Program-made: the position numbers and the translations under genes | IMG/VR virus record: IMGVR_UViG_3300032288_000941 | Location: 1 to 35,477 of that record | From: a virus | Reading direction: 5' to 3' (one strand) | DNA: 35,477 nucleotides | In this document: positions 1-35,477 of the stretch, in pieces | How positions within the stretch are numbered: the stretch's first letter is position 1 | How the letters are laid out: every line of letters begins with the position of its first letter | Notes under the pieces: model-generated | Database searches by the model: none | What the model saw: the letters and a program-made list of their open reading frames with translations, nothing else | Told to the model about the DNA's origin: nothing

Positions 1-123
1 AGCCGCTTGGCGACCCGCTACTACATCAGGATGACTATCAACTGTCTTACGAATTGCCTCTTTCGGATTCTCAAAGAAATCTACTTCAGGCTCACTTTGC
101 TCAATAGGTTGTTTGTTAGAACT
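1..123. repeat. Left copy of 123-bp terminal direct repeat
   Basis: These bases are identical to 35355-35477. The reading frame of the scaffold-like gene stays open when the ends are joined through this repeat. The simplest reading is an assembly overlap of a circular molecule or of a terminally redundant, permuted phage genome, not two real copies. Confidence 0.95.
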
Positions 124-351
124 AAGGTTCTGCTTTATGAGTTCATCTGCCAGTTTTCGGACTTCACCTACCTCTTGCGCTTGCTTTCCAATCAACTTTT
201 CAGCCTCTTGGTGCATCCTTATGACTTCCTCTAAACTCTTTTCCCTGTATTTCTCAGGGAGTTCAGCGATAGTCGGTGCTTGGGGTAGTTGCTTTTGTTC
301 CTCAACTATGTCTAACTCACTTTGCGACTCGTCTTCATTGTCAATCAACAT
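1..351 (-). CDS. Scaffold-like capsid assembly protein, N-terminal part (continues at window end)
   Basis: This is the first 117 codons of a gene cut by the window end. It starts with ATG at 351-349 and begins MLIDNEDESQSELDIVEEQK. Joining base 1 to 35354 continues the same frame to a stop at 34947, giving a 252-residue protein. The N-terminus is acidic and rich in Glu, Gln and Lys, with stretches that should form coiled coil. It lies directly upstream of the coat protein gene on the minus strand, where phages usually encode the scaffold. The assignment rests on position and composition, because no diagnostic motif is visible. The next gene upstream ends at 408. Confidence 0.75.
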   Translation of the reverse strand, partial: MLIDNEDESQSELDIVEEQKQLPQAPTIAELPEKYREKSLEEVIRMHQEAEKLIGKQAQEVGEVRKLADELIKQNLSSNKQPIEQSEPEVDFFENPKEAIRKTVDSHPDVVAGRQAA

Positions 352-407
352 ATTCTTCCTTTTTCCTGCCGTTATCGGTTCTAGGACATTAAACTCGGCA
401 TTTCTGC

Positions 408-638
408 TTACGAGTTCTCTTTTTGCTCTTGCTTTAGTTTGTCACGATGTTTCTTGTCAAATTTCATCCATGAGGAGGGAAAATGACCAGACCACCCTTC
501 CAAATTAACGCTTGGAGCGCTTACTATGCGGTTGGCTGTCACACCGCAACTTGAACACCGAACTTCATCTGTCTCATAATCAGTAAGTTTCTCGGTGAGA
601 TGTCCACTTACGCAGACAAATTCATAAATTCTTTTCAT
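408..638 (-). CDS. Small zinc-ribbon protein (FmdB-like)
   Basis: A 76-residue protein starting MKRIYEFVCVSGHLTEKLTD. The pattern C9...H13 followed by C28-x2-C31 resembles the single zinc ribbon of the FmdB family, which begins MPxYEYxC and is often carried next to phage structural genes. The C-terminal half is basic and ends in a Lys/Gln/Glu tail. The gene overlaps the end of the upstream gene by 17 bases, which suggests translational coupling within the late block. A nucleic-acid or protein-binding role is inferred, and its function in the virion pathway is unknown. Confidence 0.65.
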   Translation of the reverse strand: MKRIYEFVCVSGHLTEKLTDYETDEVRCSSCGVTANRIVSAPSVNLEGWSGHFPSSWMKFDKKHRDKLKQEQKENS

Positions 639-861
639 TCAATTCCTCATACGCCTGTGTGCTGACCTGTTTAAGGGTTTTTAGCCACGTTAGGATAGAA
701 AGTTCGCCTTTTTTGAATTGTAGGCTTTTTTCATCAGGGATTGTACTAATATTGTTCAACGAATTGATCATGTTGTCAATATCGTCCATTAAGTCCTTCC
801 ACCCGTCCGTTGACATCATGTCAAAGCGGGCTTCATAGTACTTTTGAAGTTCAGGATTCAC
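622..861 (-). CDS. Conserved small phage protein, GTG start
   Basis: A 79-residue acidic protein (NPELQKYYEARFDMMSTDGW...). The initiation codon is GTG at 861-859, overlapping the stop of the previous gene (851-853) by 11 bases. Helical content is probably high, with the regular hydrophobic spacing of a small all-alpha protein. It sits between the fibre genes and the scaffold-like gene in the late transcript. I do not recognise a characterised family. A virion-associated or assembly role is only an inference from position. Confidence 0.7.
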   Translation of the reverse strand: MNPELQKYYEARFDMMSTDGWKDLMDDIDNMINSLNNISTIPDEKSLQFKKGELSILTWLKTLKQVSTQAYEELNEKNL

Positions 862-1015
862 TTGGGGTTTCCTCTGCCTTTGGCAGTTGAGGCTCTACTT
901 GACCACGCAATTTCAACCACAAAGGATGTGCATTTGACTGCGTTGGCAGTTGACCAATAATGTTTGTTATGTCTACCGCCTCTTGTGCAGTAAGAGTTAT
1001 CGTTACTTCAGGCAT
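851..1015 (-). CDS. Small hypothetical protein, 54 aa
   Basis: An open frame of 54 codons plus stop, starting MPEVTITLTAQEAVDITNII and ending ETPSES. The start ATG at 1015-1013 overlaps the upstream stop in a TAATG junction, and its own end overlaps the next gene's GTG by 11 bases. It therefore fits tightly into the late operon. The first half looks like a compact amphipathic helix, and the rest is Pro/Gln/Glu-rich. The function is unknown. The overlaps on both sides are the main support that it is translated. Confidence 0.65.
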   Translation of the reverse strand: MPEVTITLTAQEAVDITNIIGQLPTQSNAHPLWLKLRGQVEPQLPKAEETPSES

Positions 1016-1308
1016 TACCAAGGCACTCCAGTAGCAGTTACAGGATTCTTCTGTGCATCAATCTGCGCTTGCAGACTAGCCTCTACCGCCTCTTTGTCTA
1101 CGCCATTAGCCCATATCCAACCCAATACTTCTTCTTGGGTCAGGTCAGCATAGGGTGTTGTAGGCGTTCCATCTGCCCATGAACTTGTAGAGTATGTGGA
1201 TGCGGAGTAATCCCCATCTACTGCGCTTGCAGTCCAATGTGCTGTGGTTACAAACCCATTAGAGGTTTGGCGGTCTAGTTGTGTGATTGTCCAATTTACT
1301 GTGGTCAT
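1015..1308 (-). CDS. Small virion-associated protein, 97 aa
   Basis: The protein starts MTTVNWTITQLDRQTSNGFV and is rich in Thr, Ser, Trp and Ala. The middle (residues about 20-50) is predicted beta-rich. The second half (EEVLGWIWANGVDKEAVEAS) is helical. Proteins of this pattern are common next to phage tail fibre genes, but I cannot name a characterised member. It follows the S74 fibre gene after a 9-base gap and ends in a TAATG overlap with the next gene. A role as a fibre accessory or chaperone is inferred from position only. Confidence 0.65.
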   Translation of the reverse strand: MTTVNWTITQLDRQTSNGFVTTAHWTASAVDGDYSASTYSTSSWADGTPTTPYADLTQEEVLGWIWANGVDKEAVEASLQAQIDAQKNPVTATGVPW

Positions 1309-1317
1309 AAAGTTTCC

Positions 1318-2619
1318 TTAGTTAGATTCAAGTGCCACTATGCGAGCGGTTAGTGCGTTGATTGTTTCGGCTTGTGCTGTGATTAGGGCTTGTTGTTCTT
1401 GGATTGCTTTAAACGCAACAGCAACAAGAGAGCCATAGTCAACACCAAGTTGTCTCTCTGGGTCGCCTGACACAACCTCTGGAATAATCTCTTGAAGTTC
1501 TTGTGCAACAAAACCTATATAAGTACCCTCAACATCTACACGCTCAAAATGTCTTGGTTGTACTTGTAGAACTGTATTTAAACCATATTCAATAGTTCTT
1601 ATATTTGTTTTAAGTCTTGCATCCGATGCATTTGTCCATGCGCCAGCAGATGATAAATAGCCTTCATTATTTCCATTGTAAAAATACAAGCCTTGATTAC
1701 TCGTATTTATGTACATTCTGCGCCATTGACCAGCAGTAGTTCCATATCCTGTTGCAATACCAGAACCGCCAGAATTTTGTACAGTTAATAATGCGCCATT
1801 TAGTGAATTAGTAGTCCCCACCAGCAAGTTACCGCTGGAGTCAAACATTCCCGCTTGCGTACCACTTGGATAAAAACGAATTGCCTCAGAACTCCAAACA
1901 GATGCTCCATCATTATTTCCACCAAGCAAACTATCGGTAGAAAAAATAGCCTTTTGCACGCTGTTTCTTTGTAAAACTGTACCCGCACCAAATCCGCTTC
2001 CAGTTCCTCCGTTAATAGTAAGAACTTTATTAGCGGCAGAGCCATTACCTATTTGAACTATTGAAATTGGCGAAGTAGTACCAATCCCCACATTACCAGA
2101 GGAGTCGATACGCATAGCCTCCGTACCACCCTCAGCAAAAGCAATAGTATCTGCCGCAGGGAAGAAGATGCCTGTGTTGGTGTCACCAGATGTGGTAATG
2201 GCTGGGAGTGCCACTGTACCCGCAACAAATGCCGCACGTTGACTAGTATCAATAGTTACCGCAGTAGTGCCAGCAGACTGAATCGTAAGATTAGTGGCAG
2301 ATGCGCTTGAAAACTGATTGATAGTAGGTGTTGTTAACGTCTTATTAGTTAGCGTATCTGTGGTTGCCCGACCTACCAAAGTATCGGTTGATGTTGGTAA
2401 TGTCAGAGTGCCAGTATTAGAGATTGTGCTGATTACAGGAGCAGTTAGGGTTTTATTGGTCAGGGTATCAGTCGTTGCCTTACCAACCAAGGTATCCGTT
2501 GCCGCAGGCAGAGTGATGGTGGTAGTACCAGCCACCGCAGTTGCTTGCAATGTGGTTGTCCCTGAAGTCGAGCCAGAGATGTCAATCGCATTAGGTTTTA
2601 GAGTTACTGTCGTTGCCAT
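1318..2619 (-). CDS. Tail fibre/spike with C-terminal S74 chaperone domain
   Basis: A 433-residue receptor-binding candidate. Residues about 1-110 contain tandem repeats of the type TDTLTNKTLT separated by beta-rich spacers, as in trimeric fibre shafts. The middle has GNVGIGTTSP-like repeats. The last ~105 residues (SDARLKTNIRTIEYGLNTVL onward) are the peptidase S74 intramolecular chaperone, with the conserved DxRLKxNI and YxxFVAQELQ segments and a terminal coiled coil (ITAQAETINALTARIVALES). In this family the chaperone guides trimer folding and then cuts itself off. The gene is downstream of the collagen-like fibre and probably forms the distal part. Confidence 0.9.
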   Translation of the reverse strand: MATTVTLKPNAIDISGSTSGTTTLQATAVAGTTTITLPAATDTLVGKATTDTLTNKTLTAPVISTISNTGTLTLPTSTDTLVGRATTDTLTNKTLTTPTINQFSSASATNLTIQSAGTTAVTIDTSQRAAFVAGTVALPAITTSGDTNTGIFFPAADTIAFAEGGTEAMRIDSSGNVGIGTTSPISIVQIGNGSAANKVLTINGGTGSGFGAGTVLQRNSVQKAIFSTDSLLGGNNDGASVWSSEAIRFYPSGTQAGMFDSSGNLLVGTTNSLNGALLTVQNSGGSGIATGYGTTAGQWRRMYINTSNQGLYFYNGNNEGYLSSAGAWTNASDARLKTNIRTIEYGLNTVLQVQPRHFERVDVEGTYIGFVAQELQEIIPEVVSGDPERQLGVDYGSLVAVAFKAIQEQQALITAQAETINALTARIVALESN

Positions 2620-2631
2620 GATTTACTTCCT

Positions 2632-4626
2632 TTATGGTGTTCCGTTTGCAACAATATTAGTTGCAGAAGTGATGATTCCTGTTGAATCCATTGATGCAAT
2701 TGTAGTTGCCCCATACTTAAACAACAACTTTGTGCCACTTTGGACAATGGAAAAGTTGGTTGTTACCAAAGAACCAGCCGAACCTGTTGTATTCTGATTT
2801 AGCGTAGGAATATCTGCGGCAACAACTGCTCTGAATGTCGGCACTCCTGCGCTTCCATTGGGTGCGGCTAGGAAATAGTTAGCAGTCTTGGAAGCATAGG
2901 GATTTTGTGTATCACCATAACCAGATGCCAAGGATATAGCAGGGGTAGTACCGCCACTAGATGCAACTGGAGATGTTCCTGTTACAGAAGTAACTGTTCC
3001 TGTATACGCATCATTAGAAGTGATCGTGAAATTAGGATAAGTGCCAGTAATACTTGTAGTACCAGCACCTGTTAGTGCAACTGTCTGATCTGGAGCAGAA
3101 TTGGTGATAGTGACAGCACCCGTAGCACCTGAGACTGAAATTCCAGTTCCTGCTACCGCAGATGTAACGCCTGTATTGTTAATCGTGATAGAGCCTGCAC
3201 CATTGCTTACGCCAATTGCAGTTCCTGCCGTTAGTGCATGAGATTCCCAAAGGGAAGTAGTTGCGTTCCAAATGATTGTGTGACCATTACTAGGAGTTTG
3301 AGCAGACACATTGTGCAACTCATCTAACTCATAGCCGTTTTGGATTCTTACCTCAATAGAGCCTTGGTTTACATGGCTACGGGTAACAACGCCAACATAG
3401 ACCAAATGGTTTGGTGCATATTGCTTGGTAGAAGTGTATGCCCCTGCTGTTGTAGAACTGAGATACAACTGTGTACCAGCGGCAAAGGCAGATGTGTCTA
3501 ACCCTGCAATATCTCCTGCAAGAATTGCATACCCATTGTTGTTATTTGAAATATCAGCAAAGATCAAGCCAATAGTTTGGGCAGATGTTGTGTCCCCTGA
3601 TGCAAGAGCCTTGGTTACAGTCGCTTTATTGCCTGATGCACCATTGATATAAACAACTGTGCCTTTGGTTAGCGTTGCGCCTGTCTCATTGCGTACTTGG
3701 GAAATTAGTCTTGGTGCAGAATAAACCGCAAGATCAGCCGTTGAGCCTGTCGTTGTTACAGTAACGCTTGTATCCGTAGAGGTTACAAACTGCAATGTCT
3801 CAGACTGATCAATCTTTTGCCAAACAGAGCCATTAAACACCAACCAATCGCCAACTTGCCAATCAGTAATGCCGTTTAAGTTAGTGCTTCCTGCCGTTGC
3901 AACGATGTAGTAGTAACCATTTGTACCTGTGCTACTTGCCAATGTAGGTGTATTGGTAGTTGCGTTCCAAGTTCCTTGATAACTCAGTCCACCAGCAACA
4001 GATGCCCAAGAAAGGGCTGTTCCATTGGTGGTTAGGTACTTGCCTGAGTTTCCTGTTTGACTAGGAATCAGGTTATTGATTTGGGTTTGTAGGGAGGCTA
4101 GGGTATCAAGTACAGACTGAGAAGTACCGCCACCATTAGTAATAACTTTGATGGATTCTGCAAGATCAGGAGCAACAACTTCACCAACATTGAGTTCAGC
4201 ACCACTAGAAAGGCTAATGATAAGGCTACCATCAAAATCAATACGAGCAGAGGTGACACTAATACCATCAGCCCCGTCCACCCCATCACGCCCATCTCGA
4301 CCATCTTTGCCATTGTTACCTTGTAAGCCTTGCTTTCCGTCAAGTCCGTCTTTTCCATCTCTGCCATCACGCCCATCCTTTCCATCTTGAAGGCTATAAA
4401 CCTTGGTCTGAATAGTCGTGTTTAATTCAGAGAAACGAGCCTCAATGTCAGATTTAATCTTCTTTAAACCTTGGATGACGAGTTCAGCACTCTTTCCAAC
4501 AGTCTCATCTCTAGCCTTTAGAGACTTTTCTTCGGCAGATTTCTGTAAAGCAATGACTATTGCCATCTGCTCATCAGCAGACATTCCTTCAATACCGAGT
4601 TTTCTCTCTAATTCGGAAATGTCCAT
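2632..4626 (-). CDS. Long tail fibre with collagen-like repeats
   Basis: A 664-residue fibre protein. An N-terminal helical or coiled-coil region (residues 1-80) is followed by about 13 collagen-type Gly-X-Y triplets (residues 82-121, mostly GKD/GRD/GLD). A long beta-rich Thr/Ser/Gly region follows, with internal repeats such as VAGTGISVSGATGAVTITN. The end, a KYGATTIASMDSTG...NIVANGT type motif, resembles the end of the short protein at 29061-29336. Collagen-like segments in phage fibres form triple-helical rods. The stop overlaps the next upstream gene's region in a TAATG junction with the portal gene. It probably joins the S74 fibre as the proximal part. Confidence 0.85.
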   Translation of the reverse strand: MDISELERKLGIEGMSADEQMAIVIALQKSAEEKSLKARDETVGKSAELVIQGLKKIKSDIEARFSELNTTIQTKVYSLQDGKDGRDGRDGKDGLDGKQGLQGNNGKDGRDGRDGVDGADGISVTSARIDFDGSLIISLSSGAELNVGEVVAPDLAESIKVITNGGGTSQSVLDTLASLQTQINNLIPSQTGNSGKYLTTNGTALSWASVAGGLSYQGTWNATTNTPTLASSTGTNGYYYIVATAGSTNLNGITDWQVGDWLVFNGSVWQKIDQSETLQFVTSTDTSVTVTTTGSTADLAVYSAPRLISQVRNETGATLTKGTVVYINGASGNKATVTKALASGDTTSAQTIGLIFADISNNNNGYAILAGDIAGLDTSAFAAGTQLYLSSTTAGAYTSTKQYAPNHLVYVGVVTRSHVNQGSIEVRIQNGYELDELHNVSAQTPSNGHTIIWNATTSLWESHALTAGTAIGVSNGAGSITINNTGVTSAVAGTGISVSGATGAVTITNSAPDQTVALTGAGTTSITGTYPNFTITSNDAYTGTVTSVTGTSPVASSGGTTPAISLASGYGDTQNPYASKTANYFLAAPNGSAGVPTFRAVVAADIPTLNQNTTGSAGSLVTTNFSIVQSGTKLLFKYGATTIASMDSTGIITSATNIVANGTP

Positions 4627-6677
4627 TATGAAAGTTCCTTAGACAATCTGTCCAAAAAATCAGTTTCCACTTTGTTTTTCTTGTCTGCCATCTGCATTTC
4701 AACAATCTTGGACTTATTCTTAATATCAGCCTCTTTGAGCATCAATTCAGCAATCTTAACCCTCTTATCAAACTCTTTCGAGGCTTGATCTCCCTCTTGT
4801 GGGAGGTTTTTGGTCAAAGATGCACTCATCTTGGCTTGCACTTCTTGTGGCATCAACTGCGCTTCAGTCATTAACTTCTGAGCCTCTGCACGATTCTGTT
4901 CTGCCTGAGTAGTCTGAACCGCAATCTGCGCTTGAGCCGCTTGGAGTGCCAATTGTTGCTGAACTTGTGCCAATTGTTGTGCTTGTGGATCAGGTTGACC
5001 CATTTTCTCCAACATAGCAATCAATTCCATCCTGTTGGACAGACTCGAATTAGCCAAAATTCCCTTCAGAATCACGGGCAAGACAGGGGTGTTGGGGCCA
5101 AGCGTCTGCAAAAGACCAATAAACTGCTGTTGCTCGTACTCTCTAGCAATAATGCCAAGGGTTGCCGTAGGAACAAAGTTCATGTCCACAGAAGGATAGC
5201 GTTCTGGGTCAAATTGCATGAAGCGGAAAGCCGCCTTCTTGATGAACGGGATTAAGAAATCCTCTTGGAAGTTCACCAAAGTGCGCTTGTACTTCTTGAT
5301 GATAGAAGCGACAGCCATAGACATACCGCCTTGACCACCATCTCTAGCAACATTGCTAATCATGCCCTGAGAATCAAGAGTTCCTGTTGCTTGTAACAAC
5401 ATACGCTCAAAGTCTCTTGCCGTAGCCAAGTTGTTGGGGTCAGTTTGACCGAACTTGAAGGGGTAAAGAATCTCGGAAGGTGCGCCATTGGTGAGGATCG
5501 CCTTGCCAGGCTTCACCTCAAACTTCATTCCTCTTGGCAAACGGGTCGCATCCATAGCAATCATGGGGCTAGTCGTTAATGCCAAGGAATCCAAGTGGCT
5601 ACGGGTCTGAGCATCAATAGCCTTTTGCATATTAAATGCTTTTTCTACTGTGCCTCTGCCCAACAAACGATTAGGAACTGTGTCATCCTGATAGGACAAG
5701 ACAGGACGATCCTTCATCATGTATGGGTTTTCTTCTGCTTTGAGAAGTTGACCATCATTGGCAATTACAACAATGGCTTCCACCATGTCTGTATAGTCTT
5801 CTGCCGCAGAATTCTCAGGAAACAACTCAACAATGTCCTCGTTTTCCTTGAGATTATTCAAGTATTCCCGTGGAACTAAGCCATAGTATGTCAACAACAA
5901 GACTTTCTCATCTTGGTATTGGCTTACCTCTTGGGTAGGCTCAAGGTCTGTGTCTTCACCAGAGGTGGTAATGTCTACTTTGCGGTAGATACCCTTTTCT
6001 ATGCCTTGGACAATCTTGTGGATAGAGACATATTTCTCGATAGCCACACCCATACAGTCATCAATGCTTGTGCCGTTAGGGTCAAACAAGAAGTTCTTTG
6101 GGTTGACGGGCATGATTTTCACGCCAATCCTGTCTTTTTCCATCACACCGATAGCGGCTTGTCCCATTTGACCTGGAATCATCTGCGTTGCAGGGATGTA
6201 TTCCTTTTCAGTCTTGACGATGATCTCGCCAATGCCTGTGCCGTAGATTTCAGCCATCAACTCGATTTGGTCAATGGACTTGCGGATTTTGTCTTTCTTG
6301 AAGTCTTCCATCAGTTGAGCCTTGATTAACTCAACATCTATGGGGTTACCGCCTACGTCTTGGAGGTTGTCTTCAATATCAAAGAAGTCGCCTTGACCAA
6401 AGATTGCTTCCATGATCTCAGCATGGCGAGTCTCTACGGCTTGTTGGGTAGCAGGGGTAACAATTCGTGAACGCTCGGATTCACGGGTTTTGTCTTCAGA
6501 AGCCCATTGACCACGGAAGATGCGCTCGTACTCTAGCCAATCAGGTAGGAAGTTAACATCTCGGTAGTCACGCCACCGATTGCAGTGGTCTACAACAAAT
6601 CCAACAAGTTCTTTGTCAGCCTCAGTAGGCTCATCAAACTCATTTTGTTCCATACCAACTTGTTTATCTGTTGCCAT
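4626..6677 (-). CDS. Portal protein
   Basis: A 683-residue protein matching the large portal (head-tail connector) of short-tailed phages. An N-terminal acidic region with many Trp/Arg (residues 35-75) is followed by SRIVTPATQQAVETRHAEIM. The central part carries the portal-typical stretch with VLSYQDDTVPNRLLGRGTVE and a hydrophobic/Gln segment. The last ~120 residues are a Gln/Ala/Lys-rich coiled coil that would form the crown or barrel. The dodecameric ring is the gate for DNA packaging and the site where terminase docks. It follows the terminase genes with only a 90-residue gene between, the usual packaging order. Confidence 0.9.
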   Translation of the reverse strand: MATDKQVGMEQNEFDEPTEADKELVGFVVDHCNRWRDYRDVNFLPDWLEYERIFRGQWASEDKTRESERSRIVTPATQQAVETRHAEIMEAIFGQGDFFDIEDNLQDVGGNPIDVELIKAQLMEDFKKDKIRKSIDQIELMAEIYGTGIGEIIVKTEKEYIPATQMIPGQMGQAAIGVMEKDRIGVKIMPVNPKNFLFDPNGTSIDDCMGVAIEKYVSIHKIVQGIEKGIYRKVDITTSGEDTDLEPTQEVSQYQDEKVLLLTYYGLVPREYLNNLKENEDIVELFPENSAAEDYTDMVEAIVVIANDGQLLKAEENPYMMKDRPVLSYQDDTVPNRLLGRGTVEKAFNMQKAIDAQTRSHLDSLALTTSPMIAMDATRLPRGMKFEVKPGKAILTNGAPSEILYPFKFGQTDPNNLATARDFERMLLQATGTLDSQGMISNVARDGGQGGMSMAVASIIKKYKRTLVNFQEDFLIPFIKKAAFRFMQFDPERYPSVDMNFVPTATLGIIAREYEQQQFIGLLQTLGPNTPVLPVILKGILANSSLSNRMELIAMLEKMGQPDPQAQQLAQVQQQLALQAAQAQIAVQTTQAEQNRAEAQKLMTEAQLMPQEVQAKMSASLTKNLPQEGDQASKEFDKRVKIAELMLKEADIKNKSKIVEMQMADKKNKVETDFLDRLSKELS

Positions 6678-6697
6678 TACGCCTCCAATTATTTACT

Positions 6698-6970
6698 TTA
6701 GAGTTTTTTCCACTCTTCAAATGACAACCTTACAGCATTAGGATCGCCAGCCTCTTTTTCTCTTTCGTATTGTCTACGAGTATTAACTTCAGGTGGGTTA
6801 ACAAATCCTCTACCAGCACCTTCATATGGCTCGTCTGATGAACGTAATACAGATGATCCACCACCTTCAACAGGCGTTGTTTGATAGGAATAAACTGGTT
6901 CTAAATTTCCTTTACCATCATCACGATAGCCAAGAGATTCAGTAGACCTATATTTTGCTTTTGTTGCCAT
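6698..6970 (-). CDS. Small protein between terminase and portal
   Basis: A 90-residue, highly charged protein beginning MATKAKYRSTESLGYRDDGK. It is rich in Arg, Glu, Gly and Pro, has no predicted transmembrane segment and is probably largely disordered until a short C-terminal helix (SFEEWKKL). It is flanked by the large terminase and portal genes with short gaps of 16-20 bases. The position suggests a packaging or head-assembly accessory. I do not recognise its family. Confidence 0.6.
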   Translation of the reverse strand: MATKAKYRSTESLGYRDDGKGNLEPVYSYQTTPVEGGGSSVLRSSDEPYEGAGRGFVNPPEVNTRRQYEREKEAGDPNAVRLSFEEWKKL

Positions 6971-6986
6971 TATCTTCTCCCTAAAA

Positions 6987-8246
6987 TTAAACGCCTGAAA
7001 TTATGTCTACTGGCTCCCACTCGTCATCTTGGTCATCCACAAAGTATGAGGTAACAGCCATTTGATCTATATATGAGAGAGCATCTGGCAAATCATCATG
7101 CACTCCAATGGCGGGAAACAAAAGAAGTTGATCTTTAAATTCATCCCAATCCTCCTCAGAGTTCAGCACAATCCTTCCATGCTCAAACCGCCCTTGGAGA
7201 CTCCAGATAATTCTGTCAGCCTTTTTCCTGTTGCCATGCGTTAAGTCAACTATGTGCGAATATACATTATTTTTACGCATTAAGTCAGACAAATATGGCA
7301 AAACTGCGTTTTTTAGCGCACCTTTTTCAATTCCAACACTCAAAGGCTTGTATTCACGCATCTTCAATAGGATTGTTGCCGCAGTCTCACGGATGTCCCA
7401 ACGCCCAAAGACAATCTCTTTGACAAACCATTTGCCATCATCAGTTACCTTGACCACAGCAATAGCAGTCTGATCTAGTCTTTTCTTGGAATTAGCCGCT
7501 TGTTTGGCAACTTCCTCAAATCCTGCCAAGTCACAGGCTATGTAGTAACTGCCATATTCAGGCTCTTCCCCATACTTGATCCACTCTTCCTTGAAGATGT
7601 TGCTACCAGCATTGGTAAAACTAGCCATGTATTCTTGCTTAAAAGCAAAGGTAGACAGGGTTTTCTTGGCTGACTCAATCTCAGTAGGGTCAATCAGGGG
7701 GTTGTCTTGGGTGGTGAAGTGCCAAGATTTCCAGTCTTTATCCTCTGCGCTTTCGCCCAATCTAAACATATCGTAGAACCAGTTTCTTCCACGGGGCGTT
7801 CCGATAAACATGGCTCGTCCTTTTTTATCGGAGAGGGAGGCTCGGATAACTTGCTCCCACGCTTCGGGCTTAATGTCCGCAACTTCGTCAAGGACTGCGT
7901 AGGTGAGGGAGACTCCACGGAGGGTATCGGGTCTATCAGCACCTCGGACGTAGATGGTTGCTCCGTTGATGGTGGTGATGTTTTGGTTGTTGATGTGTGC
8001 ATTCTGTATTACCTCCCGACCTAAGTCCATTAAGACATCCCAAATAATCTGACGGGCTTGTCCGTTAGTTGGGGCTACATACATAACAGCAGAACCTGTT
8101 GGACAACGTAAAGCCTCAATCAAAAGGGTAACCGCCGCCAATCTAGACTTGCCACACCGCCTACCAGCGGCAATAACCTTGAACCTCGTGGAATCGGCAA
8201 AAACTGTTTGTTGCCACGGCAGAAGACTGAAATTTAGGTCACTCAT
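6987..8246 (-). CDS. Terminase large subunit (packaging ATPase/nuclease)
   Basis: A 419-residue DNA-packaging motor. Walker A is AAGRRCGKS at residues 26-34, and the Walker B box YAVLDE is at 116-121. A coupling region (FIGTPRGRNWFYDM) follows. The C-terminal RNase H-like nuclease begins near residue 210 with YYIACDLAGFEE, whose Asp is a likely metal ligand. The late HDDLPDALSYI segment holds further acidic residues. The enzyme hydrolyses ATP to push DNA through the portal and cuts concatemers. The start overlaps the small subunit gene by 8 bases, a typical coupled pair. Confidence 0.95.
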   Translation of the reverse strand: MSDLNFSLLPWQQTVFADSTRFKVIAAGRRCGKSRLAAVTLLIEALRCPTGSAVMYVAPTNGQARQIIWDVLMDLGREVIQNAHINNQNITTINGATIYVRGADRPDTLRGVSLTYAVLDEVADIKPEAWEQVIRASLSDKKGRAMFIGTPRGRNWFYDMFRLGESAEDKDWKSWHFTTQDNPLIDPTEIESAKKTLSTFAFKQEYMASFTNAGSNIFKEEWIKYGEEPEYGSYYIACDLAGFEEVAKQAANSKKRLDQTAIAVVKVTDDGKWFVKEIVFGRWDIRETAATILLKMREYKPLSVGIEKGALKNAVLPYLSDLMRKNNVYSHIVDLTHGNRKKADRIIWSLQGRFEHGRIVLNSEEDWDEFKDQLLLFPAIGVHDDLPDALSYIDQMAVTSYFVDDQDDEWEPVDIISGV

Positions 8247-8619
8247 TCTTATCCTCTACATCCTCGGCATCTATTGTATTGGCTTGCCCAATCTCAACAC
8301 CACCAATTCCGCTAATCGTAATATTTACAGCCGACCTATGCTTTCCTTCTTTCTCGAACATACTGACGGGTAACATTCTGTCCATACACAACTTAATGGC
8401 GGCTAGTTGGGCAGGGTGTTCGTCATTCATGGCAATCTCTACCGCCTTGTGGACAACTCTAGAACCTGCGCTGTTTATCAGGAGGTTCTTTAACTCTTTT
8501 AGTTGGGCAGTCTCAGTCTTGGGCAGAGTGATAAGTTCAGGCTTATCAGCATAACTGGTAAGGGAGAACTGCTTGTTTGTAGAACCTTTTGGTCTACCAC
8601 GGGGTTTAGTTTGATTCAT
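8239..8619 (-). CDS. Probable terminase small subunit
   Basis: A 126-residue protein directly upstream of, and overlapping, the large terminase. The N-terminus has an RGRPKGSTNK AT-hook-like basic segment. The central helical region (residues 40-90, KELKNLLINSAGSRVVHKAV) resembles the helix-rich DNA-recognition domains of small terminases. The tail is acidic (DAEDVEDKNE), as expected for a region contacting the large subunit. The role is recognising phage DNA and loading it on the motor. The family is inferred mainly from position, size and architecture. It is the first gene of the minus-strand late block and lies downstream of the divergent promoter region. Confidence 0.75.
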   Translation of the reverse strand: MNQTKPRGRPKGSTNKQFSLTSYADKPELITLPKTETAQLKELKNLLINSAGSRVVHKAVEIAMNDEHPAQLAAIKLCMDRMLPVSMFEKEGKHRSAVNITISGIGGVEIGQANTIDAEDVEDKNE

Positions 8620-8678
8620 ATACTTTTGTCCACAAAGGGGAAGTTTGCTAACACGGCTGGAGACTACTGACTCTCTAT

Positions 8679-8692
8679 GCTATGTGCATAGC
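8679..8692. promoter_or_regulatory. Palindrome upstream of the late block
   Basis: GCTATGTGCATAGC is an inverted repeat with 6-bp arms and a 2-bp centre. It lies 60 bases before the small terminase gene and downstream of the candidate minus promoter. It could be an operator for late transcription or a short RNA hairpin in the leader. No regulator gene for it can be named. Confidence 0.4.
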
Positions 8693-8726
8693 GTCAAACA
8701 CAATCTCCATGCGTGTTGGCAACCAC

Positions 8727-8755
8727 ATTATGAACTAGATTTATTTGTTGAACAA
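8727..8755 (-). promoter_or_regulatory. Candidate sigma70-type promoter for the late block
   Basis: Read on the minus strand, TTGTTC (8755-8750) is followed after 17 bases by CATAAT (8732-8727). The -10 box differs from consensus at one position, while the -35 box is weaker. The -35 overlaps that of the plus-strand promoter within the palindrome TTGTTGAACAA. Transcription would start near 8720 and run into the terminase, portal and fibre genes. Confidence 0.5.
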
Positions 8756-8776
8756 TAGGGTAATCCCTGATATACT
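8748..8776 (+). promoter_or_regulatory. Sigma70-type promoter of structured RNA A
   Basis: TTGAAC (8748-8753), 17-base spacer, TATACT (8771-8776). Both boxes are close to consensus and the spacing is ideal. The predicted start near 8782 coincides with the first base-paired residues of the structured RNA below, which supports the promoter. Host RNA polymerase is expected to use it, as no phage polymerase gene is seen. Confidence 0.75.
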
Positions 8777-8781
8777 AGAAC

Positions 8782-8871
8782 CACTTGATCGCACCAAGTG
8801 AAGCCTTTTAGAAGTGGTATAGCCTCGTTTATTCGGGGGTGCGACTATGCCACACCTAAAGGGCTTTTTTT
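8782..8871 (+). ncRNA. Candidate structured RNA A with pseudoknot and intrinsic terminator
   Basis: Hairpin 1 pairs 8782-8787 (CACTTG) with 8795-8800. A long second hairpin pairs 8801-8811 with 8856-8866 (11 bp, one G-U), then 8814-8822 with 8845-8853 (9 bp, one G-U), and probably 8824-8827 with 8834-8837. The loop of hairpin 1 (TCGCACC, 8789-8795) is perfectly complementary to 8838-8844, so a loop-to-bulge pseudoknot is possible. The second hairpin is followed by seven T (8865-8871), the form of an intrinsic terminator. A promoter lies exactly upstream. The AAAGG at 8858-8862, which would be the ribosome site of the next gene, is buried in the stem. It may be a small RNA, or a leader that controls the gene at 8872. 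Confidence 0.65.
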
Positions 8872-9096
8872 ATGTCCATAGAATTGTCTCCAGAAGAACA
8901 GGCAACTATCCGCAGACGGCAACGCCTAGCCATAGCCATCCACCATTGGAAAGGCTCAATCTCTGACCAAGCACTTGGCTTATCAACAGAGAAGAAGAAT
9001 CTCTCAAATCCTTTGTCTATCAGACGGGAAAAGCGTAAACAAAAGAAAAAGACAAAGAAGTTAATGAAAGCCCTTGATACTGGGTTCATTTTCTAA
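8872..9096 (+). CDS. Small basic protein downstream of RNA A
   Basis: A 74-residue, strongly basic protein (MSIELSPEEQATIRRRQRLA...) with a C-terminal Lys/Arg-rich stretch (REKRKQKKKTKK). Residues about 8-40 may form a helix-turn-helix-like fold (SISDQALGLSTEKKNLS). DNA or RNA binding is inferred from charge only. The start ATG directly follows the T-run of the terminator-like hairpin, and its only good ribosome site lies inside that stem, so expression may depend on refolding or readthrough. The end of the gene contains the promoter of structured RNA B. No family recognised. Confidence 0.6.
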   Translation: MSIELSPEEQATIRRRQRLAIAIHHWKGSISDQALGLSTEKKNLSNPLSIRREKRKQKKKTKKLMKALDTGFIF

Positions 9097-9102
9097 TATG
9101 AT
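9074..9102 (+). promoter_or_regulatory. Sigma70-type promoter of structured RNA B
   Basis: TTGATA (9074-9079), 17-base spacer, TATGAT (9097-9102), each one mismatch from consensus. The boxes overlap the last codons of the preceding gene. The predicted start is near 9109, just before the closing helix of the structured RNA. This is one of the best promoters by sequence in the window. Confidence 0.75.
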
Positions 9103-9111
9103 GTGTTCGTC

Positions 9112-9286
9112 AATAGGTGTTAACCAGAATGAGTGTCGGTTCCGCTACCCGACTCCACAGAGGGCAATCCTGTAAACCCCTGTGATGACCGCTTGGAACG
9201 CTGGCTTGAACCCCAGACATAGCCTAGAAGTAGGCTCTCTAAGTGGCAGACACTCTAATCAGCCTTCTGTTAATCTTTATTTTTTT
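9112..9286 (+). ncRNA. Candidate multibranched structured RNA B
   Basis: The closing helix pairs 9120-9129 with 9265-9273 (9 bp with one bulged C) and 9131-9137 (GAGTGTC) with 9249-9255. Inside are four further helices: 9139-9143 with 9195-9199; 9156-9164 with 9177-9184 (8 bp, one bulged A); CTGG 9201-9204 with 9213-9216; and 9221-9226 with 9231-9236 around a GAAG loop. A T-run at 9280-9286 follows the closing helix. With its own promoter, this fits an independent RNA of about 175 bases. It begins with the AATAGGTGTTAAC motif used as a ribosome site by nearby genes, and an 18-codon frame starts at 9129, so a leader peptide is an alternative. I do not recognise an RNA family. Confidence 0.6.
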
Positions 9287-9490
9287 ACCCAATAAAAGCA
9301 TCGGGTAGCCGTCTTGCGCCCAAATGAAACTTAAGTCCCACCCTTACTGATTACCTACTTTGCTATACACGTCCTTTGCTACCTGTATAGATTCCTTAGT
9401 TTTCTATACATTCCAATTTACCTTCTCGTGTGGGTAGGAGGCTCCCACAAATATTCCACAGCACGACTACCCCCTCCCCCCCATACAAAA
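9287..9490. other. Gene-free stretch left of the iterons
   Basis: No convincing reading frame on either strand. It contains a hairpin TGTGGG/CCCACA (9429-9434 with 9444-9449). CTATAC occurs at 9363 and 9404, with its inverted copy GTATAG at 9385-9390. A C-rich tract (9470-9482) lies just before the first iteron. It is probably part of the control/origin region. Confidence 0.5.
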
Positions 9491-9656
9491 GTAAGCACTA
9501 ACTAACATCGAAGTAAGCGCACACTAACTTATGCGGAGTAAGCACTAACTAACTACCATGTTAGTAGTCACTAACTAAGCAAGCAAGTAAGCACACACTA
9601 ACTTAGCAGGTTAGTAGACGCTAACTTGGTGGTAAGTGAGCACTCACTAACTTAGC
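9491..9656. repeat. Seven degenerate iterons, probable origin of replication
   Basis: Seven copies of a GTAAGCACTAACTAAC-type repeat begin at 9491, 9513, 9538, 9561, 9587, 9611 and 9632. Copies 1 and 3 are identical over 16 bases (9491-9506, 9538-9553). Spacing is about 18-27 bases, roughly two helical turns. The last copy holds a palindrome (AGTGAGCACTCACT). An eighth copy lies at 12998-13016. Such arrays bind an initiator at iteron origins. With the adjacent AT-rich stretch and no gene, an origin is the best reading; an operator array is the alternative. The repeats are too short and too evenly spaced for CRISPR. Confidence 0.65.
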
Positions 9657-9897
9657 ATATTAGGGTCATGCACCATAATGCACACACCTATAAACCCATG
9701 CACAATAGTTCACCACTACTAATCATAAGTAATAAAGTATTACAATAGTAATTGACTATCAATATAGGGAAACCGATAGGAATTATTGTAGATAACTTAG
9801 GGTTTGTCCTAGTTACTTTATTGTAGTGGTGACGTTATAGTAGTAGCACTAGGTTATTTAATCTAGTGTGTTTTTAACTAACTTAATAGGCTTTAAC
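9657..9897. other. AT-rich gene-free stretch, probable origin/leader of plus block 1
   Basis: Three ATGCAC boxes at 9668, 9678 and 9698 lie 10 and 20 bases apart, so on one face of the helix. A perfect palindrome GTAATAAAGTATTAC follows at 9729-9743. Next come a weak -35-like TTGACT (9752-9757), the element TCAATATAGGG (9759-9769) and TAGGGTTTGTCCTA (9798-9811), both of which recur at 16110-16130. A hairpin CACTAG/CTAGTG (9847-9852 with 9863-9868) is followed by a T-run just before the first gene. This probably combines DNA unwinding and promoter/leader functions. Confidence 0.5.
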
Positions 9898-10092
9898 ATG
9901 ACAACACTTAATCTCAAAATCTCAGAGTTATCAGAGTTATCAGTAATTTTAGGAAATAGAATTATTGAACTAGAAAATAGCAACACTAGGAATAGTGTAA
10001 TGATAGAGAACATTGTCACCCGTCAACTAACACAAGCAAAATTGATTCTGAGTAATGTAGAGCAGATTCTTTTTAATCATCACACAAGTTAA
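9898..10092 (+). CDS. Small early protein, 64 aa
   Basis: The chosen start at 9898 (MTTLNLKISELSELSVILGN) has AATAGGCTTTAAC just before it, matching the ribosome-site motif of the following genes. An upstream in-frame ATG at 9868 lacks one. The protein is rich in Leu, Ile, Asn and Ser with heptad-like spacing and is probably a helical dimer. It is the first gene of plus block 1, behind the origin-like region, so an early regulatory role is possible. No family recognised. Confidence 0.65.
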   Translation: MTTLNLKISELSELSVILGNRIIELENSNTRNSVMIENIVTRQLTQAKLILSNVEQILFNHHTS

Positions 10093-10168
10093 ATTCTAGG
10101 TTTTTAGCCCTTATCACTAGGGGCTAACGCCCTAGGTATTTTCCTAGGTTATCTTTTAATAGGTGTCA
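10093..10168 (+). promoter_or_regulatory. Intergenic double-hairpin element, copy 1
   Basis: The first hairpin pairs TTAGCCC (10104-10110) with GGGCTAA (10121-10127). The second pairs CCTAGG (10131-10136) with CCTAGG (10143-10148). A T-rich stretch and the initiation motif TTTTAATAGGTGTCACA follow, before the ATG at 10171. It shares layout with the copies at 10477, 11185 and 11897. Possible roles are a weak terminator/attenuator, a processing site or translational control. Confidence 0.65.
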
Positions 10169-10170
10169 CA

Positions 10171-10476
10171 ATGGATAAAACAACACAATCCCTAGAATCT
10201 CTTAATCGTGCTAAACAAGGGGATTCCTTACTTAACTATCAAACTATCCTTAGTGGTTTTGCATCCAAGGGTATCGCACACAATGACATTATCCCTAGGG
10301 AAAACGTGTTTACCTATAAAGCATGGTTAGCCTTAGGGCGTCAAGTTAGAAAAGGGGAAACGGGTGTTAAATGCGTTACTTGGATAGATACAGAATCCAA
10401 GGAAACGGGTAAACCTAGCAAGTTAGTGCGTAGCGTATCGGTTTTTCACGTTTCACAAACTGATTCTATACAGTAA
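10171..10476 (+). CDS. ArdC N-terminal-domain-like protein
   Basis: A 101-residue protein. Residues about 40-75 (VFTYKAWLALGRQVRKGETG, then VKCVTWI) match the signature of the ArdC N-terminal domain, a single-stranded DNA-binding module found in plasmid antirestriction and TraC primase-type proteins. The ArdC C-terminal metalloprotease-like domain is absent, so this is a stand-alone domain. It may protect or coat incoming DNA, or act in replication. It is flanked on both sides by the recurring double-hairpin elements. Confidence 0.75.
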   Translation: MDKTTQSLESLNRAKQGDSLLNYQTILSGFASKGIAHNDIIPRENVFTYKAWLALGRQVRKGETGVKCVTWIDTESKETGKPSKLVRSVSVFHVSQTDSIQ

Positions 10477-10568
10477 AGCATAGACTGTAAGCCCTTGGTT
10501 AACTCTAGGGGCTTATGGCCTAGGTTTCACAATCTAGGGTTTTAATCAATCTTTTTTTAATAGGTGTT
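10477..10568 (+). promoter_or_regulatory. Intergenic double-hairpin element, copy 2
   Basis: TAAGCCC (10488-10494) pairs with GGGCTTA (10509-10515). CCTAG (10519-10523) pairs with CTAGG (10534-10538). Two T-runs and AATAGGTGTTAC lead to the ATG at 10571. Relative to copy 1 the first stem has the bases TA and AT swapped on both arms, so pairing is kept. Confidence 0.65.
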
Positions 10569-10570
10569 AC

Positions 10571-10816
10571 ATGACTAATCAACAAATTAAAGCATTGCAA
10601 AGCATAGGTAAGGGAATCATAGAATCGGCTAATCTTAGCCCTACTGGTGCACCAAGTGGCATTATTTATAGTGCACTAATGGGGCATGGTGCTAGTCTTA
10701 ACCAGTTCAATTCAATTATGGATACTCTGGTTAAACACGGGTTTTTAACGCATGACTATGATTGTCATGTTTACCATGCTACACCTAGTGGCCTTGCATG
10801 GGCTAACAAGGTATAA
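10571..10816 (+). CDS. Winged-helix-like small protein
   Basis: An 81-residue protein. The pattern GAPSGIIYSALMGHGASLNQ, then FNSIMDTLVKHGFLT and a beta-like segment ending in Thr-Pro-x-Gly, resembles a small winged helix (helix-turn-helix followed by a hairpin wing). Such proteins usually bind DNA. It belongs to the early block and is preceded by a double-hairpin element and the AATAGGTGTTAC initiation motif. It is a candidate regulator of early or middle genes, but the fold is inferred by eye and no family is named. Confidence 0.6.
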   Translation: MTNQQIKALQSIGKGIIESANLSPTGAPSGIIYSALMGHGASLNQFNSIMDTLVKHGFLTHDYDCHVYHATPSGLAWANKV

Positions 10817-10894
10817 CAAGGGTTTATCCCTATTGTTTAGGGGCTAACAATCCCTAAACTATCAATCTCAATCAACTAACTAAATAGGTGTTAA
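10817..10894 (+). promoter_or_regulatory. Intergenic hairpin element, divergent copy 3
   Basis: TTTAGGG (10836-10842) pairs perfectly with CCCTAAA (10852-10858). The surrounding sequence keeps GGGGCTAAC and the AATAGGTGTTAACA motif before the ATG at 10897, but the usual first stem is degraded and no T-run follows. It is a variant member of the family. Confidence 0.5.
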
Positions 10895-10896
10895 CA

Positions 10897-11076
10897 ATGA
10901 AAATTACTGAACAAAAAAACGGGAATTACACTACATTCGAGCGCATTGCATACAATGGTTACTACATAGTCAAACTGTATAAAAACGGGCAACTATGCGA
11001 CAAAATAATGGCCGATACTTACTCTGGTGCAAGGGATTACCTAAAATCATTTAATCTATTGGCTAAAAACTCTTAA
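10897..11076 (+). CDS. Small hypothetical early protein, 59 aa
   Basis: The start at 10897 (MKITEQKNGNYTTFERIAYN) is favoured over an in-frame codon at 10888 because it sits right after AATAGGTGTTAACA. The sequence alternates charged and aromatic residues and looks like a small beta-sheet protein followed by a helix (SGARDYLKSFNLLAKNS). No family recognised. The next gene follows after 12 bases without a hairpin element. Confidence 0.65.
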   Translation: MKITEQKNGNYTTFERIAYNGYYIVKLYKNGQLCDKIMADTYSGARDYLKSFNLLAKNS

Positions 11077-11088
11077 TAGGTGTTAATT

Positions 11089-11184
11089 ATGCGTCAATTC
11101 TTATATGAAACCCTTTGTGGCCTTGTTTTTTGTATAGCATGGGTTACCCTACTGCTTGCATACTTTGATTGTTTAACATTCTAA
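11089..11184 (+). CDS. Single-pass membrane micropeptide, 31 aa
   Basis: A 31-codon frame, starting MRQFLYETLCGLVFCIAWVT, with one clear hydrophobic helix (residues 9-26) and a short polar end. The AATAGGTGTTAATT motif immediately before ATG is the same initiation signal as in the neighbours. The gene lies between two accepted genes in the same direction. It probably inserts in the inner membrane. Its function is unknown; phage micropeptides of this type often affect host envelope or transport proteins. Confidence 0.6.
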   Translation: MRQFLYETLCGLVFCIAWVTLLLAYFDCLTF

Positions 11185-11258
11185 TTTTTAGACTGCTAAC
11201 CCTTTTAACTAGGGGTTAGTGGCCTAGGAATTTCCCTAGGGTTTTTTAATAGGTGTCA
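11185..11258 (+). promoter_or_regulatory. Intergenic double-hairpin element, copy 4
   Basis: CTAACCC (11196-11202) pairs with GGGTTAG (11213-11219). CCTAGG (11223-11228) pairs with CCTAGG (11235-11240), followed by six T and AATAGGTGTCAAT before the ATG at 11261. The first stem differs from copies 1 and 2 on both arms (AGCCC/GGGCT replaced by AACCC/GGGTT). Confidence 0.7.
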
Positions 11259-11260
11259 AT

Positions 11261-11896
11261 ATGAAATTTTCAGTTATGCGTAAAGAGTTAAAAGCCCTTA
11301 ATCGTTTTAGTTCTACTAAGGATATGCGTTATTACTTATGCGGTATCCATGTAGTGCAAAATAATCGGGGCACTTATCTAGAATCTACAAACGGGCATAT
11401 GCTAGGGCGTTTGTTGATAGATGACGCACCAAGGGAAAAATCTAGCGTTATTATCGGTAATGACGCACTAAAAGCCCTTATTGGAACTGCTAAAAATGCC
11501 AATGAAATATTGCATTTCACTATTGACGGCGTAAAAATTCACGTTATAACGCCTACTGGTGAGCAAACATTCCAAGCATTAGACGGGAATTTTCCCGATT
11601 GCGATAGAGTGTTGCCCTTAGTCTTAAAAGATGATGATATTGCGCCCGCTTGCTATAACCCTGAATACGTATTGGCATTTCACCAAGCGGCGCAAGATAT
11701 AAAAGAGAGCAAAAAAGGCGCAACGCCTACTGTATCCATTTTGCAACGGGGCAACAATAGTGGCCTGGTTAATATCGGGGTTGATAACTTTATCGGCGTT
11801 ATTATGCCCATGCGTGACGGCGGCGGCGTATCAATTCCACAATGGTGTTTTAAACCTACTGTTAAGCCCGTAGAGACTGAGACGGCAACGGCTTAA
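11261..11896 (+). CDS. Shortened DnaN-like sliding clamp protein
   Basis: A 211-residue homologue of the bacterial DNA polymerase III beta subunit. Residues 21-30 (DMRYYLCGI) and STNGHMLGRL match the DVRYYLNG and TDGHRLA boxes of clamp domain II. LDGNFPDCDRVLP matches the end of domain II. YNPEYVLAFHQAA and FIGVIMPMRD match the C-terminal half of domain III (VSYVLDVLNAL, YVVMPMRL). Domain I and roughly the first half of domain III are missing; DnaN is normally about 366 residues. It may form a different ring, or compete with the host clamp for its partners. No phage polymerase is present to use it. Confidence 0.8.
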   Translation: MKFSVMRKELKALNRFSSTKDMRYYLCGIHVVQNNRGTYLESTNGHMLGRLLIDDAPREKSSVIIGNDALKALIGTAKNANEILHFTIDGVKIHVITPTGEQTFQALDGNFPDCDRVLPLVLKDDDIAPACYNPEYVLAFHQAAQDIKESKKGATPTVSILQRGNNSGLVNIGVDNFIGVIMPMRDGGGVSIPQWCFKPTVKPVETETATA

Positions 11897-11988
11897 TCCC
11901 TGAGACTGTAAACCCTTAGAAATAGGGGTTTATGGCCTATGCCTTAGTTCTAGGGCATGGGGTTTTTTAATCTTTTTAATGGGTGTAA
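11897..11988 (+). promoter_or_regulatory. Intergenic double-hairpin element, copy 5
   Basis: TAAACCC (11909-11915) pairs with GGGTTTA (11926-11932). ATGCC (11939-11943) pairs with GGCAT (11954-11958). T-runs and AATGGGTGTAAAT lead to the ATG at 11991. Both stems differ in sequence from the other copies yet keep pairing, which argues for a selected RNA structure. Confidence 0.7.
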
Positions 11989-11990
11989 AT

Positions 11991-12269
11991 ATGATAAAAG
12001 AAAACGACTTCACACGGGTAAAAAATGACATCAACGGGAATCCCCGTCATGTATGCCATTTTCTAAACCTAAATTGTCCTAAAGAGTTAAACGCTAACCC
12101 TTGGATTGACGTTAGTCAAAAATATAACTTAGCACTTGCAAGGGCTAAAACTCTTGGTGGCCGTAAATTCCACAACAAACAATATGGCGGCGGTATTGTT
12201 TTCCAATGCTATAACTTGCGGGACTTGTGCGAAAGAATCAACGAATTGACTGAGGGAGTTACAGCATGA
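11991..12269 (+). CDS. Small early protein, 92 aa
   Basis: The start at 11991 (MIKENDFTRVKNDINGNPRH) is chosen because the earlier in-frame ATG at 11979 lies inside the initiation motif. The protein is basic with Arg, Lys, Asn and Tyr and two Cys in the first half (VCHFLNLNC). It looks like a mixed alpha/beta domain ending in a helix (NLRDLCERINELTEGV). The stop overlaps the next start (ATGA), so the two genes are coupled. I do not recognise a family, though DNA or RNA contact is plausible from charge. Confidence 0.65.
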   Translation: MIKENDFTRVKNDINGNPRHVCHFLNLNCPKELNANPWIDVSQKYNLALARAKTLGGRKFHNKQYGGGIVFQCYNLRDLCERINELTEGVTA

Positions 12270-12541
12270 ATACAACTCTGGAAAACAACCCTTTAGAGTG
12301 GCAGCCTTTGTGGGATGCCATGCAATCAAACCCGAATGATTGGATACCTACAACGGAAAAAATGTATTGGGAGATGTTAGAGGTTTTGCCGCCTAGGGCA
12401 ATGATTAGACGGGCTTTTTTAGTAGGTGAAGCACACAGCGACAATGCAGAGGGATACCCTATTTATGCTTGCTTTAAAAAATTGGGTGACGAATATTTTG
12501 CCCGCTACCTAACTTTAGAGCAATTCAGGGGCATATTTTGA
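12266..12541 (+). CDS. DUF1419-like protein
   Basis: A 91-residue protein. The segment YWEMLEVLPPRAM followed by FLVGEAHSDNAEGYPIYACF and YLTLEQFRG resembles DUF1419 proteins of plasmids and phages, which have a YMLxVLPP core and a downstream Phe/Cys region. It is coupled to the previous gene by an ATGA overlap. The biochemical role of that family is unknown. The resemblance is based on motif memory and is moderate. A frame of 17 hydrophobic codons starting TTG at 12539 follows but is too weak to call. Confidence 0.65.
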   Translation: MNTTLENNPLEWQPLWDAMQSNPNDWIPTTEKMYWEMLEVLPPRAMIRRAFLVGEAHSDNAEGYPIYACFKKLGDEYFARYLTLEQFRGIF

Positions 12542-12605
12542 TTTATGCCACTATTGCTTTAATCTTACAAATCATTCTCAAACGCAAATAAAAAGGAGTT
12601 AATAA

Positions 12606-12818
12606 ATGAAAACAGTTTCTATCGGTTTTACCCGTGATGATGGGGATTTTGCCCTATTTGCCACACTTAACAATTTAGATGAATACTTTAATAGTCATGA
12701 TTTTAAAGAGTTAATTCACGCTGTTGCATCTGAATTGCAAGTGGCAACAAACATGAAAGTAGAAATTCTAGAACGGGAAGATGCACCTAGTTATGTAACT
12801 ATGAATTGTGAGGTTTAA
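12606..12818 (+). CDS. Small hypothetical protein, 70 aa
   Basis: An acidic alpha/beta protein starting MKTVSIGFTRDDGDFALFAT. A strong AAGGAG site lies 7 bases before ATG, unlike the AGGTGT motif of the preceding genes. The layout of beta-strand, acidic loop, helix (DFKELIHAVASELQVATNM) and beta-strand could be a small ferredoxin-like fold. No family recognised. It is followed after one base by the next start. Confidence 0.6.
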   Translation: MKTVSIGFTRDDGDFALFATLNNLDEYFNSHDFKELIHAVASELQVATNMKVEILEREDAPSYVTMNCEV

Positions 12819-12819
12819 C

Positions 12820-12996
12820 ATGGAAATAAATGAACACTATGCGGATAACTTAGCAAACCTCACGGAAGACGAATTGTGGCAAGTTTCCCGATACATTGCC
12901 GACCATGTGACCTATGAGATTAAAAGCGGAAAAACGCCCGATAAACATACAATTTTCTGGGCATTAGATGCAATTCTTGGAGGAGCACTAGAATAA
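12820..12996 (+). CDS. Small acidic protein, 58 aa
   Basis: Start MEINEHYADNLANLTEDELW at 12820, with GAGG six bases upstream inside the end of the previous gene. An in-frame GTG at 12808 would overlap that gene and lacks such a site. The protein is mostly helical and acidic. It is the last gene of plus block 1 and is followed by an iteron copy and a terminator. Function unknown. Confidence 0.6.
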   Translation: MEINEHYADNLANLTEDELWQVSRYIADHVTYEIKSGKTPDKHTIFWALDAILGGALE

Positions 12997-12997
12997 G

Positions 12998-13016
12998 TTA
13001 GTAAGCACTCACTTAC
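12998..13016. repeat. Isolated extra copy of the iteron
   Basis: TTAGTAAGCACTCACTTAC matches the repeats at 9491-9656 and is itself an inverted repeat (GTAAG/CTTAC arms). It lies directly against the terminator at the end of plus block 1, about 3.3 kb from the array. It may be a distant initiator-binding site that allows DNA looping, or a leftover copy. Confidence 0.6.
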
Positions 13017-13017
13017 C

Positions 13018-13037
13018 ACCGCCTTCGGGCGGTTTTT
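13018..13037 (+). terminator. Intrinsic terminator of plus block 1
   Basis: ACCGCC (13018-13023), loop TTCG, GGCGGT (13028-13033), then a T-run to 13037. This is a GC-rich six-pair stem with a stable TTCG loop. It ends the plus-strand transcript between the converging plus and minus blocks. The stretch 13038-13136 beyond it shows no gene. Confidence 0.9.
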
Positions 13038-13136
13038 CTTTGCCTATTTTTAAGCCATATAAGCCCCAATGACGCCACCACCATAGCGCCCTAAAATTTT
13101 GAGAGCCTTCTAGGGGTGTTTTAATGCGTTTTAGCC

Positions 13137-13352
13137 CTATTCGTGCGGGTATTTGTCGGTGCTGGAAACAGTCACCAAGCCGATGTGCTTCAAATCCATC
13201 TCAGTATTAAGCCCTAAATTCCAAAAATGTGCGCCCCACATTACGCAAATTCTTGCGCCTTCTGAGATGTTACCGCCTCCAATGGTTCGCATAATCTCCC
13301 GTTCTTTCTCTGAGAATCGGATTAGGTTATGTTTTGGCTCTGGTTTTGTCAT
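13137..13352 (-). CDS. Small hypothetical protein, 71 aa
   Basis: Starts MTKPEPKHNLIRFSEKEREI and overlaps the resolvase gene by 26 bases. The core NISEGARICVMWGAHFWNLG is well formed and looks like a short helical DNA-binding or accessory domain of the kind seen downstream of phage resolvases. No established function. It is the last gene of the minus-strand replication block and ends with TAG at 13137-13139. Confidence 0.65.
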   Translation of the reverse strand: MTKPEPKHNLIRFSEKEREIMRTIGGGNISEGARICVMWGAHFWNLGLNTEMDLKHIGLVTVSSTDKYPHE

Positions 13353-13818
13353 CTCTTAACCCCATTACTTGTTGTCGCCAGTAATCCCCGATTAGTAGGG
13401 CTTCTGCTAGGTTGTTATCCTTCTTTCGCTTTAATGGGGCTTCAGGCCAAAACATACGGGCTATGTCTAGCGAATCGTCTTTATCGTGTATGTGATAAAA
13501 CTTTTTCCACACTTGGGGGCGCACCATGTGACATGGATAATTGGTTAATTCACAAATGGCGGTTATTGCACCGACTGCCCTTGCAAATGTCCACATGGCG
13601 GAGGCTGATTGTCCTGGGCGACTGTATAGCATCTCTATTGCTATCTCTGCCCCTTCCTTTGGGTCTATTGCCCTCAATAATGCGTTTTTGAGCACCATTG
13701 CACGAATGTGCTTGTCTTGGTGTTCAATCATGAAACACTCAAGGTAATTACCCTGTGAATCAAGCACTCCGACTGCGCCTGTGGCACTTGCAGGGTCAAC
13801 CCCGCAGAACACACTCAT
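13327..13818 (-). CDS. RuvC-like Holliday junction resolvase
   Basis: A 163-residue RNase H-fold nuclease. GVDPASATGAVGVLD (residues about 6-20) supplies the first catalytic Asp. EIAIEMLYSRPGQSAS holds the central Glu of the IEx2 type. The C-terminal HIHDKDDSLDIARMFWPE and KKDNNLAEALLIGDYWR carry the later acidic ligands of the family. Such enzymes cut four-way junctions and branched DNA so that phage concatemers can be packaged. The gene is coupled (ATGA) to the zinc-ribbon gene upstream and fits the recombination functions on the opposite strand. Confidence 0.85.
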   Translation of the reverse strand: MSVFCGVDPASATGAVGVLDSQGNYLECFMIEHQDKHIRAMVLKNALLRAIDPKEGAEIAIEMLYSRPGQSASAMWTFARAVGAITAICELTNYPCHMVRPQVWKKFYHIHDKDDSLDIARMFWPEAPLKRKKDNNLAEALLIGDYWRQQVMGLRDDKTRAKT

Positions 13819-14045
13819 TTCCAGAACCTCTTAAGCAAATCAGTCGCAAAGTGCTTTTGATACTCTGTCTGCTTTGGCTCTATCAATTTACGGGGCTTTT
13901 GTGGCAATACGCCTTTAAATACCTCCTCCTTTGTCCTGAAAAGGGTAAAGCAAATATTGCACATTCGTCTGCGATAGGTGAATTCCTCATGTTGGATTGT
14001 CTCTGTAATCCTGTTTTTGTCTGATTGACACTTAGGGCATTTCAT
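13815..14045 (-). CDS. NrdR-like zinc-ribbon protein
   Basis: A 76-residue protein with C3-x2-C6 (MKCPKCQSDKNRITET) and C28-x2-C31 (RMCNICFTLFRT), separated by a basic TYRRRM stretch. This matches the four-Cys zinc ribbon at the start of NrdR regulators, but the ATP-cone domain is absent. Zinc and nucleic-acid binding are likely. Located between the resolvase and the overlapping ORF pair, it may load or regulate other replication proteins. Confidence 0.7.
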   Translation of the reverse strand: MKCPKCQSDKNRITETIQHEEFTYRRRMCNICFTLFRTKEEVFKGVLPQKPRKLIEPKQTEYQKHFATDLLKRFWK

Positions 14046-14280
14046 TCTTTAACTCCTTGATTCTATTGGCAATCGAGATATCTAGAGTAGGAAAATCCTT
14101 CTTTAGTTCCTGAGTTCTCCATCGGGCTTGTTCTATCGTCTTTGGGTTCATCGCCATTAGTGCGTAATGGTTTATCAGATAGTCCTGAAATGTCTCCTGT
14201 CCGTTGTAGGGCTTGAGTTGTGATAGCCAAGGGCATTGGATAGCCTTCTCTGATTCTGTCAAGGATTCGGTTTGCGTCAT
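14032..14280 (-). CDS. Phage Nin-type small protein
   Basis: An 82-residue protein. The part FQDYLINHYALMAMNPKTIE followed by ARWRTQELKKDFPTL resembles short helical proteins encoded near phage replication genes that have an alternating Tyr/Trp/Arg pattern. The start at 14280 has no clear ribosome site. The frame almost completely overlaps a second open frame (14063-14290) whose start is coupled to the upstream stop. A +1 shift near TGD would join the two good-looking halves. It overlaps the zinc-ribbon gene by 14 bases. Confidence 0.55.
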   Translation of the reverse strand: MTQTESLTESEKAIQCPWLSQLKPYNGQETFQDYLINHYALMAMNPKTIEQARWRTQELKKDFPTLDISIANRIKELKNEMP

Positions 14281-14290
14281 TTATGGTCAT
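14063..14290 (-). CDS. Overlapping reading frame coupled to the upstream gene
   Basis: A 75-residue frame starting MTINDANRILDRIREGYPMP. The ATG overlaps the TGA of the upstream gene (ATGA), as in neighbouring pairs. The first 33 residues, ending in ALQRTGD, look like a real helical phage domain, while the rest is low quality. It may be a short separate protein, or the beginning of a protein completed by frameshift into 14032-14280. Confidence 0.4.
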   Translation of the reverse strand: MTINDANRILDRIREGYPMPLAITTQALQRTGDISGLSDKPLRTNGDEPKDDRTSPMENSGTKEGFSYSRYLDCQ

Positions 14291-14592
14291 TTCAAAACAT
14301 CCCTTGCAAATTCCAAGGCTATTTTGGCAACTGGTCTGCCTTCATTGTGTTTATCAATAATACGTTTTGCCCATCCTCTAGGGTCATTTGGGTATTTGTT
14401 GGGTTCTGCCATGTATGACGGGGTTTGTCGGCAATATGAGTCATAACAAGCCATGCACCTAGCACCATAGGTCATCAAGGCTTCGTGTGGAGTCATCTGC
14501 CTACATTCTGAGCAAGGTTTAGAAGGGGGCGGAAAATCGTTATCTATTTTCCCGCCACGATAATTGTCTTTTTCTGGTTTAGCAAAGGTCAT
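14287..14592 (-). CDS. Cysteine-rich probable zinc-binding protein
   Basis: A 101-residue protein. Cys pairs occur at PCSEC (residues 27-30) and RCMACYDSYC (46-55), spaced like a treble-clef or zinc-finger module, with a helical basic C-terminus (GWAKRIIDKHNEG). The start overlaps the DUF1376 gene stop (ATGA), and its own stop overlaps the next start. The operon position suggests an accessory of the initiator/loader protein, but no activity can be assigned. Confidence 0.65.
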   Translation of the reverse strand: MTFAKPEKDNYRGGKIDNDFPPPSKPCSECRQMTPHEALMTYGARCMACYDSYCRQTPSYMAEPNKYPNDPRGWAKRIIDKHNEGRPVAKIALEFARDVLK

Positions 14593-15356
14593 TTTGTGTA
14601 TTTCCCATCAATGATTTTCTGAAAATTAGTGGCATTTACCACCCACTCAAGGTCTGGCAACCAAGTTCTGCCTTTGGCCTCAAAGCCTTTTGCCAATGAG
14701 GTGTCGTTAGCAATGTATCCAAAGAATGAATCCCACCACTTCAAGCCATCCTCTGTGGTTTTGTAGCCCTCAAGCGAGTAAGCAGATGGTTTTCCAGCCT
14801 GAATCCACCTCTGCCTCATGTTGGCCTGTCTGTTGCCTTCCCAAGTTCTAGGTTGAGTAAGGTGTGGCAAATTCTTTCCCCATAGTTTTAATAACTCGGT
14901 ATGCGGACATGGCGGGAACGTAGTTCCAGACAAAGAAGGTTTACCTTCTTTAATATTGGTTATTGGTTCTTGGTTAGTGGTTAGTGGTTCTTGTTTAGGG
15001 TTATTTTGGGTTTGGCTTGGGTTAGCGGTGGGTTTAGGTTGGGTTTTTTTAGGTCTTCCACCCTTCATACCATTTGCTTTTTGTTTAGCCATGTATTCGT
15101 GATAACTCTCTATTTCTAGGTCAGCACGATGGTTGGAATAACCTTTTTCTGTTAAAACAAAAAACTCGTTTAGGACTGACTGAATGATGTCAGAACCCAT
15201 CCTTAACCTACGGGAAACCCACGGGATATCGTTGGGTATTGGTTGTTCAGAATCGTAGTAAAAGTCAAGCAAACGCCTATATGCAAGGTCTTCTTCAATA
15301 GAAAGATGCAAGGTGTTCTTGATGTAGTCGCCTATGTTGAATTGGTAATAGTGCAT
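14589..15356 (-). CDS. DUF1376 replication initiation/loader-like protein
   Basis: A 255-residue protein. The N-terminal HYYQFNIGDYIKNTLHLSIE, EEDLAYRRLLDFYYDSEQPI and following WVSRRLRM are the hallmark of DUF1376 (YdaU-like) proteins, which have a winged-helix fold and occupy the initiator position of many phages. A low-complexity Pro/Gln/Thr linker (residues 95-140) follows, then a C-terminal domain rich in Trp and Lys. The likely role is recognising the origin or loading host helicase; no helicase or primase gene is seen here. The iterons at 9491-9656 are a candidate target. Confidence 0.8.
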   Translation of the reverse strand: MHYYQFNIGDYIKNTLHLSIEEDLAYRRLLDFYYDSEQPIPNDIPWVSRRLRMGSDIIQSVLNEFFVLTEKGYSNHRADLEIESYHEYMAKQKANGMKGGRPKKTQPKPTANPSQTQNNPKQEPLTTNQEPITNIKEGKPSLSGTTFPPCPHTELLKLWGKNLPHLTQPRTWEGNRQANMRQRWIQAGKPSAYSLEGYKTTEDGLKWWDSFFGYIANDTSLAKGFEAKGRTWLPDLEWVVNATNFQKIIDGKYTK

Positions 15357-15586
15357 TACTCAACCCCACCAGAAACATAAACAATTAGATATCTCTCTGT
15401 TTGGGCATCAAGCAAAAGGCGTTTAGCCTCTTTTTCTGCTATTTCGTAAGTGTCATGGACACAAGTAAATCGAATACTATGACTGTTACGAGCATGGCGC
15501 ATAACAGCAAATTTACCGATTAAATTATTTATTGGTTTGTCTGACGCAAGCGTAGGCTTGGTTTTTTTGAGAGTTAGTGTTGCCAC
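15356..15586 (-). CDS. Small hypothetical protein, GTG start
   Basis: A 76-residue basic protein (MATLTLKKTKPTLASDKPIN...). It starts with GTG at 15586-15584, with AAGG about 8 bases upstream, and its TAA overlaps the start of the DUF1376 gene (TAATG). The fold looks mixed alpha/beta with an alternating charged helix (YEIAEKEAKRLLLDAQTERY). It is the first gene of the replication operon proper. The 100-base leader contains an inverted repeat CTGATAC/GTATCAG (15612-15618 with 15639-15645) that could form a leader hairpin. Function unknown. Confidence 0.65.
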   Translation of the reverse strand: MATLTLKKTKPTLASDKPINNLIGKFAVMRHARNSHSIRFTCVHDTYEIAEKEAKRLLLDAQTERYLIVYVSGGVE

Positions 15587-15686
15587 TGTTTAACCTTACT
15601 GATGTCGGTTGCTGATACAAAACAAGATCGGCAGGAAGGTATCAGAGTCTTCTTTTCGGGGGCTACCCTAGCCGTGTTTCAAACTA

Positions 15687-16064
15687 TTATAGGGAAACTC
15701 TTGGATAAACCAAATTGTCCCCAAATTTACTAGGGTATTGTAAAAAATCAAACGCACCCTCTCTGATGCCACTTTGTTTCAAGTCAGCCCCGTCATAGAG
15801 TTCTGTGGTTGTGCCTGCGCTTATCTTGGTGGCAACTGGTCTGGGCATCTTCTTCTCTTCTACCTTGGCAACCCCAAATCCTGTGATGTGGTAGTAGTCT
15901 CCTATCAATACCGCATAGCCCCAATTCTCTATGTCGCTTAGATACTTCTCATAGTGATGACCTTGGTTGCCTACGCCTTGAGAGGCATGGGTGAAGTCCT
16001 TGAGTGAACAAGATGAATATGCTAACCTTTTGAGTATGGTCATGTGACCAAGTTTTAGTTCCAT
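15687..16064 (-). CDS. Hypothetical early protein, 125 aa
   Basis: Starts MELKLGHMTILKRLAYSSCS after a strong AAGGAG site. The first 70 residues look like a winged-helix module (helical start, then YLSDIENWGYAVLIGDYYHI as a beta wing). The rest is Lys/Gly/Asp-rich and less ordered. It is transcribed alone from the divergent control region at 16077-16130, 100 bases apart from the replication operon. A DNA-binding regulator is a reasonable guess. No family recognised. Confidence 0.6.
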   Translation of the reverse strand: MELKLGHMTILKRLAYSSCSLKDFTHASQGVGNQGHHYEKYLSDIENWGYAVLIGDYYHITGFGVAKVEEKKMPRPVATKISAGTTTELYDGADLKQSGIREGAFDFLQYPSKFGDNLVYPRVSL

Positions 16065-16076
16065 GTAAGTCTCCTT

Positions 16077-16130
16077 TTGACAGGCAATACTATCTTTAAA
16101 AATAGTTTGTCAATATAGGGTTTATCCTAG
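16077..16130. promoter_or_regulatory. Divergent control region with nested inverted repeats
   Basis: TTGACA at 16077-16082 and its complement TGTCAA at 16108-16113 are consensus -35 boxes on the plus and minus strands. Between them ACTAT (16089-16093) and ATAGT (16102-16106) form an inner inverted repeat. The -10 boxes are weak (AATAGT on plus). TCAATATAGGG followed by TTTATCCTA (16110-16129) repeats elements found at 9759-9769 and 9798-9811. It probably drives the genes at 16064 (minus) and 16189 (plus) and binds a shared regulator. Confidence 0.6.
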
Positions 16131-16188
16131 TTCACAAGCCTTTTTTAATCATTGACAATCCTCTCACCAACTTAAAAAGGAGTGAATG

Positions 16189-16470
16189 ATGTCGGTAAAA
16201 CCTAAAGACTTTAAATATCAAATCTGTGTCTACTTGGAAGGCATTGGCGAGTGCTTGGTGTGTTTTGACATACTGACACCTGGCGATGAGTTAGACCCTG
16301 ACCACAGCGATGACTACGAGATTGACTTTGCCGTATTTGATGAGCAAGATAAACATATCACCTACGATATAAGTCGCAAGCAATACAACCATTGTGAAAA
16401 CAAAGCAATGGATGAGATGCGAGACATAACAACGAACTGGCACAAAGAATGGGAGCAATGCTTTGACTAA
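16189..16470 (+). CDS. Acidic hypothetical protein, 93 aa
   Basis: Of two consecutive ATG codons (16186, 16189) the second is six bases from the AAGGAG site and is preferred. The protein (MSVKPKDFKYQICVYLEGIG...) is strongly acidic in the middle (PGDELDPDHSDDYEIDFAVF) with a helical end. It might mimic nucleic acid, though this is only a charge-based idea. It is the first gene of plus block 2 behind the divergent promoter, so it is probably expressed early. No family recognised. Confidence 0.65.
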   Translation: MSVKPKDFKYQICVYLEGIGECLVCFDILTPGDELDPDHSDDYEIDFAVFDEQDKHITYDISRKQYNHCENKAMDEMRDITTNWHKEWEQCFD

Positions 16471-16654
16471 ACAAGAGATGATTCAGCACTTACGCATGGC
16501 GGCTTGTAATGAGAATACAGTCACAGGCATGGCAAACGCATTTGACTTAGGTGCTGAACATGAAAGAGATGTTATTGCTTCCATCATCTTCAACATGGTG
16601 AAAGAACAGCATCTTGCACAAAACATTGTTGACACTATCAGGGTGAGAGAGTAA
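16463..16654 (+). CDS. Small helical protein, TTG start
   Basis: A 63-residue protein (MTKQEMIQHLRMAACNENTV...). The TTG at 16463 has GGGAG seven bases upstream; an internal ATG at 16478 is the alternative. It overlaps the previous gene by 8 bases and the next by 1 (TAATG). The sequence AFDLGAEHERDVIASIIFNM is a well-formed helix with small-protein character. Function unknown. Confidence 0.6.
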   Translation: MTKQEMIQHLRMAACNENTVTGMANAFDLGAEHERDVIASIIFNMVKEQHLAQNIVDTIRVRE

Positions 16655-16815
16655 TGGACTTTGAGACTCAACAAGAAATCAATGAATTGCGTTTCCAGAT
16701 TGGACAACTAAAGCAAAAGATTGGCGATCTTGCAGTCATGGTAGGCGCAACAACAAATGGCTACTATGATCTCAAAGGAAAACTTGAGGAGTTAATAAAT
16801 GAACGAAAAACTTGA
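16654..16815 (+). CDS. Coiled-coil small protein, 53 aa
   Basis: A 53-codon frame beginning MDFETQQEINELRFQIGQLK. The ATG overlaps the preceding stop (TAATG), and its last 17 bases overlap the next gene. Residues 5-28 and 39-50 show heptad spacing of Leu, Ile and Met, indicating a dimeric coiled coil. Codon phase and the overlaps on both sides support it. Function unknown. Confidence 0.6.
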   Translation: MDFETQQEINELRFQIGQLKQKIGDLAVMVGATTNGYYDLKGKLEELINERKT

Positions 16816-17095
16816 CCAAGCATTTGATGAATTGGAGTTTGATGTGACTGACCAGATCAGAAACATGGCATACCTTGCTGAACAAAAGAAGATTTCTACT
16901 GGCGTTACAGATGGCACTATTCAACGAGCATTGGTCAGGGATTTGACAGAGAATCTACGCACATTACAAACAAGTAATGACCCATTACTACTTCGTAATG
17001 ATGTGTTGGAGGAGGTGGCGGTTGAGTTGGCTAAGTTACCCTTTGGGGACACAGCCGCTAGTTATGCCGCATTTGTGAGGGCAATGAAGAGTTAA
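16799..17095 (+). CDS. Small acidic helical protein, 98 aa
   Basis: Starts MNEKLDQAFDELEFDVTDQI with GAGG nine bases upstream inside the previous gene. The protein is acidic and nearly all helical, with a conserved-looking C-terminus (ELAKLPFGDTAASYAAFVRA). The last segment resembles the ends of several small phage proteins of unknown function. No further assignment. Confidence 0.65.
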   Translation: MNEKLDQAFDELEFDVTDQIRNMAYLAEQKKISTGVTDGTIQRALVRDLTENLRTLQTSNDPLLLRNDVLEEVAVELAKLPFGDTAASYAAFVRAMKS

Positions 17096-17119
17096 TATTT
17101 TTTAAAACAGGAGTTAATG

Positions 17120-17263
17120 ATGGATAGACCTACTGTGGGCATTACAGCCCCATACCGAAAGAGCGAGTACACATACAAGGATATGCTGTTAGATCGCATC
17201 AAAGACCTAGAAGCCTTGGTTGCCAAATTAGAGCAACGCATAAAAGTTCTGGAGGCTAAATGA
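17120..17263 (+). CDS. Small coiled-coil protein, 47 aa
   Basis: Starts MDRPTVGITAPYRKSEYTYK. The second of two ATG codons (17117, 17120) is six bases from an AGGAG site. A Pro/Tyr-rich head is followed by a leucine-zipper-like helix (LLDRIKDLEALVAKLEQRIK). The stop overlaps the next start (ATGA). Function unknown; a self-associating adaptor is possible. Confidence 0.6.
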   Translation: MDRPTVGITAPYRKSEYTYKDMLLDRIKDLEALVAKLEQRIKVLEAK

Positions 17264-17580
17264 CACAAGATGAAATCATTGAGATGGCTAGACAGGCGGG
17301 ACTACCAGAAGCAATCATTGAAATGACACCAATTGCGTTTGAACGCTTTGCCAAACTGGTAGCAGAGAAAGTAAATGCTGATTGGTCTGAAACCAATGAA
17401 AGGCTTATAAAAGTATTCAATGAAAAAGCAGACTTGGCATATTTGTCTGGCGCAAAAGAAGAAAGAGAGGCGTGTGCAAACATAGTAGAAGAAAACGCTA
17501 ACAAATGTGGCGTAGATACTGTTGCATGGATGCTTCTTGCTAGTAATGCAGAAGCAATCAGAGCAAGGGGACAAGCATGA
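17260..17580 (+). CDS. Conserved small phage protein, 106 aa
   Basis: A protein beginning MTQDEIIEMARQAGLPEAII. The first part is the common phage pattern of a short helical segment followed by FERFAKLVAEKV, and the second part has EREACANIVEENANKCGVDT. Such proteins are widespread in phage genomes between early genes and have no known function. It is coupled on both sides by ATGA overlaps, showing that this run of genes is translated as one unit. Confidence 0.7.
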   Translation: MTQDEIIEMARQAGLPEAIIEMTPIAFERFAKLVAEKVNADWSETNERLIKVFNEKADLAYLSGAKEEREACANIVEENANKCGVDTVAWMLLASNAEAIRARGQA

Positions 17581-17759
17581 AAATCAAAGACAAACTACAA
17601 GCCATCTATGAAGATCAAGCAGAAGTTTACTACTGTTGTTATTGCTTAGAGCCACAAGGCGAGAAGATTACTTGTTGCTATGAAAACCACTTCGTAGAGT
17701 TCAAATACTTGTTTCCCAATGATCAAAAACAAATAGCACAGGAGATTCTCAATGGATGA
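17577..17759 (+). CDS. Cysteine-rich small protein
   Basis: A 60-residue protein with Cys clusters YYCCYCLEPQGEKITCCYEN (residues 18-37), a spacing that could bind zinc. The ends are charged helices. The start overlaps the preceding stop (ATGA) and the stop overlaps the next gene by 8 bases. Function unknown. Confidence 0.6.
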   Translation: MKIKDKLQAIYEDQAEVYYCCYCLEPQGEKITCCYENHFVEFKYLFPNDQKQIAQEILNG

Positions 17760-17943
17760 TTTCAACCCAACAACAAGATGTTTTAGCAGAACATTACAGG
17801 AAGCGTTCCCAAAGGATTATGTCAATGAAGGCATATTTGAGGGTGCGTATTACTCAGCACCGCATATCAATGATTTACCCGTTTTGTTTGCACTCATTGC
17901 TGTCATCAGCATGGTCGCATACGCAATTTGGAGATACTTTTGA
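17752..17943 (+). CDS. Small membrane protein, 63 aa
   Basis: MDDFNPTTRCFSRTLQEAFP begins a soluble head of about 42 residues, followed by one transmembrane helix (LPVLFALIAVISMVAYAIWR) and a two-residue tail. An alternative frame at 17756-18022 was rejected as a shadow. The gene overlaps both neighbours. Probably inserted in the inner membrane; role unknown. Confidence 0.6.
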   Translation: MDDFNPTTRCFSRTLQEAFPKDYVNEGIFEGAYYSAPHINDLPVLFALIAVISMVAYAIWRYF

Positions 17944-18128
17944 ACGACTACTCAACCATCCTTATGAGAATAGAACAATCGGTGAAAACCCTAGAGAAGA
18001 AATGCTTGAACAAGAAGTATGATGGGTTTGTGTTTGACATCAACAGCATCCAAAACGATCTGACGATGTTGGCACATTGGATAGGCGAACAGCAAGTTAA
18101 ACAGAGTCAACAAAACAATAGGAGTTAA
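17940..18128 (+). CDS. Small helical protein, TTG start
   Basis: A 62-residue frame starting with TTG at 17940, with GGAG (17930-17933) six bases upstream (MNDYSTILMRIEQSVKTLEK). An earlier TTG at 17928 lies inside the ribosome site. The sequence is helical with a Gln/Asn-rich end. The start overlaps the preceding TGA. Function unknown. Confidence 0.55.
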   Translation: MNDYSTILMRIEQSVKTLEKKCLNKKYDGFVFDINSIQNDLTMLAHWIGEQQVKQSQQNNRS

Positions 18129-18130
18129 TG

Positions 18131-18550
18131 ATGAAAGTAGTTATCAATACGTGTCATGGAGGTTTTGGTTTATCGCATGAAGCAATGCTTAGATATGCTG
18201 AAATCAAAAATATCAAGTTGTATCCAGAAGAAACAAAGTATGGATTTATTCGATATAACACAGTTCCCCCGCATCAACGCACTTCAGAGAATGTAGAAAA
18301 TTGGCACGAATTGCCTATTGAGGAGCGTCAGAAACTAAACGAACAATGGCGTAGTGAAAGACTTTATGATGACGAAATACCTCGTAATGATGAGGCTTTG
18401 ATTAAAGTAGTAGAAGAATTAGGGAGTGATAAAGCAAGTGGAAGATTTGCAGATTTAAAAGTTGTCAATATTCCTGATAAAGTTGAGTGGGAAATTGATG
18501 AATATGATGGCATGGAAAAAGTTGCAGAAGTACATCGTACTTGGCGTTAA
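18131..18550 (+). CDS. Conserved phage protein MKVVINTCHGGFG type
   Basis: A 139-residue protein. The second ATG (18131) is six bases from AGGAG and yields MKVVINTCHGGFGLSHEAML, a start that recurs in uncharacterised phage proteins. The N-terminus looks like a beta-alpha unit. The rest is acidic with the typical end of that group (DLKVVNIPDKVEWEIDEYDG). It lies directly upstream of the annealase, and its activity is not known. Confidence 0.75.
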   Translation: MKVVINTCHGGFGLSHEAMLRYAEIKNIKLYPEETKYGFIRYNTVPPHQRTSENVENWHELPIEERQKLNEQWRSERLYDDEIPRNDEALIKVVEELGSDKASGRFADLKVVNIPDKVEWEIDEYDGMEKVAEVHRTWR

Positions 18551-18567
18551 TTTAAAAAGGAGTTAAT

Positions 18568-19134
18568 ATGAATGTATATCAAAAACTGAATGAGGCTAGA
18601 GCCAAGTTCCACAAGAAAGCCCTCAAGAAGTCTGGTCACAACAAGTTTGCTGGCTACAACTATTTTGAGTTAGGTGATTTCGTAATCCCCGCAATTGAAA
18701 TCTTTAACGAGGTAGGTCTTACTTCCATTATTCGTTTTGGAAAAGAGATTGCTGAGTTCATTGTTGTCAATACAGAAAAGCCTGACGAGATCATCGTCTT
18801 CACAAGCCCTATGTCTTCAGCCGCCCTCAAAGGTTGCCATGAAGTGCAAAACCTTGGCGCTGTCCAGACCTACCTTACGCGCTATCTTTGGGTGTCGGTG
18901 CTACACATTGTTGAACATGATGCGTTAGACGCTATAACAGACCCTAATGCTGTTGAGGAAGGCACTCCAGATGAAGGCAAGATGCTTGACTACATTGCGG
19001 CTATTGAAGCCACCATAACCCTTGATGAATTAAAAGACATCTATATCAGGGCATTTGCGGATTGCGATGGAAACAAGGCATGGCAAACAAAGATGATTGC
19101 CGCTACCAATGCCAAGAAGAAGGTGCTGAAATGA
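18568..19134 (+). CDS. erf: ERF family single-strand annealing protein
   Basis: A 188-residue recombinase of the ERF group (P22 Erf-like). NVYQKLNEARAKFH, KKSGHNKFAGYNYFELGDFV and the core SAALKGCHEVQNLGAVQTYL (then TRYLWVSVLHIVEHDALDA) are the conserved segments. These proteins form rings on single-stranded DNA and anneal complementary strands. The C-terminal ~50 residues are variable. Its stop overlaps the exonuclease start (ATGA), the standard annealase-exonuclease pairing of phage recombination modules. The start has a good AAAGGAG site. Confidence 0.85.
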   Translation: MNVYQKLNEARAKFHKKALKKSGHNKFAGYNYFELGDFVIPAIEIFNEVGLTSIIRFGKEIAEFIVVNTEKPDEIIVFTSPMSSAALKGCHEVQNLGAVQTYLTRYLWVSVLHIVEHDALDAITDPNAVEEGTPDEGKMLDYIAAIEATITLDELKDIYIRAFADCDGNKAWQTKMIAATNAKKKVLK

Positions 19135-19751
19135 GTGAAGAAATCGTACAAGGCACAGATGCTTGGAAAATGTTGCGTCTAGGCAAAGTTACTGCTAGTC
19201 GAGTAAAAGACATCATTGCCACCACCAAGTCTGGTTATGCAACAAGCAGAGATAAATACATGACGCAACTATTGTTGGAGAGAATTACCAATACAGTTGC
19301 CGATTCGTATATCAATGAAGCAATGACTTGGGGAACGGAGCAAGAGCCTTTTGCTAGAGCAAAATACGAGGGATATGCAAGCACCCTTGTTGAGCAGGTG
19401 GCGTTCATAGACCATCCAACAATCCCTATGTCTGGTGCTAGTCCTGATGGACTGGTGATGGACGATGGTTTAGTTGAACTCAAAGCACCCATGAGCCACA
19501 CACACTTGGAAAGCATACTAGGTGGTATTGATGACCAATATATGCCCCAAGTTCAATGGCAGATGGCGGTAACAGGGCGTAGTTATACAGACTTATGCTC
19601 CTATGACCCAAGGTTTCCAGAGCATTTGCAGTTAGTTGTTAAGCGGATTCCCCGTGATGATGATTACATTGCAAAGTTGGAAAAAGAGGTTGTCAAGTTC
19701 TTGGCTGAACTAGATGACAAAGTTAACAAAGTAAATAAGATAGAGGTTTAA
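19131..19751 (+). CDS. YqaJ/lambda-type exonuclease
   Basis: A 206-residue nuclease. The start at 19131 is preferred over an in-frame ATG at 19062 because it overlaps the ERF stop and begins MSEEIVQGTDAWKMLRLGKV, the typical start of the family. TWGTEQEPFARAKYE is the helix with a conserved Glu. SGASPDGLVMDDGLVELKAP holds the catalytic Asp and ExK motif. MPQVQWQMAVTGR is the downstream Gln-containing motif. It degrades one strand of linear duplex to give the 3' tails used by the ERF protein. Confidence 0.88.
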   Translation: MSEEIVQGTDAWKMLRLGKVTASRVKDIIATTKSGYATSRDKYMTQLLLERITNTVADSYINEAMTWGTEQEPFARAKYEGYASTLVEQVAFIDHPTIPMSGASPDGLVMDDGLVELKAPMSHTHLESILGGIDDQYMPQVQWQMAVTGRSYTDLCSYDPRFPEHLQLVVKRIPRDDDYIAKLEKEVVKFLAELDDKVNKVNKIEV

Positions 19752-19752
19752 T

Positions 19753-19989
19753 ATGGAAAAGCGCGATAACTCTGGGGTTCTTTTTGCTAATGACAAAAAA
19801 GACAATGAGAAAGCACCTAATTACAAAGGGAACATGATGGTAGATGGTCAGGAATATTGGCTATCAGCATGGGTAAAAGAAGGCAAGAATGGCAAATTTC
19901 TTGGTTTGGCAGTCTCTCCGCGAGATGCACAGCCACCAGCAAGCAAGCCTATGCCTAAAAATATTGATGACGATCTGATTCCATTCTAA
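19753..19989 (+). CDS. Single-stranded DNA-binding-like small protein
   Basis: A 78-residue protein. The middle YWLSAWVKEGKNGKFLGLAV could form the curved beta-sheet of an OB-type fold. The extreme C-terminus DDDLIPF closely resembles the acidic DDDIPF tip with which bacterial SSB proteins recruit replication and repair partners. It follows the exonuclease after one base. Its size is less than half that of host SSB, so an SSB-like or SSB-tail-mimic protein is inferred. Confidence 0.65.
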   Translation: MEKRDNSGVLFANDKKDNEKAPNYKGNMMVDGQEYWLSAWVKEGKNGKFLGLAVSPRDAQPPASKPMPKNIDDDLIPF

Positions 19990-20092
19990 AGTGTGAACAA
20001 CGGGCGAACGGACGGATGCTGACACAACAGGTTTGGACTCCCAAATGTCGGTGCAGACTTAGTAGCCCACCTAATTTTTAACAGGAGTAAAT
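19990..20092 (+). other. Structured gap between two plus-strand genes
   Basis: This 103-base gap is long for this tightly packed block. It can fold as TTTGG/CCAAA around ACTC (near 20033-20046), enclosed by GACA/TGTC, with an outer GGGC/GCCC. A ribosome site (ACAGGAG) lies at its end. It may be a leader for the next gene, or a small RNA. No promoter was convincing. Confidence 0.35.
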
Positions 20093-20431
20093 ATGAGTTT
20101 ATTAGACAAAACATGGTTTGGTGGTGAAGTAGAAAAGTTCTTTGGTTCACCAGCGTTTAAGTTGGCAAGGAAAGACTCGCCACCAACAAGCAAACAAGCG
20201 GCACAAGGGGTAAACACAACTAACCTAGAACAGTTGGTTTACGAGACCATTGCCACATTCCCTGATGGCTGTATCCAAGACGAGGTATTGGCTAAGTTGC
20301 CAGGCAAGCCCTACTCTAGCGTCACAGCACGATTCAAAGGACTGCTAGAAAAGGGGTATATTGAGGATACGGGTCTGACAAGGGCAGGAATGTCAGGCAA
20401 ACAGCAACGTATCTTAAAGGTCAAAGTATGA
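20093..20431 (+). CDS. Winged-helix DNA-binding protein
   Basis: A 112-residue protein. Residues 43-110 read as a winged helix: LEQLVYETIATFPDGCIQDE, the recognition-helix-like PYSSVTARFKGLLEKGYIED, then a basic wing (GKQQRILKVKV). The N-terminus carries a Trp/Phe motif (TWFGGEVEKFFGSPAF). It is probably a transcription regulator or part of the replication module. It is coupled by overlap to the following membrane micropeptide gene. Confidence 0.75.
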   Translation: MSLLDKTWFGGEVEKFFGSPAFKLARKDSPPTSKQAAQGVNTTNLEQLVYETIATFPDGCIQDEVLAKLPGKPYSSVTARFKGLLEKGYIEDTGLTRAGMSGKQQRILKVKV

Positions 20432-20538
20432 GTGAAGTCTTAATTTTCATAGCAGGGATGATTGCACCTGCCTTTGTAAGTGCAGTCCTAACCCTCTTTA
20501 AGTGCTTTGAGGACGTAATCAAGAACAGGATTAAGTGA
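20428..20538 (+). CDS. Membrane micropeptide, 36 aa
   Basis: MSEVLIFIAGMIAPAFVSAV begins a 36-codon frame with one transmembrane helix (residues 4-24) and a basic end (VIKNRIK). ATG overlaps the previous stop (ATGA), and its stop overlaps the next start. The three-way overlap supports translation. Function unknown; holin-like accessory or host-envelope effects are possible. Confidence 0.55.
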   Translation: MSEVLIFIAGMIAPAFVSAVLTLFKCFEDVIKNRIK

Positions 20539-20639
20539 TGGAAAGCCTACTTACCATCATTGTTTTGCTTGGTATGGGTGTCTGCATCGGTGTTATCGTA
20601 ATAGGTGCAGTCCTATACATAAGTTGGGACAAAGACTAA
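20538..20639 (+). CDS. Membrane micropeptide, 33 aa
   Basis: MESLLTIIVLLGMGVCIGVI begins a 33-residue, almost entirely hydrophobic frame ending SWDKD. The start overlaps the previous stop by one base. It is one single-pass peptide. Paired with the preceding micropeptide it could form a two-component membrane unit, but no family is known. Confidence 0.5.
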   Translation: MESLLTIIVLLGMGVCIGVIVIGAVLYISWDKD

Positions 20640-20642
20640 CTT

Positions 20643-21155
20643 ATGGAAAAAAAGATGCTAACTCAATCTCGATTAAAAGAAGTTCTTTCTTATGATCTTG
20701 AAACTGGATTGTTTACAAGAGTTTCTACTAAGACTAGATACAAGGCTGGCTCTATATCTGGCTCTCCACAAAACAAGGGTTATGTTCAAATAATGATTGA
20801 TTCATATAATTATTTGGCGCACAGACTTGCTTGGTTGTATGTTTATGGAGAATTTCCAAAAGGTCAAATAGATCACATAAATAGGATAAAAACAGACAAT
20901 AGGATTGCCAATCTTAGGGATGTTGATAACTCAATAAATCAACTAAATATTGGTGTTAGAAAGCATAACTCTAGTGGCGTAACAGGAGTTATGAAAGACA
21001 CAAGGTCAAGCAAGTGGGTCGTGCAACTTATCTTTGACAATAAAAGACACTATCTTGGAAGTTATGAAACTGTTGCAGAAGCAAAGATTGCTAGGGAAAA
21101 AAAGGAAAAAGAACTTATGCGCCTAAAACTTCAAGTGCATGATTTGTGTGTTTAA
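20643..21155 (+). CDS. HNH homing endonuclease with AP2 domain
   Basis: A 170-residue enzyme. The HNH_3 core is HRLAWLYVYGEFPKGQIDHI followed by NRIKTDNRIANLRDVDNSIN (residues about 60-100), with the metal- and phosphate-binding His residues. The AP2 DNA-binding part is SSGVTGVMKDTRSSKWVVQL to the Lys-rich end. Such genes are mobile and copy themselves into related phages by cutting uninvaded DNA. The last 41 bases overlap the end of the endolysin gene on the other strand, so the insertion sits at the convergent boundary. Confidence 0.9.
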   Translation: MEKKMLTQSRLKEVLSYDLETGLFTRVSTKTRYKAGSISGSPQNKGYVQIMIDSYNYLAHRLAWLYVYGEFPKGQIDHINRIKTDNRIANLRDVDNSINQLNIGVRKHNSSGVTGVMKDTRSSKWVVQLIFDNKRHYLGSYETVAEAKIAREKKEKELMRLKLQVHDLCV

Positions 21156-21732
21156 TCCTATCGTCTAGTCCAATAGTCCCGCCATTTATCCGTTTGGTTA
21201 AGGCTAGCCAATCTCCAGACTCAGCAATCTGATTACAGTTATGAGTTGCCCAATACCAGCCAGCACTTATGGCGGCATATTGAGCAGTTCTTACTAGGTC
21301 AGGTTGCATTACAAAGTCAACACCACAAGCCTTGCCTGCATGGTAGAAATTATCGTGTCCCGTCAACTGTAACCAGCCTGATCCACGAAACCGATACCCG
21401 TCACCAGAGGCTTCATCCCTGTTTCCCATGCGATTGCCGTAAATCCTGTTGGCAATGCGTTTAGGTTGTTTTTCGTATGCTTTGGCTTCTTCAGGCGTAA
21501 ATCCCCATGCCCTTTTTGGTGTTTTGGGAAACAACTTGAGCAATGTCTCAGCCCGATACATCAAGTTTTCTTCAATGGTTTTGAAGTTATTGCACTCATG
21601 TCCGCATTGAGCAATGAAAGCCGCTTGTTGTCTAACTGTGTTTATATTCCACTTCTGGAATGTTTCTCTAAAGACACCTTCCAAACTAGGATCAATGTGT
21701 AGTTTTACCAATTGGTCAGCGTTTACTGTCAT
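21115..21732 (-). CDS. Endolysin, GH19 lysozyme/chitinase-type
   Basis: A 205-residue peptidoglycan hydrolase. AAFIAQCGHECNNFKTIEEN contains the two catalytic acids of glycoside hydrolase family 19. The rest matches the lysozyme-like fold: YRFRGSGWLQLTGHDNFYHA and GWYWATHNCNQIAESGDWLA, then LTKRINGGTIGLDDR. There is no signal peptide, so export needs the holin. It cleaves glycan strands of the cell wall at lysis. The 3' end overlaps the HNH gene on the opposite strand. Confidence 0.93.
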   Translation of the reverse strand: MTVNADQLVKLHIDPSLEGVFRETFQKWNINTVRQQAAFIAQCGHECNNFKTIEENLMYRAETLLKLFPKTPKRAWGFTPEEAKAYEKQPKRIANRIYGNRMGNRDEASGDGYRFRGSGWLQLTGHDNFYHAGKACGVDFVMQPDLVRTAQYAAISAGWYWATHNCNQIAESGDWLALTKRINGGTIGLDDRIKHTNHALEVLGA

Positions 21733-22216
21733 TTACTTTCTCCATTACTGCTTGGTAGGCTGATATACACGCATTTAACTGCAATGTGTTTCTATCCCCT
21801 TGGGCTACTATTTCTGCGATGGCGGCAAGGGTTGCTCTGTCTGCTTCGTCAGCAGTTGAGTTAGTCTGTCCGTTAGGTTGGCTTCCCGTTTGGTTGCTAT
21901 TTCCACTGGCAACGGGGGTATTTGAACTGGTTTGTACGCAACTTGGGGTCGGGAGGCGCACCCTACCAGCACGAATAGCACGATCAAGACTAGACTGTTT
22001 TTCAGTAATGGCATTGTTTGCCTCCATCAATTTAGTTGAGTTTTCAGTAAGTTGTTTGGTGAGTTCTTGCTCTTTTACACGGGCTTCTTCGTTCTTGACA
22101 GCAATCTCTGCTTGCATCTCAATATCACGATCATCCCACCCTTTATGGTGTCCATAGCCATAAAAGCCTGCTAAAGCCAATAGAACGCCTAAGATTACCC
22201 AAGGATTAGGAATCAT
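21716..22216 (-). CDS. Rz-like inner-membrane spanin
   Basis: A 166-residue protein. One N-terminal membrane anchor (residues 5-24, NPWVILGVLLALAGFYGYGH) is followed by a charged coiled coil (residues 30-85) and a Ser/Thr/Asn/Gln-rich linker. The second half is helical. This is the architecture of i-spanins. They span the periplasm and, with an outer-membrane lipoprotein partner, fuse the two membranes at lysis. The partner frame lies inside at 21808-22014. Confidence 0.85.
   Translation of the reverse strand: MIPNPWVILGVLLALAGFYGYGHHKGWDDRDIEMQAEIAVKNEEARVKEQELTKQLTENSTKLMEANNAITEKQSSLDRAIRAGRVRLPTPSCVQTSSNTPVASGNSNQTGSQPNGQTNSTADEADRATLAAIAEIVAQGDRNTLQLNACISAYQAVMEKVNDSKR
21808..22014 (-). 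CDS. Rz1-like outer-membrane spanin (embedded gene)
   Basis: A 68-residue lipoprotein in another frame inside the Rz-like gene. The signal segment ends in the lipobox LVGC (Cys19), after which a Pro-rich mature part (QIPPLPVEIAT) is typical of Rz1. The nested arrangement equals that of lambda Rz/Rz1, which strongly supports both frames. It would sit in the outer membrane and bind the Rz coiled coil. Confidence 0.82.
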   Translation of the reverse strand: MPLLKNSLVLIVLFVLVGCASRPQVAYKPVQIPPLPVEIATKREANLTDRLTQLLTKQTEQPLPPSQK

Positions 22217-22719
22217 TGATCAGCCCTCGCTAATGCCCTCTCATTGGCTATTTTCTCTTTCTCAGGGTCAATATAGTCAGGTGGAGTAGTAGGCGGTGGT
22301 GGTGCTCTCCATTCCTCATCTAAAGGAGGGTTCACCCATGCTGGCATAGCACCAGATGACACCCAAGTAGAGGTAGATGGTGGTGGAGGCGTTGTAGGGG
22401 TGCTAGGAGGCGTTACAGGGGGCGTTGTAGGCGTTGCCATCTTCTCGGCCAATGTCTGCACACCCTTACGAGACATCACGCCACCAATGCCGCCAACAAT
22501 GAGCAATACGATATCGTTGAGCATCTTGAGATAACCCTGATCAATCGGAGCCATGCTCTTGATAGGCTGAGTAACAAAGGTAACGCTATACAGCATAAAG
22601 AACACAATGCCAGCCAAGATAACAGTCACGATAAGGACTACTAAAGCCCAAACCCTGACCTCTATCTCATCTTGCGTCAGAAGCCGATTGACTTGGAATT
22701 TGTGGGGGTTGTTGGACAA
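22213..22719 (-). CDS. Probable holin with proline-rich tail
   Basis: A 168-residue protein. Two membrane helices (residues about 25-48 and 68-84) are followed by a long Pro/Thr-rich, disordered tail (residues 98-130), then an acidic/Lys-rich end. It lies between two spanin-type genes upstream of endolysin, the usual place for the hole-forming protein. The Pro-rich extension is unusual for a holin and may span the periplasm or regulate timing. Overlaps of about 50 and 4 bases tie it to its neighbours. Confidence 0.65.
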   Translation of the reverse strand: MSNNPHKFQVNRLLTQDEIEVRVWALVVLIVTVILAGIVFFMLYSVTFVTQPIKSMAPIDQGYLKMLNDIVLLIVGGIGGVMSRKGVQTLAEKMATPTTPPVTPPSTPTTPPPPSTSTWVSSGAMPAWVNPPLDEEWRAPPPPTTPPDYIDPEKEKIANERALARADQ

Positions 22720-22885
22720 CTTGTTTCTCCAATATAGGTGCTACGAGGTAATCAGGACAATCTTGGGTGAATTGGCAATCGGGACGCTGACATTGTTTGG
22801 CAGAGAAATTCTTAGGATTCTGGCAAAAATATCGGTAAGAATCTTTGCAACCAATCAAAAGTAACAGTATTAACAAATACTTCAT
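22667..22885 (-). CDS. Small phage lipoprotein
   Basis: A 72-residue protein with a signal peptide and lipobox LLIGC (Cys13). The mature part has a Cys/Asp pattern (CQNPKNFSAKQCQRPDCQFT) seen in other phage lysis lipoproteins, then a Gln/Pro-rich tail. Its start overlaps the upstream gene's stop (ATGA). It may be a second outer-membrane spanin-like component working with the membrane coiled-coil protein encoded just before it. Confidence 0.7.
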   Translation of the reverse strand: MKYLLILLLLIGCKDSYRYFCQNPKNFSAKQCQRPDCQFTQDCPDYLVAPILEKQVVQQPPQIPSQSASDAR

Positions 22886-23049
22886 TTGGTTTCTTTCAGT
22901 TCTTGTTTCAATTTACGCAATTCTTTCATCTCTCGCTTGAGTTGTGCTTTCATGTAAAGAGTTTCCACATAAGCCATTGAGGTTGCACCTACGACAACAC
23001 AGAGCATCACTCCAATTAAAACCCACCAGATAAGTTTTGCAGTTGCCAC
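22882..23049 (-). CDS. Small membrane coiled-coil protein, GTG start
   Basis: A 55-residue frame starting at GTG 23049 (MATAKLIWWVLIGVMLCVVV). One transmembrane helix (residues 6-26) is followed by a charged coiled coil rich in Lys/Glu (KREMKELRKLKQELKETK). It overlaps the preceding gene by 34 bases and is coupled to the lipoprotein gene by ATGA. The shape is that of a mini i-spanin. The start is uncertain; an internal ATG in MLCVVVGATSMAYVE is possible. Confidence 0.55.
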   Translation of the reverse strand: MATAKLIWWVLIGVMLCVVVGATSMAYVETLYMKAQLKREMKELRKLKQELKETK

Positions 23050-23717
23050 ATCAGCCACCCAAAGATCAATGAAATAAACCCAACAGCAACCAATCCACTT
23101 ATCATCTCAATCTGGCGAATCTCCCTTTGTTCTTGTCTCCAACGCTCTATCCTTGCCCTTCGGATCATCTCCGATCTCGCCCACTCTTGCTCTTGCTCAA
23201 TTTTTGCATACATCTTCAAGAATCTGCCATACAAGTCTTTCAACTCAGAGGGCGCATACACCATCGCCTCCCTTACTTGTTCCATCAGTTTCTCAAGTTG
23301 CAACTCAATTAGAGTCCTCTCAATCGCTTTCTTGCTACTATTTTGGTCAGGATCATAGACATTCTTTGATTCTTCCTCTAATGACCGATAGTAATTGTTG
23401 ATTTGCTGTTGTGTATCGAATAAAAGACCAAGTTTCTCACCAATGTCCTTAATGAGTAAGAGTTCCATCTCCTCATAAGACTGTTGTTTCTTGGAAGCGG
23501 TTTTCGCTTTCGCCAGAGGCTTGGGGGCTTCTTCTGTTGGCTTGGACTTGGGCTTTCCGCTAAGTAAGCCAATGAGCCACTGCCAAATGCCCTTGATTGC
23601 CTTGACATCTGCAAGTACGCCTTCAACTGTCTTCTTAGCACCTTCAAGTTCCATGCGCCCCTCATGGAGCATTGCACAGCCTTGCTTAATAAAGCCAACT
23701 GCACCTTGCGCCAACAT
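23016..23717 (-). CDS. Virion- or lysis-associated coiled-coil membrane protein
   Basis: A 233-residue protein. After a short start (MLAQGAVGFIKQGCAMLHEG) come an amphipathic region and a Lys/Ala/Pro-rich linker (residues 55-80). A long charged coiled coil follows (residues 80-190, EEMELLLIKDIGEKLGLLFD onward). A C-terminal membrane helix (GLVAVGFISLIFGWLMWQL) comes last. Located between the ejection-type proteins and the lysis cassette, it could be a virion protein injected into the envelope, or a lysis accessory. No family recognised. Confidence 0.6.
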   Translation of the reverse strand: MLAQGAVGFIKQGCAMLHEGRMELEGAKKTVEGVLADVKAIKGIWQWLIGLLSGKPKSKPTEEAPKPLAKAKTASKKQQSYEEMELLLIKDIGEKLGLLFDTQQQINNYYRSLEEESKNVYDPDQNSSKKAIERTLIELQLEKLMEQVREAMVYAPSELKDLYGRFLKMYAKIEQEQEWARSEMIRRARIERWRQEQREIRQIEMISGLVAVGFISLIFGWLMWQLQNLSGGF

Positions 23718-23747
23718 GAGGAGAGAAAAAGGATCAATGGGTATCTC

Positions 23748-25706
23748 CTATTTATACTTTGACTCAAGTTCATCAAGTTCTTTTTGTTCTTCAGGCGTAA
23801 GCCCAAGGCCAACATTTGCAGGTTTTGGAGGCGTAAAGTCGTCTTGTGTGACTCCAGCCTTATCGTATGCTTGATTGAGCAAGCCAATAGTTTTCAATAA
23901 CTGTGGCTTTTGACTTGGTTGAGGAAGATCAGCAATCTTTGCATAAGCACTTTCTGCTTTTAATATGTCTTTAATTGCATCACGATTAGTTGCCATTTTT
24001 GCCAAGACTCTTGGAGCCATAAGCAAGCCACCACCCGCCAAAACAGCGCCAGCCGTACCTAATTCGCTGTAAGCATAACCAGCACCGCCTGCCGCCAATA
24101 TTGCCTGAACTGCACCACTAATCTGATTTGCTTGCGCTGAATTGATTGCCAAACTAAAGGTATTCTGTGGCTTTGTCTGGCTTAGTTTTGCGGCATTTGC
24201 AAGGACTTCAACATTTGATCTAACTTCAGGTGAAACTGCTTCATTAAATGTCCTGTTGAACTTTTTGTCTGTTTGTAGTTTCTTTTGTAAATTTATTAGA
24301 CTCGTAACAGATACATCTGTTCCTTCTTCTCCAAGAATACTACTTAAATATCCTTTTTGGACAGATGTTTTGACAAGATTAACGTCTAAATCAGGATTAA
24401 GTTTCTTTGCCCTATCAAGAGATGTGTAGAAATCTTTTATCTCAGAAACATTGCCTGTCTGAAATATTGTTTCTCCAACACGCTCTGCTGTCTTGTTGTT
24501 CAACTTAGCCAAGGTTGTTGGGAATAACTCAGTAATGCTAGACCTATAAAAAGCAGAGTTTTCATCGTATGCTTTTTTAAGTGCAGGGCTTAACTTAGTA
24601 GCGGCATCATCCATTGCTTTTTCAATAGAAATAACCGCCTGAGTCAAAGTTGCAACTTTAGGCGAGTTTGCTCCAAACTCAGATTTAGCCTCTCTTAGTT
24701 GCTTATTTAAATTTGATCTAAATTCATGTGCATCAGCAAAGGTAATTTCATCTTTAAGGTCAGAAATAGCCCTCAACTGTGATGTGACCTCATTGCCAAG
24801 ACTTGTTGACGGATCGCCCGTTTTAGATATTTTGGCGGCATTATCTAGTTGTTGTTGAGCCTTATTTGCCAAGGCAGATGAATTAACCAATACATCTTTT
24901 CCTCGCTCATTTATTTGAGCATAAGCCTCTCTTGCGGCAAGACTTAAACTATCTTGTGCATTTCCAATTACATCTTTGTATAAAGCACCAGACTCTAAAT
25001 CAGTTAATGTTCTACTAGAAATATCGTCTAAGACTTCGTTTCTTTTTGCTGTTAACGCCTGTAAATTTGCTTTATCTAACTCATCAAATATTCCTCTGCC
25101 AGAAATACCAGCACGACCAACTGATTCAGTTATTCCTCGTGTAGCAGTTGGCTCTACTTGATATTTAGTTAAAGAGCCACCTTCTTTTTCTAAGAGTCTT
25201 TGAACCTGTAATTTCATTTGGGCATCTTTGGGCAATGTAGACCCAAATATCCCAAGATCAGGCATATTATTTTTAGCAATCCTAAATGCTTTACCACCTA
25301 AGTCAAAAACTACATTTCCTGCGGCATCAAATGCCATATTCGTTACAGCATTGGTTAACTGCTCTGCAAACTGAGGCTCTAACCCCATTGGTTTGCCCAT
25401 AATTTCATCAACCTTTTGTTTAGCAACAGTACCAGTTAATGCGCCAGCGCCACTACCCAACATACTTCTAATCGCCATTGTTCCCGCTGTTCTTCCAGCA
25501 GTTGCACCTAATGGCGTTTTAGTAGTTGCAACGCCAATAGCACCACCAACCAAACCACCTATGTCTGGGAGACTTTCTTTGACAGCAGTACCAAACTCTT
25601 GTGCAAAAGTTCTTGGTTCATACTTTGGACTTAAAACTGATCCAGAGCCTCCATAACTAGCCTCTAAAGTATCAAGTTCTGCTTGTTCTTCTGCTGTAAG
25701 TGCCAT
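23748..25706 (-). CDS. Probable DNA-ejection/internal virion protein 1
   Basis: A 652-residue, mostly helical protein rich in Ala, Leu, Lys and Gly. A Gly/Ala-rich hydrophobic stretch (residues 50-100, GLVGGAIGVATTKTPLGATA) could enter a membrane, and another lies near 540-580. The same motif occurs at both ends: LTAEEQAELDTLEASY near the N-terminus and LTPEEQKELDELESKY at the C-terminus. Large Ala-rich proteins of this kind follow the hub in short-tailed phages and form the channel for DNA entry. The assignment comes from size, composition and order. Confidence 0.65.
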   Translation of the reverse strand: MALTAEEQAELDTLEASYGGSGSVLSPKYEPRTFAQEFGTAVKESLPDIGGLVGGAIGVATTKTPLGATAGRTAGTMAIRSMLGSGAGALTGTVAKQKVDEIMGKPMGLEPQFAEQLTNAVTNMAFDAAGNVVFDLGGKAFRIAKNNMPDLGIFGSTLPKDAQMKLQVQRLLEKEGGSLTKYQVEPTATRGITESVGRAGISGRGIFDELDKANLQALTAKRNEVLDDISSRTLTDLESGALYKDVIGNAQDSLSLAAREAYAQINERGKDVLVNSSALANKAQQQLDNAAKISKTGDPSTSLGNEVTSQLRAISDLKDEITFADAHEFRSNLNKQLREAKSEFGANSPKVATLTQAVISIEKAMDDAATKLSPALKKAYDENSAFYRSSITELFPTTLAKLNNKTAERVGETIFQTGNVSEIKDFYTSLDRAKKLNPDLDVNLVKTSVQKGYLSSILGEEGTDVSVTSLINLQKKLQTDKKFNRTFNEAVSPEVRSNVEVLANAAKLSQTKPQNTFSLAINSAQANQISGAVQAILAAGGAGYAYSELGTAGAVLAGGGLLMAPRVLAKMATNRDAIKDILKAESAYAKIADLPQPSQKPQLLKTIGLLNQAYDKAGVTQDDFTPPKPANVGLGLTPEEQKELDELESKYK

Positions 25707-25726
25707 GATTTATCCCTAAATATGTA

Positions 25727-26914
25727 TTATTGTTGACCTGCTTTTTGACGCAGTTCTCGCAATCTTGCTAGGTCTTTTTCAACATCTTTAGAAGCCTGAG
25801 AGCGTTCTTCTGCAAAATCTATTTCATTTAAACTCTTTTTGCCCCTGATAGCCTCATTGACTCTAGTATTTAACTTTCTGTCTATGCTTGCCCTACGTTC
25901 AATTTCATCTGCAACATAGTTCAGAGTTTTTATTGATAATCCACGAGTACCAATTGTTGCCTTCAAGAATTCCCTATCCTTGTCAGACAAAGCACCTTTA
26001 AGTTCACCAGCCTTGCCAACTGTCATTTCATTTAATATTGTGTCAATTATTTGCGATGGTGCAACACCTTTCACATCAATACCAAGTGCTTCGGCAACCC
26101 TAGCGCCTTGTAGCGCAACATCACTACCTACGCCAACAAATGCTTTTGGCAATAAATTACGTAGGTTTTGAGCCAATGTAATACGATCAGATGCACTAAA
26201 TGCACCTTTTTCTATCTCTGCCGCTAAATCGGTTTTATTTTTAGAAACTTCTAATGGTTGTTTAGTATCAACAGAAACTTTAGTTCCTCTTTCTGGGGCT
26301 GTTCCTAAATCTGCTATTTTTGTTCCATCTTGTTTTGATATTAAAAAGACACGACCATCTGCCTCAACTGTTTGAGTTTTTTCTTGTATGTCTTTTAAAT
26401 AACTAGTTCTTGCGTCTTTGTTGTTAACAATCGCATCAATTTGAGACTGATCTACGTTTTGCGCTTGTAATGCAGACCTTGCAGTACTTTTAGCAACTTG
26501 TTCATCAGAATAATCTAATTGTATTTTTTGGGCTTCTGCTAATGCTTTACCACTTTGGGCATACTTTTGAGTAGTTTCGGCAACATTTTTTGCCATTTCC
26601 TGACCCATTTGAATTGCCGCCATGCCTCTTTGCGTATCGCCAGAAGCCAATAATTGCTTACCAAAAGTTACATACCCCTCTGGTGTAGATAGGTCTGCTT
26701 GACTAGCCAAGTTTTGAAATGCAGAAATCTTTTGCAATGTTGGGTCTTCAGCACCCAATGCGCCACCAACTGCACGACCTAGTTGTGCGGCAGAGGCGTA
26801 AAGACCTTGGGGCGTACCAAATGCTTGACCTTCTCTTAATGCTTGTTCGTATTGTTGTCTTTCATACGATTGAGGAGTAATTCCAAACAATCCACCTACT
26901 ATATCTGTTGCCAT
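25727..26914 (-). CDS. Probable ejection/internal virion protein 2
   Basis: A 395-residue helical protein. The N-terminus (MATDIVGGLFGITPQSYERQ, EGQAFGTPQGLYASAAQLGR) contains Gly/Ala-rich amphipathic segments. Residues about 100-170 are coiled-coil with Gln/Lys. The C-terminal third (KAFVGVGSDVALQGARVAEA to the end) is also helical. It is the middle member of three large proteins encoded together, an arrangement like the P22 and T7 ejection sets. Exact homology is not evident, so the label is positional. Confidence 0.6.
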   Translation of the reverse strand: MATDIVGGLFGITPQSYERQQYEQALREGQAFGTPQGLYASAAQLGRAVGGALGAEDPTLQKISAFQNLASQADLSTPEGYVTFGKQLLASGDTQRGMAAIQMGQEMAKNVAETTQKYAQSGKALAEAQKIQLDYSDEQVAKSTARSALQAQNVDQSQIDAIVNNKDARTSYLKDIQEKTQTVEADGRVFLISKQDGTKIADLGTAPERGTKVSVDTKQPLEVSKNKTDLAAEIEKGAFSASDRITLAQNLRNLLPKAFVGVGSDVALQGARVAEALGIDVKGVAPSQIIDTILNEMTVGKAGELKGALSDKDREFLKATIGTRGLSIKTLNYVADEIERRASIDRKLNTRVNEAIRGKKSLNEIDFAEERSQASKDVEKDLARLRELRQKAGQQ

Positions 26915-26923
26915 GATTACTCC

Positions 26924-28702
26924 TTAAAACTGCTGTTGCGTTGGGTCATAGTAGCCAGTATTAAATACGCTACCAGTACCACCAACATTTGATGGTGCAG
27001 AAGAGCCAAAGTATGAACCTAGACCTTGTGCTAACAATGATGTCGGGCTACTCAGTCCACCAAGAACTGTTGCAAATGGGTTAGTTGTCATAGCACCAGA
27101 CAAACCTATGGCATTACCATAAACATTACCTCTGATGCCTAGTTCTCCTGCCCTTGCACCACTTAATGCAGATTGTTGGGCAAGTCCTTGGCTTAGTGAG
27201 AATGGTTGCTGTGCTAGGCTTTCTAACTGCCCTGCTTGTCCAAATAAGCCCGCTCCAAACCCAACTTGTTGTTGACCCGCCTGTTGCGCTTGTGCCGCCA
27301 ACTGAGCATCTTGTTGTGCCAAAGCGTTGTAGTAGGCTTCTAGTTCAGGGTTAGCACCCATCAAGCCTTGTGCGCCACTTGGACGCAAACCAGTAGAGCC
27401 TACTGACAAACCGCCACGACCTGTTTGGAATTGTTGGTTTCTAATGGCGGCTAATTGTCTTTGACGGCTGGGATCAAGCAAATCATATTGCTTTGCCATG
27501 TATTGTTGGGCAACTTCTTCAGGAGTCTGCGCTAGATAACTAGCACCCAATCCCATGAGCCTGTTTTGGGCAGAAGTAATCTCAGGTGCGGCTGTATAGC
27601 CTGCGCTTGTCAATTGCCCTGTAGTTGGATCAACTTGGAACTGTGATGTACCAAAACGGGTTGTAACGCCAACTGGTCTAAACTGTGCGCCCGCAACGCC
27701 TTGCTGAGTGGCCTGACCTATCCTTGCCTGTGCCTGTTGTGCCGCCTCTCTATTTGCTTGTAATTGCATTAGTTGAGCGGCAGTTCCTGCTCCACCTTGC
27801 AATAGGTTGGAGTTCATGCCTCCGCCCAAACTAGACAAGAAGTTCCTTGCCCCTGTAGCCGCACTACCACCAGCCGCCAATGCTCGTCTGATTAGTGCTT
27901 GTGTAGCGGTATCCAAAGTGCTAGTTCCACCAAACGTTTGCATGGTGGCATCTATTTGCGCTTGTGTCATCGGTGTTGAGCCAAACCCAGTTGTCGGGTC
28001 TTCTGTGCCTAAACCACCATAGCCGTAGAAACTATTTTGTATGGCGTTAGGATCACCATAATTCCCACTTACTGATTCACCAGTATTGAAATAATCAGTT
28101 ATATCTGCCATGTTTGTCGCTCCCGTTGTTCCTTGCCCAATATTTAACTCAGGCACATAATCTTGTGTTGGCGTTGATGTTGGTGTTGTTGTGGGTGTTG
28201 TAAATAAGCCAGATGGTGTTACTTGGCTAATTGCACCACTTGTTAAACCACCTGCTAATGCTTGCTCTGGTGTTGCACCACTTAGTAATCCTGATGTAGT
28301 GCTACCAGCCACATTGCCAGCAAACTGCGAGCCTGTTTCAGCATTAACTGCACCGCCAACTTGACCAGCAACTTGGCTAATAGCATAGTTTGTGGCAACA
28401 TCTTCAAGACTAGCACCTTTGTCTAAGGCAACTGCCGCTTGAGCCGCTTGGATATAAGGTGCGGCAACAGGTACTGCAACGGATGCAACAGTTGCCCAAC
28501 CGCCTGGGATTTCCTGATTTACTGTGTCATCAAGATCAGCCGCCGCATCTGAAACGCTACTAACTAGATTTGATGGTGCTTCAATAATCTCATTGATAAT
28601 TCCACCGCCACCGCCTTGGGGTTGAATCTTTCTATCTCCCACATGGAGAAACGCACGAATAGGGAGGTCTGGTATGCCTAATAAAGCAAGACTATTTCTC
28701 AT
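26924..28702 (-). CDS. Probable ejection/internal virion protein 3
   Basis: A 592-residue protein of low complexity, rich in Gly, Ala, Gln, Thr and Ser. Hydrophobic segments occur around residues 55-90 (GWATVASVAVPVAAPYIQAA) and in the Gln/Ala-rich second half (LAQQDAQLAAQAQQAGQQQV). Several repeats of the form AGxxxxxGxxxA suggest helix packing in a membrane. Its gene precedes the two other ejection-type genes. It probably leaves the virion with the DNA and forms part of the conduit, though direct family evidence is lacking. Confidence 0.6.
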   Translation of the reverse strand: MRNSLALLGIPDLPIRAFLHVGDRKIQPQGGGGGIINEIIEAPSNLVSSVSDAAADLDDTVNQEIPGGWATVASVAVPVAAPYIQAAQAAVALDKGASLEDVATNYAISQVAGQVGGAVNAETGSQFAGNVAGSTTSGLLSGATPEQALAGGLTSGAISQVTPSGLFTTPTTTPTSTPTQDYVPELNIGQGTTGATNMADITDYFNTGESVSGNYGDPNAIQNSFYGYGGLGTEDPTTGFGSTPMTQAQIDATMQTFGGTSTLDTATQALIRRALAAGGSAATGARNFLSSLGGGMNSNLLQGGAGTAAQLMQLQANREAAQQAQARIGQATQQGVAGAQFRPVGVTTRFGTSQFQVDPTTGQLTSAGYTAAPEITSAQNRLMGLGASYLAQTPEEVAQQYMAKQYDLLDPSRQRQLAAIRNQQFQTGRGGLSVGSTGLRPSGAQGLMGANPELEAYYNALAQQDAQLAAQAQQAGQQQVGFGAGLFGQAGQLESLAQQPFSLSQGLAQQSALSGARAGELGIRGNVYGNAIGLSGAMTTNPFATVLGGLSSPTSLLAQGLGSYFGSSAPSNVGGTGSVFNTGYYDPTQQQF

Positions 28703-29061
28703 ATATTTGCCTTCCAGTTGTACTGTGGCAAGTCAGATGCTTGTACATCCAAACCAAGACGCTTCATCAGTTCAACAATTCCTTTGTTATCTGCTTTGCC
28801 GTAGACAGTCTTAATGCCTAGTTCTTTACCTCTTTTGACAAAGCCAATAACAGCCTTTGCCAATGTCGTAGGGTTGTCTTCAGTAAACAAATGAATTTCT
28901 GCTGATGTTGGGTTAATCTTACGCACCAAAAGAACAGAATCGTTCTCTTGCATCAAAATACTAGACTTGTTCTTGACAGACTGATTTACAGCAAGTAACG
29001 CTTTATTAGGGTCAATTTTGCGTTTGACCGCATCTGCTTTGATGATTTCTGATGCTTTCAT
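28699..29061 (-). CDS. GNAT-like small protein in virion gene block
   Basis: A 120-residue protein. The second half, TSAEIHLFTEDNPTTLAKAV, then FVKRGKELGIKTVYGKADNK and LMKRLGLDV, looks like an acetyltransferase (GNAT) core with its final beta-alpha-beta units. Shortened GNAT-like proteins are often found next to ejection protein genes of short-tailed phages, possibly as structural members. Catalytic residues cannot be confirmed by eye. The start overlaps the preceding gene's stop region by one base, and the end overlaps the next start by 4. Confidence 0.6.
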   Translation of the reverse strand: MKASEIIKADAVKRKIDPNKALLAVNQSVKNKSSILMQENDSVLLVRKINPTSAEIHLFTEDNPTTLAKAVIGFVKRGKELGIKTVYGKADNKGIVELMKRLGLDVQASDLPQYNWKANI

Positions 29062-29336
29062 TACACAGTTCCATTCGCAATGATGTTGCCAAGCACAGTA
29101 AGGTTGCCAGAAGAATCAATCTTTGCCACGGCAGTTGAGGAATTGTAGATATACAAAACATTGGATGTCTCCACAAACGAGAAGTTCGTAAATGTTCCAT
29201 CAGCCTTTGATGCAATAGCAGTCTGAATGTTGGTGAACTCAGTATCAATCTCAGTTCCCTTAACAACCTTATTGGCATTACCAGACGCAAGCGCATCTTT
29301 AGCCGCAAAATTGGTGGTTTTCGTGTAGTTTCCCAT
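29061..29336 (-). CDS. Short fibre-like protein
   Basis: A 91-residue protein. The start NYTKTTNFAAKDALASGNAN followed by VVKGTEIDTEFTNIQTAIAS is a common virion-attachment pattern of phage fibres. The end, LYIYNSSTAVAKIDSSGNLT then GNIIANGT, is similar to the terminus of the 664-residue fibre at 2632-4626. It is probably a small tail appendage, or an adaptor that joins the longer fibres to the tail hub encoded just upstream. Confidence 0.7.
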   Translation of the reverse strand: MGNYTKTTNFAAKDALASGNANKVVKGTEIDTEFTNIQTAIASKADGTFTNFSFVETSNVLYIYNSSTAVAKIDSSGNLTVLGNIIANGTV

Positions 29337-29345
29337 ATATATTCC

Positions 29346-30905
29346 TTAACCAAGTTTTCCGTTTTTAGCCTGAATTTCAATCTTTTGAATACTCACAGCC
29401 GAACCATTGATTTGCACTTCATACGCTGTTTGCACTACCTTGCCGTATCCTGACGCTTGTCCAACAAGAGTAGATATTTGTATGCCTTGCGAGTAATACG
29501 CTACTGGAACACCATTAGCACCATATTCAGCAACCCCATACTCTGCAATGGTTGATATAGGAATCTGCGCCTGAGTGGAGTAGTATTGCCCTGAGAAATC
29601 AAATGACCACTTAATGATCAACTCTTGGTTTGTTCCACCAATGACAACTACCGATATTTTCTTCAGGATTGACGTAATGTTCTGATCACCAAGGTCTGCG
29701 TAGTTGGTGTAATACTGAAAACGATAAGAAGAAGCATGGTCAAGATAAGTTTCATACTTACCAACATAGCCATTCTTTCCAATCAGTAAATCACCATTCC
29801 TACGAGAATACAGAGCAGTTGGCTCAATAGAGTCCCAAGTTGTTACCCTTGAAGAACCATCTTGTAACTGAGCCTTTGTATCAAATACATAGACTTGTTT
29901 GGCAATAGGAAGGGTTAAGAGATAAAAACCATTGATCTCAGAGTAAACAGCCTTAATGTTTGCCAAAGTCTCTGATGCAACATAAGTCATCAAGTCATTA
30001 CGCACATTCTTAGACAAATCACGCAAAGGTGCTGACTTCTCTTGGATGGTACGCATCACACTACGAACGCCTGAGTTTGACAAGAAAACAATGTCTGAGG
30101 CAGTCGTGACGATGCTATCCCTTGATAAACAGCCAATGTTTCCAATACTGTCGCTCAAAGCAAGGGAAGATGGCGTTGTAGCACCTGAATAAACCAATAT
30201 CTGACGCTTGCCAAAGATGAACAAGAAACCATTGTGTGCGCCAAGACCAACAATCTGATCTGATCCGTTAGGCCACACTTGAGCAACATTTAATGACCCT
30301 GACGTGCCACCCGTCCAGTTATGGCCTGCCAACAAGTCAGAGAAAGTAATCGTTACATTGTCAGAAGTCGTACTAGCAACCCACAAGCGACCAAAAGCAG
30401 ATATGGCAATGTTTGCCAAAGGAACTGTGCCTGTATAGCCTGTTTTCTCAGATACACGCCTATAAGTAGTAGTACTTACGGCAGGGTCATAGATCAATGG
30501 GTCATAACCAGACTGAAAGAAGTAGGTTATTCCATTCAAAGATGCACATTGCCAATTGCTTGCTGTAATGGTAGGGGCTGTACCCCCTCCCCCATAGGTC
30601 AATTCCACAACAGCGTTTGAACCATCCAACTTGAATAACTTGTTGTTTCCAGCGAACAATACAGTCAAAGTGCCATCTAATTGCACCAATTCATGTATTA
30701 CTTTTACGTCATTTGCGCCTAAGTTACCACTTGATGAGTTAACCCTTGACCAACCTTTTCTAGCCCCAATACGTCCATATTGGTCAATCACGCAGTTTGT
30801 GGCAATAGCCGCATACCCCGCCTCTAAAGTAAGAGGTGAGTCTTGCGTGTTTAGCCCAAAGAAGCCTGGTGCTTGAACGCTAAAGGTTTTTAACGCTTGG
30901 GTCAT
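29346..30905 (-). CDS. Tail hub/nozzle-type protein
   Basis: A 519-residue beta-rich protein. The start FSVQAPGFFGLNTQDSPLTL followed by ATNCVIDQYGRIGARKGW is the typical beginning of large tail proteins of short-tailed phages that form the nozzle or hub, and repeated GGT/WP-like strands fit a beta-propeller. It is encoded next to the adaptor and overlaps it by 4 bases. It probably closes the tail tip before ejection. Confidence 0.8.
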   Translation of the reverse strand: MTQALKTFSVQAPGFFGLNTQDSPLTLEAGYAAIATNCVIDQYGRIGARKGWSRVNSSSGNLGANDVKVIHELVQLDGTLTVLFAGNNKLFKLDGSNAVVELTYGGGGTAPTITASNWQCASLNGITYFFQSGYDPLIYDPAVSTTTYRRVSEKTGYTGTVPLANIAISAFGRLWVASTTSDNVTITFSDLLAGHNWTGGTSGSLNVAQVWPNGSDQIVGLGAHNGFLFIFGKRQILVYSGATTPSSLALSDSIGNIGCLSRDSIVTTASDIVFLSNSGVRSVMRTIQEKSAPLRDLSKNVRNDLMTYVASETLANIKAVYSEINGFYLLTLPIAKQVYVFDTKAQLQDGSSRVTTWDSIEPTALYSRRNGDLLIGKNGYVGKYETYLDHASSYRFQYYTNYADLGDQNITSILKKISVVVIGGTNQELIIKWSFDFSGQYYSTQAQIPISTIAEYGVAEYGANGVPVAYYSQGIQISTLVGQASGYGKVVQTAYEVQINGSAVSIQKIEIQAKNGKLG

Positions 30906-31549
30906 ACAGAGACAAACTCCTGATTCTCAGGATAGCGTGTGCCTTCCAATGCGATGTAGTCTGACAGCATTGCTCTATATAGGTTATATGCCTCTGAAGA
31001 CGATAAGCCACCATCCTCGCCACGCTCCACCAAAGCCCTTGCATAGGCGTTTTGAGCCACCAAAGTATCAGGCACTTTCACCACAGTTGAATCTGATGTC
31101 AAAGTTGCTTGTGGGATGGTTAGAGCAAATGGGATGCTATACACGCCATCAGGACGAGGATACAGCGTTACTTTGGTATCGTAACTACCATCTACGCCAT
31201 CAAATGAATAGTATGCAGGGATGCCGTTCACAGGGGTAGAAAAGTTCTGATAGCGATTCATGGTGGCAAAGTCGATATTTTTCATACCGATATTGCTTGT
31301 GACGTTAATCACATCCTGAACTTGGAACTTCTGACCAGCACCAGTTAGGGAGTAGGAATAAGTACCAGAAGTGGTAGATACAGTAATTGTCTGACCCAAG
31401 ACATTCCAAGCATAGGCATCTTCTATTTGACGCTTTGCATCGTTGACAAACTTGCCAATAAGTGTTGAATAGGTTGTTTCGTTGTATGTAGTAACAACAG
31501 GCTCTCTAAGCCTGACTAATACATCGTTAACTAATTCTAGATAGGTCAT
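30902..31549 (-). CDS. Head-tail adaptor protein
   Basis: A 215-residue protein. MTYLELVNDVLVRLREPVVT and the following FVNDAKRQIEDAYAWNVLGQ are characteristic of the helical adaptor (gp4/gp11-like) that forms a ring under the portal. A beta-rich middle and a helical end (LVAQNAYARALVERGEDGGL) complete the fold. It overlaps the hub gene by 4 bases and the upstream small gene by 4, a compact head-tail joining group. Confidence 0.82.
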   Translation of the reverse strand: MTYLELVNDVLVRLREPVVTTYNETTYSTLIGKFVNDAKRQIEDAYAWNVLGQTITVSTTSGTYSYSLTGAGQKFQVQDVINVTSNIGMKNIDFATMNRYQNFSTPVNGIPAYYSFDGVDGSYDTKVTLYPRPDGVYSIPFALTIPQATLTSDSTVVKVPDTLVAQNAYARALVERGEDGGLSSSEAYNLYRAMLSDYIALEGTRYPENQEFVSV

Positions 31550-31860
31550 CTGCTTGCCTTTGCCTTATTCCTTGCGGAAATTGACTTGGCTTTTGCCTTT
31601 GCATCTGCCTTGGAAGAAGCACCCCAAGCCTTTAGCGAAAGAAGCAGTCTAGTTGGTTCACCATCCTTGTACTCCGCACCAGCCATATTGCCCATGCGAG
31701 CCAAGAAACTTGCTCTGCGAGGATTATCCCCCGACTTTACTGGTGCTTTTAGATTGCCACCAGTTTCTGCATTATAAGATGCTCTTCCCTTGGCATTCAA
31801 CCCCCCAGATTTAGATTTTCCTTCATTCCTAGCCCATGCTGGACTTTTGAACTTTTGCAT
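31546..31860 (-). CDS. Small basic virion protein, altered N-terminus
   Basis: A 104-residue, strongly basic protein (MQKFKSPAWARNEGKSKSGG...). The SPAWARNEGKSKSGGLNAKG segment is the signature of a small DNA-binding-like protein found between the coat and adaptor genes of many short-tailed phages. The start lies inside the end of the HNH gene. A remnant with a related N-terminus (MKTPAWQRSEGKN) sits on the other side of that HNH gene at 32596-32634, so this copy appears to have been split off or replaced by the mobile gene. Confidence 0.75.
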   Translation of the reverse strand: MQKFKSPAWARNEGKSKSGGLNAKGRASYNAETGGNLKAPVKSGDNPRRASFLARMGNMAGAEYKDGEPTRLLLSLKAWGASSKADAKAKAKSISARNKAKASR

Positions 31861-32572
31861 GATGATTCTCCATTATCGCTAAACACCATTGATAAAGTTG
31901 CTCGATGGAAAGGTCTGACTTCATGCGGTTTACAACATCACAAACAAATTGTACATTTCCTTGCACATATCCCAAAGAACTATCTATCCTGTCAATACTA
32001 ATGTTTGTTAAAACCCTTCCAACGCCAGCAATATATGTCATATCAACTCCAGAAATAGCGCATTTCCCTTCTTGTTTTTTATATAACTCAAGTAAGTAAA
32101 AAATATCAATGTTAAAACCAAGGTGCTGTTTTCTTTTTGTTGCATGATACAAAATTGATGAAATAAAGTTTTTTGGGCTAAATGATCTTTGTTCGCATTT
32201 TGCTAAATAACTTATTGGATGCTTTTGTTTTGATAAGTCCAAAACACAATTTTTGCACTTTGTTCTATATTTCTTTGTTCCATCACTAAAACATCCATTT
32301 GAATAGAATTCTGACAAAGGTTTATCTATTTTGCATGATGAACAAGTTTGCTCACCAAGCAACAATATTGCGGAATGAACTGGTCTTGCCCTATTCTTTC
32401 TTTCTTTAACCCTACGACATTGTTTGCAATATGGTCTATACCTTGTAGCACCATCTTTGCGAACTCCATGAACATAAAAATCAAAAAGAGGTTTATTATT
32501 TTTACATTTTGGACAAAACGCAAAAGACAAGTCATCTTTACCGCGAATAATAAAAGCATTAAATTTTTCCAT
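31829..32572 (-). CDS. HNH homing endonuclease with zinc ribbons
   Basis: A 247-residue enzyme. Two Cys4 zinc ribbons (CPKCKNNKPLFDFY...CKQC and CSSCKIDKPLSEFY...CKNC) are followed by a linker and an HNH core (CAISGVDMTYIAG, SIDRIDSSLGYVQGNVQFVC, then VVNRMKSDLS). It interrupts the row of small basic genes. Base composition is more AT-rich than its neighbours, as for a recently acquired free-standing homing gene. Its last codons run into the start of the basic protein gene at 31860. Confidence 0.88.
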   Translation of the reverse strand: MEKFNAFIIRGKDDLSFAFCPKCKNNKPLFDFYVHGVRKDGATRYRPYCKQCRRVKERKNRARPVHSAILLLGEQTCSSCKIDKPLSEFYSNGCFSDGTKKYRTKCKNCVLDLSKQKHPISYLAKCEQRSFSPKNFISSILYHATKRKQHLGFNIDIFYLLELYKKQEGKCAISGVDMTYIAGVGRVLTNISIDRIDSSLGYVQGNVQFVCDVVNRMKSDLSIEQLYQWCLAIMENHHAKVQKSSMG

Positions 32573-32595
32573 CTTGCCATTATACAGCGTCCAAC

Positions 32596-32634
32596 ATTTT
32601 TACCTTCGGAGCGTTGCCAAGCGGGAGTTTTCAT
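32596..32634 (-). pseudogene. N-terminal remnant of the small basic protein gene
   Basis: Thirteen codons, MKTPAWQRSEGKN, begin one base after the previous stop with an AAGGTGA ribosome site. They match the N-terminus of the gene at 31546-31860 (7 of 11 residues, PAW.R.EGK). The frame then runs on without similarity into the HNH gene. This is the stump left where the homing endonuclease was inserted, and the ribosome site may still feed the HNH region. Confidence 0.6.
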
Positions 32635-32635
32635 A

Positions 32636-32794
32636 TCACTTCACCTTTTTTGGTTTCTTTGCAGTTTTAGCAGACTCAATAAACGCTTTGGCAGTTGGCG
32701 CACCTTTGCTACCAACTTTCCGCATCCGTTCACCAGAGCCTTCAGCGATTCTTTTCTTTTTTGCCCAAATATTGGCATAAAGTCCTTGTTTCAT
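32636..32794 (-). CDS. Small basic protein, 52 aa
   Basis: MKQGLYANIWAKKKRIAEGS begins a 52-residue Lys/Arg/Ala-rich frame containing GLYANI and KVGSKGAPTAKAF, a pattern seen repeatedly in phage gene clusters between coat and adaptor. The start overlaps the previous stop (ATGA). It probably binds packaged DNA or the capsid interior. No characterised function. Confidence 0.65.
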   Translation of the reverse strand: MKQGLYANIWAKKKRIAEGSGERMRKVGSKGAPTAKAFIESAKTAKKPKKVK

Positions 32795-32946
32795 TTCTTC
32801 TTCGCCTTACCAGCCTCTGATAGGGCAATTGCGATGGCTTGTTTTTGAGACTTGACAACCTTGCCACCCTTGCCTGAGTGCAACTCCCCCGCCTTGTACT
32901 CACGCATGACTTTGCTAATTTTGGTTTGTGCTTTGGTTTTTTTCAT
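32791..32946 (-). CDS. Small basic protein, DUF6496-like
   Basis: A 51-residue frame, MKKTKAQTKISKVMREYKAG then ELHSGKGGKVVKSQKQAIAI, typical of short Lys-rich proteins in virion gene clusters (DUF6496-like). ATGA overlaps join it to both neighbours. The Gly/Lys loop and helix could contact DNA in the head. Function is inferred from charge and position. Confidence 0.65.
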   Translation of the reverse strand: MKKTKAQTKISKVMREYKAGELHSGKGGKVVKSQKQAIAIALSEAGKAKKK

Positions 32947-33128
32947 TTGCCACGACCTGTCTTCTTCATCATGTTCGTAGCAGTGCGTTGACCACGCATA
33001 GGCATACCTTTAGGCTTTCCAACAGCAACCATAATGGTCACAGGAAGACCCTTTTTCTTGCCATACTCTTTAGCCTCTTTCTCACCCTTTTCAGAATAAG
33101 CAAACTTCTTTTTTCCAACCATAGGCAT
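32943..33128 (-). CDS. Small basic protein, 61 aa
   Basis: MPMVGKKKFAYSEKGEKEAK begins a 61-residue Lys/Gly/Met-rich protein whose end (GMPMRGQRTATNMMKKTGRG) is also highly basic. A second ATG at 33122 is possible. It belongs to the same row of DNA-binding-like proteins as the two genes that follow and is coupled to the next by ATGA. No further function. Confidence 0.65.
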   Translation of the reverse strand: MPMVGKKKFAYSEKGEKEAKEYGKKKGLPVTIMVAVGKPKGMPMRGQRTATNMMKKTGRGK

Positions 33129-33139
33129 AGGATTTCCCC

Positions 33140-33343
33140 TTATCTAAGTAGTTTTCCACCAATGAAGGTGATTACGCCACCAGCCATAGAAGCGATGGTC
33201 ATACCCATCCAAAAGCCACCTTTTGACTTGTTTGCCAACTCAAGGAGTGCTTTTACATCTTGGGCAAGAGAGTGAACCTCTGTTTGGAGAGCCTCTACTT
33301 GAGCCTCCAACTTGCCAAAATCTCTTGCGTCAATTTCACTCAT
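33140..33343 (-). CDS. XhlA-like coiled-coil membrane protein
   Basis: A 67-residue protein. A coiled coil (residues 8-40, FGKLEAQVEALQTEVHSLAQ) is followed by a single membrane helix (WMGMTIASMAGGVITFIGG) and a basic end. This is the layout of XhlA-type small membrane proteins that act with holins, although here it lies in the head gene region, far from the lysis cassette. A virion or injection role is equally possible. Confidence 0.6.
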   Translation of the reverse strand: MSEIDARDFGKLEAQVEALQTEVHSLAQDVKALLELANKSKGGFWMGMTIASMAGGVITFIGGKLLR

Positions 33344-33540
33344 AACAATTGTTCCTTACGGGGTCTTCCCATAGGTTTCTTCAAAGTTAGTGTCTGCCTT
33401 GTTCCATCAATCTTCTCAACCTCTACAACAGCAGAAGTATCAACTTCCGTATATTGAGGGTGTCTACGCATCTCAATAATGTCAAAGTCTTGTCTAAACT
33501 CGACCACATTACCTGATTGATTACAACGAAACAAAGCCAT
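33340..33540 (-). CDS. Small hypothetical protein, 66 aa
   Basis: MALFRCNQSGNVVEFRQDFD begins a small beta-rich protein of 66 residues. A basic GRPRKEQLL end resembles an AT-hook-type segment. It is coupled to the XhlA-like gene by a 4-base overlap. A terminator-like hairpin lies just upstream (33551-33575), so it may depend on readthrough or processing. Function unknown. Confidence 0.6.
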   Translation of the reverse strand: MALFRCNQSGNVVEFRQDFDIIEMRRHPQYTEVDTSAVVEVEKIDGTRQTLTLKKPMGRPRKEQLL

Positions 33541-33550
33541 ATTTATCCTT

Positions 33551-33575
33551 AAAAGAAAGGGGGAACAAGTCCCCC
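33551..33575 (-). terminator. Terminator-like hairpin after the decoration-type gene
   Basis: On the minus strand GGGGGA and TCCCCC (from 33575 down to 33559) form a six-pair stem around a 5-base loop, followed by TTTCTTTT. The T-run is interrupted by C, so termination may be partial. This would lower expression of the small downstream genes relative to the coat and decoration proteins. Confidence 0.7.
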
Positions 33576-33580
33576 AATCC

Positions 33581-33904
33581 TTAGACCATGCGAACTACAA
33601 CAATTCGCAATGTGGTTGATGCCAAGTCAGCAGTAGAGCCTGACTCGTTTTGGATGCGGAATTTGACAGTATTAGCGGCTGAGACATATCCTGTCACAGT
33701 CAAACCTACCAAATCAACACCCAAAGATGCACCGATAACCATATCACCCAAGGCAACGCCTGGGATCGTAATGTCATCAGTTTCGCCTGCGCCATCAACC
33801 AAAGAACCTGCGTTCAAAGTTGCTGTTACAGCCCATGTATCGCTGAAAATGCCACGGAATTGGTCATTTCCTCTGCGACTTGTTACTGCGGATGCGGTTG
33901 CCAT
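33581..33904 (-). CDS. Probable capsid decoration/head protein
   Basis: A 107-residue, beta-rich protein (MATASAVTSRRGNDQFRGIF...). The start and the region DDITIPGVALGDMVIGASLG resemble small head-decoration or head-fibre proteins that follow the coat gene. It is flanked on both sides by strong terminator-like hairpins (33925-33955 upstream, 33551-33575 downstream), which suggests tuned expression at a high level together with the coat. The family is inferred by position and composition. Confidence 0.65.
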   Translation of the reverse strand: MATASAVTSRRGNDQFRGIFSDTWAVTATLNAGSLVDGAGETDDITIPGVALGDMVIGASLGVDLVGLTVTGYVSAANTVKFRIQNESGSTADLASTTLRIVVVRMV

Positions 33905-33924
33905 GTATTTCTCCTAATTAAGTT

Positions 33925-33955
33925 AAAAAAGTCCCCCCACCACTAGGGCAGGGGG
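33925..33955 (-). terminator. Strong terminator after the coat protein gene
   Basis: Read on the minus strand, CCCCCTGCC (33955-33947) pairs with GGTGGGGGG (33941-33933) in nine pairs, two of them G-U, around a 5-base loop. T6 follows at 33930-33925 with two bases between. It lies 12 bases after the coat gene and should separate coat mRNA from the genes beyond, so those rely on partial readthrough. Confidence 0.85.
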
Positions 33956-33966
33956 CGCAACTGCAA

Positions 33967-34917
33967 TTAGGCTGGTACTGCCAATGCGAACATTGCTGAA
34001 GACTTAGCGGCTCCAACAGATGCGGCACTACGCAGAGCGGCTACACCATAGAGTGTGTCAGAAGTGAACAATGTAGCAAGGTATTCTTGCTTGTATTGCA
34101 CTTGTGAGCGAACACCAACTTGCTCAACCAGAACCATAGCGTCCTTATGACCCATCAAGCAAACACGGGCGGCTCCTGAACCAGAAGTCGTATCAGCGTT
34201 GCTAGAAGTGAACACAGGGATACCATAAAGGTTACCGATTTCACCAGTGCGGATAGCGTTGCCATTACCCACAAAAGCCTGCTCTGTATAACGAGCCAAG
34301 CCCATCAATGTGTTACGGCTTGAGGGTGGGATAAGGAAGAAACGATTGTCCATAGGAGTATCGTTGTCATCCAAACGCTGAATGGTGCGGCGAATTGCGG
34401 CATCAGTCAAAGCAGACTCGTTGTTGCTTGCGGCAACATACGCTGTCGTGCCATCACCACCGATGTAGGCGGCGGCATAAGCGGCGGCTCCTGCTGTACC
34501 ACCATTGGCAGAACGACCCAACTGAACTAAGTCTGTATCGACTTGTTTAGCCAAGGCATAACCTGCGTCTGAGGTGTAGAAGTTACGCATAGAGTTCAAG
34601 GCTTGTGCCTCAACAATATCTTCGATCAAGCGGCTATATTCATAGTGCTTGTTGATAGACACTTGTACTTCTGACTCGGTTGCGGCGATCAAAGTAACTG
34701 CTGTCTCAGCGGCTTTGGCAGAAGCAGAACCACGAGTAGGTGCAGGAATGTGAACAGTGTCACCTTTCTTGCCCTTGAAGTTCATCTTCATTACCAAGTT
34801 TGCTAAAACTAGGTTCTTTTTGTACGCCGCTACGATTTCGTCCGACCAAATTTCAGGAATGAAATTAGCCGCTGTGGTGGTAGTTACGCTACCTGATGGG
34901 GAAAATGCTGTTGCCAT
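33967..34917 (-). CDS. Major capsid (coat) protein
   Basis: A 316-residue protein of the HK97-like coat group found in short-tailed phages. Characteristic parts are the start IPEIWSDEIVAAYKKNLVLA with NLVMKMNFKGKKGDTVHIPA, the region LIEDIVEAQALNSMRNFYTS (spine helix), and the late FFLIPPSSRNTLMGLARYTE and RVCLMGHKDAMVLVEQVGVR. It follows the scaffold-like gene after 29 bases and is followed by a strong terminator. Hundreds of copies form the head. Confidence 0.9.
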   Translation of the reverse strand: MATAFSPSGSVTTTTAANFIPEIWSDEIVAAYKKNLVLANLVMKMNFKGKKGDTVHIPAPTRGSASAKAAETAVTLIAATESEVQVSINKHYEYSRLIEDIVEAQALNSMRNFYTSDAGYALAKQVDTDLVQLGRSANGGTAGAAAYAAAYIGGDGTTAYVAASNNESALTDAAIRRTIQRLDDNDTPMDNRFFLIPPSSRNTLMGLARYTEQAFVGNGNAIRTGEIGNLYGIPVFTSSNADTTSGSGAARVCLMGHKDAMVLVEQVGVRSQVQYKQEYLATLFTSDTLYGVAALRSAASVGAAKSSAMFALAVPA

Positions 34918-34946
34918 GTTAAATCTCCAAAAAACGATAAGTTAAA

Positions 34947-35477
34947 TTACTTAACCCTTCCCTCTGCGTAGGCTTGCATGATCTCTTCAGACAAGGCTTC
35001 GTATCGGTTCGGGTCTGTCATCTTCAGCCGAATAAGGTCAGCCCTTCTATAAACTCTCTTAGAACTCTCTCCAGTACCACCTACATCAACTGCGGCGGCT
35101 TTAAGGTTAGTCTTGCGTTGGGTTTCACCCGCATCGCTAGTCTGTTTAGCCTTAACACCCTTTAGTTGCTTGTAAGTCGATAACAACTCGTTTGCACTGT
35201 CATAGTCAAACTCACCATCAGCCTTTGCATACAACCCTAGCCGAACAGGTGAGGATTTCACCCAGTTCTGAAAGTCCGTATCTTGTGCAATCTGCCCAAA
35301 ATCAGGATGTTCTTGCGCTAACTTCTGCTGAATTTGCATCTTTTTGAAGTCTAGAGCCGCTTGGCGACCCGCTACTACATCAGGATGACTATCAACTGTC
35401 TTACGAATTGCCTCTTTCGGATTCTCAAAGAAATCTACTTCAGGCTCACTTTGCTCAATAGGTTGTTTGTTAGAACT
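34947..35477 (-). CDS. Scaffold-like capsid assembly protein, C-terminal part
   Basis: The rest of the gene begun at 351. The frame is open through the right repeat copy and continues MQIQQKLAQEHPDFGQIAQD to a stop at 34947. The middle contains a Lys/Ser/Thr-rich region (KGVKAKQTSDAGETQRKTNL), and the end is a helical, basic-acidic stretch (RLKMTDPNRYEALSEEIMQA). Scaffold proteins commonly end in a basic helix that contacts the coat protein, which is encoded 29 bases downstream. In this linear window the 5' end is missing. Confidence 0.75.
   Translation of the reverse strand, partial: SSNKQPIEQSEPEVDFFENPKEAIRKTVDSHPDVVAGRQAALDFKKMQIQQKLAQEHPDFGQIAQDTDFQNWVKSSPVRLGLYAKADGEFDYDSANELLSTYKQLKGVKAKQTSDAGETQRKTNLKAAAVDVGGTGESSKRVYRRADLIRLKMTDPNRYEALSEEIMQAYAEGRVK
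35355..35477. repeat. Right copy of 123-bp terminal direct repeat
   Basis: Exact duplicate of bases 1-123. When one copy is removed the scaffold-like reading frame is continuous and all minus-strand late genes become one block, so the molecule is best treated as circular or circularly permuted, of 35354 bp. Confidence 0.95.

Follow-up and report, generated by a model that had tools for sequence, protein, structure and literature searches.

The window analysed here is an IMG/VR record of 35,477 bases. The ORFs at 1-351 and 34947-35477 overlap and carry the same peptide stretch at both ends of the record, and this shared coding sequence makes it probable that the genome was assembled as a circle with a terminal overlap. 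A protein family scan gave matches for portal, terminase, major head protein, Erf and exonuclease, which are those of a tailed virus. A megablast comparison of the window with the 50,697 phage records of INPHARED gave no match, and its major head protein shares only about 30% identity with those of isolates, freshwater cyanopodoviruses included. An endonuclease VII/HNH-like gene on the minus strand (31829-32572) lies within the structural cluster and is perhaps a homing-type insertion.

The region described below is a group of small genes on the plus strand. The gene at 10171-10476 encodes an ArdC N-terminal-domain-like protein (PF08401, 4.9e-7) and is followed by a gene for a protein of 81 aa without a family match (10571-10816). 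A DNA polymerase III beta-clamp-like protein is encoded at 11261-11896, with matches to PF02767 (1.1e-5, just under the cutoff), phrog_947 (1.2e-12) and phrog_3007 (1.4e-25). In PHROGs this family bears the name RusA-like resolvase, a doubtful label given that Pfam and a second PHROG indicate a DNA polymerase III beta clamp. The gene at 11991-12269 encodes a TreK-like protein (PF24229, 1.6e-20), of the family of a Staphylococcus phage terminal-repeat-encoded protein. Ribosome-binding sites were read from the sequence as AATAGGTGT at 10158-10166, 10559-10567 and 11248-11256, before the ATG codons at 10171, 10571 and 11261, and as AATGGGTGT at 11978-11986, before the ATG at 11991.

Four gaps between genes in this region contain an element of two adjacent hairpins, H1 and H2, on the plus strand and directly after a TAA stop codon. 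The bases between the stop codon and H1 include a short stretch referred to as segment 1. Copy A (10093-10157; covariance-model E 1.7e-14, z -3.5) follows the stop codon at 10090-10092 with a flank at 10093-10103 containing CTAGG (segment 1), H1 TTAGCCC/GGGCTAA at 10104-10127 and H2 CCTAGG..CCTAGG at 10131-10148. Copy B (10477-10546; E 2.5e-17, z -4.1) lies between the ArdC-like gene and that of the 81-aa protein. Its stop codon (10474-10476) is followed by the flank AGCATAGA, with TAGA as segment 1, by H1 TAAGCCC/GGGCTTA at 10485-10518, which is lengthened by CTG/TGG to 10 pairs, and by H2 CCTAGGTT/AATCTAGG at 10519-10538 and GTTTT. Copy C (11185-11247; E 8.9e-26, z -3.6) precedes the clamp-like gene and follows the stop codon (11182-11184) of a 31-codon ORF; its parts are the flank TTTTTAGA, H1 CTAACCC/GGGTTAG at 11193-11222, H2 CCTAGG/CCTAGG at 11223-11240 and GTTTTTT. 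Copy D (11897-11970; E 1.2e-14, z -4.0) separates the clamp-like gene (stop codon 11894-11896) from the TreK-like gene. It has the flank TCCCTGAGA, whose segment 1 fits poorly, H1 TAAACCC/GGGTTTA at 11906-11935, H2 CCTATGCC..GGCATGGG at 11936-11961 and GTTTTTT.

A preliminary description of this DNA had reported these four copies and quoted the arms of H1, and both were found as given. One covariance model matches all four (E 1.7e-14 to 8.9e-26), and their two-hairpin fold is beyond chance (MFE z -3.5 to -4.1). The description of the second stem as CCTAGG-type holds for copies A and C, and copies B and D have other H2 arms. A T-run was likewise present after H2 in copies B, C and D, and is poor in copy A at 10149 (GTTATCTTTT). 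The gap at 10817, described as a fifth, divergent copy, gave no match to the model, although it too folds into a pair of hairpins, different from those of the element. This double hairpin of a different sequence class (10817-10882, plus strand; z -3.9) begins right after the stop codon TAA at 10814-10816 and consists of a small hairpin at 10819-10831 and a GTTTAGGGG/TCCCTAAAC hairpin at 10835-10859, without segment 1 and without a U tract. Nor does the element stand before each gene, as had been suggested: the gaps ahead of the genes at 11089 and 12266 are without it.

Several other features lie near the operon. A promoter-like TTGAAC-17-TATACT is present at 8748-8776 on the plus strand, and directly 3' of it a strongly folded stretch of 94 nt (to 8873; z -5.8) ends in TTTTTTT; this folded region is a candidate small RNA or leader. 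Across the element region sigma-70 promoters are not in excess (23 found, 31 expected). Repeats of the GTAAGCACTAACTAAC type lie ahead of the early operon at 9489-9663, and an inverted copy follows it closely at 12994-13020 (27 nt, 89%); they are possible iterons or binding sites, and repeats resembling this type are also visible in locus L012. The operon's first gene is preceded by a single terminator-like hairpin, GCACTAGG..TCTAGTGT followed by GTTTTT (9846-9869, plus strand), which has no H1-type partner.

Homologous copies and covariation

Relatives were collected by a search with the clamp-like protein, which gave 11, and by DNA pattern scans of viral contigs, which gave 91 and at least 119 contig stretches. 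In the second DNA pattern three of the four variable stem positions were free on both arms, and the fourth was restricted only to purine versus pyrimidine. A local frame test demanded no pairing; a filter of at least 5 of 7 pairs was added later, and the cases that it excluded were unrelated background. A total of 168 distinct copies of the element was read from the contigs found by pattern scans. The small early genes are extensively shuffled between contigs L002-L237, in gaps with and without the element alike.

At least 10 different H1 stems were found with both arms paired, including TAAACCC, ATAACCC, CTAACCC, TAAGCCC, CAAACCC and TTAGCCC, and further TTGACCC, ATAGCCC and CAAGCCC. Position 1 is U-A, C-G or A-U, position 2 is A-U or U-A, and positions 3-4 are A-U or G-C with G.U. 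Both arms of H2 change as well (CCTAG/CTAGG, CCTTGG/CCAAGG, CCTGC/GCAGG and CCTGGG/TCCAGG). In a model-fitted alignment of 106 distinct rows, 99.3% of the paired cells hold standard pairs and double changes occur at 11 of 16 pairs. The covariation score is 0.329, compared with 0.109 for shuffled alignments, of which 0/500 reach it, and with at most 0.04 for slid partners. Because this alignment leans toward its own structure and its rows are related, a gapless alignment of 24 rows also matters; it is 97.9% paired and scores 0.262 versus 0.089. A selected RNA structure with compensatory changes, as the preliminary description had proposed, is thus strongly supported by homologous viral contigs, the test which that description had itself named.

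At H1 positions 3-4, G.U was observed 13 times and A.C twice. Since G.U is kept and A.C is rare, the sense RNA strand is the structured one; model scores on the opposite strand are about 12-23 bits, compared with up to 84 bits on the sense strand. At its base H1 hardly varies (C-G, U.G, G.U), with U.G in 106/106 and G.U in 104/106 rows, and the neighboring pairs vary freely. Where the C-G is replaced (AUG...UGU) it becomes A-U.

The fold is also kept where the sequence is not. In distant relatives the gap before the clamp gene contains two hairpins of unrelated sequences, for example CGGGTAAGCTC...GGGCTTATTCG with GATGCA/TGCATC, or TTAGGGTATTG...CAGTACCCTAA with CCTAGG/CCTAGG. Tandem hairpins were present in 181/511 gaps of 50-110 nt and in 4/511 shuffled ones, a figure that is no estimate of prevalence because the loci had been chosen for carrying the element.

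The two-hairpin RNA element, which had no name before, is real and occurs in gaps of the early gene region in a large group of uncultivated viruses that infect microbes. A pattern search of genome contigs for a host copy gave one match (L104), with a mispaired stem and 13 bits, which was judged to be chance, and blastn of two element sequences against INPHARED gave chance-level matches only.

Register with the upstream stop codon and alternative pairing

The preliminary description had viewed the element as lying ahead of the downstream start codon. The register is instead that of the upstream stop codon. An ORF of at least 20 codons ends 5-10 nt before the element in 161 of the 164 copies with enough upstream sequence, at a distance of 8 nt in 91, 9 nt in 29, 7 nt in 19 and 5 nt in 21 copies; among random positions such a stop lies at 7-9 nt in 126/5000 (2.5%). 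The stop codon is TAA in 152/166 cases, and the upstream proteins belong to 26 families. The distance to the next ATG is loose, mostly 34-65 nt, the few exceptions being GTG starts or unresolved ends. With fixed spacing to the stop and loose spacing to the start, the element is tied to the upstream gene's end, although common descent of a TAA-containing unit could also explain the fixed spacing. The elements are intercistronic, number 1-5 per genome and are clustered on one strand. They are not found at operon ends, and the copies, each preceding a start codon at the distance given, do not mark the ends of transcription units.

Pairing is possible between segment 1 and segment 2, the 5' strand of H2, whose partner within H2 is segment 3. 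Within the main family three bases change together: the one in segment 1, the one at H2 position 4 and the H2 partner of the latter read (U,A,U) in 111, (C,G,C) in 19 and (A,U,A) in 14 copies, with (G,A,U) in 10 copies as exceptions. In copy D and its lineage the pairing of segment 1 is broken (GAGA with CCUA). This three-way association is partly a matter of shared ancestry, since spacer and H2 can travel together. Other classes have their own complementary segments (CATT.CA with TG.AATG, CTAGG with CCTAG, TTCAG with CTGAA), which are set off from H1 by a mismatch. Across 21 dissimilar copies, pairing of the flank with the H2 5' strand of the same copy has an energy of -5.9 kcal/mol, compared with -3.5 kcal/mol for foreign strands (permutation test, p = 5e-5 for energy, 0/20000; p = 0.007 for pairs). 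In several of these 21 copies the flank forms no pairs, or does not exceed the number formed with foreign strands. Mutually exclusive pairings of the kind expected of an attenuator are therefore conserved in relatives, with exceptions that include copy D of the window.

In the main family H1 plus H2 is on average 6.4 kcal/mol more stable than the extended H1; the alternative would thus be only transient and would act during RNA synthesis. For several other classes the energy minimum is the extended form. Another pairing considered for attenuation, that of the 3' side of H1 (TAGGGG) with CCTA, was rejected, as H2 stems that begin with CCTTGG or CCTGC break it and H1 keeps its TAG.

Behind H2 the family has a G and then TTT, with T at about 90% at +2 to +4. 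The frequency falls to 58-60% at +5 and 27-33% at +6, and several copies have almost no T. In the unrelated classes T reaches 43/77/86% at +2 to +4, compared with 36% in gaps. This short U tract fits a pause site or a weak terminator and not a strong one.

Possible function and alternatives

The element is probably a cis-acting RNA of viral early mRNA that sets the level to which the next gene is expressed. The preferred reading, to which we assign a probability of roughly 0.4, is that of a two-state RNA between cistrons, set by the ribosome and working as a weak attenuator. The layout is the stop codon of gene N, about 8 nt with segment 1, H1, H2, the short U tract, a ribosome-binding site and gene N+1. 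Two partners are available to segment 2: pairing with segment 1 lengthens H1 beyond one conserved mismatch, and pairing with segment 3 gives H2. When a stop codon is in its A site, a ribosome covers about 9 nt downstream. This is the place of segment 1, which a ribosome terminating on gene N would thus hide. With segment 1 masked, H1 would stay intact and segment 2 would be free for H2; H2 and the short U tract would then cause RNA polymerase to pause or partly terminate before gene N+1. If no ribosome were terminating, the extended H1 would form first, H2 would be delayed and transcription would read through. Masking by the ribosome, the sign of the effect and an output by transcription attenuation are the steps that we infer.

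The main rival, possible if somewhat doubtful, is punctuation of the mRNA. H1 would close off the upstream cistron at its 3' end, and H2 would do so for the downstream cistron at its 5' end. The hairpins could act as barriers to exonucleases or as substrates of RNase III or another nuclease, like the intercistronic processing sites of T7 or the REP/BIME stabilizers; attenuation is then not needed. Two hairpins of unrelated sequences kept in the same gap suit such a purely structural role, and the weak distal U tract and the registration of H1 to the end of the upstream ORF are consistent with it. The helix of the extended H1 is irregular, containing a mismatch and tandem U.G/G.U, and broadly resembles processing sites, but the H1 core of about 10-13 bp is short for RNase III. 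Punctuation also leaves unexplained the complementarity of the flank to the H2 5' strand and the TTT kept right after H2. Recognition of an invariant AGACUG...UGGCCU core with tandem wobble pairs on nascent RNA by a protein of the virus or the host or by RNA polymerase itself, as in antitermination by HK022 put, would account for the invariant U.G (106/106) and G.U (104/106) at the H1 base amid freely changing neighbors, and putRNA likewise has two adjacent stem-loops (PMC9378689). It is nevertheless unlikely: the unrelated classes in the same gaps are without this core, up to five copies occur in neighboring gaps where early operons have one put each, and protein family scans of the genome found no candidate RNA-binding protein.

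Shared sequence might instead serve as a joint at which small early genes are swapped as cassettes, with structure secondary. At element gaps one and the same upstream gene does stand before a variety of downstream genes, and one downstream gene behind a variety of upstream genes, and the same-downstream fraction is 24% across element gaps versus 37% across others. As a main role this was rejected, because shuffling is almost as strong at other gaps (long gaps without the element have 47% same-downstream), and homology alone gives no reason for compensatory pairs or for hairpins of unrelated sequence; the joint is accordingly quite improbable. Palindromes acting as DNA, for instance as operators, are a far more remote reading, as is chance. 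H1 and H2 are inverted repeats in the DNA too, and the ESAS inverted repeats of mycobacteriophages have been read as DNA-binding sites (PMC3203893), but here both arms change together, G.U is kept with A.C rare, and the opposite strand gains about 12-23 bits where the sense strand gains up to 84. Chance is already refuted by the shuffles, which never reach the observed covariation. Integron attC sites were rejected on inspection since the core sites do not fit. N4-type hairpin promoters were set aside, with no ORF above 700 aa and no RNA polymerase match among the scanned proteins.

Known systems and significance

Attenuators of the trp/ampC type, which are controlled by the ribosome, consist of a leader with a regulatory peptide and of three segments with exclusive pairings, the first being masked by the ribosome. 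The attenuator reading shares the three segments, the mutually exclusive pairings and the proposed masking of the first. It differs in that the element is repeated in gaps inside an operon and has no leader with a regulatory peptide; the ribosome would be sensed as it terminates on an ordinary gene, and the 2:3 hairpin would be favored by masking, not prevented. The RNase III sites of T7 are hairpins between early cistrons, and bacterial REP/BIME are repeated intergenic structures. The element resembles them in both respects and is distinguished by its short H1 core, strict spacing to the stop codon, abutting second hairpin and alternative pairing.

No family of Rfam 15 was matched at the gathering threshold, and the best lax matches were far below it. 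The open-access literature that was searched holds no described element with the same layout. The view of the preliminary description that no such element is described thus agrees with both searches and needs qualification for ESAS, which has a similar layout without RNA pairing (PMC3203893). SAS and ESAS are repeats in one orientation, several per genome, just upstream of a subset of small non-structural gene starts, with an inverted repeat and then a Shine-Dalgarno-like sequence, and in this the present element is like them (PMC3203893). For the ESAS of Cluster K mycobacteriophages the authors found little support for mRNA hairpins (PMC3203893). Unlike ESAS, which is reported to adjoin the start codon with arms that do not support pairing as RNA, the element has covarying arms, two hairpins and the register of the upstream stop. 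The 13-bp GGGATAGGAGCCC of SAS adjoins the start codon, whereas the start-proximal sequence here is AATAGGTGT.

The put RNA of HK022 also has two adjacent stem-loops in an early phage mRNA and acts in cis on transcription (PMC9378689). It is present in one copy per early promoter, measures about 70 nt, contains bulges and a triplex, and has its effect at distant terminators (PMC9378689); it binds the zinc-binding domain of RNAP beta'. Unlike put, the element occurs in 1-5 copies between genes (four in the window), with simple uninterrupted stems and a U tract after them. ESAS and HK022 put are the nearest layouts; the element is filed under no known family and would work most like an attenuator.

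The element represents an unannotated structured RNA family with very strong covariation in more than 100 uncultivated viral contigs, absent from Rfam and from the isolate-phage records searched. It is a marker RNA for a large viral group without isolates. Tentatively, and with more doubt than for the weak attenuator itself, it may be a widespread, undescribed viral RNA switch in which the ribosome that terminates on a gene acts through the segment near the stop codon to determine how the two hairpins between the cistrons fold, and thereby how the following gene is expressed, the sequence having been replaced many times and the fold kept. If the switch reading is true, ribosome position at ordinary stop codons would be used repeatedly within a genome to balance neighboring genes, and this would provide a testable model of expression control for compact viral operons without a phage RNA polymerase.
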